Of a stretch of 55,024 nt of DNA, positions 1 to 55,024 are shown one piece after another. A model generated the notes under the pieces. It was not told the DNA's origin. It saw only the letters and a program-made list of their open reading frames with translations, and did no database searches. Made by a program: the position numbers and the translations under genes. How positions within the stretch are numbered: position 1 is the stretch's first letter; each line of letters starts with the position of its first letter. Source of the DNA: Paracoccaceae bacterium (GTDB taxonomy: Bacteria > Pseudomonadota > Alphaproteobacteria > Rhodobacterales > Rhodobacteraceae). The stretch spans positions 1-55,024 of the forward strand of contig JAAEZA010000026.1 of NCBI GenBank assembly GCA_018223125.1, in the 5' to 3' direction.

Positions 1-101
1 AAATCAAACATAAACGCAGGCTTGGCGCTCTGCGCGGAAACTGTCAAGCGATCTGTCGCCTTTCAAATTTACCTCTGCACATACCGCAAAACGGCGATTT
101 T

Positions 102-158
102 CCATTTTCTTCAAATATCCGCAGGGGGAGCGGCGCAGCCGTGGGGGCAGCATGCCCC
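102..158 (-). repeat. Intergenic box plus hairpin, copy 1
   Basis: A 19-nt sequence at 102-120 (minus strand GGATATTTGAAGAAAATGG) is identical to 31925-31943. In both places a GC-rich hairpin precedes it on the minus strand; here GGGGCA/TGCCCC at 144-158. Both copies begin about 25-30 bp after the stop codon of a leftward gene, here folE2, so a 3'-end or termination role is plausible. The first 182 bases of the window otherwise show no convincing gene. Confidence 0.6.
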
Positions 159-182
159 AGCTTCCCGCGCAACAAACCACAA

Positions 183-1313
183 TCACCCGCGGTGAATCAG
201 CGTTTCAAACATGCGCGGATCAAGGGTGGAGGATTCAAACATTTCCCCCCGGCACAGAACCGAAATCGCATCATGGCTGTGCAGGCTCTCCTGATGACTT
301 GCCACCACGCGGAAATCCCCGATACGGGCATCCTCTGCCAGAGCGCGGTAAAACAGGCGCACGGCATCCTCTACAAAGATCGGGTTCGCCGCATTCATCT
401 CTGCAAAAGCCTGCTCGTCCTCGCGCTTGACCATCACTTGCGTCTCGGTCGGGACGGCATCATTGCACAGGGCCACGACATCCTCGAACCACAGCACATC
501 GCCGGGCAGAACCTCTACCGAGATCCGCGCGACAGAGCGTTGGGAATGAGGTGTCGCCAGTTGCCCTCGGGTGCGGCGGGCGTGTTCGGACAGTTCGAGT
601 GAACAGGGGCAAGTGGAAGAATAAACGTAATCCAGATGCAAAATCCGCGTTTTGGTGCCATTGCGATATGTCGACTCCAGCGCGATATCGTAATATTGAT
701 ACCCTTCCAGACCAGACCGCAGCGATTGCTTCTTCATCGGAAAGGACAGACGCATCTGGATGCGCGCATCCAGACTGTCCAGATCGCTCACGTAGTCCCC
801 AAGGGCCGCATCAATCACATCAAAGCTGAACACACTTTCTGCATGGGCATAAAAAGACCGCATGATGCGGCTCATGTTGATGCCCTTCTTGTTCTCCTCC
901 AATGACACCGTCCCAGTGACAGAGGTTTCAAGAACCATCTCGCCCTTGTCGCGGGTCAGATACCGCAGCGGCAGACGGAAATTGGAAATTCCCACGTGCT
1001 GGATTGCGGTTTTAGCCCCTTTTATCAGGCTCGCCGGACCGTTCTGCAAATCTGGCAAACCCGCAATATAGGCTTTGTCGGCCACCAGATCTTCAGGATA
1101 GATCGTTGACAGCGCGGGATAAGCATCCCCGACGCCGCGCGCCAGCGCACCGGCAGCATCCGCCGGTGCCAGATTGGCGAAGGCTGTGACATCATTACCG
1201 GACGCCCAGCGCCGCAAAACGGCCAGCGCCTCGCGTGCGTCTTGTTCCGTCGGGGCCTTGCGCTTGTCCTCGGAAAGGGTTTCGGTCTCAATAGCTGGGT
1301 CATGAACGTTCAT
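183..1313 (-). CDS. folE2: GTP cyclohydrolase FolE2 (type IB)
   Basis: GTP cyclohydrolase IB converts GTP to 7,8-dihydroneopterin triphosphate, the first step of folate and queuosine-type pterin synthesis, in the cytoplasm. The 376-residue protein carries the family blocks KGINMSR (residues 143-149), TCPCS (234-238) and PHSQRS (255-260); the Cys and His residues there belong to the metal/active site in this family. It is the metal-promiscuous FolE2 type, unrelated in sequence to zinc-dependent FolE. The ATG at 1313 is preceded by an AGGGG Shine-Dalgarno sequence at good spacing. It lies downstream of metZ on the same strand with 86 bp between, so cotranscription is possible but not shown. I see no Zur-like palindrome upstream. 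Confidence 0.93.
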   Translation of the reverse strand: MNVHDPAIETETLSEDKRKAPTEQDAREALAVLRRWASGNDVTAFANLAPADAAGALARGVGDAYPALSTIYPEDLVADKAYIAGLPDLQNGPASLIKGAKTAIQHVGISNFRLPLRYLTRDKGEMVLETSVTGTVSLEENKKGINMSRIMRSFYAHAESVFSFDVIDAALGDYVSDLDSLDARIQMRLSFPMKKQSLRSGLEGYQYYDIALESTYRNGTKTRILHLDYVYSSTCPCSLELSEHARRTRGQLATPHSQRSVARISVEVLPGDVLWFEDVVALCNDAVPTETQVMVKREDEQAFAEMNAANPIFVEDAVRLFYRALAEDARIGDFRVVASHQESLHSHDAISVLCRGEMFESSTLDPRMFETLIHRG

Positions 1314-1399
1314 GGATCACCCCTTGGTTTAACCGCAGATGCTGTTTATATGCGCATCCTTGCCAGAAATTCCAGACAAAGTCTCCGGAAAACCGACAA

Positions 1400-2575
1400 T
1401 CACCCTGCCAAAGCCGCCAGCATATCCTCTAAAAGATCGTCCCGATCTTCCAGACCGATGGAAATCCGCACCAGACCGTCGGAAATCCCCAGTCCGGCCC
1501 GCTGTTCATCGCTCAGACGCTGGTGCGTCGTGGTCGCAGGATGGGTGATAATGCTTTTCGCATCGCCCAAATTGTTAGAGATCCGCACAACTTGCAAAGC
1601 GTTCAGGAATTTGAACGCAGCCTCCTTGCCTCCCGCCAGTTCCAGCGAAAGCACAGTACCGCCCCGTGTCATCTGCTTTTGCGCCAGTTCCCGCTGCGGA
1701 TGATGCGCGGCAAAGGGATAGATCACCTTGGAAAGGGCTTCATGCCCGCCAAGCTTTTCGGCCAGATAGGTCGCATTGGCCGCTTGGGCCTCACAGCGCA
1801 GGGCAAGGGTTTCCAACCCTTTCAACATCACCCAAGCGTTGAACGGACTGAGCGCAGCACCTGTATGTTTAAGATAGGTCTGTAACGGGCCGCGCACAAA
1901 TTCCTTCGTCCCGAGCACGATGCCCCCAAGGCAGCGCCCCTGCCCGTCAATGTGCTTTGTCGCGGAATAAACCACCACATCCGCACCCAGTTCCAGCGAC
2001 CGCTGGAACACCGGCGTAGCGAATACGTTGTCGACGACAACAACGGCACCTGCTGCATGGGCAATCTCGCCAACCCCTGCAATATCAATCACTTCCAGCG
2101 TCGGATTGGAAATCGCCTCAAGAAAGCAAACCTTGGTATCAGGCCGCACCGCCGCCCGCCACGCATCCAGATCGGTGCCGTCTACCAGTGTGACTTCTAC
2201 ACCGAATTTCGGCAGGATTTCTTCGACAATGAACAGACAGGACCCGAACAAAGCACGGGCCGCCACGACATGATCGCCCGCCTTGACCAGCGCCATCAGC
2301 GCCCCGTTCACCGCTGCCATGCCCGACGCCGTTGCAAAAGCGTCTTCCGCCCCCTCAATCGCCGCCATCCGCTCTTCGAACATGGCCACTGTCGGATTGC
2401 CGTAACGGGCGTAAATAAACTCTTCCTCACCCGCCTCGATAAACCGCGCTTCGGCCTGTTCCGCACTATCGTACAGAAACCCCTGCGTCATAAAGATCGC
2501 TTCGGAAAGCTCCCCGAATTGGGACCGTTTCGTTCCGGCATGTACTGCCTTGGTGCTTGGCTTCCAGTTGTCCAT
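1400..2575 (-). CDS. metZ: O-succinylhomoserine sulfhydrylase MetZ
   Basis: PLP-dependent Cys/Met-metabolism enzyme (391 residues) predicted to make homocysteine from O-succinylhomoserine and sulfide in direct sulfhydrylation. The PLP lysine sits in SATKHIDGQG (about Lys207), and the N-terminal NWKPSTKAVHAG block is typical of alphaproteobacterial MetZ. Several in-frame ATGs cluster at the start; I chose 2575 because AAGAAGG lies 9 nt upstream, whereas upstream ATGs (2602, 2584, 2581) lack good spacing. The gene follows a SAM-II riboswitch and an intrinsic terminator in its leader, which supports a methionine-pathway role and predicts repression by S-adenosylmethionine. MetX/MetY-like acetyl-homoserine specificity cannot be excluded from sequence alone. 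Confidence 0.93.
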   Translation of the reverse strand: MDNWKPSTKAVHAGTKRSQFGELSEAIFMTQGFLYDSAEQAEARFIEAGEEEFIYARYGNPTVAMFEERMAAIEGAEDAFATASGMAAVNGALMALVKAGDHVVAARALFGSCLFIVEEILPKFGVEVTLVDGTDLDAWRAAVRPDTKVCFLEAISNPTLEVIDIAGVGEIAHAAGAVVVVDNVFATPVFQRSLELGADVVVYSATKHIDGQGRCLGGIVLGTKEFVRGPLQTYLKHTGAALSPFNAWVMLKGLETLALRCEAQAANATYLAEKLGGHEALSKVIYPFAAHHPQRELAQKQMTRGGTVLSLELAGGKEAAFKFLNALQVVRISNNLGDAKSIITHPATTTHQRLSDEQRAGLGISDGLVRISIGLEDRDDLLEDMLAALAG

Positions 2576-2615
2576 CAACATCATCCTTCTTGCGGGCTGC
2601 ATAAGGGGTCAGCCC

Positions 2616-2650
2616 AAGAAAAAACCCCAACCGTAACGACGATCGGGGTG
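2616..2650 (-). terminator. Intrinsic terminator in the metZ leader
   Basis: Read on the minus strand: ACCCC, an internal CGT-CGTT-ACG hairpin, then GGGGT followed by six T and CTT. It lies between the SAM-II aptamer (ends near 2666) and the metZ start (2575), so it would stop transcription before the gene. This suggests SAM-controlled attenuation rather than, or besides, translational control. Confidence 0.7.
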
Positions 2651-2665
2651 CAACTTCTTAGACCT

Positions 2666-2721
2666 CGACCTTTTAGTGGAAAGATTAACGTGGCCCACAA
2701 TCCGGTTACAAATCGCCACGG
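2666..2721 (-). ncRNA. SAM-II riboswitch (metZ leader)
   Basis: On the minus strand the sequence begins CGTGGC-GATTTG, continues through CCGGATTG, closes the stem with GCCACG-TTAA and ends with the conserved tail CACTAAAAGG. P1 is formed by CGTGGC (2720-2715) and GCCACG (2694-2689). The conserved GAUUU, CCGnAUUG and UAAAAGG blocks match the SAM-II H-type pseudoknot known from alphaproteobacterial metA/metX/metZ leaders. It is placed about 90 nt upstream of metZ, with a terminator between. No covariance model was run. Confidence 0.88.
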
Positions 2722-2818
2722 ATTTTCCATACGCCAGCGACAAAAGCCGGTCAATGGCTGATGTGGCAAACGGGCGGTGCCGGACCGGCCGCAGGTCTGC
2801 GCCCAGTCAATCGCGGCA

Positions 2819-2858
2819 AGAAAACTCAAAAAGCCAACCGGAGGTTTATCCGGTTGGC
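2819..2858 (-). terminator. Intrinsic terminator after the cob-alkA-esterase operon
   Basis: Perfect 10-bp inverted repeat GCCAACCGGA/TCCGGTTGGC (2833-2842 and 2849-2858) with a 6-nt loop. On the minus strand it is followed by TTTTTGAGTTTT, a typical U-tract. It sits 27 bp after the esterase stop codon and separates that operon from the metZ leader. Confidence 0.85.
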
Positions 2859-2884
2859 CTTTAAACTGCCTGAACCGACCCCAG

Positions 2885-3541
2885 TCAGGACTTCAGCTTC
2901 TCCATCATGAATTGCAGGGCCAACCCCAAACCGTCTGGCGCAATGCCATGCGCCGTGCCTTTGGACACATGGGTATAAACCTCAAACCCTGCCCCGCTCA
3001 GCACCTCGGCCGCTTCGGGCATGGAACTCGGCGGCACCACATCGTCCATATCCCCGTGCACCAGCAGAACCGGCGGCTTGTTCACCACTTCGCCAATCGC
3101 TTCGGGTGCCAGCAACCGACCTGAAAAGCCGACAATTCCTGCCAGTTTATCCGACAAACGCGGCCCCACGTGCAGGCTCATCATTGTGCCTTGGGAAAAG
3201 CCCACCAGAACCGTCTGTGCCGCAGTCACGCCTTCCGCCTTCATCGTCTCGACCAGCCAGTCCCCCAGCAGTGCGACGGCTTCTTCCATACCGGCCCGCG
3301 CGGCTTCTTCTGTAGAACCATCCATGCGCGGGATCGGGAACCATTCATACCCCATCGGGTTCATCGTGCAGCGGTTCGGCGCATCCGGCGCATAAAAAAC
3401 CGTATCCGGCATATGTTCCGCCAAAGGATCGGCCAGTGAAATCAGATCGTTCCCGTCCGCTCCGTAACCGTGCACAAAAATCACCAGTGACTTTGTGTTA
3501 CCGGATTTCGCAGCCCGTCTGTGGCTTTCCAACAGCGCCAT
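2885..3541 (-). CDS. Carboxylesterase/phospholipase family alpha/beta hydrolase
   Basis: A 218-residue alpha/beta hydrolase of the small carboxylesterase (YpfH/phospholipase-carboxylesterase) family. The oxyanion block HGYGADG, the nucleophile elbow GFSQG, the acid in HGDMDDVVP and the histidine in GTAHG form a complete catalytic triad. There is no signal peptide, so it should be cytoplasmic. An upstream GTG/ATG in the frame exists, but the ATG at 3541 overlaps the preceding stop as TAATG, the usual arrangement of translational coupling. It is the last gene of a leftward operon (cbiD-cobK-alkA-esterase) closed by a terminator. The natural ester substrate cannot be inferred, and its link to cobalamin synthesis is probably only positional. 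Confidence 0.85.
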   Translation of the reverse strand: MALLESHRRAAKSGNTKSLVIFVHGYGADGNDLISLADPLAEHMPDTVFYAPDAPNRCTMNPMGYEWFPIPRMDGSTEEAARAGMEEAVALLGDWLVETMKAEGVTAAQTVLVGFSQGTMMSLHVGPRLSDKLAGIVGFSGRLLAPEAIGEVVNKPPVLLVHGDMDDVVPPSSMPEAAEVLSGAGFEVYTHVSKGTAHGIAPDGLGLALQFMMEKLKS

Positions 3542-4173
3542 TATCGTATTCCTTCTCTCTTCTTTGCCACGCGGTAATACGCCCACAACAGCCGCGCCGC
3601 AACCGCCCGCCACGGCGACCACTCGACGGCCAGTGCCGCCATGGCCTTTTCGGTGGGGCGCGCTTCCAGATCAAACAGCAGTTTCGCCGCCTCCTGCAGG
3701 GCCAGATCACCGCTCGGAAAAACATCTGCCCGCCCCAGTGATGTCAGCGCATAGACTTCCGCCGTCCAGCGCCCGATACCCGTGATCCGGCACAATGAGG
3801 CGATCACATCCGCATCAGCAACACCGCGCAGCGCGTTGTAATCCAGACCACTTTCCGCAAGCGCGCGGGTGTATCTTAGCTTGGGACGCGACAAGCCACA
3901 GCCAAGGATCTCTGCATCGCTCGCAGCCAGAACCCTGTCCCGCCGGTGAAGTCCCGCTGCCTCCAGCCGCGCCCAGATCACACTGGCCGAAGCAGTAGAG
4001 ACCTGTTGCCCGATAATAGCGCTTAACAAGGCTGCAAACCCGTCACCGCTGCGGCGCAGGGGCAACGGCCCCGTCAGTTCCAGCGCCGCATGGAAACGTT
4101 CATTCCTCGCGGCAAGCCACGCAGCCCCTTCAGCCACATCGGCGTCCGTCTCGATAATCCGCCCGACGTTCAC
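3541..4173 (-). CDS. DNA-3-methyladenine glycosylase II (AlkA-like)
   Basis: HhH-GPD superfamily DNA glycosylase of about 210 residues that should excise alkylated bases such as 3-methyladenine. The helix-hairpin-helix ITGIGRWTAE is followed by the catalytic aspartate in FPSGDLALQ, both as in AlkA. The N-terminal beta domain of E. coli AlkA is missing, as in many compact alphaproteobacterial homologues. I prefer the GTG at 4173, which overlaps the cobK stop as GTGA, over the in-frame ATG at 4200, which would overlap cobK by 31 bp. It overlaps the next gene by one base (TAATG). The repair function placed in a cobalamin operon is odd but the reading frames are tightly coupled. Confidence 0.87.
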   Translation of the reverse strand: MNVGRIIETDADVAEGAAWLAARNERFHAALELTGPLPLRRSGDGFAALLSAIIGQQVSTASASVIWARLEAAGLHRRDRVLAASDAEILGCGLSRPKLRYTRALAESGLDYNALRGVADADVIASLCRITGIGRWTAEVYALTSLGRADVFPSGDLALQEAAKLLFDLEARPTEKAMAALAVEWSPWRAVAARLLWAYYRVAKKREGIR

Positions 4174-4901
4174 CTCTGATCTGCCAGCCACGCCAGACAA
4201 TCCTCGACATTGCGTACCACCGGCGCATCGGGCAATGCGGGACGGCGCTGCATCACCACTGGCAGGCCCAGTTGCCGTGCTGCATCCAGCTTGCTGCGCG
4301 ACCGCGCGCCCCCTGCATCCTTAACCACGAGCCAGTCCACGGACTCTTGCGTGAAAAACGCCACTTCCTCGGCAATGGAAAACGGCGGACGCCCGACCAC
4401 GAACCGCCCGCCCTGAAACGGAAAATCCCGCTGCGGCGGGTCAATCACACGGCACAGCAACCGCCGACCGGTCATATTCGCAAATTGCTCCAAAGTCTGA
4501 CGGCCCGTGCCCAGAAACACGGTGCAACCTTCAGGGATATTCGCCGCCACTTCGTCAAATTCATCCACAAACCGCCAGTCATCTCCGGCCTGCCGTGTCC
4601 AACCCTCCCGTTGCAGGATCACATGGGCCACCCCCTCCACTGTCGCCGCCTCCGCCGCCTGTCGCGTCATTCGTGCGGCAAACGGATGGGTCGCATCAAC
4701 CAGCACATCAATCCGCTCCTCCCGCAGATACGCCGCCAGCCCGTCAACACCGCCAAAGCCGCCAATCCGCGTTGGACACCCAAGATCAACCGGCGCCCGT
4801 GTTACCCCCGCCAGCGAAGCATTTACGTCGACACCATCGGGCATCCTGCCAATCAGCTCCCGCGCCTCAGATGTTCCGGCCAGCACAAGCACCCGCTTCA
4901 T
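4170..4901 (-). CDS. cobK: Precorrin-6A reductase CobK/CbiJ
   Basis: NAD(P)H-dependent reductase of the corrin ring (precorrin-6A to precorrin-6B, or the cobalt form), 243 residues. The N-terminal VLVLAGTSEARELI nucleotide-binding segment, DATHPFA, GTGRQ and KDAGG blocks are characteristic of CobK. It overlaps cbiD by ATGA (4898-4901), showing translational coupling with the preceding step of the pathway. With cbiD, cobA and cobB nearby it forms an incomplete cobalamin cluster; the other corrin genes must lie elsewhere. Confidence 0.92.
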   Translation of the reverse strand: MKRVLVLAGTSEARELIGRMPDGVDVNASLAGVTRAPVDLGCPTRIGGFGGVDGLAAYLREERIDVLVDATHPFAARMTRQAAEAATVEGVAHVILQREGWTRQAGDDWRFVDEFDEVAANIPEGCTVFLGTGRQTLEQFANMTGRRLLCRVIDPPQRDFPFQGGRFVVGRPPFSIAEEVAFFTQESVDWLVVKDAGGARSRSKLDAARQLGLPVVMQRRPALPDAPVVRNVEDCLAWLADQR

Positions 4902-5953
4902 GCCGCCCGCCCCAGTATCGCACCGGCCCGATCAATCACCACAACGTCAATCATTACATCCGCCCCGCGCAATTGCGCCACCGCCTCCTGTTGCGCCAGT
5001 CGCGCGATCTCCACGGCGAGCTTTGGCCCCGCGATCGTTACCGCCTCCAACGCCGTATTCGCGCCCGATACCTCCGGCAACCCCAACCGCAACGCCACAG
5101 CATTCAACGCAGCGAAATCCACCTGCGAACGGGAGGAATGCAAATCCACCGCCCCCTGCGCCAGCTTGGTAATCTTGCCGATTCCACCGCCAATCGTCAT
5201 CCGCGGCACCGGATTTTTTGCCAGGTATTTCAACAAACCGCCGCTGAAATCCCCCATATCGAGCATGGCATGATCCGGCAGACCGTACAGCGCCTGCACC
5301 ACTCTTTCGGAAGTTGCACCCGTACATCCCGCCACATGGCTCTGCCCGCCCGCACGGGCCACATCCACGCCACGGTGGATAGAGGCAATCCACGCGGAAC
5401 AGGAAAACGGCCGCACCACGCCCGTCGTCCCCAATATCGACAAACCGCCCTTGATCCCCAGCCGCGGATTCCAGGTCTTCAGCGCAATCTCTGCCCCGCC
5501 CGGAATTGAAACCTCGATCACGACATCGCCACCCCGCCCGAAGGTGTTCGCCAGCGCCTCCACTTCTGCACACATCATCTGGCGTGGCACCGGATTGATT
5601 GCAGGCTCCCCGACTCCGATCGGCAATCCGGGCTTGGTCACAGTGCCAACGCCCTCGCCCGCCTTGAAAACCACACCGCCAGCGGATGCAGACACCCGTG
5701 CAATCACCAGCGCACCGTGGGTCACATCCGGATCATCCCCCGCATCCTTCGTAATGCCCACCTCGGCCCAGCCGTCCCCCTGCTCCTGATGGGCCAGCGG
5801 AAACACCGGCGTTTCCCCGCGCGGCAGCGTTATGCCAACCTCATTTGGAAACCCGTCGCCCCACAGCGCCAGCAATGCCGCTTTTACAGCGGCTGTTGCA
5901 CAGGCACCCGTGGTCCAGCCACGGCGCAATTCGGATACAGGTTTACGAGCCAT
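4898..5953 (-). CDS. cbiD: Cobalt-precorrin-5B C1-methyltransferase CbiD
   Basis: 351-residue CbiD, which methylates C1 during ring contraction in the cobalt-early (anaerobic-type) corrin route using SAM. The N-terminal RRGWTTGACATAAVKAA block and TGCTGATSE are hallmarks of CbiD. CbiD together with a CobK-type reductase fits the mixed cobalamin pathway seen in Rhodobacterales. It is the first gene of the leftward operon; the 159 bp between its start and cobA holds the divergent promoters. I looked there for a cobalamin riboswitch (B12 box) and did not find one. Confidence 0.92.
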   Translation of the reverse strand: MARKPVSELRRGWTTGACATAAVKAALLALWGDGFPNEVGITLPRGETPVFPLAHQEQGDGWAEVGITKDAGDDPDVTHGALVIARVSASAGGVVFKAGEGVGTVTKPGLPIGVGEPAINPVPRQMMCAEVEALANTFGRGGDVVIEVSIPGGAEIALKTWNPRLGIKGGLSILGTTGVVRPFSCSAWIASIHRGVDVARAGGQSHVAGCTGATSERVVQALYGLPDHAMLDMGDFSGGLLKYLAKNPVPRMTIGGGIGKITKLAQGAVDLHSSRSQVDFAALNAVALRLGLPEVSGANTALEAVTIAGPKLAVEIARLAQQEAVAQLRGADVMIDVVVIDRAGAILGRAA

Positions 5954-6004
5954 CTGGTACAGGTAAAACCCGCTCCCCGCTTTTGCAATTGATTAAACGC
6001 ACGG

Positions 6005-6026
6005 CTTCAATGTTCCACAAATACTC
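6005..6026. repeat. Short intergenic box, variant A, copy 1
   Basis: CTTCAATGTTCCACAAATACTC matches 20 of 22 bases with 9511-9532. It lies between the divergent cbiD and cobA. On the minus strand it reads GAGTATTT...GGAACATTGAAG, a relative of the GGATATTTGAAG box found elsewhere in the window. Confidence 0.45.
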
Positions 6027-6112
6027 GTCCCCTCCCCGCTATTTCGCATTTTCCCGCGATTCAGTCGCAACCCGCCTTGCGAGACTACGCCCTTCGGGTC
6101 CATAACCCGAAC

Positions 6113-6964
6113 ATGACATCGATTCCCCTTCCCACGGGCGACTGGCCCGCATTAGAACCCGGCTGGGTCTGGCTCTGTGGTGCAGGACCGGGCGATCCGG
6201 GGCTGCTGACACTCCATGCGCTCAACGCGCTGCAACAGGCCGATGTCATTGTCTATGACGCGCTGGTGGATCAGCGGATACTCGACTGGGCCAGACCGGA
6301 CGCCACATTGGAATATGCCGGCAAACGGGGCGGCAAGCCCTCTGCCAAACAGCGGGACATATCCTTGCGGCTGGTAGAACTCGCCCAATCGGGCAAAAGG
6401 GTGCTGCGGCTGAAAGGCGGCGATCCGTTCGTCTTTGGACGTGGCGGCGAAGAAGGCCAGACCCTTGTCCAGCACGGCATACCGATCCGCATCATTCCGG
6501 GTATTTCTGCAGGCATCGGCGGGCTTGCCTATGCAGGCATCCCTGTCACCCACCGCGACGTGAACCAGTCTGTAACTTTTGTGACCGGACACGACCAATC
6601 GGGCGAAACGCCTTCGTCACTGAACTGGCAGGCAATTTCCCAAGGCTCCCAAGTGCTGGTAATCTATATGGGGATGAAACACATCGCCCCCATCGCCGCC
6701 GAACTGCTCGCCGCCGGTCGTCCCGCGTCAGAGCCTTGCGCCGTGGTCACAAACGCCACCACCCCCGAACAACAGGTGTTGGAAACCACCCTAGGCACGA
6801 TGACAGAAGACCTTGCCGCTTCCGGCCTGACGCCCCCCGCGATCATCTGCGTCGGACGCTCAGTCCTGATGCGCCAGACGCTCGACTGGATGGCGATGGC
6901 CAAAGGCGAAGCGCCCCGCAACACCGATCCCCTAGGCAGAGGCCGCCCCGCCGAGGCTTCCTGA
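6113..6964 (+). CDS. cobA: Uroporphyrinogen-III C-methyltransferase
   Basis: SAM-dependent methyltransferase (283 residues) that methylates uroporphyrinogen III at C2 and C7 to give precorrin-2, the entry to cobalamin and siroheme. Motifs GAGPGDPGLLTL, RLKGGDPFVFGRGGEE and VTGHDQSG are those of the SUMT family. It is a stand-alone CobA, lacking the CysG dehydrogenase domain. I start at the ATG at 6113 (protein MTSIPLP); an in-frame upstream start at 6077 would add 12 atypical residues. Its stop overlaps the cobB start (TGATG at 6962-6966). Confidence 0.93.
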   Translation: MTSIPLPTGDWPALEPGWVWLCGAGPGDPGLLTLHALNALQQADVIVYDALVDQRILDWARPDATLEYAGKRGGKPSAKQRDISLRLVELAQSGKRVLRLKGGDPFVFGRGGEEGQTLVQHGIPIRIIPGISAGIGGLAYAGIPVTHRDVNQSVTFVTGHDQSGETPSSLNWQAISQGSQVLVIYMGMKHIAPIAAELLAAGRPASEPCAVVTNATTPEQQVLETTLGTMTEDLAASGLTPPAIICVGRSVLMRQTLDWMAMAKGEAPRNTDPLGRGRPAEAS

Positions 6965-8229
6965 TGGGCGGCCTCATCCTGTCCGCGCCCGGATCGGCCA
7001 GCGGCAAGACCACGCTCACCTTGGGCATCCTGCGGGCGCTGAAACAACGAGGCGTTGCCGTCCGCTCGGCCAAATCCGGCCCCGATTACATCGACCCGCG
7101 CTTTCACGCCGCCGCCAGCGGTGCAGATTGTCTCAATCTCGATGCATGGGCGATGACTGCGGATCGCATACGCAACCTCGCCGCGGGTCCCGACATGCTC
7201 CTGATTGAAGGGGCAATGGGCCTGTTTGACGGTGCTCCACCGGACGGTAAAGGCGCCGTGGCTGATCTTGCCCGCATCCTGAACCTGCCGGTTGTGCTGA
7301 TCCTCGACGTCTCCCATCAGGCCCAATCTGTCGCTGCCGTAGCCAAAGGGTTCGCAACGCTGGACCCCGAAGTCGGCATTGCAGGTATCATCCTGAACAA
7401 AGTCGGCTCCCCCCGCCATGAACGGATGTTGCGACTTGCTCTCGCGCCTTTGGGCATACCGGTGCTCGGCGCAGTCCACCGGATGAAAAGCCTGAAGACC
7501 CCTTCGCGTCACCTCGGGCTGGTACAGGCCGAGGAACACCCGGATCTCGAAGCTTTTCTGGATCAGGCCGCAACAGTCGCGGCAGGGTCCATTGATATGG
7601 AAACCCTGCTGAAGCTGCCCGCCCCCCTGCAAAACCCGCAATCCACCGCCACCGGCCTGCCGCCACCGGCCCAGCGGATTGCCGTTGCCGCCGATACCGC
7701 TTTTGCCTTTGCCTATCCCCATCTGTTGCAGGACTGGCGCAATCAGGGTGCCGAACTCTCTTTCTTCTCTCCCCTTGCCGATGAAGCCCCGCCCGAATGC
7801 GATCTGGTCTTCCTGCCGGGCGGTTATCCGGAACTCCATGCAGGCAAACTGGCTGCGAACAGCCGGTTTCTGACCGGCCTGCGCAAATCCACTGCGATCT
7901 ATGGCGAGTGTGGCGGCTATATGGTGCTTGGTGACGGACTGGTGGATGCATCAGGCACCCGCCACCGGATGGCCGGCCTGTTGCGTCTGGAAACCAGCTT
8001 TGCCAGCCGCAAACTCCACCTTGGCTATCGCAATCTGTCCCCTTGTGGCGGCCCGTGGGACACAGCGCTCAAAGCCCATGAGTTTCACTACGCCACAACC
8101 CTCAAGGCAACAGGTGACCCGCTGTTCGGCGCAACCGATGCCGAAGGCACAGCCCTGCCCCCCATGGGCCTGCGCGCCGGAACCGTCTCGGGCTCCTTTG
8201 CCCATGTCATCGACCGCGCTGTGCCTTAG
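6964..8229 (+). CDS. cobB: Cobyrinate a,c-diamide synthase CobB/CbiA
   Basis: 421-residue glutamine amidotransferase that amidates cobyrinic acid at the a and c side chains using ATP and glutamine. The N-terminal P-loop SAPGSASGKTTLTLG and DYIDP belong to the synthetase domain; the C-terminal class I glutaminase domain has the nucleophile cysteine in YGECGGYM and a HEFHY-type segment. The start ATG overlaps the cobA stop, so the two are translationally coupled. Hydrogenobyrinate rather than cobyrinate as the actual substrate cannot be settled, although the presence of cbiD suggests the cobalt-early form. Confidence 0.92.
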   Translation: MGGLILSAPGSASGKTTLTLGILRALKQRGVAVRSAKSGPDYIDPRFHAAASGADCLNLDAWAMTADRIRNLAAGPDMLLIEGAMGLFDGAPPDGKGAVADLARILNLPVVLILDVSHQAQSVAAVAKGFATLDPEVGIAGIILNKVGSPRHERMLRLALAPLGIPVLGAVHRMKSLKTPSRHLGLVQAEEHPDLEAFLDQAATVAAGSIDMETLLKLPAPLQNPQSTATGLPPPAQRIAVAADTAFAFAYPHLLQDWRNQGAELSFFSPLADEAPPECDLVFLPGGYPELHAGKLAANSRFLTGLRKSTAIYGECGGYMVLGDGLVDASGTRHRMAGLLRLETSFASRKLHLGYRNLSPCGGPWDTALKAHEFHYATTLKATGDPLFGATDAEGTALPPMGLRAGTVSGSFAHVIDRAVP

Positions 8230-8295
8230 GGCAAACTGCACCACAGGTTAACTATCTGCTTGGCTTCCTATTGAAAGCAGGCTACCGCTTTTCCC

Positions 8296-9504
8296 ATGAC
8301 AGATTCCATGACCTCTTTCGCCAAACGCAACGTATTGATCCTGATCATTGCACAGGCCGTCCTTGGTGCGCAAATGCCCCTCCTGTTTACGTTTTCCGGA
8401 CTGGCGGGACAGAAACTTGCCTCCAATATCTGCTTTGCCACCCTGCCGATTTCCATGATCGTCTTCGGCTCGATGACTACGGCACCATGGCTCTCCCAAT
8501 TCATGCAACGTTTCGGGCGCACAGCGGGTTTCCTGCTGGGCGCAACAGGCGGCGCGGCGGGGGCCCTGATCTGCGCCTATGCGATCTATATCAGTTCCTT
8601 CGGCTGGCTGCTGGCAGGCTCTTACCTCACCGGAATCTACATGTCTGCCCACGGGTTCTACCGCTTTGCCGCGACTGATCTCGCCTCGGACGATTACCGC
8701 CCCAAAGCGATCTCATACGTCATGGCCGCCGGCTTGCTGTCTGCGGTAATCGGCCCGCAACTGGGCGCGGCGACATTCGAGGCGATGGCCATTCCCTTCC
8801 TCGGCGTTTACGCCGCCGCCTTCGCGCTCAACTGCGTCGGCTTCCTGATTTTCCCCTTCCTCAAATCTTCCGCAATCACGGTGGACAAAGACCAACCCTA
8901 TGGCGGCCGCAGCCGGATGGAACTGTTGAAAAACCCGCGGATCGCAACGGCAATCATCTGTGCGATGGTCTCCTATGCCCTGATGAATCTGGTGATGACC
9001 TCTACCCCCCTCGCGGTGGTCGGTTGCGGCTTTACAGAAGGGGACGCGGGCAACATCGTCACCGCACACGTCTTTGCCATGTTCGCGCCAAGCTTCTTTA
9101 CCGGCCACCTGATCGCCCGTTTCGGCGTCGAAAAGATCATGGGCAGCGGCCTGTTTATCCTGATGTGCGCCGGCCTCGTAGCACTGGCAGGCGTCCAGCT
9201 CAGCAACTTCTTCATCGCCCTCGCCCTCTTGGGTGTCGGCTGGAACTTCGGCTTCATCGGCGCCACCGCCATGCTCGCCACCTCTCACACCCCTGAAGAA
9301 CGGGGCAAGGCGCAGGGCATGAACGACTTTCTGGTCTTTGGCATGGTCACAGTGGCGTCGCTGGCATCGGGCGGTTTGATGAACTGCTCGGGCGGCAGCG
9401 TCATTCAGGGCTGGAACGCCGTGAACCTTGCGATGATCCCCTTCCTGATGCTGGCGTTCGGGGCACTCGTGTGGCTCGCCATGTTTAAGCGCAAGGAAGC
9501 TTAA
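8296..9504 (+). CDS. Major facilitator superfamily transporter
   Basis: 402-residue polytopic inner-membrane protein with about 12 hydrophobic segments in two halves, separated by a charged central loop (VDKDQPYGGRSRMELLKN). The segment between the second and third helices (QRFGRTAGF) resembles the MFS A-like motif. It follows cobB by 66 bp on the same strand, but nothing in the sequence identifies its substrate. It ends close to the stop of a convergent gene. A link with corrinoid transport would be speculation. Confidence 0.85.
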   Translation: MTDSMTSFAKRNVLILIIAQAVLGAQMPLLFTFSGLAGQKLASNICFATLPISMIVFGSMTTAPWLSQFMQRFGRTAGFLLGATGGAAGALICAYAIYISSFGWLLAGSYLTGIYMSAHGFYRFAATDLASDDYRPKAISYVMAAGLLSAVIGPQLGAATFEAMAIPFLGVYAAAFALNCVGFLIFPFLKSSAITVDKDQPYGGRSRMELLKNPRIATAIICAMVSYALMNLVMTSTPLAVVGCGFTEGDAGNIVTAHVFAMFAPSFFTGHLIARFGVEKIMGSGLFILMCAGLVALAGVQLSNFFIALALLGVGWNFGFIGATAMLATSHTPEERGKAQGMNDFLVFGMVTVASLASGGLMNCSGGSVIQGWNAVNLAMIPFLMLAFGALVWLAMFKRKEA

Positions 9505-9510
9505 GACAGG

Positions 9511-9532
9511 CTTCAATGTTCCCTAAATACTC
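9511..9532. repeat. Short intergenic box, variant A, copy 2
   Basis: CTTCAATGTTCCCTAAATACTC, 20/22 identical to 6005-6026, in the 26 bp between the MFS gene and the convergent NDUFAF6-like gene. On the minus strand it begins inside the stop codon of the latter (TGAGTATTT). Confidence 0.45.
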
Positions 9533-10325
9533 AGAAACCGCCGGTTGCGGCCAGTCCCATCAGTCGCAACCGTTTCCCCGCATCCGAGCGGCCAAGCATC
9601 CCCGCCCCCACCAGGGCCGGCTCACGGACCGCCTGACGCAAGACTCCGCGCGCCAGCCAGCCGGAACGAAGCGCCGCACGTTTCGGTCGCGCCACGGTCT
9701 TAAGCTTGCGCCGCGCCGCCTCTAACTGTTCTAACGCAGTGGCAGCAAACGCGCTTACCCCCTGCGCGGTGCCATCCACCAAGGGATAGCGGTTTGACGC
9801 CTCCAGCGCGGGAACAGCCTCTAACAAGGCCGCAGCCCCGCAAGCCGTGCCATAGCCCTGCGCGGCTGCCAAAGCCTTGTCATCAGCGTCTCCACCAACC
9901 GCCTGAAACGCCAGCGCCATCAATCCGCCCGCCGTGGCCTCCAGATAGGACCAGAGCGCTGCATCACCTGCGTGAGGCTCTTTGTAAATATCCCAGCGCC
10001 GCGCCGCCACCAGCGCGTCAAACGGCGCACGCGGCAGCTCCTGTCGTGCCACCAGATCAGCCAGCGGAGTCACCACCTGATGCCGCCGCACCGCCCCGCC
10101 GGTAAAGATTTCCTCCACCGCATCAATCCACCATTGCAGCCGCATTTCTGCGATCATCGGCTCTTCCGTCACCCAAGGCGCGCGGGACACCTCGACGTTG
10201 AAGGCATATAGCACCATCAGCGCATCCCGATCCGCGCCGCTGGCTGTCATCGCAGAGAGAAACCGCATCGGATCGCCCGAATGGACGGTCTGTGCGCAAC
10301 TGGCAATGTCGTCTTGCAGGCTCAT
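9531..10325 (-). CDS. Squalene/phytoene synthase-like protein (NDUFAF6-type)
   Basis: 264 residues of the isoprenyl synthase (trans-IPPS, squalene/phytoene synthase) fold. The block LYAFNVEVSRAPW followed by EMRLQWWIDAVEEI resembles mitochondrial NDUFAF6, a complex I assembly factor, more than carotenoid enzymes. The usual paired DXXXD motifs of active prenyl synthases are not evident, so a non-catalytic assembly role is more likely. It overlaps the upstream alpha/beta hydrolase by ATGA (10322-10325). The role in complex I assembly is inferred from family knowledge only. Confidence 0.75.
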   Translation of the reverse strand: MSLQDDIASCAQTVHSGDPMRFLSAMTASGADRDALMVLYAFNVEVSRAPWVTEEPMIAEMRLQWWIDAVEEIFTGGAVRRHQVVTPLADLVARQELPRAPFDALVAARRWDIYKEPHAGDAALWSYLEATAGGLMALAFQAVGGDADDKALAAAQGYGTACGAAALLEAVPALEASNRYPLVDGTAQGVSAFAATALEQLEAARRKLKTVARPKRAALRSGWLARGVLRQAVREPALVGAGMLGRSDAGKRLRLMGLAATGGF

Positions 10326-11305
10326 TTGATATTCCTGATAAATTCGGCAGTTTTCGCAATGGCGTCCGGCTGGCGGAACACGTCCAGATGCCCGACCCCC
10401 TGCAATATCTGGTAGTGCCCCTTGGGATTAGCACCCGACAGCACCGCTTCGTATTGATCCGCCTTGAACGCTTCATCCTCTGCCCCTGCAATCAACAGGA
10501 ACGCCGGCAGGGCCGCCACATCCGCAAGGTAATCCGAACGGGGTGCATAAGACGTGTTCAAACGGTAGGAGTACGCCCCTGTCATGCTCTCGGACAGCGG
10601 GCCCTCGGGCAGGTTAAAGGTGATCGCTGTTATCCCGTTCAACCCCGTGATCCCCACAGCGTTCAACATGCTCAGCCCGATTACGCGGCGGGTCAGCACC
10701 TGCGCCCAGCCACCGGAATTTTCCCGCATGGTGGGCGCGTTATACTTCAGGTAAGGCGCCAGCAGCACCGCGCCGTCAAGGGATTTACCATAGCGGCCAC
10801 CGGCAAAGCGTATCACCAGCCCCCCGCCGGATGAATGCCCGACCAGCACCAGTTTCTGCCCGTCCTTACGGTATTGCGCCACCAGATCCGCCAGATCATC
10901 CTCCAGCTGCCCGATATAGGCGACATCCCCTTTCGGCGTAGGGTTAACACCATGCCCCCGCAGATCCGGCACCAGAACCTGCGCACCGGTCGCTGCGGAA
11001 ATTTCAGCGGCCAAACCGTCATAAGCCGCACCATGTGCGCCCGAGCCGTGTACCAGCACCACCAAGGGGTTAAGCCCGCCCTCTGCGTCCGATCCACCAT
11101 GCACCCGCACCGCCAGTTCAACCCCGTCCCGCGCCGTGTATCGCACAGGCTCTACCGCATCACCGCCAACCTGCAATTTGTCAAAGTCCAGCCCCGCCCC
11201 CGTCGCGGGCGAAGGCCGCTGTGACAGGATCAATCCCCCCGCAATCAGCAGGTAAATCACAGCCGAGACCAGCGCAAAGCGCACCAACGTCAAAAGCACG
11301 TCCAT
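10322..11305 (-). CDS. Membrane-anchored alpha/beta hydrolase
   Basis: 327-residue serine hydrolase with one N-terminal hydrophobic segment (about residues 8-27) that likely anchors it in the inner membrane facing the periplasm. It has HGSGAHG (oxyanion region), the nucleophile elbow GHSSGGG and a late histidine in GVGHLDVF, so the catalytic triad looks complete. It resembles lysophospholipase/monoglyceride-lipase-like enzymes. It lies 39 bp after cimA and overlaps the next gene by 4 bp, so it is probably cotranscribed. Substrate unknown. Confidence 0.82.
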   Translation of the reverse strand: MDVLLTLVRFALVSAVIYLLIAGGLILSQRPSPATGAGLDFDKLQVGGDAVEPVRYTARDGVELAVRVHGGSDAEGGLNPLVVLVHGSGAHGAAYDGLAAEISAATGAQVLVPDLRGHGVNPTPKGDVAYIGQLEDDLADLVAQYRKDGQKLVLVGHSSGGGLVIRFAGGRYGKSLDGAVLLAPYLKYNAPTMRENSGGWAQVLTRRVIGLSMLNAVGITGLNGITAITFNLPEGPLSESMTGAYSYRLNTSYAPRSDYLADVAALPAFLLIAGAEDEAFKADQYEAVLSGANPKGHYQILQGVGHLDVFRQPDAIAKTAEFIRNIK

Positions 11306-11344
11306 TCCAGACTTCTCCTCTGTCCCACGCCTTGCAGCAGCAGC

Positions 11345-12967
11345 CTAAACAGGCACCGCACCATCTCTCAGCAGTTTCCAGTTGATCGCATCCACCAGCG
11401 CCTCGAAACTTGCATCTACAATATTGGCCGACACCCCGACCGTAGACCAGCGGCGGCCCGCGCCATCCTCGGAATCAATCACCACACGGGTCACAGCCTC
11501 GGTGCCGCCATTGGTGATCCGCACCTTGAAGTCCACCAGATGCATGTCGTCGATGATCGCCTGATAGGGGCCAAGATCCCGCTCCAACGCCCGCCAGAGG
11601 GCGTTCACCGGACCTTGGTCGTTGCCGGTGTCATCCATGGATTCACTGGCCGACAGGTGTTTCTGCCCGCCGATATTCACGGCAACCACCGCTTCGGAAA
11701 GCGTCTTACGCTCCAACCCAGGTGCCTTGGCCCGCTCGACCGTCACACGGTAGCGCATGATTTCGAAAAAACGTGGCAGGATACCCAGCACCCGACGGGC
11801 AAGGATTTCAAACGAGGCCTGCGCACTGTCATAGGCATAGCCCTGATCCTCGCGGCGTTTGATCTCGTCGAGAATTTCCATCATCTGAGCGCCCTCGGGC
11901 GCAGCAATCCCCGCATCCTTCAGGCGCTTTCGCAGGTTGCTTTGCCCCGCTTGATTGGACATGGGAATAATCCGCTGGTTGCCCACCAGTGACGGGTCCA
12001 CATGTTCATAAGTCGTCGGATCTTTCAAAATCGCACTGGCATGAAGCCCCGCTTTATGGGCAAAGGCACTCGCCCCCACATAAGCAGCCCATTTATGGGA
12101 GACACGGTTGAGAATATCATCCAGCATCCGGCTCAGTTGTGTCAGGGTCTTCAAACCCGCAGTTGAAACGCCGGTTTCAAACCGGCTGGCATAAGGCTCC
12201 TTCAACAGCAACGTCGGGATCAGGGCTGTCAAGTTGGCATTGCCGCAGCGTTCGCCCAAACCGTTTAGCGTGCCCTGAATCTGGCGCGCACCTGCATCCA
12301 CCGCTGCCAGCGTATTTGCGACAGCCATTTCCGTGTCGTTATGGGTGTGAATGCCCAGATGATCCCCCGGAATGCCTGCCGCAATCACAGCTTTGGTCGC
12401 GGCGCGCACCTCGTCCGGCAGCGCCCCGCCGTTGGTGTCACACAAAACAATCCAGCGTGCACCGGCATCAAAGGCCGTTTTGGCCGCTTTCAGCGTATAG
12501 TCGGGATTGGCCTTATACCCGTCAAAGAAATGTTCGCAGTCAAACAGCGCCTCCCGCCCCTGCGCTACAATATGGGCAACGCTTTCCCGAATATTGTCGA
12601 GGTTTTCGTCAAGCGAAATGCCCAGCGCCTTGGTCACATGAAAGTCATGGGTCTTGCCCACCAGACAGACCGCCGGCGTATTGGCGTTCATCACCGCCGC
12701 CAGAACCTCGTCATTCGCGGCAGAGCGACCGGAGCGTTTGGTCATCCCGAAAGCGGTAAACACCGAAGTGGAAAGCTTGGGAGCCGCATCAAAGAAATCG
12801 CTATCCGTGGGATTGGCACCGGGCCAGCCGCCTTCGACATAGTCAATCCCGAGCCGGTCGAGCGCCAAGGCGATGCGGGTTTTATCCTCGGCGGTGAAAT
12901 CCACCCCTTGCGTCTGCTGCCCGTCCCGCAAGGTGGTATCGTAAAGGTAAAGGCGTTCTCTGGTCAT
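11345..12967 (-). CDS. cimA: (R)-citramalate synthase CimA
   Basis: 540-residue enzyme of the LeuA/DRE-TIM family condensing pyruvate with acetyl-CoA to (R)-citramalate, the threonine-independent entry to isoleucine. The N-terminal LYDTTLRDGQQTQGVDF, the HTHNDTEMAVAN metal-ligand segment and GNANL are all present, followed by a C-terminal LeuA-type regulatory domain (from about residue 410), implying feedback control. The GWPGANPTDSDFF block separates CimA from isopropylmalate and homocitrate synthases. It is 118 bp downstream of cysS on the same strand and probably heads the cimA-hydrolase-NDUFAF6-like run. Confidence 0.93.
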   Translation of the reverse strand: MTRERLYLYDTTLRDGQQTQGVDFTAEDKTRIALALDRLGIDYVEGGWPGANPTDSDFFDAAPKLSTSVFTAFGMTKRSGRSAANDEVLAAVMNANTPAVCLVGKTHDFHVTKALGISLDENLDNIRESVAHIVAQGREALFDCEHFFDGYKANPDYTLKAAKTAFDAGARWIVLCDTNGGALPDEVRAATKAVIAAGIPGDHLGIHTHNDTEMAVANTLAAVDAGARQIQGTLNGLGERCGNANLTALIPTLLLKEPYASRFETGVSTAGLKTLTQLSRMLDDILNRVSHKWAAYVGASAFAHKAGLHASAILKDPTTYEHVDPSLVGNQRIIPMSNQAGQSNLRKRLKDAGIAAPEGAQMMEILDEIKRREDQGYAYDSAQASFEILARRVLGILPRFFEIMRYRVTVERAKAPGLERKTLSEAVVAVNIGGQKHLSASESMDDTGNDQGPVNALWRALERDLGPYQAIIDDMHLVDFKVRITNGGTEAVTRVVIDSEDGAGRRWSTVGVSANIVDASFEALVDAINWKLLRDGAVPV

Positions 12968-13085
12968 AGCGTCGCCTCATACTTGAATCTTGGCAGTGCG
13001 GCGCACGGCCTGTGCCGATCTTCCCCACGGGAGGCGCATTCGCGCCACCCGAGGTCTGCGCTGGGCTGTGTTGCAAAAACCTTCA

Positions 13086-14456
13086 TCACGCCAGCCCTTC
13101 CAGTTTAGCGGCGTCAAAGCCCACAGCCGGTTCCAGTGAAACGCCTTCTTTGGACATGCGCACGCTGACCCCTGCTTCGGTCAATGCGGATTTCAGGGCG
13201 TCCACCTCTGCAAAATCCTTGGTTTCCATCGCCTTCGACCGCAACACGGTCATTTTCGCTTCCAAAGTGCCAAGCATTGGGTCGCGGTCACTGGCCCAGT
13301 CAGGAATATCCCCGTTCAGCAAACCCAGCGCGGACAGCCCTCCGCGCAGTCCTGCAACGTCGTCCGCATGGGACAACTGGTGCATCTCCGCCAAGGCCCC
13401 CGCAGTGTTAAGATCATCTGCCAAAGCATCCAGAACCGATTGCGTCGGCTTTGCAGTGCCCACAGCCTGTGCTGCCTGCGCATACCACTTTCGCAAGGTC
13501 GCTTCAGCCTCTTTCGCCTTTTTATCCGTCCAGTCCATCGGCTTGCGGTAGTGCGTGCTCAGATAGACGAAGCGGATTACCTCGCCCGGATAGCCCTGAT
13601 CAATCAGTTCCCGCACGCTGAAGAAATTGCCCAGGGATTTGGACATTTTCTTGCCCTCTACCTGCAACATTTCATTATGCATCCAGACCTGCGCAAAATC
13701 ATCCTCCGATCCGCAGGCACAGCTTTGCGCCTTTTCGTTTTCGTGGTGGGGAAAGGCCAGATCCAGCCCGCCGCCGTGAATATCGAACCGCTTGCCAAAC
13801 AGCGCGTCCGACATGGCAGAACATTCGATATGCCAGCCCGGCCGGCCATAGCCCCAAGGGCTTTCCCATCCCGGCGTTTGTGCATCGGATGGTTTCCACA
13901 GCACAAAATCCATCGGATTGCGCTTGTAAGGGGCAACTTCAACCCGCGCCCCTGCGATCATGTCATCCACCGAACGCCCCGACAAAGAACCGTAATTCTG
14001 ATAGGATTCCACTGCGAACAGCACGTGGCCCTCTGCGGCATAGGCATGTCCTGCTGCGATCAGACCTTCGATCATCTGAACCATTTGCGGAATATATTCC
14101 GTTGCCCGCGGGGCGTGGTCCGGTTCCAGATTGCCAAGCGCCCCCATATCCTCCAGATACCAGCCTATGGTCTCGTCCGTGATCTCGCGGATAGAGCGCC
14201 CTGTTTCGGCGGCACGGGCGTTGATCTTGTCATCCACATCCGTGAAATTCCGCGCATAGGTCACATGATCCGTGCCATAAACCTGCTGTAGCAGGCGGTA
14301 GAGCACATCAAACACAATAACCGGCCGCGCATTGCCGATATGGGCGCGGTCGTAAACTGTCGGTCCGCAGACATACATCCGCACGTCATCGGCTTTCAAA
14401 GGCGTGAACACCTCTTTTTTGCGGGTCTTGGTGTTATAGAGTTTGATCGTCGTCAT
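13086..14456 (-). CDS. cysS: Cysteinyl-tRNA synthetase
   Basis: 456-residue class I aminoacyl-tRNA synthetase charging tRNA-Cys. The HIGH-type signature is RAHIGNARP, with the zinc-binding cysteine in YVCGPTVYD, and the second signature is KKMSKSLGN. The anticodon-binding helical domain follows. The length is typical. The start ATG at 14456 gives the normal N-terminus [15 protein letters not shown]. The 260 bp to the next rightward gene holds its promoter; no T-box or other leader structure was recognised. Confidence 0.96.
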
Positions 14457-14716
14457 AGGTCGTCCTTGCGCGCGCAGAGCAGTCTTGCGGCGGACCTAGC
14501 ATTTCAAATCACTTTTAGGAATAGAGAAGCCGCCCGCCTGACACTGTCAGCGGATAATACAAATGCAGCAGATAATGCTCTGGTTTCTCATGGGGCGACC
14601 ATACTGCGCCCCGCGCGGAAGGCAAGAGCAGCTTCGATGCCCCATTACGCGCTCCCGCCGCATAGACGCTGCTCGTGCGGACTGTTAGGTTGGGCCAGCT
14701 TCAAAAAGGACAAAAA

Positions 14717-15130
14717 ATGCGGCCCCTGAACAAAGACAAAATCGTCGATCTCGCCAACAGCTATGCCAAGGCTTGGACATCCCATGACGGTACGGCTGTT
14801 GCCGGACATTTCGCGCCCGACGGCGGGATATCGGTAAACGGCGGTGCCGTCGCGAAAGGGACAGAAGCAATTGCAGGGATAACCCGCAAACTGTTCGAAA
14901 CCTTTGCCGACCTGCATATGATGTGCGACGACATCCGCATTTCCGGACATAATGCCGTGGTGACATGGACGTTCTACGGCCATCACGCCGAAAACGCGAA
15001 ATTCGCCAAAATCAGCGGCTGGGAGGAATGGACCCTGACAGAGGATTTGAAGATCGCGCAGTCCAGACGCTGGTTTGATCCGGAAGATTACACAGAACAA
15101 TGCGGTGTTGATGCCGCGCAGATCCACTGA
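14717..15130 (+). CDS. SnoaL/NTF2-like protein
   Basis: 137-residue protein of the NTF2-like (SnoaL polyketide-cyclase-like) fold: helical N-terminus (VDLANSYAKAWTSHDG), then a beta-rich cone ending in WEEWTLTED and RRWFDPEDY. Such proteins act as small hydrolases or isomerases or simply bind ligands; no specific catalytic set can be named. The ATG at 14717 follows AAAAAGGA at good spacing; an in-frame start 42 bp upstream lacks support. It is followed after 22 bp by a PEP-mutase-family enzyme, so the two probably form a small operon. Confidence 0.78.
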   Translation: MRPLNKDKIVDLANSYAKAWTSHDGTAVAGHFAPDGGISVNGGAVAKGTEAIAGITRKLFETFADLHMMCDDIRISGHNAVVTWTFYGHHAENAKFAKISGWEEWTLTEDLKIAQSRRWFDPEDYTEQCGVDAAQIH

Positions 15131-15152
15131 AAAAAGACAGGGAGGGTTTCGC

Positions 15153-15971
15153 ATGACAAAGGATATCGGTTCCGCGTTCCGCGCACTCCACCAGCCGGGA
15201 AACCCTTTTATTCTGGCCAATGCATGGGACGCGGGAAGCGCTAAAATGCTGGCAGCGCTCGGCGCGCAGGCGCTGGCAACCACCTCTGCCGGTCATGCCT
15301 TTACCCTCGGGCGGCCCGATATGGGGCGCGTTACGCGGGATGAGGCCCTGTCCCATGCACAGGATATTGTAGCCGCGACGAACCTGCCGGTTTCGGGTGA
15401 TCTGGAGAACGGCTATGGAAGCGCGCCGGAAACAGTGGCCGAAACGGTACGCATGGCGTCCGAAGCCGGTCTGGCAGGCTGTTCGATCGAGGACACGGCC
15501 CTGCCCGATGCCACCCCGTACGAGTTTGAACTGGCAGTTGAACGCATCAAGGCGGCCGCCGCCGCGGCCCGCGCTCTGCCCCATGATTTTGTTCTGGTGG
15601 CCCGCGCGGATGGCATCCTGAACAGGCAGTATGATATCGAAGAAGCCCTGCGCCGCCTGCGCGCTTTTGTGGAAGCGGGGGCAGATTGTCTTTATGCACC
15701 GATCCCGCGGGAGACCGCCGATCTTGCACGGATCTGCCGCGAAATTCCTGCCCCGATCAACGCATTGGCCGCCGGGCCAAAATATACCGCGCTGACCCGC
15801 GCGGATTATGCCAAAATGGGCGTCGCGCGGATTTCACTCGGCTCCGCACTGGCCCGCGTAACCCATCAGGCGATTCTGGATGCCGCGAAACCGTTCCTGC
15901 AGGACGGGGATTTCAGCGCACTGTCCCACGGGGCAAACGGTTCCGAGATCGACAGGATGCTCGGCAGTTAG
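15153..15971 (+). CDS. Isocitrate lyase/PEP mutase family protein
   Basis: 272-residue TIM-barrel enzyme of the PEP mutase/isocitrate lyase superfamily. It keeps the magnesium/substrate blocks SGDLENGYG, IEDTA and VARADG, but lacks the KKCGH cysteine loop of isocitrate and methylisocitrate lyases. It is therefore probably a C-C or P-C bond enzyme acting on a 2-oxo acid (oxaloacetate decarboxylase or phosphonomutase-like). The start at 15153 follows GGGAGG. The upstream SnoaL-like gene is 22 bp away. No phosphonate genes are nearby, so a phosphonate role is not supported by context. Confidence 0.82.
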   Translation: MTKDIGSAFRALHQPGNPFILANAWDAGSAKMLAALGAQALATTSAGHAFTLGRPDMGRVTRDEALSHAQDIVAATNLPVSGDLENGYGSAPETVAETVRMASEAGLAGCSIEDTALPDATPYEFELAVERIKAAAAAARALPHDFVLVARADGILNRQYDIEEALRRLRAFVEAGADCLYAPIPRETADLARICREIPAPINALAAGPKYTALTRADYAKMGVARISLGSALARVTHQAILDAAKPFLQDGDFSALSHGANGSEIDRMLGS

Positions 15972-15977
15972 CGCATT

Positions 15978-16307
15978 TCAGGCCGCTGAACGGGTATAGG
16001 CCGAGCCGAAATGGAACGGATTGTCCCCGCGGCGGATCCGCACGTTGGCGCGGTGCAGGTGATAGCCCTGCGCCTCCAGTATCTGGCGCACCATATGACC
16101 GATCATCTGACGAACCCTGACGCGCCGGATATCCGAAGCAAAAGCCTGTTCCAGCAACGGGGCAACGGCCTCCACCGCTGGGCGGCGCAGATAACAGGCC
16201 GTTTCCATGATGGCAAGGATGTGGGGCTGGTTCAGCCATGCCCAAAAGCGGGCACCGTTGCAGACAGCGTAGGTTTTGGCGAACTTATCGGGCCGGTATT
16301 CGAGCAT
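15978..16307 (-). CDS. Conserved-looking hypothetical protein (109 aa)
   Basis: I do not recognise the family. The protein is 109 residues, mostly helical, with a basic Arg/His-rich second half (VRQMIGHMVRQIL, then HRANVRIRRGDNPF) and no signal peptide or membrane segment. The ATG at 16307 is preceded by a strong AAGGAG at 8-nt spacing, which is the main reason to call it a gene. It is divergent from the PLP decarboxylase, and the five-unit 14-bp repeat array lies between them, 119 bp from its start codon. It could be controlled by the same regulator. A nucleic-acid-binding role is possible from its charge only. Confidence 0.6.
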   Translation of the reverse strand: MLEYRPDKFAKTYAVCNGARFWAWLNQPHILAIMETACYLRRPAVEAVAPLLEQAFASDIRRVRVRQMIGHMVRQILEAQGYHLHRANVRIRRGDNPFHFGSAYTRSAA

Positions 16308-16425
16308 TTTCGAGGCTCCTTATCAGGAAAGGATTTTACAGATGCCTGTGTAACGGGCATCCGAAAGTGCTGCCCGAGGCCACAAGGAACGTTAAACCGC
16401 GATTTCTCTAATATCCGGTTAACGC

Positions 16426-16495
16426 TGAAGCTTCATTTTTGACGCTTCATTTTAGAAGCTTCTTGCGTGACGCTTCATTTATGACGCTTCATATT
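16426..16495. repeat. Five-unit 14-bp operator-like array (array A)
   Basis: Five decamers start at 16426, 16440, 16454, 16468 and 16482, an exact 14-bp pitch: TGAAGCTTCA, TGACGCTTCA, AGAAGCTTCT, TGACGCTTCA, TGACGCTTCA, each followed by a 4-nt spacer that is AT-rich in four of the five units (TTTT twice). It fills the centre of the 318-bp gap between the divergent 109-aa gene and the decarboxylase (131 bp to the decarboxylase start). The same unit recurs at 21935 and 23612. Too short-period for CRISPR; best read as tandem binding sites for a regulator. Confidence 0.85.
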
Positions 16496-16625
16496 TGCAG
16501 GGTCTTAATCTGGGATACATACCGCGTGCCCCTGCATCAGGACATACCCGCGCCGGGCAATCTTCCCCTTGCCAGCTTCCCTTTCAACCGCTAGCATCTA
16601 CTTAACACGTTAGCGAGATGATACG

Positions 16626-18029
16626 ATGAAATATTCCGACTACGCCAAATGGACAAACCGCGCGACCCGCTGGATCGAAGACCATTTCGCCACGCTGCGA
16701 AACAAACCCGTCCGCGCACAGACAGCGCCGGGTGACATTGCAGCACGCCTTCCCGCCACACCGCCGGAACAGGCAACAGACATGGAAGCCATTATCGCGG
16801 ATTTTGAAAGGATCGTGCCGGATGGAATTACTCATTGGCAACATCCGCGTTTCTTTGCCTATTTCCCGTCGAACGCCGCCCCTGCCTCGATGATTGCCGA
16901 ACAATTAACCAATGCCATAGCCTCCCAATGCATGCTCTGGCAGACATCACCGGCGGCCACCGAAATCGAAGAAGTCATGATCGACTGGCTGCGTCAGGCC
17001 ATGGGGCTGCCAGAGCCGTTCAAAGGCGTCATTCAGGACAGCGCCAGCAGCGCCACACTTTCTGCGGTTCTGACAATGCGCGAACGGGCCACAGGATTCA
17101 CCGGCAATGATCAGGGCCTGTCCGGTCAGGGCCGGCTTCGGATTTACTGTTCTGCACAGGTCCACAGCTCTGTGGACAAAGCCTGCTGGGTTGCCGGTAT
17201 CGGTCAGGAAAATCTGGTGAAGATCCCCACCAACGCCGAATATCAGATGGACCCCGAGGCCTTGCAGGCCGCGATCTCGGCAGACCGCGCCGCAGGCCAT
17301 ATACCGGCAGGGCTGGTCCTGTGTACCGGCGGCACTTCGATCGGTGCCTGTGATGACCTGCCACCGCTGATTAAAATCGCCAAGGCCGAAGGTCTTTACA
17401 CCCATCTGGACGCCGCATGGGCCGGTTCCGCCATGATCTGCCCCGAATTCCGCCCGCTTTGGGCCGGAGCCGAGGACTGCGACAGTATCGTTTTCAATCC
17501 TCACAAATGGCTGGGCGCGAATTTCGACTGTTCCATCCAGTTCCTGCGGGACGCGGACATCCAGCGCCGCACCATGGGATTGCGCCCCTCCTATCTGGAA
17601 ACACCACAGGCGCAGGAGATTACGAATTTCAACGAATGGACCGTGCCGCTCGGACGGCGGTTCCGCGCGTTAAAGCTCTGGTTCCTGATCCGCGCTTACG
17701 GGCTGGAGGGCTTGCGCAGTCGCATCCGCAACCATGTGGCCTGGACGAAGGAACTGGAAGCCAAACTGCGCGCGCATCCAGATTTCACAATCACCACAGA
17801 CAGCAGGCTGGCCCTCTTTACCTTCCAGTTCACGCCCGCGGGCAAGGACGCAGACGCGGCTTCGGCAGATCTGTTGCAGCGGATCAATGATGATGGCCGG
17901 ATCTATCTGACCCAAACCCTGCACGAAGGCCGCTATGTCATCCGGTTCACCGCCGGGCAGTTCGATTGTACCCGCGAGGATGTGATGACAGCCTATGACG
18001 TGATCACCGAACTGGCAGCTTCGACCTAA
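16626..18029 (+). CDS. PLP-dependent aromatic-L-amino-acid-type decarboxylase
   Basis: 467-residue group II decarboxylase related to DOPA/tryptophan decarboxylase. The PLP lysine is Lys294 in NPHKWLG; the PLP-stacking histidine is in SAQVHSS (His180), and the cofactor aspartate in HLDAAWAGS (Asp262). The loop tyrosine needed for proton transfer in true decarboxylases is present (RPSYLE, Tyr323), which argues against the Phe-type aldehyde synthases. Expected reaction: an aromatic L-amino acid to its amine plus CO2. The 14-bp repeat array lies 131 bp upstream of the start. An MttB-type methyltransferase follows on the same strand after a 254-bp structured leader. Substrate cannot be assigned; it may be a modified amino acid. 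Confidence 0.88.
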   Translation: MKYSDYAKWTNRATRWIEDHFATLRNKPVRAQTAPGDIAARLPATPPEQATDMEAIIADFERIVPDGITHWQHPRFFAYFPSNAAPASMIAEQLTNAIASQCMLWQTSPAATEIEEVMIDWLRQAMGLPEPFKGVIQDSASSATLSAVLTMRERATGFTGNDQGLSGQGRLRIYCSAQVHSSVDKACWVAGIGQENLVKIPTNAEYQMDPEALQAAISADRAAGHIPAGLVLCTGGTSIGACDDLPPLIKIAKAEGLYTHLDAAWAGSAMICPEFRPLWAGAEDCDSIVFNPHKWLGANFDCSIQFLRDADIQRRTMGLRPSYLETPQAQEITNFNEWTVPLGRRFRALKLWFLIRAYGLEGLRSRIRNHVAWTKELEAKLRAHPDFTITTDSRLALFTFQFTPAGKDADAASADLLQRINDDGRIYLTQTLHEGRYVIRFTAGQFDCTREDVMTAYDVITELAAST

Positions 18030-18060
18030 AGGCACAGACAGGCGCGCCCCGAGCCCCGTC

Positions 18061-18146
18061 CAACTCCCGAAAACGACTCTTTTGACGCGAACAGACAAGC
18101 CTGCCCGCTTTTTGAGGCGCAGGCTTGAACCAGTTCGGGAGAGTTG
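18061..18146 (+). ncRNA. Candidate structured RNA in the mttB leader
   Basis: An outer stem pairs CAACTCCCGAA (18061-18071) with TTCGGGAGAGTTG (18134-18146; 11 bp with a 2-nt bulge), enclosing an inner perfect stem AAGCCTGC/GCAGGCTT (18097-18104 with 18119-18126). It starts 31 nt after the decarboxylase stop and ends 137 nt before the methyltransferase start. It has no U-tract, so it is not a simple terminator. It matches no riboswitch class I could recognise. Covariation has not been tested. Confidence 0.4.
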
Positions 18147-18151
18147 CCGCC

Positions 18152-18250
18152 ATGATCGACCTTGATTGGATGACAGCATTGATTTCGCGCACCATCGGTG
18201 CGGATCGCGGTCGCGCGGCGCGGGGATCGCCACGGGAATACAGCCGCTAG
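18152..18250 (+). CDS. Possible 32-aa leader peptide upstream of mttB-like gene
   Basis: A short frame ATG...TAG encoding MIDLDWMTALISRTIGADRG plus 12 mostly basic residues. It starts right after the structured stem, whose 3' arm contains GGGAGAG at 6-nt-plus spacing from the ATG, so folding could hide its ribosome site. It ends 33 bp before the methyltransferase start. No homology is claimed; it may be a chance frame. Confidence 0.25.
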   Translation: MIDLDWMTALISRTIGADRGRAARGSPREYSR

Positions 18251-18283
18251 AATCCGATCCGAAGCTTTCAAGGCAAATACCCT

Positions 18284-19822
18284 ATGTCAGATACACAATC
18301 CCGTCGTTCCGGAGGCCGCGCTGCACGTCAGGCCCTGCGGGCGGCCCCGCTTACTGATGCCATCCGTCCGGTCCGTGCCGGTATGGAAGGCGGCACTTAC
18401 AAACCTCTTTCCGAAGCGGCTGAAAAACGCATTTATCAGGCCGCGCTTGATGCCATGGAACAGATCGGTTTTGCCGATGCGCCGCCTTCGGGTGTGGACA
18501 TCCTGACCAAAGCAGGTGCCATTCTGGGGGATGACGGACGCATCCGTTTTCCCCGTGCCCTGGTCGAAGATATGCTTGCCAAAGCCAACCGCACTGTCAC
18601 GCTGTACGGGCGCGATCCGAAACACGACATGATCCTCTCGGGCAACCGTGTTCATTACGGCACCGCAGGGGCCGCGGTGCATTTGGTCGATGTTGAAAAC
18701 AACGACTACCGCGAATGCACCCTGCAGGATCTTTATGATGCGGCGCGGATTGTCGACCGGCTCGACAACGTCCATTTCCTGCAACGCCCGATGGTCTGTC
18801 GTGACATTCCTGACAATTATGAAATGGACCTGAACACGATTTATGCCTGCTGTTCGGGCACGACGAAACACGTTGGCACCTCTTTCACCGAGCCGTCGTT
18901 CATGAAAGGCGCCTTCGAGCTGATCTATGAAATTGCCGGCGGCGAGGACGCCTTTCGCGCCCGTCCCTTCATCTCAAACTCCAACTGTTTCGTCGTTCCA
19001 CCGATGAAATTTGCAACGGAATCCTGTGAGGTGATGGAACACTGTGTGCGCGGCGGAATGCCGGTCCTGTTGCTTTCAGCCGGTCAGGCAGGGGCCACCG
19101 CCCCCGCCCCGATCGCAGGCGCCATTGTGCAGGCGGTGGCGGAATGTCTGGCCGGTATGGTCTATGTCAACGCAATGGCACCGGGGCATCCTACTATCTT
19201 TGGCACATGGCCGTTCGTGTCGGATCTGCGCACCGGCGCCATGTCGGGCGGCTCTGGCGAGCAAGCCCTGTTGACAGCAGCCTGCGCACAGATGCACCAT
19301 TTCCTTGGCTTGCCGGGCGGTGCTGCGGCAGGCATTGCCGATGCAAAAATGCCGGATATGCAGGCCGGTTACGAACAGGCCCATTCCAACGTCATGGCGG
19401 GACTGGCCGGTCTGAACATGGTTTATGAGGCCGTCGGAATGCACGCCTCCCTGCTGGGGTTCTGCCTTGAAAGCCTGATTATCGGAGACGATCTTCTGGG
19501 CCAGTCCCTGCGCTGTGTCCGCGGCATTGAAGTGAACGAGGATACCGTCTCCCTTGATGTCATCCGTTCGGTCTGTCTGGACGGTCCAGGGCACTATCTC
19601 GGCTCGGCGCAAACCCTGTCCCTTATGCAGACGGAATACATCTACCCCGCTCTCGGGGATCGCAGTTCTCCGAAGGAATGGGCCGAACTGGGCAAGCCCG
19701 ACCTGATCCGGAAAGCCATCAAACGCAAGAATGAAATTCTGGCCGAGCCTTCCAAAGCACGGTTTGATCCGCAAACCGATGCGGCAATCCGCGCGGCTTT
19801 CACAATCCATTTGCCCGCCTGA
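18284..19822 (+). CDS. MttB-family (trimethylamine methyltransferase-like) protein
   Basis: 512-residue TIM-barrel member of the MttB superfamily, which moves a methyl group from a quaternary or tertiary amine to a corrinoid protein. Recognisable blocks: GTAGAAVHLVD, GTTKHVGTSF, SNCFVVPPMKF, LLLSAGQAGATAP, GTWPFVSDLRTGAMSGGS and GPGHYLGS. There is no in-frame amber codon, so this is the non-pyrrolysine branch (as MtgB/MtpB for betaines). No MttC-type corrinoid protein, second methyltransferase or reactivase is adjacent. The basic N-terminus (RRSGGRAARQALRAAPL) is typical of Rhodobacterales homologues. Cobalamin genes are in the window but not linked. Candidate substrates are glycine betaine or another betaine; carnitine genes 12 kb away would supply glycine betaine. 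Confidence 0.87.
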   Translation: MSDTQSRRSGGRAARQALRAAPLTDAIRPVRAGMEGGTYKPLSEAAEKRIYQAALDAMEQIGFADAPPSGVDILTKAGAILGDDGRIRFPRALVEDMLAKANRTVTLYGRDPKHDMILSGNRVHYGTAGAAVHLVDVENNDYRECTLQDLYDAARIVDRLDNVHFLQRPMVCRDIPDNYEMDLNTIYACCSGTTKHVGTSFTEPSFMKGAFELIYEIAGGEDAFRARPFISNSNCFVVPPMKFATESCEVMEHCVRGGMPVLLLSAGQAGATAPAPIAGAIVQAVAECLAGMVYVNAMAPGHPTIFGTWPFVSDLRTGAMSGGSGEQALLTAACAQMHHFLGLPGGAAAGIADAKMPDMQAGYEQAHSNVMAGLAGLNMVYEAVGMHASLLGFCLESLIIGDDLLGQSLRCVRGIEVNEDTVSLDVIRSVCLDGPGHYLGSAQTLSLMQTEYIYPALGDRSSPKEWAELGKPDLIRKAIKRKNEILAEPSKARFDPQTDAAIRAAFTIHLPA

Positions 19823-19832
19823 ATCTATTACG

Positions 19833-19872
19833 TGCCCCCGTATGAGAAACACATCTTTCCATTACGGGGGCA
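19833..19872. promoter_or_regulatory. Inverted repeat before the marR-like start
   Basis: Perfect 10-bp inverted repeat TGCCCCCGTA (19833-19842) and TACGGGGGCA (19863-19872) separated by 20 bp, in the 59 bp between the mttB-like stop and the GTG start of the MarR-family gene. As DNA it could be an operator; as RNA the 3' arm (GGGGGCAGAAG) overlaps the likely ribosome-binding site. No T-run follows, so it is not a typical terminator. Confidence 0.55.
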
Positions 19873-19881
19873 GAAGTTATA

Positions 19882-20349
19882 GTGAACGTGTTAGATAGTT
19901 TCAGACAGGCACACCGCTACATGAGCAAATTCTTCGTCAAGACAGATGAATCCCTCCCCATTATGCTGCTTCGCGCGCGAGAGGCCGTGATGTGCCGGAT
20001 ACGGCCTTTCCTGATAAAACACGACCTGTCAGAGCAACAATGGCGGGTCCTGCGCATACTGGACGAAGTCGGCCCATTGGAACCTACCGAACTCGGGGAA
20101 CGCTGCATGGTGCTTACCCCAAGTCTGACCCGTATTCTTTCCCTGCTGGAAAAGCGCCAGATGATCCGTCGCGAACAGCACCCCACGGACCGGCGTAAAC
20201 AGATCATCCACCTGGCCGAACCGGGCCATGATGTCATCGGAAAAATTGCGCCCGAGGCCCAGAAAATCTATGAGGATCTGGAAGAGCATTTCGGAAAACC
20301 ACAGATGATCAACCTGTTGAACAAGTTGAAAAAACTATCCGAATTCTAG
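19882..20349 (+). CDS. MarR/HpaR-family transcriptional regulator
   Basis: 155-residue winged-helix regulator. The segments LSEQQWRVLRIL, LEPTELGERCMVLTPSLTRIL and the wing RREQHPTDRRKQ follow the order of MarR proteins, most like the homoprotocatechuate regulator HpaR/HpcR. Such proteins usually repress catabolic genes and are released by an aromatic or phenolic ligand. I use the GTG at 19882, preceded by GGGGGCAGAAG; an internal ATG at 19921 is the alternative. It lies between the MttB-like and lyase genes and overlaps the convergent lyase by 4 bp at the 3' ends. It is the only regulator within the block bounded by the 14-bp arrays and thus the first candidate to bind them, though this is inference. 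Confidence 0.88.
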   Translation: MNVLDSFRQAHRYMSKFFVKTDESLPIMLLRAREAVMCRIRPFLIKHDLSEQQWRVLRILDEVGPLEPTELGERCMVLTPSLTRILSLLEKRQMIRREQHPTDRRKQIIHLAEPGHDVIGKIAPEAQKIYEDLEEHFGKPQMINLLNKLKKLSEF

Positions 20350-21689
20350 GCGTTCTCGCCCCCCTGTTCCGCAACCATCCCGCAAAATCGCCTGACAATT
20401 TCTTCGGTTTCTCCAAGAGCGGTCTTCACGTCAAACACGCGGTCCCAATCAATTGCAATAACTGTTTCGCGCGCCATAACAGCGCGAAGCGACTCGCCGG
20501 TTTCAGCCGCTTTGGCACAGGCGGATTTGGTCAGTGCGCGGGCATCAGCCAGCGGCATATGTTCAGCCAGCGCAAAACTCGCCGCTTCGGCCATCATCAA
20601 ACCCTTTGTGTCCTTAAATACAGCGGCCAGCTTCTCCGGTTCCACGCTTAAGGACTTTGACAACTCAAGACCATGACGCAGCGCAGCACCTGTGGCCACA
20701 ATCAGAGAAGGAAGCGAAAGCCATTCCTGCGACCAGGCTGCACCGTCCCGTTCCTGCGCGTGAAACGCCGCGCCTGCGACCTGCCCGGCAAGCCCCTGCC
20801 CCTGTCGGGCCAGCGCCAGCATCGCCTCTGCTCCGGTCGGATTGGCTTTGTGGGGCATCGTGCTGGACCCGCCACCGGCACCGGCCCGCAGTCCGTCCCC
20901 GATCTGCGCTGACAACAAAAGATCCTGCGCCATCTTGCCAACAGACCCGCAAATCAGACCGCACAGGTTTGCCAGTTCGCAAATTCCGTCCCGCGCCGAA
21001 TGCCATGGCAGTTCCGCACGACCAAGCCCAAGCTCATCCGCAAGCGCATCCGCCGTTTCCATCCCCCGCCCTTCAAAAGCAGAGAGATTTCCGGACGCAC
21101 CGGCAAGCGAAACCACCAGCACGCGCGGGCGCAGTTCCGCCAGCCGCTGGCGGTGGCGCAAAAACGGCGCCCCCCAGCCTGCGATCCGCGCACCAAGTGC
21201 TGTCGGTGTGGCAATCTGGTGGCGCGTGCGCGCACCCATCGGGGTGGATTTAAAGGCTTCGGCCTGCGCCGCCAGCGTATCCAGCAATGATGCAAGCCGA
21301 GCGTCCAGAGTATCGAGCACGCGACGCAGACGTAGAACCAGTGCGGTATCTATAATATCTTGCGAGGTCGCCCCTTTGTGCAGATAGGCGCTGTGCTCCG
21401 GTGCTTGCATTTCCGTTGCAAAAGCCGAAACCAGCGCAGGTACGACCACACCGTCCCGCGCAACACCGGCGGCCAGATGTCCGGGGTCGATCAGCACTTC
21501 ACGGGCCATGCGGTTGATGATCTCTCCGCTTTCCTGCGGGATCGTGCCAAGTTTGCCTTGCGCGGCGGCGAGCGCCCCTTCCACCAGCAACATCGCGCGG
21601 ACTTCGGCGCTGTCCGAAAACAACACCGAAAGTTCGCTGTCCCCGAACAACCCTTTGAACATTTGCCCTTCGGCCAGAGAAATCGCCAT
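20346..21689 (-). CDS. Fumarase/ASL-superfamily lyase (PcaB-like)
   Basis: 447-residue member of the aspartase/fumarase superfamily, closest in pattern to 3-carboxy-cis,cis-muconate cycloisomerase and adenylosuccinate lyase. The superfamily signature GGSSTMPHKANPTGAE is present, as are KGATSQDIIDTAL and GARTRHQIATPT; these supply the catalytic serine loop and the histidine. The protocatechuate genes that normally accompany pcaB are absent here, so another substrate is possible. The start is uncertain: ATG 21689 has no clear ribosome site, and ATG 21662 follows AAGGG at short spacing. It is divergent from the HSL esterase, with the three-unit array in the gap, 246 bp from this start. Confidence 0.82.
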   Translation of the reverse strand: MAISLAEGQMFKGLFGDSELSVLFSDSAEVRAMLLVEGALAAAQGKLGTIPQESGEIINRMAREVLIDPGHLAAGVARDGVVVPALVSAFATEMQAPEHSAYLHKGATSQDIIDTALVLRLRRVLDTLDARLASLLDTLAAQAEAFKSTPMGARTRHQIATPTALGARIAGWGAPFLRHRQRLAELRPRVLVVSLAGASGNLSAFEGRGMETADALADELGLGRAELPWHSARDGICELANLCGLICGSVGKMAQDLLLSAQIGDGLRAGAGGGSSTMPHKANPTGAEAMLALARQGQGLAGQVAGAAFHAQERDGAAWSQEWLSLPSLIVATGAALRHGLELSKSLSVEPEKLAAVFKDTKGLMMAEAASFALAEHMPLADARALTKSACAKAAETGESLRAVMARETVIAIDWDRVFDVKTALGETEEIVRRFCGMVAEQGGENA

Positions 21690-21934
21690 AATCGCACCCG
21701 TTTTTCAATTTGGCGCGACCATACATTTTGCAGTTCCGGAGGTCATCCCGAATTTTAAGAAAGTATGCACGGGATTGTCCTGCCGATATCACAGGGAAGC
21801 GCAGGGTAGGTTGACTTGCCACAGACCTGTCCGCGCGACCGGCCATGCGCATCGGGATATGCGGAAAGGCCGGAATTCATCGCATGTCAATACATTGAAA
21901 ATACGTGCAAAACACCGTTAACATACTGCATATA

Positions 21935-21976
21935 TGAAGCTTCATATTAGAAGCTTCTTAAATGAAGCTTCAAGGT
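21935..21976. repeat. Three-unit 14-bp operator-like array (array B)
   Basis: Decamers TGAAGCTTCA (21935), AGAAGCTTCT (21949) and TGAAGCTTCA (21963) at an exact 14-bp pitch with AT-rich spacers, all three perfectly palindromic. It lies in the 342-bp gap between the divergent lyase (-) and esterase (+), 55 bp before the esterase ATG. The rest of the gap shows no other gene or clear structure. Same unit as at 16426 and 23612. Confidence 0.85.
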
Positions 21977-22031
21977 TAACTGTTCATTAGGAAAGTCTTG
22001 CAGCGCCCCGCGACCGGTCCTAAGTTGTGGC

Positions 22032-22949
22032 ATGGATTATTCAAAGCATATCGACGCCGAAACATGGGATTTCATCAATAAAACGGCCGAGTATTACCCG
22101 CCGGATACGGTAGAAAGTACCATCGAACAACAGCGCGAAATCTATGACACCATGTGCCGCGCCTTTTTCACCGGCTACCCCGATGGCGTCAGCGCAACGG
22201 ATCACATGATCGGCCATATTCCCACCCGCCAGTACACTTGCGGCGGCTCTGCAACGACCGTAATGTATTTTCACGGCGGCGGCTTTGTGGTCGGGGGGCT
22301 CGACTCCCATGACGATGTTTGCGCCGAAATCTGCGAGCGCACCGGAATGGATGTGGTTTCGGTCGATTACCGCATGGCGCCGGAGCATAAACACCCCGCA
22401 ATGTTCGACGACTGCCTTGCAGCGACAAACCATATTCTGGAGACCCGCAAAGGGCCGGTCATTCTGGCCGGTGACAGTGCCGGCGGCAATCTCGGGGCAA
22501 CGGTCAGCCACCGGCTGCGCCATGATCCGCGTCTGATTGGTCAGGTCCTGATCTATCCGGGGCTCGGCGGGGACATTGATGCAGGCTCCTTCCTGACCCA
22601 CGCCAATGCGCCGATGCTGACACGGGATGAAATCCTGTTCTATGAAGGTGTTCGCTATGACGGACCAAAGCCCACAAATGATCCTACAGCTGTGCCGCTT
22701 CAGGACACCGATTTCTCGAATCTGCCCCCTACAGTTCTGATATCTGCGGAATGCGACCCGATCACCGACGGTTGTCGTGACTACCGCGATGCGCTGACAG
22801 CCGCCGGTTGCAAGGTCGTCTGGTTCAATGAAACCGGTCTGATCCACGGCTACCTGCGCGGGCGTCATACCGTCAAACGGGCACGGGACAGCTTTGACAG
22901 GGTCATCGCCGCGCTGAACGCCCTTGCACGGCGTGACTGGCCCTATTGA
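22032..22949 (+). CDS. HSL-family alpha/beta hydrolase (esterase)
   Basis: 305-residue hydrolase of the hormone-sensitive-lipase (esterase family IV) type. The oxyanion motif HGGG is at residues 81-84, the nucleophile elbow GDSAGG at 147-152 (Ser149), the acid in SAECDPITDG, and the histidine in GLIHGY. No signal peptide, so cytoplasmic. It opens a rightward pair with a sulfotransferase 24 bp downstream. Array B lies 55 bp upstream of its ATG, a position fitting direct control. The substrate ester or amide is unknown; kynurenine-formamidase-like activity is possible within this fold but not supported by a specific motif. Confidence 0.87.
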   Translation: MDYSKHIDAETWDFINKTAEYYPPDTVESTIEQQREIYDTMCRAFFTGYPDGVSATDHMIGHIPTRQYTCGGSATTVMYFHGGGFVVGGLDSHDDVCAEICERTGMDVVSVDYRMAPEHKHPAMFDDCLAATNHILETRKGPVILAGDSAGGNLGATVSHRLRHDPRLIGQVLIYPGLGGDIDAGSFLTHANAPMLTRDEILFYEGVRYDGPKPTNDPTAVPLQDTDFSNLPPTVLISAECDPITDGCRDYRDALTAAGCKVVWFNETGLIHGYLRGRHTVKRARDSFDRVIAALNALARRDWPY

Positions 22950-22973
22950 TCCGGCAGGAGCAAGCCCCCCACC

Positions 22974-23579
22974 ATGATGATCGACTATGAACGCAAACTG
23001 GTGTTTCTGTCCAATCGCAAGGTTGCGTCTACCTCCATGGAACGCGCTCTTGGTCAGATCAAAGGCATGGCGCGGATGAATGGCAATCCGGTTCTAAAAC
23101 ATGTGGATTTCACCCGTTACAAGCGGATGGAACAGCCCCTGCGAACCAGAGGGTTCACCACAATCACCGTGGTGCGAGAACCGTTTAACAAAGCCGTCAG
23201 CTGGTATAAATTCCGCGCCCGACCGGAGTTGAAGGGCGATCCCCGCTATGTCGGGCATCTGGATTTCGAAACATTTCTGAACAACTTCATTTCCGGCAAA
23301 AGCGGTTGGGCCATGGAGTTCCTCGACAATCTGTTTTGCATTGACAATCGCAGTGGGGAGTCCGTGGACATCATTCACAAATACGAAAACCTCGGCGCAT
23401 TCGAAACCCTGCTGCGCAACATCTACGGTGAAGACTTCACCCTGCCGCATCTGAATGTATCCGCTGCCGTTGCTGAAACCGATTATTCCACTCATCGTGC
23501 AGGCTACGAAGCTGCCTTTCCGGAGGCTTTTGAATGGTACCGCGCCCTTCCCGAAGCTGCTGTAAAAATCAATATATAG
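22974..23579 (+). CDS. Sulfotransferase family 2-like protein
   Basis: 201-residue protein with features of PAPS-dependent sulfotransferases: a 5'-phosphosulfate-binding loop in SNRKVASTSME near the N-terminus and a 3'-phosphate segment TVVREPFNKAVSWYKFR at about residues 63-79. The protein is short compared with most sulfotransferases (250-300), but seems complete. Two adjacent ATGs start it; the ribosome site is weak. It is cotranscribed with the esterase by position (24 bp). Its acceptor is unknown. Array C lies 32 bp past its stop codon. Confidence 0.75.
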   Translation: MMIDYERKLVFLSNRKVASTSMERALGQIKGMARMNGNPVLKHVDFTRYKRMEQPLRTRGFTTITVVREPFNKAVSWYKFRARPELKGDPRYVGHLDFETFLNNFISGKSGWAMEFLDNLFCIDNRSGESVDIIHKYENLGAFETLLRNIYGEDFTLPHLNVSAAVAETDYSTHRAGYEAAFPEAFEWYRALPEAAVKINI

Positions 23580-23611
23580 GGGTGCCGCGCCGCCCGATCA
23601 CCCTGCAAATA

Positions 23612-23639
23612 TGAAGCGTCTTGTATGACGCTTCATATT
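23612..23639. repeat. Two-unit 14-bp array (array C)
   Basis: TGAAGCGTCT at 23612 and TGACGCTTCA at 23626, again 14 bp apart; the first unit is the reverse-complement form of the GACGC half. Unlike arrays A and B it lies between the 3' ends of convergent genes (sulfotransferase and phosphodiesterase-like), with no annotated promoter. The 149-bp gap shows no other recognisable feature. Confidence 0.75.
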
Positions 23640-23728
23640 CATGGTGCCAGAAATTTCCCCAATAAAAACAGCCCCCTACCCTTTCAAGGCGGCCGTCACA
23701 GGCACCAGCGATTTACGCTACCGATCCG

Positions 23729-24565
23729 TCAGGTCAGAAACGGTTTCGCTTTCATCGTTTCAGGAACTTCTGCCCCCAACCTTGTCAGGATTGTCGGGGC
23801 AAGCTGTACCTGCTCCAGCACCGTATCTGCAGATGGCCCCGCCGCCTCGCCAAAATAATAGAGCGCAAATTCCTGTTGCAGCGGCGAACGGCCCCCGTGA
23901 TGGCCCCGCTCGTCCTGCCCGTGATCTGCCGTCACGATGATCTCATAGCCCGCCGCCCGCCATCTTGGCAGGAAGGGCGCAAGCATCTCGTCCATTATGA
24001 AACAAGCACCGTCCATTTCTTCACTTTCGTGAAAGTAGCGATGCCCCATACTGTCCAGCGTACAGGTGTGTAGCATTCCATAGTCCAGCCCGAACCGCAT
24101 ACACAGATTGGTCAGCGTGCCAAACAGGTCCAGATCGCAGGGTGTCATCTGGTTGGCACGACCATAGCCTGTCATTGTGTGAAAGCGCCCGTGGTTGATG
24201 GTTTCGCTGTCCGGCTCGTCGTATTCCACGTCCCGAACATTATCAAAAGGCGAACGGTTGAAGAATTCGGACCAGAAGGAATGGGCTACGGCCCCCGTTA
24301 CCCCGCCAGCCTGACGCACCTGCGAAAACACGTCAGGATGTTTCAGGCGAAAGACATTGCCATTGCCGGTGCAGCCATGCTCCGCAGGCACAACGCCAGT
24401 ATGGATCGAGGCATAACAACTTGCTGAAATCGAGGGCAGGACAGAGCGCATCTTCCATTTCTGCGCATTGCCCGCGTCAACATGGCCTTCCAGATTGCCA
24501 AACAACCGGGACCAGTTACGCCAGGGTACGCCGTCCAGAATAATCAGTAGCAGTTTGGTCTTCAT
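23729..24565 (-). CDS. Alkaline phosphatase-superfamily phosphodiesterase-like protein
   Basis: 278 residues resembling nucleotide pyrophosphatase/type I phosphodiesterase and phosphonoacetate hydrolase-like enzymes. The N-terminal metal aspartate is in IILDGVPW, a candidate nucleophile serine in SISASCYASIHTG, metal ligands in TADHGQDERGHHGG. No signal peptide is seen, so it probably acts in the cytoplasm. It is 88 bp downstream of the ABC transporter ATPase on the same strand and is probably the last gene of that operon, suggesting that the imported compound may carry a phosphate ester. Its exact substrate is unknown. Confidence 0.75.
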   Translation of the reverse strand: MKTKLLLIILDGVPWRNWSRLFGNLEGHVDAGNAQKWKMRSVLPSISASCYASIHTGVVPAEHGCTGNGNVFRLKHPDVFSQVRQAGGVTGAVAHSFWSEFFNRSPFDNVRDVEYDEPDSETINHGRFHTMTGYGRANQMTPCDLDLFGTLTNLCMRFGLDYGMLHTCTLDSMGHRYFHESEEMDGACFIMDEMLAPFLPRWRAAGYEIIVTADHGQDERGHHGGRSPLQQEFALYYFGEAAGPSADTVLEQVQLAPTILTRLGAEVPETMKAKPFLT

Positions 24566-24653
24566 GTCATCAATCCTTGCGCATGGCGAAAGTCATGAAA
24601 ACGGGGTAAGCCACCTGCGCACCCTGCCCCGTTTTCCTGTCGAATTGCAGGGC

Positions 24654-26291
24654 CTAGTTTCCGGCACTTTCCATCTTGCGATGGGCGATCACCTCTTCCA
24701 GCCAGCCGAGCTTCATTTCCGGTACGGAAGACAGCAGCAGGTCGGTGTAATCGTCAAACGGCGGCGAGAGCACTTCGGATTTCGTCCCGTAGCGCACCAC
24801 CTTCCCCTGATACATCACCGCAATACTGTCCGCGATGGCACGTACCGTAGCAAGATCGTGGGTAATGAACAGATAGGCCACGTTCTCAATCTTTTGCAGG
24901 TTTAACAGCAGCTTCAGGATGCCGTCAGCCACCAGCGGATCAAGCGCGGAAGTCACTTCGTCGCAGATAATCAGCTTGGGCTTGGCGGCCAGCGCACGCG
25001 CAATACACACCCGCTGCTTCTGTCCGCCGGACAGCTCTGCCGGATAGCGGTCGATAAAGCCGTCGCCCATCTCGATCTCTTCCAGCAACTCCTTGATACG
25101 CTTGCGCTTCTCGGCGCCGCGCATTCCGAAGTAAAACTCCAGCGGGCGTCCGATAATGGTGCCGACCGTCTGGCGCGGGTTCATCGCTGTATCGGCCATC
25201 TGATAGATCATCTGCAATTCGCGCAGGTCTTCCTTGCTGCGCTGTTCCAGAGCCGGACTAAGCGCACGACCGGCGAAGTTGATTTCGCCCTCTGCAGGCG
25301 GCAGAAGGCCGGTAATCACCCGCGCAAGTGTGGACTTGCCAGAGCCACTCTCCCCCACGACAGCCAGCGTCTGACCTTCGTGCAGATCCACGCTGATATT
25401 GCGCAGCACATCGAAATTCGTACCCCTGTAACGGGCCGTCACATGGTTCACCGTCAACACAGGTTCGGGCGTCGGCCGTTTTTCCTCGTGATCAATAGAC
25501 CGCACAGAGACAAGTGCCTGCGTATATTCTTCCTGCGGGTTGTTGATGATCTGGTCTACAGGACCGTATTCCACAGTTTCGCCCATGCGCAGCACCATGA
25601 TGTCGTCAGACACCTGCGCAACCACTGCAAGATCGTGGGTGATATAAAGCGCCGCAACGCCGGTATCGCGGATCGCCGCCTTGATCGCCATCAGAACGTC
25701 AATCTGTGTCGTCACATCAAGCGCAGTTGTCGGTTCGTCAAACACCACCAGATCCGGCTCGGGACACAGCGCCAGCGCCGTCATACAGCGTTGCAACTGG
25801 CCACCTGACACCTGATGGGGATAGCGGTTTCCGATGGTTTCGGGATTGGGCAGGCCCAGTTTGTCGAACAGGCGTACAGCGCGTTCTTCGGCTTCCTTTC
25901 GGGAAAACTTGCCCTGAAGGATCGCCGCTTCCGTGACCTGCTCCATGATCTTTTTGGCAGGGTTGAAAGAGGCTGCTGCAGACTGGCTGACATAGGTCAC
26001 AGTTGCGCCGCGCAAACGGCGCAGGTCGCGGATACCCTGCTTCAGAATATCCTGACCGTTCACCCAGACCTCGCCTCCGGTGATCTTCACACCGCCACGG
26101 CCATAGGCCATCGCCGACAGGCCGATGGTGGATTTCCCTGCACCGGACTCCCCGATAAGGCCAAGAACCTTGCCCTTCTCCAGATCGAAAGAGACACCAT
26201 GCACGATCTCGATGTCATGGGGTTTCCCGCTTGGCGGATAAACCGTCGCGCCGATTTTCAGGTCACGCACCTTTAGCAAAGCATCGCTCAT
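24654..26291 (-). CDS. Dpp/Opp-type ABC transporter, fused double ATPase
   Basis: 545-residue protein with two nucleotide-binding domains in tandem (DppD-DppF type). Domain 1: Walker A GESGAGKST (48-56), signature VSGGQLQRC, Walker B VVFDEPTTALD. Domain 2: Walker A GESGSGKST (about 320), signature LSGGQKQRV and IICDEVTSALD. Both domains look intact. It powers the two permeases encoded just upstream and overlaps the second by ATGA (26288-26291). Dpp/Opp-class systems import peptides but also opines, sugars and other small molecules. Confidence 0.93.
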   Translation of the reverse strand: MSDALLKVRDLKIGATVYPPSGKPHDIEIVHGVSFDLEKGKVLGLIGESGAGKSTIGLSAMAYGRGGVKITGGEVWVNGQDILKQGIRDLRRLRGATVTYVSQSAAASFNPAKKIMEQVTEAAILQGKFSRKEAEERAVRLFDKLGLPNPETIGNRYPHQVSGGQLQRCMTALALCPEPDLVVFDEPTTALDVTTQIDVLMAIKAAIRDTGVAALYITHDLAVVAQVSDDIMVLRMGETVEYGPVDQIINNPQEEYTQALVSVRSIDHEEKRPTPEPVLTVNHVTARYRGTNFDVLRNISVDLHEGQTLAVVGESGSGKSTLARVITGLLPPAEGEINFAGRALSPALEQRSKEDLRELQMIYQMADTAMNPRQTVGTIIGRPLEFYFGMRGAEKRKRIKELLEEIEMGDGFIDRYPAELSGGQKQRVCIARALAAKPKLIICDEVTSALDPLVADGILKLLLNLQKIENVAYLFITHDLATVRAIADSIAVMYQGKVVRYGTKSEVLSPPFDDYTDLLLSSVPEMKLGWLEEVIAHRKMESAGN

Positions 26292-27100
26292 CCGCGACCT
26301 CCTTTCAGGCTGGTTGTCCGGTTCAGGATCCAGTCCGCTACAAGGTTGACGGAAATCGCCAGCGTCGCAATCGCCACCGCAGGCACCAGCGCCGCAGGAA
26401 TACCGTAAACGATACCTTCCTTGTTTTCCTTCACGATGCCGCCCCAGTCCGCCGCAGGGGGCTGCACCCCGAGCCCGAGAAAGGACAGTGTCGAAACAAA
26501 CAGAACCATAAAGATGAACCGCAGCCCCATTTCCGCCACCAATGGCGACAGCGCATTGGGCAGGATTTCACGGAAGATGATCCACGAGCGTCCTTCACCG
26601 CGCAGTTTGGCGGCCTCTACATAGTCCATCACATTGATGTCCACGGCAACAGCACGGGCCAGACGATAGACGCGGGTACTGTCCAGAAGCCCCATCACAA
26701 GGATCAGAACGGTAATCGTGACCGGCATCACCGAAAGAACAACCAGCGCAAAGATCAAGGAAGGGATCGACATCAGCAGGTCCACCAGACGGGACAGAAG
26801 CTGGTCCACCCAGCCCCCGATCGTTGCCGCCAGCAGGCCGAGCACGGAACCGGTTGCAAACGACAGGATCGTCGCCGCAGTTGCGATCCAGATCGTGGTC
26901 CGCCCGCCGTAAATCATACGGGTCAGCAGATCACGGCCAATACTGTCCGTTCCCAGCCAGTGGGTCGAACTTGCAGGTTCCCAAACATCGCCAACAGCCT
27001 CGGTCATGCCATAGGGCGCAAGCCAGGGGGCAAAAATTGCTACGAAGAAATAGAGACCGGTGAAAAACAGACCGATCACAGCACTGATAGGAATTCTCAT
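26288..27100 (-). CDS. ABC transporter permease (DppC type)
   Basis: 270-residue inner-membrane permease with about six hydrophobic segments. The HWLGTDSIGRDLLTRMIYGG block near residue 50 and the EAA loop EAAKLRGEGRSWIIFREILPN are typical of DppC/OppC proteins. Overlaps both neighbours by ATGA, showing strict translational coupling in the transporter operon. Confidence 0.92.
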   Translation of the reverse strand: MRIPISAVIGLFFTGLYFFVAIFAPWLAPYGMTEAVGDVWEPASSTHWLGTDSIGRDLLTRMIYGGRTTIWIATAATILSFATGSVLGLLAATIGGWVDQLLSRLVDLLMSIPSLIFALVVLSVMPVTITVLILVMGLLDSTRVYRLARAVAVDINVMDYVEAAKLRGEGRSWIIFREILPNALSPLVAEMGLRFIFMVLFVSTLSFLGLGVQPPAADWGGIVKENKEGIVYGIPAALVPAVAIATLAISVNLVADWILNRTTSLKGGRG

Positions 27101-28053
27101 TTCGGATGCCTCAGTCTTGGGTTAGCCAAAATGGACACGATGTCAGCGACCATATTCAAACCGATGTAAACCGCAGCAAAGATCAGTCCGCAGGCCTGCA
27201 CCACAGGCACATCCCGCTTGGAAACGTGGTCAACCAGATACTGCCCCATGCCCGGATAGACAAAGACAACCTCTACCACCACAACCCCCACAACCAGATA
27301 TGCAAGGTTCAGCATGACGACGTTCACAATCGGCGCAATCGCATTCGGGAAAGCGTGTTTGCGGATGATGTTGAACATGGACAGACCTTTCAGTTCGGCC
27401 GTTTCGATATAGGCGGATTGCATCACGTTCAGGATCGCCGCCCGCGTCATCCGCATCATATGGGCCAGCACCACAAGGGTCAGCACCGTCACCGGCAAGG
27501 CGATCGCGCTCAGCTTTTCGCCAAGGGACATACTGTCATAGATGGTGGATACAGAGGTAAACCAGCCGAGTTTCACCGAGATGAAGTACATCAGCACATA
27601 GCCGATCAGGAACTCCGGTATGGAAATAGACGTCAGCGTAACCGCTGAAATCAGTTTATCGGGCCAGCGGTTCTGATACCGCACGGCCAGCAGCCCCAAA
27701 AAGATCGCCAGAGGCACAGAAATCACAGCCGCCCAAAACGCCAGAAACAACGTGTTTTTCAAGCGCGCCCCGAGACTTTCGGCAATATCCCTGCCATTGG
27801 TCAGAGCCGTGCCGAGATCCCCCTGAAGCGCCCCGAACAACCAGTCGAAATAACGGGTCAGTGCCGGTTCGTTCAAACCCAGCTCTGCCCGCAGGTTTGC
27901 AAGGGATTCCGGTGTTGCGGATTGTCCCAGAATGGATTGCGCCACGTCGCCGGGCAATATCTGGGTGCCGATGAAGATCATTGCCGAAGCAGCGAGCAGC
28001 AAGAGAAGGCTCAGCGCAATGCGCTGAACCAGAAGTTTCAAAATGGGGTGCAT
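27097..28053 (-). CDS. ABC transporter permease (DppB type)
   Basis: 318-residue inner-membrane permease with an N-terminal transmembrane segment followed by the DppB-type periplasmic region (PGDVAQSILGQSATPE) and five further helices. The EAA loop is ETAELKGLSMFNIIRKHAFPN. It starts 17 bp after the substrate-binding protein stop and overlaps the DppC-type gene by 4 bp. Confidence 0.92.
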   Translation of the reverse strand: MHPILKLLVQRIALSLLLLLAASAMIFIGTQILPGDVAQSILGQSATPESLANLRAELGLNEPALTRYFDWLFGALQGDLGTALTNGRDIAESLGARLKNTLFLAFWAAVISVPLAIFLGLLAVRYQNRWPDKLISAVTLTSISIPEFLIGYVLMYFISVKLGWFTSVSTIYDSMSLGEKLSAIALPVTVLTLVVLAHMMRMTRAAILNVMQSAYIETAELKGLSMFNIIRKHAFPNAIAPIVNVVMLNLAYLVVGVVVVEVVFVYPGMGQYLVDHVSKRDVPVVQACGLIFAAVYIGLNMVADIVSILANPRLRHPK

Positions 28054-28070
28054 GAGCTTTTCAAACCTGA

Positions 28071-29660
28071 TTATGCAAACCAGGTACGAACAGGTGCAAA
28101 GCCGTTGGAGAGCTCTGCGTTCGGATCAAGCACATAACCCGCAACCTTATCGCTGACCGCATCAACAAAATCGTTGAACATCGGACAGATCAGGCCGCCA
28201 TTGTCCCGCAGGATGTTGGCCATCTGGCTGTAGATCGCTTTACGCTTGCCTTCGTCCAGCTCTGCCTTGGCTTGGTTCAGCAAGGCGTCAAACTCGGGGT
28301 TCTTGAAGCGTGTGTCGTTCCAGTCAGCAGTGGACAGATAAGCTGTGGAATACATCTGGTCCTGTACAGGACGTCCCCCCCAGTAGGATGCACAGAACGG
28401 CTGTTTGTTCCAGACCTCGGACCAGTAACCGTCGTTCGGTTCGCGTTTGATTTCCAGCGGAATGCCCGCGGCACGTGCACTTTCCTGGAACAATGCACCG
28501 GCATCAACCGCACCCGGGAAGGCACCATCAGCCACGCGCAAGACGATCGGCGATCCGTCATGGCCGGATTTCGCGTAATGCTCCTTGGCTTTCTCAATGT
28601 CGTGTTTGCGCTGCGGGATCGTTTCGTCAAACAACGGATAGGCCGCGTTGATCGGCAGGTCGTTCCCGATTGTGCCATAGCCGCGCAGGATCTTGTCCAC
28701 CATTTCCTCGCGGTTGATCGCATATTTCAGCGCCATACGCAGTTCGTTGTTATCAAACGGCGCCGTATCGCAGTGCATGATGAACACATAGTGGCCACGG
28801 CCCGCAACGTTCTTGACGGATACTCCGGGTGCTCGGTCGATCAGCTTGGCGACTTTAGGCTCTACCTTGTTGATCAGATGCACCTGACCGGATTGCAGCG
28901 CCGCTGTCCGTGCCGTCGCATCGTTGATCACAAGGATTTCGGAACTGTCATAGTTCACCACATCCCCGCCCCAGTAGTTCGGGTTCTTTTTGAACACATG
29001 GCGCACGCCCGGTTCGTCAACTTCCACGATGTAAGGCCCCGTGCCCACACCATTGCCGGGATTTTCAAACCCGCCGTCCGGTTGGATCACAAGGTGATAA
29101 TCCGCCAGCAGGTAAGGCAAATCCGCATTCGGGCTGTTCAGGGTGATGGCAAAATTGTCGCCGTCCACTTTCATGGACTCAATCCCTTTCATAATCCCCA
29201 GCGCACCGGATTTGGACTCTTCGTTAGAGTGCCGCTCCATTGTGCGCATCACGTCATTGGCGTCCATTGTCTTGCCATTGTGGAATTCAACATCCTTGCG
29301 GATCTTGAAGGTCCAGACCTTTGCGTCGTCGCTGGCTTCGATGTTTTCGGCCAGACGCGGTGTCAGTTCGCCGTTCTCGGACACACCGACCAGTGTTTCA
29401 CCGAAATGGCGCAGGTTGCCGAACGGCACTTGCGATGCGGTAGAGGCCGGATCAAGCGTGTTGGTGCTTTCACCACCGCCCATCCCCTGAACCAGATGGC
29501 CACCCTTGTTCGGGCCGGCCGCCTTTACGGCATCCGCCAGCAAAGAGTTCGCTGCAACAGCGGAAACGCCCAAGGCGCCTGCCCGTCCGAGAAAATCCCG
29601 GCGAGACACTGTTTTACGCGCAACCCGTGCTGCAAGATGCTTGAGTTCATTGTTCATCAT
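28071..29660 (-). CDS. ABC transporter substrate-binding protein (family 5, Tat-exported)
   Basis: 529-residue SBP_bac_5 family periplasmic binding protein. The N-terminus has a twin-arginine signal (SRRDFLGRAG at about 19-28) and a hydrophobic stretch to VKAAG, so it is exported folded. The GTGPYIVE and SGQVHLINKV blocks are typical of dipeptide/nickel-type binders. AGGGAG precedes the start; two adjacent ATGs are possible. It is the first gene of the SBP-permease-permease-ATPase-phosphodiesterase operon. A 267-bp gap separates it from the CocE hydrolase and would hold the promoter; no operator array was found there. The ligand cannot be inferred from sequence. Confidence 0.9.
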   Translation of the reverse strand: MMNNELKHLAARVARKTVSRRDFLGRAGALGVSAVAANSLLADAVKAAGPNKGGHLVQGMGGGESTNTLDPASTASQVPFGNLRHFGETLVGVSENGELTPRLAENIEASDDAKVWTFKIRKDVEFHNGKTMDANDVMRTMERHSNEESKSGALGIMKGIESMKVDGDNFAITLNSPNADLPYLLADYHLVIQPDGGFENPGNGVGTGPYIVEVDEPGVRHVFKKNPNYWGGDVVNYDSSEILVINDATARTAALQSGQVHLINKVEPKVAKLIDRAPGVSVKNVAGRGHYVFIMHCDTAPFDNNELRMALKYAINREEMVDKILRGYGTIGNDLPINAAYPLFDETIPQRKHDIEKAKEHYAKSGHDGSPIVLRVADGAFPGAVDAGALFQESARAAGIPLEIKREPNDGYWSEVWNKQPFCASYWGGRPVQDQMYSTAYLSTADWNDTRFKNPEFDALLNQAKAELDEGKRKAIYSQMANILRDNGGLICPMFNDFVDAVSDKVAGYVLDPNAELSNGFAPVRTWFA

Positions 29661-29927
29661 GTTTTCTCCCTAGATTAGCAGATTCTTCTTTTTATAACTT
29701 ATGACACAGAGCGTGCGGTGGTTCACCCCCCGAACGCAAGCTTTTCTTTACTTTAACCCCTTGTCTCCGTTCACTTTTGCACCATTGGCACTCCACCGCA
29801 CGCCGCACCCGACCATTTGGGCGCGTTTCGCGACAATTTTCCTTTTCAGGCGGGCTGGCCCGAAGCCCATTGATAAAGGAGGAGATTACCTTCCCCGAAT
29901 ACTTCGCACCGGTCCGGTCAATTTCCC

Positions 29928-31910
29928 TTACAAACGCGGCACCAGCACGCGCCAGTCCCGCTGAAACACCTCCGCCTCCCCATCCGGCAGAACCTCGGAA
30001 GCACGCAATTCGCCCGTCAGAACAAAGTCCGCGCCAGTGCTTTCCATCCGCAAGAACGACTTGATCGAAACACGCCAGTCGCCGCGCCCGTAACTGCGCT
30101 CCCACGTAAAGCAGGCAGAGGCGGTTACAGGATCAAACCTTTCAGCGGAGAAAACTTCATGAACTTTCTCGCGGGTCTCCAGACCCGTTTCAGGATTGCG
30201 GACGACCCCGTCTTCCCCGATAATTTCATGGACGATCCGCGTGCCTTCGAGCCGGATATCCTTGCTTTCCGCGCGCGGCGTCAGCTGCTCCAATTCCAAT
30301 GGCGCAGCAGTCTCTGGTCCTTTGAAGGCAACCGGAGCCCCCTCCCCCTCCAGATACGGCAGTTCCAGACAGCCTCCGGAGACAGACAGCGTCACCGGCT
30401 CGGCTTCGGGCCACACAAACGGGAAATAGGACGGCGAAAGCGCAATCCGCAGGCGGTGCCCTTCCGGCATGTGGTAGGCGATCTGATCCAAAAAAACCTC
30501 AACCTCAACCGTTTCGCCCACAGGTAAATCGACCATCCTGTCAGCACCGCCCCGTTGCCGCAGGTTCAAAAATCCGTGCGCAATCAGCGCAGAACTGCCA
30601 TCAGGGCGCAGGTCATTCAGACGCACCGCCACCTGCGCACGGGGGCGATCGCTCGACAGGGCCAGCGCAACCTTCGCCCGTCCGACAATATCAAAAGCCC
30701 GATCCAGCGGATCACTGTCAAAGCACAGCGACAAAGCATCATCCGCAGTCTGGTCGTCCGGCAATTCACCCGGGCCGAACCCGAAGGGAAAATACTCGCC
30801 CGTCCCCTGCCCGCAGGCCAGATCGGTTCCGACTTTGCCAGAAACAGCCCCTGCCACCGGTCTAAGCGTCGTGCCGTTGAACCAGAACCGCTGCAGCCCC
30901 GCGCCGCGCGGCTGTTCCAGCCCGACCCAACGGCCTGCCCGATGGGTAAACGACGTTTCCGGCGCAACACTGTCCATCACGTAACAACGATACGCCGGAT
31001 CAGCTTCAACGCTGTGGTCTATTCCCTTAAGCCAGTGATCCCACCACCGCAGCATCTCTCCAAGAAAATCAATTTGCGGACCGGGTACGGCGAAATGGGG
31101 GTATTTGTGAATCCATGGCCCCGCGATCCCCTTGACCGGCGCAGAGAGGTTATCCACAAGATGCCCCATCGTGTTGCGATACCCGTCATGCCAGCCGCCT
31201 ACAGTCAGGACCGCGGCCTTGATCGCACTGTAATCCTCGCAAACTGAACCATGCGCCCAATAGGCCGAGCGAACCTGTTCGGCCACCCACCGCTCTGCCA
31301 GAAACGGTGTATTCTCCAGCCGCTCCAGCCAGATTTGCCGCCAGTTCTCTCCTACCAGCGCCGGATCAGGCGGTGTTGAAAACCACGACAGCACCGTCGA
31401 GGCCCACCCCGGATTTTCGCCCAACATGACCCCGCCCTTATAGTGGATGTCATCAGCAAAGCGGTCCGTTGTCGAACAGACCGTTACCACAGCCTTCAAA
31501 GGCTCGGGCGCCAGCGCTGCGATCTGCAACCCGTTGAAACCGCCCCAGGAAATCCCCATCATTCCAACCGCACCGGAACACCAGTCCTGCGCCGCCAGCC
31601 AGTTCACAACCTCCACACCGTCAGACAATTCCTGCTCGGAGTATTCGTCGTCAAACAGCCCGTCACTCTCGCCGCAGCCCCGCATGTCGACCCGCACACA
31701 GATATAGCCCCGCGCCGCCATGTAAGGGTGGGTCAGCGCATCCCGCGCTGCAGTGCCGTCCCGCTTGCGATAGGGCAGATACTCCAGAATGGCCGGAACC
31801 GGCCCGCACCCCACCGGCCGCCAGATCCGCGCCGACAGGGTCATTCCGTTTGACAGCGGAATACGCACATCCGCTTGCTCCTCAACTCTGTAAATCGTCT
31901 CGCTAGACAC
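29928..31910 (-). CDS. CocE/NonD family hydrolase (X-Pro dipeptidyl-peptidase-like)
   Basis: About 660 residues. The N-terminal alpha/beta-hydrolase domain has YLPYRKRDGT, VRVDMRGCGESDG and the nucleophile elbow GISWGGFNG; the C-terminal half is a beta-rich X-Pro dipeptidyl-peptidase-type domain. Family members cleave esters (cocaine esterase, glutaryl-ACA acylase) or peptides. I place the start at GTG 31910, 5 nt after AGGAG, because the upstream in-frame ATG (31928) and TTG (31937) lie inside a repeated intergenic box. It follows the carnitine dehydrogenase gene on the same strand, so hydrolysis of acylcarnitines or related betaine esters is an attractive but unproven role. Confidence 0.82.
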   Translation of the reverse strand: MSSETIYRVEEQADVRIPLSNGMTLSARIWRPVGCGPVPAILEYLPYRKRDGTAARDALTHPYMAARGYICVRVDMRGCGESDGLFDDEYSEQELSDGVEVVNWLAAQDWCSGAVGMMGISWGGFNGLQIAALAPEPLKAVVTVCSTTDRFADDIHYKGGVMLGENPGWASTVLSWFSTPPDPALVGENWRQIWLERLENTPFLAERWVAEQVRSAYWAHGSVCEDYSAIKAAVLTVGGWHDGYRNTMGHLVDNLSAPVKGIAGPWIHKYPHFAVPGPQIDFLGEMLRWWDHWLKGIDHSVEADPAYRCYVMDSVAPETSFTHRAGRWVGLEQPRGAGLQRFWFNGTTLRPVAGAVSGKVGTDLACGQGTGEYFPFGFGPGELPDDQTADDALSLCFDSDPLDRAFDIVGRAKVALALSSDRPRAQVAVRLNDLRPDGSSALIAHGFLNLRQRGGADRMVDLPVGETVEVEVFLDQIAYHMPEGHRLRIALSPSYFPFVWPEAEPVTLSVSGGCLELPYLEGEGAPVAFKGPETAAPLELEQLTPRAESKDIRLEGTRIVHEIIGEDGVVRNPETGLETREKVHEVFSAERFDPVTASACFTWERSYGRGDWRVSIKSFLRMESTGADFVLTGELRASEVLPDGEAEVFQRDWRVLVPRL

Positions 31911-31924
31911 AAACGCTCCTGCTT

Positions 31925-31976
31925 CCATTTTCTTCAAATATCCCGCCGGGGGTCAGGGGGATGCGAAATCCCCCTG
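31925..31976 (-). repeat. Intergenic box plus hairpin, copy 2
   Basis: 19 nt at 31925-31943 identical to 102-120, preceded on the minus strand by a perfect hairpin CAGGGGGAT/ATCCCCCTG (31954-31976). It lies 31 bp after the stop of the dehydrogenase-thioesterase gene and directly ahead of the CocE gene, whose apparent N-terminus MKKMEAG is just this box translated. Confidence 0.65.
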
Positions 31977-32006
31977 TTCCGCCCTTGCAAACGGGTCGCA
32001 ACGCCT

Positions 32007-33464
32007 TCAGCGGCCCTGCCCGACAAACCGCCCCATGCCTTCGGGAACCGGCAGGGCTTCATGGGCTTTGGCAATCGCCACCAGCTTTGCCTCGATATGG
32101 GGCGCGGGCGGTGCGGCCTTGCGCGTTTCAAGCGACACATGGATCAGCATATGCTCCCCCGTGGCCAGCAAACGCCCGTCGCTGGCCCGCATGAAGTGGA
32201 ACAGATGCATCTTCTTGCCGGCCCCCAGCACCACCTGCGTATCAACAGTGATCTGCGCCCCCGCACTGACCTCGTCAATGTGACGGATATGGGTTTCTGC
32301 GGTGAAATAACTTCCCCCTGATGCGATATATTCCGCATCACAGCCGACAATTTCCATCATCCGGTCGGTGGCATCCCCGAAGGCCTGCAAATACCGCGCT
32401 TCGTTCATGTGGCCGTTGTAATCCAGCCAGTCCAGCGGCACCGTCCGCGCCACAGTGCGCACCAGCCCCGAGAGATCAGGCTCTCCCAGCGCGGCCTTCT
32501 TTTCCGCATCGTAATTCGCCAGCACAGCGCCCGCGCCCCAGTTCTGCGCCTTGAGCGCACGCATCATCGAAACAAGGTTGGTGTCACGGATACGCTCCAG
32601 CTCGCGGATGGAATACATCCCCGATTGCGCATCCGACTGGTCGGCAATCTTTTTGACAAGCGTGTCATCAAGGTCCGGCGTGTCCATCAAATGGGACAGT
32701 GGCCAGTCCATCGTCGGCCCGAACTGGCTGATAAAATGCAGCATCCCTGCTTCACCACCCGCGATACGGTAGGTTTCAAACAGCCCCATCTGCGCCCAGC
32801 GCAGGCCAAAACCGTAGCGGATCGCATCATCCAGAACCTCCGTCGTGCAAACCCCGTCATTGACCAGCCACAGCCCCTCGCGCCAGACGGATTCCAGCAG
32901 GCGGTCCGCAATATGGCCAAGGATTTCCTTTTCGATCTTCAAGGGCTTCATCCCGATGGACGTCAGGATGTCCAAACAGGTTTCAACCGCTTCCGGTGCA
33001 GCCGTGGTGCCGCCAACCACCTCGACCAGCGGCAGCAGATAGACCGGATTGAACGGATGGCAGACCATGATCCGGCTTTTGTCCTGCTGTTCGCCCGACA
33101 GTTCCGTGGGCGTGAAGCTCGACGTGGACGACCCGATAATGGCCTCCTTGTCACAGGCCGCGGTGATTGCCGTGAAGGTCTGGTGCTTGATGTCCATCCG
33201 CTCCGGCACGCTCTCCTGAATATAGCAGGCACCTGCAACCGCTTCCGCGATTGTGTCATGAAAGCTGATCGCGCCCTCGTCAGGCATGGTGTGATCCGAC
33301 AGGCTCGGCAAGGCGCGGCGGGCGTTGTTCAGCACCTCGCCTATCTTGCGCTCGGCTTCCGGATCAGGATCAAACACCCGCACATCCCAGCCGTTTAGCA
33401 GAAACCGCGCAGCCCAGGCCCCGCCAATCACACCACCACCGATTATCGCCGCTACTTTTGTCAT
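32007..33464 (-). CDS. lcdH: L-carnitine dehydrogenase fused to betainyl-CoA thioesterase
   Basis: 485 residues in two parts. Residues 1 to about 320 are a 3-hydroxyacyl-CoA-dehydrogenase-like Rossmann enzyme (GGGVIGG at 9-15, SSTSSFTPTEL, CHPFNPVYLLPLVEVVGG) matching L-carnitine 3-dehydrogenase. Residues from about 340 are a hotdog thioesterase (LDYNGHMNEARY at about 346-357). Known pathway: carnitine to 3-dehydrocarnitine (NAD), cleaved with acetyl-CoA by a BKACE enzyme to acetoacetate and betainyl-CoA, then the thioesterase yields glycine betaine. The fusion of first and last steps is known in other alphaproteobacteria. The BKACE gene lies 0.9 kb upstream on the same strand with two lipoprotein genes between. 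Confidence 0.92.
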   Translation of the reverse strand: MTKVAAIIGGGVIGGAWAARFLLNGWDVRVFDPDPEAERKIGEVLNNARRALPSLSDHTMPDEGAISFHDTIAEAVAGACYIQESVPERMDIKHQTFTAITAACDKEAIIGSSTSSFTPTELSGEQQDKSRIMVCHPFNPVYLLPLVEVVGGTTAAPEAVETCLDILTSIGMKPLKIEKEILGHIADRLLESVWREGLWLVNDGVCTTEVLDDAIRYGFGLRWAQMGLFETYRIAGGEAGMLHFISQFGPTMDWPLSHLMDTPDLDDTLVKKIADQSDAQSGMYSIRELERIRDTNLVSMMRALKAQNWGAGAVLANYDAEKKAALGEPDLSGLVRTVARTVPLDWLDYNGHMNEARYLQAFGDATDRMMEIVGCDAEYIASGGSYFTAETHIRHIDEVSAGAQITVDTQVVLGAGKKMHLFHFMRASDGRLLATGEHMLIHVSLETRKAAPPAPHIEAKLVAIAKAHEALPVPEGMGRFVGQGR

Positions 33465-33577
33465 GTTTTACCTACATCGTTACTTTATTCAGTGTCATTC
33501 GCCTAACAGGTTAGTCCCGCAAGACGACGGTTTTCTTGGCAAACTTCCAGCAGCAGCGCGTATGGCTAAGCGCGCAC

Positions 33578-33775
33578 TTACGGAAGCTCGATCTTTTCGC
33601 CGTTGGGCATATAGCCCGGGCAAAGGTTGTAATTCAGATTGCCAGCCCGCAGGGTTTCCCGCGCGATCTCGCGGCAATATTCAAAGTCAAGCGACTGGTG
33701 GTTGCTCTGGTCCGACACAGGGCCGTTGCAAGCAGCGGCGACCCCGAGAAGGGCGATTAGAAGCGGCGTTTTCAT
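33578..33775 (-). CDS. Small lipoprotein (65 aa) in the carnitine operon
   Basis: 65-residue protein with a lipoprotein signal MKTPLLIALLGVAAACNG (lipobox Cys at 16). The mature part has two further cysteines (EYCREIARE, YNLCPGY) that could form a disulfide, and a basic/Asn-rich middle. I do not recognise a characterised family. It lies between the lipocalin-like gene and the dehydrogenase-thioesterase on the same strand. The placement suggests an envelope role linked to carnitine use, without direct proof. Confidence 0.7.
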   Translation of the reverse strand: MKTPLLIALLGVAAACNGPVSDQSNHQSLDFEYCREIARETLRAGNLNYNLCPGYMPNGEKIELP

Positions 33776-33834
33776 GGGTAATCCTCGGATTTTGAAAGGT
33801 TTCTCTTTCCCCGCATTATACGCCGATCCATAGG

Positions 33835-34338
33835 TCATTCCACCCGCAACCGCGCCACGTCAAAGCCGTTATGCTCCAGTGCGGACACCGCCGCCGCGAT
33901 CCGGTCGGCACCACCTGTGGCCTTGCGATCCACGATAAACGCTGCACTGCCGTCCCGCGTGGACAGGGCCGCCGTGCGGAACCCTTCGTCCACCCACAAG
34001 ACAACCATCTGCCGCGTCACACCCGCCAACCCGCCATAATCCAGCGTGAAAACTGCCGGTTGATCCGGTGTTACATCGGCCTCGCGGGTGGCACCATCGG
34101 CGGCATCCTGTTCCACCCAGCGCTCCGCATCAAAACGGAAACCCGCTATGCGCCAATCCCCCGCATAATCCGCCCGCGTGATCCAGTCCCCCGCAAACCG
34201 CGCCGTGTCATAACGGGAGGTCGCGGACATCATCACGCGATCGTCACGGATTGCCCCGCCCGCAGGCGTAGCCCCCCGATCACAAGAGGCCAGCACCCCC
34301 AGAAGCGCCGCACAAAGCGCAAGCCGTCGCACCCGCAA
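33835..34338 (-). CDS. Lipocalin-like lipoprotein
   Basis: 167 residues with a lipoprotein signal (RRLALCAALLGVLASCDRG; lipobox LASC). The mature part has a lipocalin-like first strand (RFAGDWITRADYAGDW) and later beta strands (VVLWVDEGFRTAALSTRDG, SAAFIVDRKATGG), so a small beta-barrel ligand-binding protein is likely. It starts 2 bp after the BKACE stop codon (34341), so the two are almost certainly cotranscribed. Binding of a hydrophobic ligand such as an acylcarnitine is possible but only inferred from context. Confidence 0.7.
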   Translation of the reverse strand: MRVRRLALCAALLGVLASCDRGATPAGGAIRDDRVMMSATSRYDTARFAGDWITRADYAGDWRIAGFRFDAERWVEQDAADGATREADVTPDQPAVFTLDYGGLAGVTRQMVVLWVDEGFRTAALSTRDGSAAFIVDRKATGGADRIAAAVSALEHNGFDVARLRVE

Positions 34339-34340
34339 GA

Positions 34341-35252
34341 TTACGCCGGATCCCGTTTGGTCAGGCCGAGCTTCTCGCGCACGGCCTCTGGTCCCATGAC
34401 CTTGGCGCCCATCCGTTCAATAATGCCAACCGCGTTTTCCACCAGCATTTCGTTGGTGGCGAGGTTTCCGCGCCCCAGCATCAGGTTGTCTTCCAGACCG
34501 ACCCGCACGTTGCCACCTGCCAGAACTGCCGCTGCCACATAGGGTTGCTGGTGACGGCCCAGCGCAAAGGCGGACCAGTTCCAGTCATCCGGCACATTGT
34601 TCACCATTGCCATGAATGTGTTCAGATCGTCCGGCGCGCCCCAAGGCACCCCCATGCACAGTTGCACAAGGGCCGGACTGTCCAACACACCCTCTTTCAC
34701 CAGTTGCTTGGCAAACCACAGGTGGCCGGTGTCAAAAGCCTCGATCTCCGGCTTCACGCCGCAATCCGTCATCATCTGGCCCATGGCCCGCAGCATGCCC
34801 GGCGTATTGGTCATCACATAGTCGGCTTCGGCAAAGTTCATCGTGCCGCAATCCAGCGTGCAGATTTCGGGGCGGCAGTCCAGAATATGGGCCATACGCT
34901 CTGTCGCGCCGACCATATCCGTCCCCGCTTCCTTGATCTGCATCGGGTTTTCCACATCGCCAAAGACGATATCCCCGCCCATGCCTGCGGTCAGGTTCAG
35001 CACCACATCCACATCCGCCGCGCGGATGCGCTCTGTCACCTCGCGGTAGAGATGCCCGTCACGGCGCGGCGCACCTGTTTCAGGGTCGCGCACGTGGCAG
35101 TGCACCACTGCCGCACCGGCTCTGGCTGCGGCAATCGCGCTGTCGGCGATCTGCTCGGGGGAACGGGGCACATGGGGGCTGCGGTCCTGTGTGCCGCCAC
35201 CGCCTGTAACAGCACAGGTGATAAAGACATCGGTGTTCATTTCCAAAGGCAT
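34341..35252 (-). CDS. BKACE-family enzyme (3-dehydrocarnitine cleavage)
   Basis: 303-residue zinc-dependent beta-keto acid cleavage enzyme (DUF849/BKACE), which condenses a beta-keto acid with acetyl-CoA and releases acetoacetate. Zinc-binding VVHCHVRDPETG, the NLTAG strand, and the EAFDTGHLW and GVPWGAPDD blocks are present. Its neighbours (carnitine dehydrogenase-thioesterase, GlxA/CdhR-type regulator) indicate dehydrocarnitine as the substrate, giving betainyl-CoA. Start at ATG 35252; an ATG 12 bp upstream is also in frame. Divergent from the regulator gene with 79 bp between the starts. Confidence 0.9.
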   Translation of the reverse strand: MPLEMNTDVFITCAVTGGGGTQDRSPHVPRSPEQIADSAIAAARAGAAVVHCHVRDPETGAPRRDGHLYREVTERIRAADVDVVLNLTAGMGGDIVFGDVENPMQIKEAGTDMVGATERMAHILDCRPEICTLDCGTMNFAEADYVMTNTPGMLRAMGQMMTDCGVKPEIEAFDTGHLWFAKQLVKEGVLDSPALVQLCMGVPWGAPDDLNTFMAMVNNVPDDWNWSAFALGRHQQPYVAAAVLAGGNVRVGLEDNLMLGRGNLATNEMLVENAVGIIERMGAKVMGPEAVREKLGLTKRDPA

Positions 35253-35331
35253 GGCGCTCTCCAATTCGGGTATTTTGTGCAGTCTCCCACCCCTTGTGCT
35301 GCTGCGCTTTACAATTTACGAAACAAACTTA

Positions 35332-36300
35332 ATGAAAACCGCAAAAATTGAATCCGCCCCTCCGCGCAGCTTCCATTGCCGTGCACTTGTGATGCCGCAG
35401 AGCAATATGCTCTGCCTTGCCGCCGTTCTGGATCCGCTGCGCGCTGCCAATCGGGCGGCAGGGCGGCAGATCTATACTTGGGACATCGCTACGGCCACAA
35501 ACCAAGCCGTTACGCTGACAACGGGGCTGAAGGTTCCTGCCAATCCTGCCGCGCGACTGTCCCCGCCAGACATGCTGGCGCTGATTGCGGGGTTTGACAT
35601 CGAAAGCCAGAGCAAACCGGACATCCTGCGCCAGTTGATGCCTGCAATCCACCATGCGCCGCTAACCTGCGGCATTGACGGAGGCGGAGAGATCCTTGCC
35701 CGCTGCGGTGTTCTACGCGGGCACCGCGCCACAACCCACTGGGAAGATTTGGAAAAATTGGAACTCGCCTTCCCTGACATTACCGTAGTACGCGACCGTT
35801 TCGTCCAGTCGGGAAAGTTCATCACCACCGGCGGGGCCAGCCCCTGCATCGACATGATGCTGCATCTGATCCAGCGCCATCATGGCAGAAGTCTTGCCGA
35901 AAGTGTGATGCGGACCTTTCTTTACGATCCGGTCCACGCCGGCTCCGACCCGCAGTCGCTGGTTTCTGTGTCGCGGCTGAAGCGCCGCTCCCCGCCCGTG
36001 GCCCGCGCCTTGCAGCTGATGGAAGAACATCTCGAAGACCCGATCCCCGTCAGCCAAATTGCGCGGCGTTGCGGACTTTCAGCGCGCCGGCTGGAAATGC
36101 TGTTTCGCGCCGAAACCGGCAGTGGACCGGGGCAGACCTTCCGCGCCCTGCGTCTGGCCGAGGCCCGCCGTCTGGTCGTCGATACACCCGACCCTTTGCA
36201 ACAGATCGCCGTGCGTTGCGGCTTTAACTCTCTCCCCGCTTTCTCGCGCGCTTTCAAAGAGTCCTTCGGCACCGCGCCCAGCCGTTTGCGCAGACGGTAG
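35332..36300 (+). CDS. cdhR: GlxA/CdhR-type AraC-family regulator
   Basis: 322-residue regulator with an N-terminal DJ-1/PfpI-like class I amidotransferase domain and a C-terminal AraC double helix-turn-helix (LEDPIPVSQIARRCGLSARRLEML, then DPLQQIAVRCGFNSLPAFSRAFK). It corresponds to the GlxA group that includes CdhR, the carnitine-responsive activator of carnitine catabolism, and its divergent position next to the BKACE gene supports that. An in-frame upstream start would overlap the divergent BKACE coding region; ATG 35332 is preferred. Confidence 0.85.
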   Translation: MKTAKIESAPPRSFHCRALVMPQSNMLCLAAVLDPLRAANRAAGRQIYTWDIATATNQAVTLTTGLKVPANPAARLSPPDMLALIAGFDIESQSKPDILRQLMPAIHHAPLTCGIDGGGEILARCGVLRGHRATTHWEDLEKLELAFPDITVVRDRFVQSGKFITTGGASPCIDMMLHLIQRHHGRSLAESVMRTFLYDPVHAGSDPQSLVSVSRLKRRSPPVARALQLMEEHLEDPIPVSQIARRCGLSARRLEMLFRAETGSGPGQTFRALRLAEARRLVVDTPDPLQQIAVRCGFNSLPAFSRAFKESFGTAPSRLRRR

Positions 36301-36398
36301 CCCCCGTAACGCCCGATTGACAAGATCGCCCCGACACGACACCACTGTCGCCAGCGCAGGGGCATTTTGCGGCTCTGCCAATTCACTCAGGAAATCCA

Positions 36399-37283
36399 AT
36401 GACTTCACGCCCTGCTGCAATGTCCGCCAATCTGATCGGGACGCTATTCATGATCGCGGCGATGGGTGTATTTGCGATTGAGGACGCCCTGATCAAAGCC
36501 GCCGGAGCGATCATGCCGCTGGGACAGGTGATGATTTTCTTCGGACTGGGCGGCGCACTGGTGTTTGCCAGCCTCACCCTGCTGCGGGGCGAGCCTCTGT
36601 TCACCCCTGACGTGATCTCCCGTCCCATGCGCATCCGCGTCGGATTTGAGATCACCGGTCGGCTGTTCTATTTCCTTGCGATCACCCTCACTCCTTTGTC
36701 TGCCGCGACCGTAATCCTGCAAGCCACGCCGCTGGTTGTGGTGGCCAGTGCTGCGCTGGTGTTCGGGGAAACCGTCGGATGGAAGCGCTGGGCGGCCATT
36801 GTGATCGGGCTGATCGGCGTAATCGTCATCATCCGGCCCGGCAGTGACAGCTTTTCGGCTCTCTCCCTGTTGGCGGTGATCGGAATGCTGGGATTTGCGG
36901 GCCGCGATCTGGCCAGCCGCGCAGCCCCTGCCAGCATCAGCACCGCCCTGCTCGGCCTTTACGGGTTCCTGTCAGTCGTGGTCGCCGGAGGCCTTTTTGC
37001 GCTCTGGAGCGGGGAACCCTTCGTGTGGCTCGACCGCTCCGGCTGGCTGGTGCTGGGCGCTGCCGTATTTTCCGGCGTCTTTGCCTACAGCTTCCTGATG
37101 AAAGCCATGCGCACCGGAGAGATTTCCGCCGTGACCCCGTTCCGCTATACCCGCCTTCTGTTCGGCGTGGCCCTTGGCGTAATCCTGTTCGGGGAAAGCC
37201 TCAGCCCGACAATCCTGCTCGGCTCCGGCCTGATCGTCTGCTCCGGCCTGTTCATCGTCTGGCGGGCGCGGCAGGCGGGTTGA
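36399..37283 (+). CDS. EamA/DMT-family transporter
   Basis: 294-residue inner-membrane protein with about ten hydrophobic segments in two EamA repeats; the end of each repeat carries a typical FGE motif (VFGETVGWKRW and LFGESLSPT). DMT proteins export metabolites or import amines; no substrate can be named. It follows the regulator by 98 bp and is convergent with the aldo/keto reductase (26 bp between). Confidence 0.87.
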   Translation: MTSRPAAMSANLIGTLFMIAAMGVFAIEDALIKAAGAIMPLGQVMIFFGLGGALVFASLTLLRGEPLFTPDVISRPMRIRVGFEITGRLFYFLAITLTPLSAATVILQATPLVVVASAALVFGETVGWKRWAAIVIGLIGVIVIIRPGSDSFSALSLLAVIGMLGFAGRDLASRAAPASISTALLGLYGFLSVVVAGGLFALWSGEPFVWLDRSGWLVLGAAVFSGVFAYSFLMKAMRTGEISAVTPFRYTRLLFGVALGVILFGESLSPTILLGSGLIVCSGLFIVWRARQAG

Positions 37284-37309
37284 AACATCTCCCGCTGCCA
37301 CGCACCAAA

Positions 37310-38356
37310 TCAGTAAGGCATCGGATGGGCCTTATGCACTGCATCAAGGTCTTTCAGAACCTCGTCTGACAGTTCCACATCCGCAGATCCAAGGGCAATA
37401 TCCAGCTGCTCCATGCTGGTCGCCCCGAAAATGGCCGATCCCATAAAGGGCCGTGTGCGGCACCATGCCAACGCCATTTGCACAGGGTTCAGCCCGTGTT
37501 TCTGCGCCACCGCCAGATATTCGGCCACCGTGGGTAAGGTGCGCGGTGTCATCCGCCCGCCCAGATCGTTCACATAGCTGCGGCGGGATTTTTCCGGCAC
37601 CACATCGCCCTGATATTTCCCCGTCAGCAATCCGGCCGCCAGCGGCGAGAAGGACAGCAGGTCCACCTGTTCCTGATGGGCCATTTCGGCCATATCCGTA
37701 TCAAACAGGCGGCACATCAGGGAATATTCGTTCTGCACCGACACCACACGCGGCAGGCCCATGTCCTCGGCCATGCGCACCCAACGCGCACAGCCCCATG
37801 CACTTTCGTTGGACAGGCCGAAATGGCGGATTTTACCTTGTTCTACCAGCTCTCCGATGGTCTCCAATACTTCCTGCATGTGGCGCAGGGTTTCACTGCG
37901 GTCCTGACCGCTCGGGTCATAGTTCCAGTTCTGGCGGAACATGTAGGACCCGCGATTGGGCCAGTGTAACTGGTAGATATCCACATAATCCGTCTGCAGG
38001 CTGCGCAGGGAGTTTTCCAGCGCGGTGTGGATCGTTTCACGGCTGATCGGCGCCCCGTCGCGGACGTTTTTATATCCGCTGCCCGAGACTTTAGTGGCCA
38101 GCACAAAATCCCCGCGCCGCGCCTTGTTGGCCGCAATCCAGCTTCCGATAACGCGCTCTGTGTCGCCTTGGGTTTCTTTGGACAGCGGGTTTGTCGGATA
38201 CATTTCGGCGGTATCGATGATGTTTACCCCCCGCTCCAGCGCGCGGTCTATCTGGGCGTGGCCTTCGGCTTCGGTGTTCTGGGTGCCCCATGTCATCGAC
38301 CCGAGGGCCAGTTCACTGAGTTCAAGGTCGGTCGTGCTGAGTTGGCGATAGCGCAT
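37310..38356 (-). CDS. Aldo/keto reductase (Tas-like)
   Basis: 348-residue TIM-barrel NADPH-dependent oxidoreductase like E. coli Tas. Catalytic tetrad residues are visible: Asp and Tyr in IIDTAEMYPTNP, Lys in LATKVSG and His in YQLHWPN. Start at ATG 38356 (MRYRQLSTTDLELS); an ATG 18 bp upstream is also possible. Divergent from the ImuA-like gene; the LexA box lies between them, closer to the latter. Confidence 0.9.
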   Translation of the reverse strand: MRYRQLSTTDLELSELALGSMTWGTQNTEAEGHAQIDRALERGVNIIDTAEMYPTNPLSKETQGDTERVIGSWIAANKARRGDFVLATKVSGSGYKNVRDGAPISRETIHTALENSLRSLQTDYVDIYQLHWPNRGSYMFRQNWNYDPSGQDRSETLRHMQEVLETIGELVEQGKIRHFGLSNESAWGCARWVRMAEDMGLPRVVSVQNEYSLMCRLFDTDMAEMAHQEQVDLLSFSPLAAGLLTGKYQGDVVPEKSRRSYVNDLGGRMTPRTLPTVAEYLAVAQKHGLNPVQMALAWCRTRPFMGSAIFGATSMEQLDIALGSADVELSDEVLKDLDAVHKAHPMPY

Positions 38357-38437
38357 CTGCGGCTGTCCTGTCATTTTGATCTGTTTGGCAAGAAACATGG
38401 GAGGATTTTCCGGCTTGTCAACGCGGAAAGGAATTGA

Positions 38438-38452
38438 GAACAAAAAGAGAAC
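38438..38452 (+). promoter_or_regulatory. LexA (SOS) box
   Basis: GAAC-AAAAAGA-GAAC at 38438-38452, the exact alphaproteobacterial LexA operator form (GAAC-N7-GAAC). It lies 17 bp upstream of the ImuA-like start and 81 bp from the divergent aldo/keto reductase. Confidence 0.85.
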
Positions 38453-38469
38453 ATGGTAACATCGAAACC

Positions 38470-39096
38470 ATGACCACTCTGACTCGCAAGCCTCTGAAAC
38501 CTGCCAGCACCCTTCAGATCGCACAGGGCATCAACCTGCCTTACGACCGTGCCCACGAACTTTGCGGGCCGTCACGGCGCAGCCTTGCGCTGATGATCGC
38601 CAGCCGCAGTGATGCCCCTGTCCTGTGGATCAAACCGGACTGGCATCCCGATGAATTGAACCCCCAAGGGGTGGTGCGGTTTCTTAATCCCGGACGCATT
38701 ACCTTTGTGCGCCCCAAACGGGCCGAAGACATCCTGTGGTGTATGGAAGAATCCCTGCGCGCAGGCTGTGTGCCGCTGGTGATCGCGGAATGTGACAAAC
38801 CCCCTGCCCTGACTCCGGTCCGCCGCCTGCATCTTGCCACCCAAAGCGGGGCGGAACTGGGCAAGATCAAAATCCTGCCGCTGTTGCTGACACAAGGCGA
38901 CGGCGGGGCGCAGGGAATTGAAACCCGCTGGCATATGGCCCCCCGCCACGAACAGGGCCAGAACCGCTGGCTGCTGCAACGCCGCCGCGCCCGCATGGCG
39001 CCCCCTGCGGCCTGGACGCTGGGCTGGGAAAACAAACAGCCGCGAATCCTTACTGAAACCGCACCGGATATCGCGCCTGATATTGCCGCTGAATGA
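38470..39096 (+). CDS. ImuA-like SOS protein
   Basis: 208 residues resembling the RecA-related ImuA family that acts with ImuB and DnaE2 in SOS mutagenesis. Similar blocks include ALMIASRSDAPVLWIKPDW, DILWCMEESLRAG and TPVRRLHLATQSGA. The Walker A is not conserved as a canonical P-loop, so ATP use is doubtful. The start at ATG 38470 sits 17 bp after a perfect LexA box, supporting DNA-damage induction. Neither imuB nor dnaE2 follows (next is a GNAT gene), so it is an orphan copy. The N-terminal half is the more divergent part. Confidence 0.72.
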   Translation: MTTLTRKPLKPASTLQIAQGINLPYDRAHELCGPSRRSLALMIASRSDAPVLWIKPDWHPDELNPQGVVRFLNPGRITFVRPKRAEDILWCMEESLRAGCVPLVIAECDKPPALTPVRRLHLATQSGAELGKIKILPLLLTQGDGGAQGIETRWHMAPRHEQGQNRWLLQRRRARMAPPAAWTLGWENKQPRILTETAPDIAPDIAAE

Positions 39097-39151
39097 CCGT
39101 CTTTGGCGACATCCCGCTTGACAGCCCCTGACAGGCGGGCAACCTCATACC

Positions 39152-39640
39152 ATGAATATTCGCCCAGCCACCCCGACCGACGCCGATGCCATCTGTGCCA
39201 TCTGGAACCCGATCATCCGCGACACGCTGATCACCTTTACCACGCAGGAAAAAACGCCGGAGGGGATCGCCGCACTGCTGGACACATCCGCCCGCAACAA
39301 CCGGCCGTTTCTGGTGGCCGTGGACGGGGCGGAGCTGCTGGGTTTTGCCAGCTACGGCCCGTTCCGCAACGGTCCGGGATATGCCTATACCATGGAACAT
39401 TCCATCAACCTCGCCCCTGCCGCCCGTGGCAAGGGCACGGGTCGCGCGTTGATGGCCGCACTAGAGGACCACGCCCGCGCCGCGCAGATCCATTCTCTCT
39501 TTGCCGGTGTCAGTGCTGCCAACCCTGCTGCAATCCGCTTTCACACCGCCTGCGGCTTTGTAGCGGTCGCAACCCTCCCCGAGGCAGGGTATAAGTTTGG
39601 TAAATGGCTTGATCTGGTGCTGCTGCAAAAGCTGCTGTGA
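39152..39640 (+). CDS. GNAT N-acetyltransferase (phosphinothricin acetyltransferase-like)
   Basis: 162-residue GNAT-fold acetyltransferase. The acetyl-CoA pyrophosphate loop is APAARGKGTGRALM, preceded by EHSINLAP as in Pat/Bar/YncA-type enzymes, and followed by AANPAAIRFHTACGF. It probably acetylates a small amine such as a toxic amino-acid analogue. It lies 55 bp after the ImuA-like gene on the same strand; cotranscription would put it under SOS control but is not shown. Confidence 0.87.
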   Translation: MNIRPATPTDADAICAIWNPIIRDTLITFTTQEKTPEGIAALLDTSARNNRPFLVAVDGAELLGFASYGPFRNGPGYAYTMEHSINLAPAARGKGTGRALMAALEDHARAAQIHSLFAGVSAANPAAIRFHTACGFVAVATLPEAGYKFGKWLDLVLLQKLL

Positions 39641-39674
39641 CCAAGGCAGCCACACGCTGGAATAAGGACGGCCC

Positions 39675-40358
39675 ATGTCAATCTGGACCCGCATCGCAGA
39701 GGCCCTTTCCGCGCTCGCCAAAGGCGAAAGCCTTACACAGGTGCTGGAAAAGCTCCGCACGCCCCCCGAACGCTCGGTCGCGTTTACCATTGCGGTAATC
39801 GCGCTCGGGGCGAAGATGGCCAAAGCCGACGGGCTGGTTACACGGGACGAAGTCGCCGCTTTCCGTCAGGTGTTCCAGATTTCCAAAGAGGACGAACCCC
39901 AAGCCGCCCGCGTTTTCAATCTCGCCCGTCAGGACGTGGCCGGTTATGAATCCTACGCCAGCACCATCGCCAGAATGTTCCGCGGTGACAACGATGTGCT
40001 GGAAAACCTTGTGGCGGGCCTGTTCTATATCGCCATGGCCGACGGGGAATATCACCCCGCCGAAAGCGATTTCATCCGCGAGGTCGCCCGTATCTTCGGA
40101 CTGAGCGAGCGCTGCTTTGACAGCCTGCACAAACGCTTTGTTCCCAATGCCGCCCCTGATGCCTATGATGTACTAGGCGTGACACCGGACACACCGCTGC
40201 ACGAAATCCGAAAGGCATGGCGCGCCAAAGTGCGCGATACCCACCCCGACCGCCTGATGGCCCGTGGCCTGCCCGAAGAAGCCATCACGCTGGCCACCAA
40301 ACATATGATTGCGGTGAATGAAGCTTGGGAAACCCTGTCAGAACGGCACGCCCCATGA
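39675..40358 (+). CDS. TerB-like/DnaJ domain co-chaperone (DjlA type)
   Basis: 227 residues: an N-terminal TerB-like helical domain (residues about 30-150, including AKADGLVTRDE and MADGEYHPAESDF) and a C-terminal J domain with the HPD motif in THPDRLMARG that stimulates DnaK. It lacks the DjlA transmembrane anchor, so it is probably soluble or peripherally attached. It starts 34 bp after the GNAT stop and is closely followed by the EEP gene. Confidence 0.85.
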   Translation: MSIWTRIAEALSALAKGESLTQVLEKLRTPPERSVAFTIAVIALGAKMAKADGLVTRDEVAAFRQVFQISKEDEPQAARVFNLARQDVAGYESYASTIARMFRGDNDVLENLVAGLFYIAMADGEYHPAESDFIREVARIFGLSERCFDSLHKRFVPNAAPDAYDVLGVTPDTPLHEIRKAWRAKVRDTHPDRLMARGLPEEAITLATKHMIAVNEAWETLSERHAP

Positions 40359-40374
40359 AACAGCGGCTCCACTG

Positions 40375-41418
40375 ATGCGCATCGCTACCTATAACGTCGA
40401 ATGGTTCGCCAGCCTGTTCGACCAGCAAAACAACCTGATACAGGATGACAGCTGGTCAGGCCGCTATGACGTGACCAAGAACCAGCAGATCGCTGCCCTT
40501 GGCACGGTTTTTCAAAGGCTCGACGCGGACGGAATTATGGTCATCGAAGCGCCCAATTCCGGCAACACCCAATCCACCAAAACCGCGCTGGAAAATTTTG
40601 CAAAGCATTTCGGACTGCGCCAGAACGCAGCAATCGTCGGCTTTGAGAACGACACCCAGCAGGAAATCGCCTTTCTCTACGATCCTGCGAAAATGCAGGT
40701 GATGCACGATCCCCAAGGGATCGAAAGCAGCCCCGACGGATCGCGCACAGCCCCCCGCTTTGACGGCGTGTTCAAGATTGATCTTGATGTGGACAACCAG
40801 CCCGACACGGTGACCTTTTCCAAACCACCCTTGGAGCTTCTCGTCTCTCCGGAAGGGGGCGCGCCGCTGCGGTTTATCGGGGTCCATGCCAAGTCCAAAG
40901 CCCCCCACGGTGCGCGCAACCGCCAGCAGGAGGTGCGGATTTCCATTGCCAACCGGCGCAAGCAACTGGCCCAGTGTATCTGGTTGCGCCAACGGATAGA
41001 GGACCACCTGAAAGCGGGTGAAGACATGTTGGTGATGGGGGATTTCAACGACGGTCCGGGACTGGATGAATACGAACGCCTGTTCGGCCAGTCCGGCGTA
41101 GAGGTCGTTCTGGGCGCGAACATGCCCGATGACCGGCGGCTTTATGATCCCCATGCGCTGGCGAAACTCTCGCCGCGCAGCCCCGCCCCGACCACGGCGC
41201 GCTTTTTCAACCACACCACCAAAACCTATCTGAATGCCCTGCTGGATTATATCATGATTTCACCCGATTTGCGCCGCAGGGCAGCCCCCCGCTGGAAAAT
41301 CTGGCACCCGTTTGACACGCCCGAATGTTTCCGCGACAGCGACTTTTGCGCTGCCCTTTTGACAGCCTCGGACCATTTCCCGGTAACGATTGATCTGGAT
41401 TTAACCGCAAAGGGATGA
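40375..41418 (+). CDS. Endonuclease/exonuclease/phosphatase family protein
   Basis: 347-residue EEP-fold hydrolase. Catalytic blocks run in order: ATYNVEWF, the metal glutamate in GIMVIEAPN, GVHAKSK, GDFNDGPG and SDHFPV. No signal peptide, so a cytoplasmic Mg-dependent nuclease or phosphatase is likely. Start at ATG 40375; an in-frame ATG at 40318 would overlap the TerB-DnaJ gene by 41 bp. Confidence 0.87.
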   Translation: MRIATYNVEWFASLFDQQNNLIQDDSWSGRYDVTKNQQIAALGTVFQRLDADGIMVIEAPNSGNTQSTKTALENFAKHFGLRQNAAIVGFENDTQQEIAFLYDPAKMQVMHDPQGIESSPDGSRTAPRFDGVFKIDLDVDNQPDTVTFSKPPLELLVSPEGGAPLRFIGVHAKSKAPHGARNRQQEVRISIANRRKQLAQCIWLRQRIEDHLKAGEDMLVMGDFNDGPGLDEYERLFGQSGVEVVLGANMPDDRRLYDPHALAKLSPRSPAPTTARFFNHTTKTYLNALLDYIMISPDLRRRAAPRWKIWHPFDTPECFRDSDFCAALLTASDHFPVTIDLDLTAKG

Positions 41419-41449
41419 ACTTTTTGCAAAACGATCCTATATTAGATCC

Positions 41450-41800
41450 ATGAAACACTTTGCCCCATTGTTACTCGCTCTGGCTTTGGCCACCCCTGTT
41501 GCCGCGCAGGAAGAGCAGGACTCCTCTGAACTGTTCAAACGGTTCGAGCAGCTTTCCGATGATGCGCAATCCATGCTGAAAGGCTGGGTGGACGAGCTTG
41601 GGCCCAAACTCGACGAACTTGGCCCCGCAATGGAAGACCTTGCAGAGCGTCTGGGAGAGATGAGCACCTATCACGCCCCCGAAGTGCTCGAAAACGGCGA
41701 CATCCTGATCCGCCGCAAAACACCGCTTCCCCCGAAGGAAGAGCCCGAAGAACCCCGCGAAACGCCTTTGACCAACCCGCAAAACACCATAGAACTGTAA
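41450..41800 (+). CDS. Secreted hypothetical protein (116 aa)
   Basis: 116 residues with a clear cleavable signal peptide (MKHFAPLLLALALATPVAAQ). The mature part is a heptad-like acidic helix (about 30-70; DELGPKLDELGPAMEDLAERL) and a proline/glutamate-rich tail. It resembles small periplasmic proteins of unknown function common in Rhodobacteraceae. It lies 31 bp after the EEP gene and 24 bp before the YkgJ-type gene, so it may be in the same transcript. Confidence 0.75.
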   Translation: MKHFAPLLLALALATPVAAQEEQDSSELFKRFEQLSDDAQSMLKGWVDELGPKLDELGPAMEDLAERLGEMSTYHAPEVLENGDILIRRKTPLPPKEEPEEPRETPLTNPQNTIEL

Positions 41801-41824
41801 CCACTGTTCTATTCGGGGGTGGCA

Positions 41825-42331
41825 ATGGCCGAGGCGGAAATCTGGGATGAAGACCTGTGCAAAGCCTGCGGCGCCTGTTGTGACGGCAGCCTGTTTGTTC
41901 AGGCGCGACTGGCCGAAGGCGAGAAAATCCTGCCCGACATGGAAGAAGGCTTTGCGCGGAATGAAAGGGGGTTCAGCCTGCCCTGCCCCTATTTCTGCGA
42001 AACCTGCACCGTCTATAACATCCGCCCGAAAATCTGCCGCACCTTCGGCTGTGACCTGTTGGCAGCGGTGAAGGACGGCAAAACCCCATACGCTGACGCC
42101 CTGCAAGCCGTGGCGCGATTACGCACAGCCCGCGACGCCCTTGCCGCCCGTCTGCCATTGGCCGTCACCAGCGTACCAGAGGCAGAACAACAGTTTGCCA
42201 TGGGCTATCGCAACTATCCCGATCTGGCGGCGTTTCAGGCGGATAACGCTGAAACCATCGCCGCAATCAAGGAAATGCAGGACGCCACACGTCCCTTCAC
42301 CCACGGCAAAGACACCGCAATTTCCATGTAG
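41825..42331 (+). CDS. YkgJ-type cysteine cluster protein
   Basis: 168 residues with the metal-binding cysteines CKACGACC near the N-terminus and CPYFCETCTVYNIRPKICRTF further on, the pattern of the YkgJ/CxxCxxCC family that binds zinc or an iron-sulfur cluster. The biochemical role of the family is not established. I start at ATG 41825, which follows GGGGG; a GTG 6 bp upstream is in frame. Confidence 0.85.
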   Translation: MAEAEIWDEDLCKACGACCDGSLFVQARLAEGEKILPDMEEGFARNERGFSLPCPYFCETCTVYNIRPKICRTFGCDLLAAVKDGKTPYADALQAVARLRTARDALAARLPLAVTSVPEAEQQFAMGYRNYPDLAAFQADNAETIAAIKEMQDATRPFTHGKDTAISM

Positions 42332-42418
42332 GCGGTCACGGCTTTATCATCGCCCCTTTCACTTCGCCCCGTGACGCCCTAAGTCTTTTGCAACGAAATC
42401 TTTACCGGAGCTTCTTAT

Positions 42419-44248
42419 ATGTTCAGACCCACTGCCCCCGACCTGCCCAAAGACCACCGCGACGCGACAGGCGGTGCAACGCTGGGGGATTTGCCGGAAT
42501 GGGATCTGACCCATCTTTACCCGTCCGAAGACAGCCCCGAACTGGCCACAGATCTGGAGTTTCTGACAAAAGAATGCGCAGCCTTTGCAGCGGATTACGA
42601 AGGCAAGCTCGCCGGTTTGACTGCGGCTGAAATGCTGGAGTGCATCCTGCGCTACGAGAAAATCCAATCCGTTTCAGGCCGGATCATGTCCTTTGCAGGG
42701 CTGCGCTATTATCAGGTCACAACCGATCCGGACCGCGCCAAGTTTATCTCGGACATGCAGGGCAAGATCACCGATCTGTCCACACCGCTGGTGTTTTTCT
42801 CGCTGGAAATGAACCGCATCCCCGATGATGTGCTGAACGCAATGCTGGCCGAAAACGCCGGTCTGGCCCGTTACAAGCCGGTTCTGGACCGGATGCGGGC
42901 GATGAAACCCTATCAACTGTCCGACGAGCTGGAAAAATTCCTTCACGACCAGTCTGTTGTTGGTGCCACCGCATGGAACCGCCTGTTTGACGAAACCTGT
43001 GCTGCGCTGGAATTCGATGTGGACGGCGAGAAGCTGAACCTCGAAGCCACGGCAAACCTGCTGTCGGACAGTGACCGTGCCACCCGTCAGAAAGCGGCGG
43101 AGGCTTTTGCAAAAACGCTGGGCGAGAATATCACCTTGTTTGCGCGGATCACCAACACGCTTGCCAAGGAAAAAGAGGTCGAGGACCGCTGGCGCAACCT
43201 GCCAACGCCACAGGCTTCGCGCCATCTGGCCAATGATGTGGAACCCGAAGTGGTTCAGGCCCTGCGCGATGCGGTTGTCGCCGCCTATCCGAAACTCTCG
43301 CACCGTTACTATGCGCTCAAGGCGAAATGGATGGGGCTGGAAAAACTGGAAATGTGGGACCGCAACGCGCCCCTGCCCGGCGCGGATGAGGCCACGATCC
43401 ACTGGGACGAAGCCCGCAAAACCGTTACCGAAGCCTACAGCGCCTTTTCCCCGAAAATGGCGGAACTGGCCGAACCGTTCTTTACACAGGGCTGGATCGA
43501 CGCCGCTGTGAAACCCGGCAAGGCACCGGGCGCCTTTGCCCACCCCACAGTGACCGATGCCCATCCCTATGTGATGCTGAACTACCTTGGCAAACAGCGC
43601 GATGTAATGACGCTGGCCCATGAACTCGGTCACGGGGTGCATCAGGTTCTCGCCGCAGATCAGGGGGAAATGCTGTCTTCCACCCCGCTGACGCTGGCCG
43701 AAACCGCCTCTGTTTTTGGCGAAATGCTCACCTTCCGCAAACTGCTGGACGCCGCCCCCGATCAGGCCGCGCGCAAACGTTTGCTGGCTGGCAAGGTAGA
43801 GGATATGATCAACACCGTGGTCCGCCAGATCGCGTTTTATGATTTTGAATGCAAACTCCACGCCGCCCGCGCCGAAGGCGAACTGACACCCGACCAGATC
43901 AACGACATCTGGATGTCCGTCCAGGGCGAAAGCCTTGGCCCTGTGTTCAACTTCATGGAGGGTTATGAGACCTTCTGGTCCTATATCCCCCATTTCATCC
44001 ACTCGCCTTTCTACGTCTATGCCTATGCTTTTGGCGACGGGCTGGTGAACGCACTTTATGCGGTTTACGAGGAAGGCGAGCCCGGCTTTCAGGACAAATA
44101 CTTCGAAATGCTGCAGGCTGGCGGATCGAAGCATCACAAAGAGCTTCTGGCACCGTTCGGACTGGATGCCAGCGATCCGAAATTCTGGGACAAAGGCCTG
44201 TCCCTGATCAGTTCGATGATCGACGAACTGGAAGCGATGGAAGACTGA
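42419..44248 (+). CDS. pepF: Oligoendopeptidase F (M3 family)
   Basis: 609-residue zinc metallopeptidase of family M3B that degrades short peptides in the cytoplasm. The active-site motif HELGH is at residues 401-405 (LAHELGHGVHQ), with the downstream glutamate ligand in SVFGEMLT. The N-terminal helical domain (DLPEWDLTHLYPS) is typical. A strong intrinsic terminator follows 18 bp after the stop codon. Confidence 0.93.
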   Translation: MFRPTAPDLPKDHRDATGGATLGDLPEWDLTHLYPSEDSPELATDLEFLTKECAAFAADYEGKLAGLTAAEMLECILRYEKIQSVSGRIMSFAGLRYYQVTTDPDRAKFISDMQGKITDLSTPLVFFSLEMNRIPDDVLNAMLAENAGLARYKPVLDRMRAMKPYQLSDELEKFLHDQSVVGATAWNRLFDETCAALEFDVDGEKLNLEATANLLSDSDRATRQKAAEAFAKTLGENITLFARITNTLAKEKEVEDRWRNLPTPQASRHLANDVEPEVVQALRDAVVAAYPKLSHRYYALKAKWMGLEKLEMWDRNAPLPGADEATIHWDEARKTVTEAYSAFSPKMAELAEPFFTQGWIDAAVKPGKAPGAFAHPTVTDAHPYVMLNYLGKQRDVMTLAHELGHGVHQVLAADQGEMLSSTPLTLAETASVFGEMLTFRKLLDAAPDQAARKRLLAGKVEDMINTVVRQIAFYDFECKLHAARAEGELTPDQINDIWMSVQGESLGPVFNFMEGYETFWSYIPHFIHSPFYVYAYAFGDGLVNALYAVYEEGEPGFQDKYFEMLQAGGSKHHKELLAPFGLDASDPKFWDKGLSLISSMIDELEAMED

Positions 44249-44266
44249 TTTCCACCCTGAAACCAC

Positions 44267-44304
44267 AACCGGCGCCCCGACAATGTGGCGCCGGTTTGTC
44301 GTTT
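44267..44304 (+). terminator. Intrinsic terminator after pepF
   Basis: Perfect stem AACCGGCGCC (44267-44276) and GGCGCCGGTT (44287-44296) with a 10-nt loop, followed by TGTCGTTT. It ends pepF transcription. Confidence 0.8.
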
Positions 44305-44354
44305 AAGCCTCTGGCCCCTCTCCGCATGGCCACCGCCCAGCGCCAAGTGGCGCA

Positions 44355-44386
44355 AATCTACTCGAAAGATTCGGAGAATCTACTCG
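44355..44386. promoter_or_regulatory. Direct repeat with GANTC sites upstream of the RTX gene
   Basis: AATCTACTCG occurs at 44355-44364 and 44377-44386, 22 bp apart (two helical turns). The segment between them contains GATTC (44368) and GAATC (44376), with another GAGTC at 44630, so CcrM-type methylation sites cluster here. The whole 442-bp gap from pepF to the RTX gene is AT-richer than its surroundings and shows no gene. Confidence 0.5.
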
Positions 44387-44690
44387 TAATAGTCTCCACA
44401 TATACTTAAGCGCACTTGCAAAGCGGAAAAACCGCGCCACATTCACGCCAGATTTGCCTCAAACGGACCGAAATTCCGTTGCATCATTGCCAGAAAATGC
44501 GCGTGCGACGGCCTTCCACGGGGAAATTGCGCCCCAAATGCCGCGCCCCAAGCGCCAATTAAGGTGATTTTAGGGCATCACATTTTCAACACAAATAATT
44601 GGTTAATCTCCTCGCAATTCGGTCGATGTGAGTCAGTGATCAGGGCCGAAGCAAACACTTTTTGTGGAAACTAGGACGAGGAACACACAA

Positions 44691-45860
44691 ATGACTATTT
44701 CAGGAACAGGCGGCGCGGATACCCTTGTAGGGACAAGCGGCGAAGACATTATCGAAGGCCTGGGCGGCGCTGACAATCTTGATGGTGGCGACGGAAACGA
44801 TTCCATCTACGGCGGTGACGGCGAAGACATTATCGAAGGCGGCATCGGTGCCGATTACATCGAAGGCGGTGCGAAGGCTGACGAGATTTCCGGCGGCAAC
44901 GCTGCGGACGTAATTCTCGGCGATGGCGGGGACGATTTCATCGAAGGTGGTCTCGGCAATGACGAGATCTACGGTGGCGCCAACATCGACATCATCTACG
45001 GCGACGAAGGAGCCGATATTCTGGACGGTGGCGCAGGCAACGACAGCCTTTATGGCGGTCTTGACAATGATGTGTTCCTTGGCAGCGCTGGCGATGACTA
45101 CTACGAAGGCGGCGATGGTAACGATGTCTTCATCTTTGGCGCCGGGGCGGATTCCTACAATGGCGGCGATGGCTACGATACTGTAAGCTATCAAAGCGCC
45201 GAAGCCCGCGTTGTGCTCAGCATGTTCACCTCGTCGGGTTCTTCCTCCGGCGTTGGTGCCGGCGACACATTCAACGGTATTGAAGCGGTTCAACTCACAA
45301 CCTTTAACGACGATGTTGTCGGCTCCAGAGGCAATGACACCATCTACGGCAACGAAGGCCGCGACCGGATTGCAGGTATCGACGGCGACGACGAAATCTA
45401 CGGCGGCGACGGAAACGACAACCTGTCCGGCAACCAGGGCAATGACGTGGTTTACGGTGGCAGCGGAAACGACAAAATCCAGGACGACTGGGGTGACGAT
45501 TTCTACTTCGGGGGCACAGGTCGCGACACGATCCAGCTCTACCGCGGCTCCAACGTAGCAGACGGTGGTGGCGCCAAGGATAAATTCGACATCCTCGCTG
45601 GTACGCACTCTGTTACAGGTGGTAACGGTAAGGACAAGTTCAACTTCCACACCGATACGTTCGATATCACCATCACCGATTTCGAGCACCGCACCGACAA
45701 GCTGAAGTTCTACAAGATGTTTGATGACTTCTCAGCCGCAAAAGATGCGATGACGCAAATCGGCGACGATGTTCAGATCGAACTGGACGCTGCTCTGGTG
45801 CTGATCGAAAACACAACTATCGACGATTTCGGCGCGAAAGACTTCAAATTCTTCGGTTAA
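44691..45860 (+). CDS. RTX (hemolysin-type calcium-binding repeat) protein
   Basis: 389 residues made almost wholly of calcium-binding nonapeptide repeats (GGxGxDxUx, for example GGDGNDSIYGGDGED) from about residue 7 to 290, with a C-terminal region (DTFDITITDFEHRTDKLKFY to the end) of the kind used by type I secretion systems. There is no N-terminal signal and no recognisable enzyme domain, so it is probably secreted by a T1SS as a surface or extracellular calcium-binding protein. No T1SS genes are adjacent. The ATG at 44691 follows AGGACGAGGA. Strongly acidic, Asp/Gly-rich composition differs from neighbouring genes. Confidence 0.88.
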   Translation: MTISGTGGADTLVGTSGEDIIEGLGGADNLDGGDGNDSIYGGDGEDIIEGGIGADYIEGGAKADEISGGNAADVILGDGGDDFIEGGLGNDEIYGGANIDIIYGDEGADILDGGAGNDSLYGGLDNDVFLGSAGDDYYEGGDGNDVFIFGAGADSYNGGDGYDTVSYQSAEARVVLSMFTSSGSSSGVGAGDTFNGIEAVQLTTFNDDVVGSRGNDTIYGNEGRDRIAGIDGDDEIYGGDGNDNLSGNQGNDVVYGGSGNDKIQDDWGDDFYFGGTGRDTIQLYRGSNVADGGGAKDKFDILAGTHSVTGGNGKDKFNFHTDTFDITITDFEHRTDKLKFYKMFDDFSAAKDAMTQIGDDVQIELDAALVLIENTTIDDFGAKDFKFFG

Positions 45861-45938
45861 ATCCGAACCCTTGCCGGGCGGTCCACACTGCCCGGCAGAC
45901 CCCGCACGTCCCCTAGAACACTGCGAATTTCAACCCGC

Positions 45939-45960
45939 CCTGCCCCGTGCAGGTTTTTTT
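45939..45960 (+). terminator. Intrinsic terminator after the RTX gene
   Basis: CCTGC-CCCGT-GCAGG stem followed by TTTTTTT at 45954-45960. It lies 79 bp after the RTX stop and just short of the convergent rpoH stop. Confidence 0.7.
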
Positions 45961-45981
45961 ATGCCAGCACGGCAGCGCGGT

Positions 45982-46881
45982 TTAATCCGCCTCTACCATC
46001 ATGCCCTTTTCCACGGCAAGGTCGCGCATCTTTTCCTGAAGCTTTTCAAAGGCACGAACCTCGATCTGGCGGATACGTTCTCGGCTGACCCCGTATTCCA
46101 CGCTCAGATCTTCCAGTGTAGTCGGATTGTCCTGCAACTTGCGCTGCATCAGAATGTCTTTCTCGCGGTCGTTCAGCACATCCATCGCCTCGACCATCAG
46201 CGCACGCCGCGCCTTCAGCTCGTCGCTTTCGGCATAGCTGTCCGCCTGATCTGCGGTTTCATCTTCCAACCAGTCCTGCCATTCCGCAGCACTGTCGCCT
46301 TCTTCGCCACCAACCCGCGCGTTCAAAGAGGCATCCCCCCCCGACATGCGCCGGTTCATGGAAATCACTTCGTCCTCGGTCACGTTCAGGTCATTTGCGA
46401 TCCGCTTCACGTTCTCGGGGCGCAAATCGCCCTCTTCCAACGCACCAATCCGGTTCTTCGCCTTCCGCAGATTGAAGAACAACTTCTTTTGCGCACTGGT
46501 TGTGCCCATTTTCACCAGAGACCAACTGCGCAGGATGTATTCCTGAATGCTCGCACGGATCCACCACATGGCATAAGTCGCCAGCCGGAACCCTTTATCC
46601 GGCTCGAACCGTTTCACAGCCTGCATCAAACCGACGTTTGCCTCGGAAATCACCTCGGCCGTAGGCAACCCGTAACCGCGATAGCCCATCGCGATCTTCG
46701 CGGCGAGCCGCAGGTGACTGGTAACAAGCTTGTGGGCCGCTTCGGTATCTTCATGATCAATCCACGCCTTTCCCAGCATGTATTCCTCATCCGGCTCCAG
46801 CATCGGAAACTTGCGGATTTCCTGCATGTAACGGCTCAGGCCCTGTTCGGGACTTGGCGCTGGAAGATTGGAATAGCTCAT
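45982..46881 (-). CDS. rpoH: RNA polymerase sigma-32 factor RpoH
   Basis: 299-residue heat-shock sigma factor. Region 2 contains EANVGLMQAVKRFEP and ATYAMWWIRASIQEYILRSW; the RpoH box region has QKKLFFNLRKAKNRI, the signature of sigma-32, and region 4.2 ends in [19 protein letters not shown]. Start at ATG 46881 (MSYSNLPAPS). Alphaproteobacteria often have two rpoH genes; which of these this is cannot be said. Confidence 0.94.
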   Translation of the reverse strand: MSYSNLPAPSPEQGLSRYMQEIRKFPMLEPDEEYMLGKAWIDHEDTEAAHKLVTSHLRLAAKIAMGYRGYGLPTAEVISEANVGLMQAVKRFEPDKGFRLATYAMWWIRASIQEYILRSWSLVKMGTTSAQKKLFFNLRKAKNRIGALEEGDLRPENVKRIANDLNVTEDEVISMNRRMSGGDASLNARVGGEEGDSAAEWQDWLEDETADQADSYAESDELKARRALMVEAMDVLNDREKDILMQRKLQDNPTTLEDLSVEYGVSRERIRQIEVRAFEKLQEKMRDLAVEKGMMVEAD

Positions 46882-47024
46882 GAATTCGGCTCCTTTGACA
46901 GCCCGCAACAGGCGGGACCACAGGACAGTTAGGCACCCGCAAGGCAGTTTTCAAGACAGAGCGCCCCAAACCCGACCACATTCGTTGGGTTTACAGTATT
47001 CCTCAAGTAAATGTGAAGAATACG

Positions 47025-48077
47025 TTACCCGATTGTCGCCTCATTCAAAGCCCGCAATGCGCGATCAAGGGCTTTAAGGTCCGCAGGCAGCTCTGCTTCA
47101 AATTCAACGTAACGCTCTGTCACCGGATGAACAAACCCCAGTTTCGCCGCATGAAGCGCCTGACGCGGAAACCCGCTGATCAAAGCTGCATCCTCGGAAC
47201 CGAGCCCCGCCGTTTTCACCTTGCGACGCGTGCCATAAACCGGATCACCGATCAGCCCGTGACCGATATGGGACAGATGCACGCGGATCTGGTGGGTCCG
47301 CCCGGTTTCAAGCCAGCATTCCACCCGCGCCGCACGATCCGCAAAACTCTCGATCACGGATGCACGGGTGATCGCATGGCGCCCCGAATTGGCTGCAACT
47401 GCCATCCGTTTCCGGTCGGTCTTGTGCCGCTCAATATTTGTTGCCACACGCAAGACGCCGCCCTGCTCGAAGCCGACACCGGACAACCCGCGCAACCGCG
47501 GGTCCGCCGCCGAGGGCACACCGATGCAAAACGCCGTATAGCGCCGGTTGATCGAATGGTCCGCAAATTGCGCCGCCAGCCCCTGATGCGCCACATCACT
47601 TTTCGCAACCACCAGAATGCCGCTGGTGTCCTTGTCGATCCGGTGCACGATTCCGGGCCGTTTCGCCCCGCCGATCCCTGACAGGCTGTCCGCACAATGA
47701 TGCAACAGTGCATTTACCAGCGTTCCGTCCTCGGACCCCGGTGCCGGATGCACCACCATCCCCGCTGGTTTGTTCACAACGATCAGATGGTCATCCTCAT
47801 AAACTACATCAATCGGAATATCCTGCGCCACTATTGTCAGCGTTTCCGCCACCGGCACTACGACCTGCCATTCCTCACCGGGCACACCTTGCGTCTTGAG
47901 CACCGTCACCGGCACCCCGTCCGCCACGCGGGACACTGCCCCCGCTTCAATCAATTTGCCGATACGCGAGCGGCTGAGGCTCGCTTCCTCTGGAACTACA
48001 CCAGCCAGTGCCTTATCAAGGCGCGCAGGCGGCTTGTCGCCAAGGATCAGAACAAGGGTTTGCAACGTGTCAGACAT
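47025..48077 (-). CDS. rluD: Ribosomal large-subunit pseudouridine synthase RluD
   Basis: 350-residue RluA-family pseudouridine synthase, probably modifying 23S rRNA around helix 69. An S4-like RNA-binding domain (RLDKALAGVVPEEASLSRSRI) is followed by the catalytic motif HRIDKDTSG with the catalytic Asp148. The ATG (48077-48075) shares bases with the ATG of the divergent small gene: CATG at 48075-48078 holds both start codons. Confidence 0.92.
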   Translation of the reverse strand: MSDTLQTLVLILGDKPPARLDKALAGVVPEEASLSRSRIGKLIEAGAVSRVADGVPVTVLKTQGVPGEEWQVVVPVAETLTIVAQDIPIDVVYEDDHLIVVNKPAGMVVHPAPGSEDGTLVNALLHHCADSLSGIGGAKRPGIVHRIDKDTSGILVVAKSDVAHQGLAAQFADHSINRRYTAFCIGVPSAADPRLRGLSGVGFEQGGVLRVATNIERHKTDRKRMAVAANSGRHAITRASVIESFADRAARVECWLETGRTHQIRVHLSHIGHGLIGDPVYGTRRKVKTAGLGSEDAALISGFPRQALHAAKLGFVHPVTERYVEFEAELPADLKALDRALRALNEATIG

Positions 48078-48384
48078 GGATCAAAAAGAGTCCCCGATAG
48101 AGGAGCCCGCGAATCTGCGGTTCCTGAGAAGGCTGGTTACGATCCTGACCGCAACCATGATCCTCGGGCTTCTAGCTATCTTCGCCGTGCTTGTCATGCG
48201 TTTCTCGACAAACAGCGGCCTTGCCCTGCCCGACAGCATCACCCTGCCCGACGGCAGCACGGCCACCGCTTTTACCCAAGGCAGTGACTGGTATGCGATT
48301 GTTACAGCGCAGGGCACAATTCTGATCTATGATCGCACAACCGGAGAATTGCGCCAGACCGTTCAAATCGATTCCCGGCCATGA
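48076..48384 (+). CDS. Small single-pass membrane protein (DUF6476-like)
   Basis: 102 residues: a charged cytoplasmic N-terminus, one transmembrane segment (ILTATMILGLLAIFAVLVM, about 24-42) and a short beta-rich periplasmic domain (WYAIVTAQGTILIYDRTTGE). It resembles DUF6476 proteins common in Rhodobacterales; function unknown. Its ATG overlaps the rluD ATG on the other strand, so its promoter and leader lie inside rluD. It precedes dnaG on the same strand. Confidence 0.8.
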   Translation: MDQKESPIEEPANLRFLRRLVTILTATMILGLLAIFAVLVMRFSTNSGLALPDSITLPDGSTATAFTQGSDWYAIVTAQGTILIYDRTTGELRQTVQIDSRP

Positions 48385-48385
48385 G

Positions 48386-48407
48386 CCTCTTTTTGGTCCA
48401 AATATCC
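48386..48407. repeat. Short intergenic box, variant B
   Basis: CCTCTTTTTGGTCCAAATATCC, sharing CAAATATCC with the boxes at 102 and 31925. It begins 1 bp after the DUF6476-like stop, ahead of dnaG. On the minus strand: GGATATTTGGACC. Confidence 0.4.
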
Positions 48408-48454
48408 AAATTCCGCACCTTGCCGCAGCCCCCAAACGACAGCATATTAACTCC

Positions 48455-50434
48455 ATGAGCCTGCCCGACGGTTTTCTCGACGAATTGCGCACCCGCCTGT
48501 CCATCGCCCAAGTGGTGGGCCGCAAGGTCACGTGGGACACACGCAAATCCAATATCGGCAAGGGGGATTACTGGTCTCCCTGCCCTTTCCATCAGGAAAA
48601 GACCGCGTCCTTTCATGTGGATGACCGGAAGGGCTTTTACTATTGCTTTGGTTGTCACGCCAAGGGCGATGCACTGACTTTTGTGCGCGAAACCGAAAAC
48701 GTCGGCTTTATGGAAGCGGTTGAAATCCTCGCCCGCGAAGCGGGAATGCCGGTTCCCAAACGCGATCCGGTGGCCCAGAAAAAGGCGGACCGGCGCACGG
48801 TGCTGGCCGACATCATGGAACAGGCGCTGCAATTCTACCGGATGCAGCTAAAAACCGGACAGGCCACCGCCGCGCGGGAGTATCTGGAAAATCGCGGTAT
48901 GCCACTGGCCATTCAGGAGCGGTTCGAGATCGGCTTTGCCAGCGATACCCGCGCCGCCCTGTTCCAGCATCTGACCGGCAAGGGGATCAGCCCCGCCGAT
49001 CTGGACGAGGCCGGACTTTGCGTGAAACCGGATGACGGCGGCACCCCTTTTGATCGTTTTCGCGGCCGCATCATTTTCCCGATCCGTGATGCACGGGGCC
49101 GCTGCATCGCCTTTGGCGGCCGCGCAATGGACCCGAATGCGCGGGCCAAATATCTGAACAGCCCCGAAACCCCGCTGTTTGACAAGGGGCGCAGCCTATA
49201 CAACCACGGTCCCGCCCGCGAAGCCGCAGGCAAAACCCAAAGCCTGATCGTGGCCGAAGGCTACATGGACGTGATCGCACTGGCACAGGCAGGGTTCGAC
49301 CACGCGGTCGCCCCCCTTGGCACCGCCATTACCGAACCACAGTTGCAACTGATGTGGCGCATGTGCCCCGAACCTGTCATCGCGCTGGACGGGGATACCG
49401 CCGGCATTCGCGCCGCCCGCCGTCTGATTGATCTGGCCCTGCCCCTGATGGAAGCGGGCAAATCTCTGCGCTTTGTGGTGCTGCCCGAAGGACAGGATCC
49501 CGACGATCTGCTCAAATCCTCCGGCCCCGAGGCCATGCAGGCCCTTCTCGACAAGGCGCAACCGATGGTCACCCTGCTGTGGGAACGGGAAATCGAAGGC
49601 AAGGTCTTTGACAGCCCCGAACGCCGCGCCGCCCTTGATGCCAGCCTGCGCACGGCGCTCTCCACCATCAAGGACCCGTCCCTGCGCAGCCATTACACCG
49701 CCGCGATCAAGGAATTGCGGGCCGATCTCTTTGCCCCGAAAAACCGCCCCGATACCCCTTGGCAGCCTGGTTTTGGCAAAGGTGGCAAGGGAAGGGGCAA
49801 ATTCGGCTATCGCCCGCCCCAAACAGCCACGGCTGGCACCAAAACGTCGTTACTGGCGCAACAGAATACCCCCTTCGAACCCTCTCTCCTGCGCGAATCG
49901 ATGATACTGGCTGCGGCCATCCGCAATCCGGCGGCTGCACTGGAACGGGAAACAGCGCTGGAAAAATGCCCGATTACCTCTCCCGATCTGATTAAAATTC
50001 AATCGGCCCTCTTGGCATCCCTGCATTTGGATCTATCTGGAGAGGATGCGTCGGGAAAACTGATCGCCGCGATGACACAGCGGCTCGGTTTTGATCCGAT
50101 GACCCATCTGCTCGCCCTGCCCCCTGTGCGCATACATCCGCACCTGAAACCTGACACGGACCCCGAATTGATTGCTTTGACCCTGGGCGAGGAACTCGCC
50201 AAACATGCCGCCAATATAGGCGCGGAAGCCGAACTGCTTGAGGCGGAAAGAGATCTCGAAGGTCTCGCGGATGAAGGGCTGACATGGCGCATCCAGCAAG
50301 CCTCCAAAGCGCGGGCGGAGGCGATCAAGGCCAGCATCAATCCGGGTGCGGGACAGTCCGAAGACAGGGAAAATTTGTCACAACAGTTACAAAAACTGAT
50401 CGATGATCAGGTTTGGGTAAAGAAAAAGCAGTAG
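48455..50434 (+). CDS. dnaG: DNA primase DnaG
   Basis: 659-residue primase synthesising RNA primers at the replication fork. The CHC2 zinc finger uses Cys43, His46, Cys64 and Cys67 (PCPFHQEK and YYCFGC). The Toprim core has the catalytic glutamate in LIVAEGYMDVIAL and the DXD region in VIALDGDTAG. The C-terminal helicase-binding domain is present. Start at ATG 48455 (MSLPDGFLDELRTR). rpoD follows after 124 bp, the usual macromolecular-synthesis order without rpsU. Confidence 0.95.
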   Translation: MSLPDGFLDELRTRLSIAQVVGRKVTWDTRKSNIGKGDYWSPCPFHQEKTASFHVDDRKGFYYCFGCHAKGDALTFVRETENVGFMEAVEILAREAGMPVPKRDPVAQKKADRRTVLADIMEQALQFYRMQLKTGQATAAREYLENRGMPLAIQERFEIGFASDTRAALFQHLTGKGISPADLDEAGLCVKPDDGGTPFDRFRGRIIFPIRDARGRCIAFGGRAMDPNARAKYLNSPETPLFDKGRSLYNHGPAREAAGKTQSLIVAEGYMDVIALAQAGFDHAVAPLGTAITEPQLQLMWRMCPEPVIALDGDTAGIRAARRLIDLALPLMEAGKSLRFVVLPEGQDPDDLLKSSGPEAMQALLDKAQPMVTLLWEREIEGKVFDSPERRAALDASLRTALSTIKDPSLRSHYTAAIKELRADLFAPKNRPDTPWQPGFGKGGKGRGKFGYRPPQTATAGTKTSLLAQQNTPFEPSLLRESMILAAAIRNPAAALERETALEKCPITSPDLIKIQSALLASLHLDLSGEDASGKLIAAMTQRLGFDPMTHLLALPPVRIHPHLKPDTDPELIALTLGEELAKHAANIGAEAELLEAERDLEGLADEGLTWRIQQASKARAEAIKASINPGAGQSEDRENLSQQLQKLIDDQVWVKKKQ

Positions 50435-50443
50435 AACCATTGC

Positions 50444-50488
50444 GAATCATTGATTCGTTCTATTGATTCGAAACCAGCACAGTGATTC
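50444..50488. promoter_or_regulatory. Cluster of four GANTC sites before rpoD
   Basis: GAATC at 50444 and GATTC at 50452, 50465 and 50484 fall within 45 bp of the dnaG-rpoD gap; the last three are in the repeated heptamer TGATTCG. GANTC is the CcrM methylation site, and clusters mark GcrA/CcrM-controlled promoters in alphaproteobacteria. The cluster lies 71 bp before the rpoD start. Confidence 0.6.
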
Positions 50489-50558
50489 GCCGTATTCGGT
50501 TGAACACCCAGCCGAAATAGGCCAAAGGCCAACGGCACATGATATTTTGGAGGCTAAC

Positions 50559-52553
50559 ATGGCAGCGAAAGACAACGACGCGGCAAAGACCGACGATCCT
50601 GAAAACGCAGGCCCGATGAATGACATGAGCCAGGCCGCGGTCAAAAAGATGATCTCGGGTGCCCGTGCACGCGGCTATATCACCTATGACGAGTTGAATC
50701 AGGTTCTGCCACCGGATCAGGTCTCCTCCGAACAGATCGAAGACGTGATGTCCATGCTGTCCGAAATGGGCATCAACATCATTGAAGAGGAAGAACTCGA
50801 AGACGACAGTTCCAAGGAAGTCGCCGTTGTTGACACCTCTGCCAAAGAAGTCGCGCTGGCGGAAACCGGCAAGGAAACTCTGGATCGCACCGATGACCCT
50901 GTCCGCATGTATCTGCGGGAAATGGGATCTGTCGAGCTGCTGAGCCGCGAAGGCGAGATCGCCATCGCGAAACGGATCGAAGCCGGACGCAACACCATGA
51001 TTGCCGGTCTGTGCGAAAGCCCGCTGACCTTTCAGGCGATCACCATCTGGCGCGAGGAACTTCTTGAAGAAGACATCCTGCTGCGCGATGTGATTGATCT
51101 TGAAACCACCTTCGGAAACACGATGGAGGAAGACGGAGAGGAAAGCGTTGTTGCCGGGCTCAAACCGGCTGCGCCGGGTGCGCCGGCCGCCCCTTCCGCT
51201 GCCGAAAAGACGCAGGAAGTGGATGCGGACGGCAATCCGATCCAGTCCGATGACGAAGACGACGATGAAGACGAAGCCGCAAACATGTCTCTGGCTGCGA
51301 TGGAAGCCGCGCTGAAACCGCAGGTTCTCGAAACGCTGGAAAAAATCGCCCACGATTACGAAGCTCTGGCAGCGATGCAGGATGTGCGGATTTCGGCAAC
51401 GCTGAACGAAGACGAAAGCTATTCGGCAACCGAAGAGAAAGCATATCAGAAATTGCGCTCGTCTCTGGTGGAACAGGTCAACGGCATGCACCTGCATAAC
51501 AACCGGATCGAAGCCCTGATTGACCAGCTTTACGGCATCAACCGTAAAATCATGTCGCTGGACTCCGGCATGGTAAAACTGGCCGACCAATCCCGCATCA
51601 ACCGTCGTGAATTCATCGACGCCTATCGCGGGCAGGAACTGGACCCGATGTGGCTCGACAATATTGCTGAACGGGACGGTCGCGGCTGGAGCCAGTTTAT
51701 CGAGCGTTTCCGCGATAAAGCCGAAGATATCCGCAACGAAATGGCGCAAGTGGGCCAGTATGTGGGCGTGGACATCACCGAATTCCGCCGGATCGTGAAC
51801 CAGGTGCAAAAGGGTGAAAAAGAAGCCCGACTTGCCAAGAAGGAAATGGTTGAAGCCAACCTGCGTCTGGTGATTTCCATCGCCAAGAAGTACACCAACC
51901 GCGGGTTGCAATTCCTTGATCTTATTCAGGAAGGTAACATCGGTCTGATGAAGGCGGTGGATAAATTCGAATACCGTCGCGGCTATAAATTCTCCACCTA
52001 TGCAACATGGTGGATCCGTCAGGCCATCACCCGTTCCATCGCGGATCAGGCCCGCACCATCCGTATTCCGGTCCATATGATCGAAACGATCAACAAACTG
52101 GTACGCACCGGACGCCAGATGCTGCACGAAATCGGGCGCGAACCGACACCGGAAGAACTGGCAGAAAAGCTGCAAATGCCGCTTGAGAAAGTGCGCAAGG
52201 TGATGAAGATCGCCAAAGAGCCGATCTCTCTGGAAACCCCGATCGGGGATGAGGAAGACAGCCAGCTTGGTGATTTCATCGAAGACAAGAACGCGATCCT
52301 GCCACTGGATTCCGCCATTCAGGGCAACCTGAAGGAAACCACGACACGGGTTCTTGCCTCTCTCACCCCGCGTGAGGAACGGGTCTTGCGTATGCGGTTC
52401 GGGATCGGGATGAACACGGACCACACACTCGAAGAAGTGGGCCAGCAGTTCAGCGTGACACGGGAACGGATCCGCCAGATCGAAGCCAAAGCCCTGCGCA
52501 AGCTGAAACACCCCAGCCGCAGCCGCAAATTGCGGAGTTTCCTGGATCAGTAA
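50559..52553 (+). CDS. rpoD: RNA polymerase primary sigma factor RpoD (sigma-70)
   Basis: 664-residue housekeeping sigma factor. Region 1.1 at the start ([21 protein letters not shown]), region 1.2 [21 protein letters not shown], a long non-conserved acidic insert (roughly 200-260, with [10 protein letters not shown]), region 2 ([31 protein letters not shown] split over 2.2-2.4), and region 4.2 [19 protein letters not shown]. The ATG at 50559 follows TTTTGGAGG. An in-frame upstream start would run through the GANTC cluster. Confidence 0.96.
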
Positions 52554-52561
52554 GTGAAAGT

Positions 52562-52592
52562 TCAGGGGTGGCCGGAAAACGGCTGCCCCTGA
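52562..52592 (+). terminator. Terminator-like hairpin after rpoD
   Basis: TCAGGGG (52562-52568) and CCCCTGA (52586-52592) enclose GCCG-GAAAA-CGGC. It starts 9 bp after the rpoD stop. No T-run follows (CACACACA), so it may act as an RNA-stabilising 3' hairpin or a Rho-assisted terminator. Confidence 0.55.
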
Positions 52593-52669
52593 CACACACA
52601 CGCATTTGTCCGCCAATGAATATCCGGCAACGAATGCCATAGCCTGTCGGCATGGCCCCTGTTCGCACC

Positions 52670-53335
52670 CTACCGGCAGATCCCCTCGACCTGCACATCT
52701 TTCCATCCCACGATGATCTCTCTGACAGGCAGCTTTTGGAGGGGGAAATGCGGGGCTAGCATATTGCGCAGGCGGCTTGTGCGCGGCGCCGTAGGGTCCA
52801 GCACCGAACAGCACAGATATTCCTCTACGATACGCCCCTGCTGTTCATAGCCGTAGGACAGGAAGTCCCCGCCGCTGTCCGGATTAATCAGATACGGGTC
52901 CGCTTTTATCTGATGCTCTTGTGCCGCCTTCAGCGGATGGTACCCTGTTTTCTTCCGGTTTTGCCACTGCCAGACATGGGTCAGTTCGTGCGCCAGAAAC
53001 ATCGCCTGATAGAGGTGGAGCCGGTCCGGATAATCCGGCGTGTAGCTTTCCAGATAATAATCCGGATTTACAAATATCCGGTTAAACAGCGTCACCGCCG
53101 AAGGTGCGCCGGTCACAATCTCGGTTTTTGGCGGCGGATAGACCCGCTCTGTACAGGTCAGCCGCGGCCGCTTGGGCGCGCGCAACGTGTAGGTCCGTAG
53201 CGGCGCATTATCAACCAGACGCACTCTGGACACGTTCAGATCGGCCCCGTGAAACCGCGCCGCGAAGGCCTTTTCGCTGTCGGTCATCGGGCGGCCGCAA
53301 GCGGCCAGAAACAGTAGGATCAGAAGACTGCGCAT
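52670..53335 (-). CDS. Lipoprotein with a zinc-peptidase-like HEXXH motif
   Basis: 221 residues. The N-terminus is a lipoprotein signal (MRSLLILLFLAACG, lipobox Cys13). The mature part carries HELTH at 116-120 followed by Glu171/172 in RIVEEYLCC, the HEXXH...E layout of gluzincin metallopeptidases. It resembles DUF4157-type proteins. It would sit in the envelope on the periplasmic side. The catalytic set looks complete, but peptidase activity is unproven and no characterised homologue was recognised. Confidence 0.72.
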   Translation of the reverse strand: MRSLLILLFLAACGRPMTDSEKAFAARFHGADLNVSRVRLVDNAPLRTYTLRAPKRPRLTCTERVYPPPKTEIVTGAPSAVTLFNRIFVNPDYYLESYTPDYPDRLHLYQAMFLAHELTHVWQWQNRKKTGYHPLKAAQEHQIKADPYLINPDSGGDFLSYGYEQQGRIVEEYLCCSVLDPTAPRTSRLRNMLAPHFPLQKLPVREIIVGWKDVQVEGICR

Positions 53336-53381
53336 GACCCGAGCATGGGGAATTTATCCAGCGAAAGCAACGGCTTTTCCG

Positions 53382-54278
53382 TTAACCAAAGATGCCGGGA
53401 CGTAATCCCATCATTTCCATCACCAACAGGTAGGCAATTCCGGTCACATACCACAAACGCGCCTTCTTGGTATCATCATCCGTCATCGCATAGCCCAGGA
53501 TCAGGTTCATCGACAGGAACACATTCTCGTTGCGTGTCGAATAGATGATCAACACGAAAAGCATCACCGCGTAATGGGTCCACATACCCAGCCGCGCCCG
53601 TAACAGCACGCAGGCCTCGATCGCAATCTGGGAAAGCAGAGCCGCGTAGGTGAGTATAACCGCCAGAAGTTGCAGATAGGGCGGCACGGTCAGCGGCACC
53701 GAAGCCCCCTGCCCCGGCGGCATCGCCATCAGGGCTTTCTGGGCCATCAGGTTCTGCTGCACCACTTCCGGCCAGTTGGAATAAAACAGCGAAATCAGCG
53801 TTTTGAACATATAGCCATTCGCCAGATAGCCCCCGACCAGCGCCCCGCTCATGTAATGGGGGGAGACAAGTTTCTGGATCAGCGCCAGCCCCATAAGGAT
53901 GCTGATCAAAAGGACGGCCGCCCGTGCGATCACTGCGGAAGCCTGTGGACCGGAGGCACAGGCGATCATCAACGCAATGCCGATGTAGGTAATCATGAAG
54001 CCGTGATTGGCAATCACGTAGTAATTGGCCCAAACATTGAGGCCCAGACCAAGCACAATACAAAACAACAGGACCACGCGCTGCTTTACCTGTCCCGCTG
54101 TCATCAACAGGATCAGCAGAAAGGGAACCACCAGCCGCGCCGCAAACGGAATATACTCCTTAGTGGTAAAGAAAACGAAAACGATGGCTGAAAACAGGAT
54201 CAGCAGCGTGCGGATGTGTTCGTCAGTCACAAACCGGGACACCGGCTGCAGGATCGGGCGCTCGCGCAAGGGGGTCAC
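53382..54278 (-). CDS. Polytopic membrane protein, unknown
   Basis: 298 residues with about eight to nine hydrophobic segments and short loops. The segment NYYVIANHGFMITYIGIALM is weakly reminiscent of the HTTM/DoxX fold, but I do not assign a family. It overlaps the upstream 182-residue gene by 4 bp (54275-54278, ATGA type), so the two products are probably made together and may form a complex. Confidence 0.7.
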   Translation of the reverse strand: MTPLRERPILQPVSRFVTDEHIRTLLILFSAIVFVFFTTKEYIPFAARLVVPFLLILLMTAGQVKQRVVLLFCIVLGLGLNVWANYYVIANHGFMITYIGIALMIACASGPQASAVIARAAVLLISILMGLALIQKLVSPHYMSGALVGGYLANGYMFKTLISLFYSNWPEVVQQNLMAQKALMAMPPGQGASVPLTVPPYLQLLAVILTYAALLSQIAIEACVLLRARLGMWTHYAVMLFVLIIYSTRNENVFLSMNLILGYAMTDDDTKKARLWYVTGIAYLLVMEMMGLRPGIFG

Positions 54279-54823
54279 TGGCCTGCCTCCTTGCCAGTAC
54301 GGCGATAGACAAGACTGCGCGTCACCTTTGTTTCTGTTTGATTGTAGCGGTTTTCGTAAACTTCCACAGAAATTGTGGCAGGCGCAAACACGTTTCCGTC
54401 ACTCGGCGTTACGCCTTCAATTAGGGTGTCAGGCCAGCGTACACGGGCAAGGCGTATGATGAATGGATCGCTCACACTGTCGCGGGGATAAAACAACAAC
54501 CGTTCGGCGCTCCGGGTCAAGCCGTCGAGATAGGCCCCACCGCGCACACCGGCCATGTCACGCCAGCTTGCGTATTCGGCTGTCTCCGGCCAGAGCTGGA
54601 CCAGCGCTTCACCATCATCGGCCCCTTTCAGACGCAACCAGACGCCCCGATCTTCGGCATGGGGTTCCGTATACATGCCAAAACCGCCCCCTTTCCACGC
54701 CAGCAGCGGGGTCGTTTTATGGAGGTATATCTGCCACAGCACATTTCCGGCGACCACAAGCGCCAGTATCAGGACCAGCCCGAAAGACCGTCTTCCAATC
54801 CACTCAATCGATTTGTCCAGCAT
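54275..54823 (-). CDS. Membrane-anchored protein, unknown
   Basis: 182 residues: one N-terminal transmembrane segment (FGLVLILALVVAGNVLWQIY, about 14-33) and a periplasmic domain beginning WKGGGFGMYTEP and rich in beta strands. Start at ATG 54823; an ATG 12 bp upstream is in frame. Overlaps the polytopic protein by 4 bp. No family recognised; the GGFGMY motif recalls partners of HTTM-like proteins but this is weak. Confidence 0.65.
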   Translation of the reverse strand: MLDKSIEWIGRRSFGLVLILALVVAGNVLWQIYLHKTTPLLAWKGGGFGMYTEPHAEDRGVWLRLKGADDGEALVQLWPETAEYASWRDMAGVRGGAYLDGLTRSAERLLFYPRDSVSDPFIIRLARVRWPDTLIEGVTPSDGNVFAPATISVEVYENRYNQTETKVTRSLVYRRTGKEAGQ

Positions 54824-54891
54824 ATCAGGCCCCAAACGTTCATTCGCGCGAAATTAGCCCCATTCGATCAGCACGGTCAACCAAGCCCACA

Positions 54892-54920
54892 CAAGATAAC
54901 GAAAGTGGCACTGTATCTTG
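54892..54920. promoter_or_regulatory. Inverted repeat upstream of nrdR
   Basis: CAAGATA (54892-54898) and TATCTTG (54914-54920), perfect 7-bp arms with a 15-bp spacer, 75 bp before the nrdR ATG in the divergent promoter region. It could be an operator or part of a transcript hairpin. I could not match it to a known site. Confidence 0.35.
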
Positions 54921-54994
54921 GGGGTGCGGATTTTTTCTACCCAAACGGTTGAAGATTGGTATAGTCAGAGAAAACAAGATTGAGGTACAGGTTT

Positions 54995-55024
54995 ATGAGA
55001 TGTCCCTTTTGCGGGAATACCGAC
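54995..55024 (+). CDS. nrdR: NrdR transcriptional repressor (5' end only)
   Basis: Ten codons at the window edge encode MRCPFCGNTD, the invariant N-terminus of NrdR with the first zinc-finger pair CPFC. NrdR represses ribonucleotide reductase genes in response to the ATP/dATP ratio. The rest of the gene is outside the window; GAGG lies about 10 nt before the ATG. Confidence 0.85.
   Translation, partial: MRCPFCGNTD

Follow-up and report, generated by a model that had tools for sequence, protein, structure and literature searches.

A family of short phased palindromic arrays dispersed between genes in a few related marine bacteria, with a small orphan protein as candidate partner

The repeat described here is a family of short elements that occupy dozens of intergenic positions in a handful of related marine bacteria; its units follow one another at a pitch of 14 bp. 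Its partner is very probably P, an orphan basic protein of approximately 109 amino acids, which would bind the arrays. The explanation that we favor on balance is that P is an autoregulator whose operator has become a genome-wide set of sites, perhaps with a structural role in the chromosome.

Results

Phased arrays in the window

The window, by which we mean the whole 55,024-nt stretch of DNA that was analyzed, contains three arrays, A, B and C (Table 1). A first-pass annotation had described array A as five copies of TGAMGCTTCA at a 14-bp step without drift, and this description is borne out: the units start at 16426, 16440, 16454, 16468 and 16482, the pitch is exactly 14 bp, and the third unit reads AGAAGCTTCT. 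The sister arrays that the same annotation had placed at 21935 (three copies) and 23612 (two copies) are both present with an exact 14-bp pitch, and, as it had also stated, the window holds no further array of two or more units. Single decamers with up to two mismatches occur in the window at chance level (76 found against 78.5 expected) and phased pairs do not, so the non-random feature is the phased pair. Array A lies in the gap separating the P gene on the minus strand from the PLP decarboxylase gene on the plus strand, and its CtrA-like box lies beyond the first unit core at a distance of exactly 4 bp; the type 1 end seen here is common to many arrays. The first-pass annotation had listed neither this box nor the terminal unit GCAGGGTC nor the small P gene. 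All three arrays fall within 7.2 kb (16427-23634), and most other arrays lie far apart.

Table 1. Coordinates of the P gene, the arrays and their associated elements in the window
Feature	Position	Strand	Remark
Gene of P	15978..16307	-	orphan protein of ~109 aa, basic; candidate array-binding protein
CTAA-N7-TTAA box	16408..16422	+	CtrA-like, one mismatch; read from the window sequence
Array A	16426..16491	.	five palindromic units, core GAMGCKTC, 14-bp pitch
Degenerate terminal unit GCAGGGTC	16497..16504	.	type 1 end, in phase with array A
Terminal unit CATACTGC	21922..21929	.	type 2, in phase with array B
Array B	21935..21972	.	three units, 14-bp pitch
TTAA-N7-TTAA-like box	21976..21990	-	one mismatch, 4 bp outside array B; read from the sequence
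Terminal unit CACCCTGC	23599..23606	.	type 1, in phase with array C
Array C	23612..23635	.	two units, 14-bp pitch, convergent genes on either side

Array anatomy

In the description that follows, the genome of the window is called G000, and G003, G004, G005, G031 and so on are genomes of the genus. The unit core, GAMGCKTC, is palindromic, and its variable positions M and K are nearly independent inside a unit (125 A/T, 37 C/T, 36 A/G and 12 C/G, three genomes pooled). The spacer of 6 bp is rich in A and T; its second base is T in 119 of 123 cases, and its fifth base is A in 114 of 123. At many arrays the end is formed by a degenerate in-phase unit, either GACCCTGC (type 1) or CATACTGC (type 2), and at others by a TTAA box (type 3).

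The units of G003 are mostly GACGCGTC, and 35 of its 54 array ends have a TTAA-N7-TTAA box (one mismatch at most) outside them, at exactly 4 bp in 33 instances, a tally made without a shuffled control. Such boxes are rarer elsewhere, at 8 of 50 ends in G000, 7 of 46 in G031 and, among the matches listed, 5 of 36 in G004. The CtrA site is quoted as TTAA-N7-TTAAC (PMC4046655), a form that the boxes outside the array ends resemble; unlike CtrA sites, the array-linked boxes often lie at gene ends instead of promoters and hold a fixed phase with another array.

Arrays across the genome

In G000, 47 exact adjacent unit pairs were counted, and 62 when one mismatch was allowed, against none for a reversed-pattern control (up to one mismatch). 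The loci fetched from this genome hold at least 25 arrays of 2-5 units each; this count includes one doubtful member (L036) and leaves out one element on contig C44 and arrays below the patterns. The C44 element (G000:C44:37720-37781) has type 1 ends and falls outside the two-unit pattern listing. According to gene calls from a simple home-made script, 13 of the 25 arrays lie in convergent, nine in tandem and two in divergent gaps, with one unclassified, and at 13 of the 25 no start codon is found on either side. The convergent/tandem/divergent counts are 15/7/1 of 23 arrays in G031, 12/12/3 of 27 in G003 (where L230, one element split by a phase shift, is counted twice) and 9/7/2 among at least 18 arrays in G004. 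Of 48 array ends in G000, 35 are turned toward the end of a gene; in a background taken from these loci, the figure is 122 of 258 (P 0.0003).

Scanning of 20 neighbor proteins identified GAPDH, RecN, PtsI-like, TsaC-like, L25-like, CoA transferase and LacI-type proteins, which share no theme. The 26 loci of G003 lie on its single contig, and their spacing along this chromosome is not more even than random, as 37% of simulations were as even or more so.

The first-pass annotation had read the arrays as the mark of a regulon comprising the genes of the window and had proposed a search of the full genome with a list of flanking genes. Such a search gives the at least 25 arrays described above, spread genome-wide, mostly at gene ends and beside identified genes that are unrelated, and the regulon reading is not supported: these positions and unrelated neighbors do not have the look of a pathway regulon, and the arrays do not form a set of sites upstream of co-functional genes, as a promoter regulon would. 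The more specific form of the idea, that the array is the cooperative operator of a catabolic regulon bound by the MarR-family protein encoded at 19882-20349, draws on the clustering of arrays A, B and C inside 7.2 kb that surround the MarR gene and on the conservation of this triplet in G031 and G004, but 22 further arrays of G000 lie elsewhere, beside unrelated genes where these were identified, and it is P that co-occurs with the arrays and abuts them in a distribution search that covered P only. We consider this form extremely improbable.

Regulation on a broader scale would make P an ordinary but global transcription regulator, with the arrays acting on neighboring promoters or as gene-end roadblocks at some dozens of loci. 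The arrays in tandem (9/25) and divergent (2/25) gaps would suit such action on promoters, P is probably self-regulating, as judged from its upstream sequences, and the excess of array ends facing gene ends is what a roadblock would produce; against this stand the 13 arrays with no start codon on either side and the lack of a common theme among the identified neighbors. A role in place of terminators is not favored by the comparison of convergent gaps, in which intrinsic-terminator-like sites are equally common with an array (17/38, some of these matches overlapping the array itself) and without one (7/15). Arrays therefore do not seem to replace terminators, and we discarded that candidate function. 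Taken together, we judge the global-regulator explanation to be unlikely, and a general promoter role of the dispersed sites is likewise unlikely.

The bias toward gene ends might also be expected if the arrays acted at the RNA level, with hairpins in their transcripts serving as terminators or as protection for 3' ends. Neighboring units can indeed pair, and their variable positions fit in 80 of 123 adjacent pairs, where about 69 are expected from column make-up; in the remaining 43 of 123, however, the hairpin is broken at a variable position. Arrays occur in divergent gaps too, and the majority of arrays finish in a ATATTTGCAGGGT-like sequence or a TTAA box and lack the T run of an intrinsic terminator. 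The exception is formed by L036 (at approximately 5036-5057) and L116 (approximately 3068-3089), where a T run follows the two units of the "array"; this locus resembles a true terminator of the ordinary kind, and its membership in the family is doubtful. The RNA hairpin was rejected as the main feature despite the slight excess of pairing between adjacent units, and we regard an RNA-level element as very unlikely.

Distribution and constraint

Exact pairs are found in 5 of 33 genomes of the genus and are lacking in 28, and when one mismatch is allowed, the array-less genomes contain 0-2 pairs, like the reversed control. Across 394 family genomes, a set with close to one member per genus, a stricter pattern matched nothing but the window's own genome. 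Scanning the whole collection for three-unit arrays returned 54 stretches, including those in Amylibacter cionae m18, Neptunicoccus sediminis CY02 and an Amylibacter metagenome-assembled genome; the stretches outside Amylibacter and Neptunicoccus have spacers that are repeat-like and mostly GC-rich and, judged by eye, resemble simple 14-bp tandem repeats or chance.

When flanks are compared, every G000 array except L032 and L035 (23 of 25) is matched by an array at the corresponding position in G031 or G004. The number of units is equal in 9 of 21 arrays paired between G000 and G031, and between G003 and the other genomes the same neighbor lies beside an array at four loci only (L211, L214, L175 and L224). 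For the 21 of 25 G000 arrays that have a G031 partner array, the fixed unit bases have changed at 1 of 358 aligned positions, compared with 780 of 4072 in the flanks; the corresponding values are 8/120 for M and K, 30/240 for the spacers and 85/821 for the 20 bp at the array edges. Because both partners were picked by the unit motif, the apparent change within units is lowered, but the contrast with the flanks is still large, and this alignment indicates that the unit cores are under strong constraint.

Protein P and its association with the arrays

The start of the P gene faces array A at a distance of 119 bp, and a paralogue, 52% identical, starts 72 bp from another array. A search of the genus found P in all five array genomes (nine genes and one remnant). 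Among the other 28 genomes a clear P occurs in G014 only (39% identity), though G014 has no exact pair, and G006 gives a weak, broken match (E 8.6e-4). The co-occurrence of P and arrays within the genus is significant by Fisher's test (P 2.5e-5, with G014 counted as P-bearing), a value to be read in light of the genomes being related and not independent. Units at a 14-bp pitch lie upstream of every P gene or remnant in the array genomes (10 of 10), and in 8 of the 10 these are the genome-wide unit. P is a better candidate binder than the MarR protein in view of its co-occurrence with the arrays and the position of its genes next to them, on the evidence of a distribution search directed at P only.

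The two remaining upstream regions belong to the P3 genes of G003 and G005, which carry variant units: GACGTGTC is paired with GACACGTC or a sequence close to it, and TTAA-like boxes are adjacent. These genes (L242 at G003:C1:797715 and L234 at G005:C223) represent a third P subfamily with an operator spelling of its own; in G005, a draft that is 72% complete, the P3 kind is the sole P found, and its operator is unlike the arrays. L242 sits inside a large inverted repeat. The G014 gene has GACGCGTC-N6-GACGTATC just upstream. The G031 orthologue of the window gene (L241/L243) is internally deleted and retains a 45-residue remnant frame; the array at the deleted locus and another, intact P copy remain in that genome.

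Searches with P against Pfam (best E 0.062, PRODH), PHROG (best E 0.1) and NCBIfam (no match) gave no family assignment, a sequence search of the PDB returned nothing credible, and PADLOC had no match for the P of the window; a weak PADLOC match of L249 to a Cas10d model (E 0.00096) was taken as chance. The predicted structure (mean pLDDT 94) comprises five helices followed by a C-terminal beta hairpin, an order of elements that would suit a winged helix. This reading draws on element order only, because Foldseek found no confident fold relative of the model (best E 1.2 in PDB and 0.11 in BFVD). P proteins of the array genomes are basic, with a pI of 9.5-10.6; those of G014 and G164 are equally basic, so charge is not special to the array genomes, and several plasmid and viral P proteins are neutral or acidic.

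Distant homologues of P

P is rare: it occurs in 2 of 394 genomes of the family, 2 of 385 of the class and 2 of 398 of the phylum, with G000 itself counted each time. Plasmid searches returned 10 records for each of two queries, six viral contigs carried homologues, and none was found in phage records. We scored 20 distant upstream regions, a set that includes the P3 genes (L234 and L242) and leaves out P1 and P2 of the array genomes, the near-duplicates L261 and L264, and a second Rhizobium record; several of the 20 are related, and the thresholds were set after a first look.

Under these terms, 9 of the 20 upstream regions score at least 12 at pitch 14 (7 of 18 without the two P3 genes) and 11 fall below the threshold. 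No other pitch between 9 and 24 takes more than 2 of the 20 to that score, and shuffles give a mean of 0.23 (maximum 3). In seven of the 20, the unit pair lies around a predicted -10 hexamer that follows a TTGAC or TTGAT element by 16-17 bp (shuffles: mean 0.02, maximum 1); the other 13 are below the promoter threshold, nine of them having no qualifying promoter at all. This promoter geometry suggests that P is probably autoregulated. The spelling of the units varies among homologues and the pitch stays the same, and it is chiefly this that leads us to believe that P reads these units.

A related genome with neither arrays nor P

In G027, a draft that is 95% complete, neither an array pair nor P was found. 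A tree of one protein, the TsaC-like neighbor, places G027 as sister to G003 (support 100/98) and both of them inside a clade with G000, G031 and G004 (100/100), for a taxon set that does not contain G005. At the tsaC-like locus itself, a gap of 145-184 bp holding an array is seen in G000, G031, G004 and G003, and the two genes overlap by 4 bp in G027. The simplest reading of this one-gene tree and nearly complete draft would be a joint loss of arrays and P in G027; two separate gains are possible instead.

The element-free locus in G027 could also be expected of selfish repeats of the REP/REPIN kind, according to which the arrays are non-autonomous mobile palindromes that P helps to spread, as RAYT transposases do. 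REP sequences, together with TnpA-REP/RAYT, are described as palindromic extragenic repeats (PMC8266576, PMC3733652); likeness to these systems lies in dispersed intergenic palindromes tied to one gene family and restricted to a clade, and the few neighbors that G003 shares with other genomes would suit mobility. Against mobility, 23 of the 25 G000 arrays have a partner in place in G031 or G004. P differs from RAYT in having no match to a Y1/HUH transposase in Pfam, and a His-Leu-His triplet is present in only 2 of 19 aligned P proteins, namely the window's P and the orthologue from G004, and is missing from the remaining 17. Moreover, P genes beyond the clade seem to be autoregulated and come with a unit spelling of their own; units that are spelled differently at distant P genes and keep the same pitch suit an operator better than a REP/REPIN-like repeat. 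We therefore hold this explanation to be decidedly unlikely.

Discussion

The explanation that we prefer, an autoregulator with a multiplied operator, can be set out as follows. Array A is both the upstream region of the P gene and one copy of the dispersed element. P would probably be a small dimeric DNA-binding autoregulator that recognizes palindromic octamers placed every 14 bp and assembles along the array. The ancestral role was probably autorepression, to judge from the geometry of several plasmid, viral-contig and distant chromosomal homologues, in which the two units bracket the predicted -10 box of P's promoter. Multiplication of the operator in the array clade of Neptunicoccus and Amylibacter would have given dozens of conserved intergenic sites, which are biased to gene ends and accompanied, above all in G003, by CtrA-like boxes 4 bp outside the array. 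The most likely use of these sites would be sequence-specific anchoring or organization of the chromosome. Taken by itself, such a chromosome-structural role of the dispersed sites is possible, and we propose it tentatively. The suggestion in the first-pass annotation of a cooperative protein on the array survives in part: the arrays are probably bound cooperatively, as the constraint on the units and the preference for pitch 14 upstream of distant P homologues suggest.

SlmA, Noc and MatP each pair a small protein with specific palindromic sites that number a few dozen and are scattered along one chromosome. The logic proposed here would be comparable, and the likeness consists in dozens of specific, dispersed sites (25 arrays in G000, 26 loci in G003). 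The sites of this study differ in being short phased tandem arrays of 2-7 units biased to gene ends, and P differs in being an orphan that is present also on plasmids and viral contigs and that has no TetR, ParB or MatP family match in Pfam. A regional bias of sites toward ter or ori belongs to those systems; the gap spacing in G003 is random-like. SlmA, Noc and MatP are presented as dispersed-site nucleoid systems in two papers (PMC4726725, PMC3116907).

With regard to the manner of binding, a different precedent is closer. MetJ is a tandem-operator repressor that acts on met boxes, palindromic 8-bp sites at an 8-bp pitch. The arrays share with met boxes palindromic 8-bp sites in short series suited to cooperative binding, and differ from them in the 14-bp pitch, in the protein and in lying mostly off promoters. 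Among the open-access literature matches listed, we found nothing on the repeat TGAAGCTTCA, on Neptunicoccus arrays or on dispersed Roseobacter palindromes. The first-pass annotation had called the combination of array, pitch and gene set unfamiliar, and we found no described counterpart of the phased array among these matches.

An anonymous repeat is thus tied to a specific small protein through co-occurrence, gene adjacency, and operators that vary in spelling and keep a constant pitch. By this tie to P, a nameless genome-wide DNA-protein system becomes directly testable. If P organizes the chromosome, then a repressor of the mobile-element type can turn into a nucleoid system within one genus, and G003 and G027 offer a natural comparison with and without it. 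We speculate further, and regard as doubtful, that the autorepressor was domesticated in one marine alphaproteobacterial lineage, that its operator was copied between genes, that P filaments beside CtrA-like boxes organize the chromosome, possibly in a cell-cycle-linked manner, and that the site set vanishes together with P.

The P family, hitherto unnamed, appears also to travel on plasmids and viral contigs. Among the plasmid P loci L251, L252 and L263, genes for PP2C-type phosphatases adjoin P in Acinetobacter and Lelliottia, with a Fic gene nearby at L251 and a RelE/ParE toxin gene nearby at L263.
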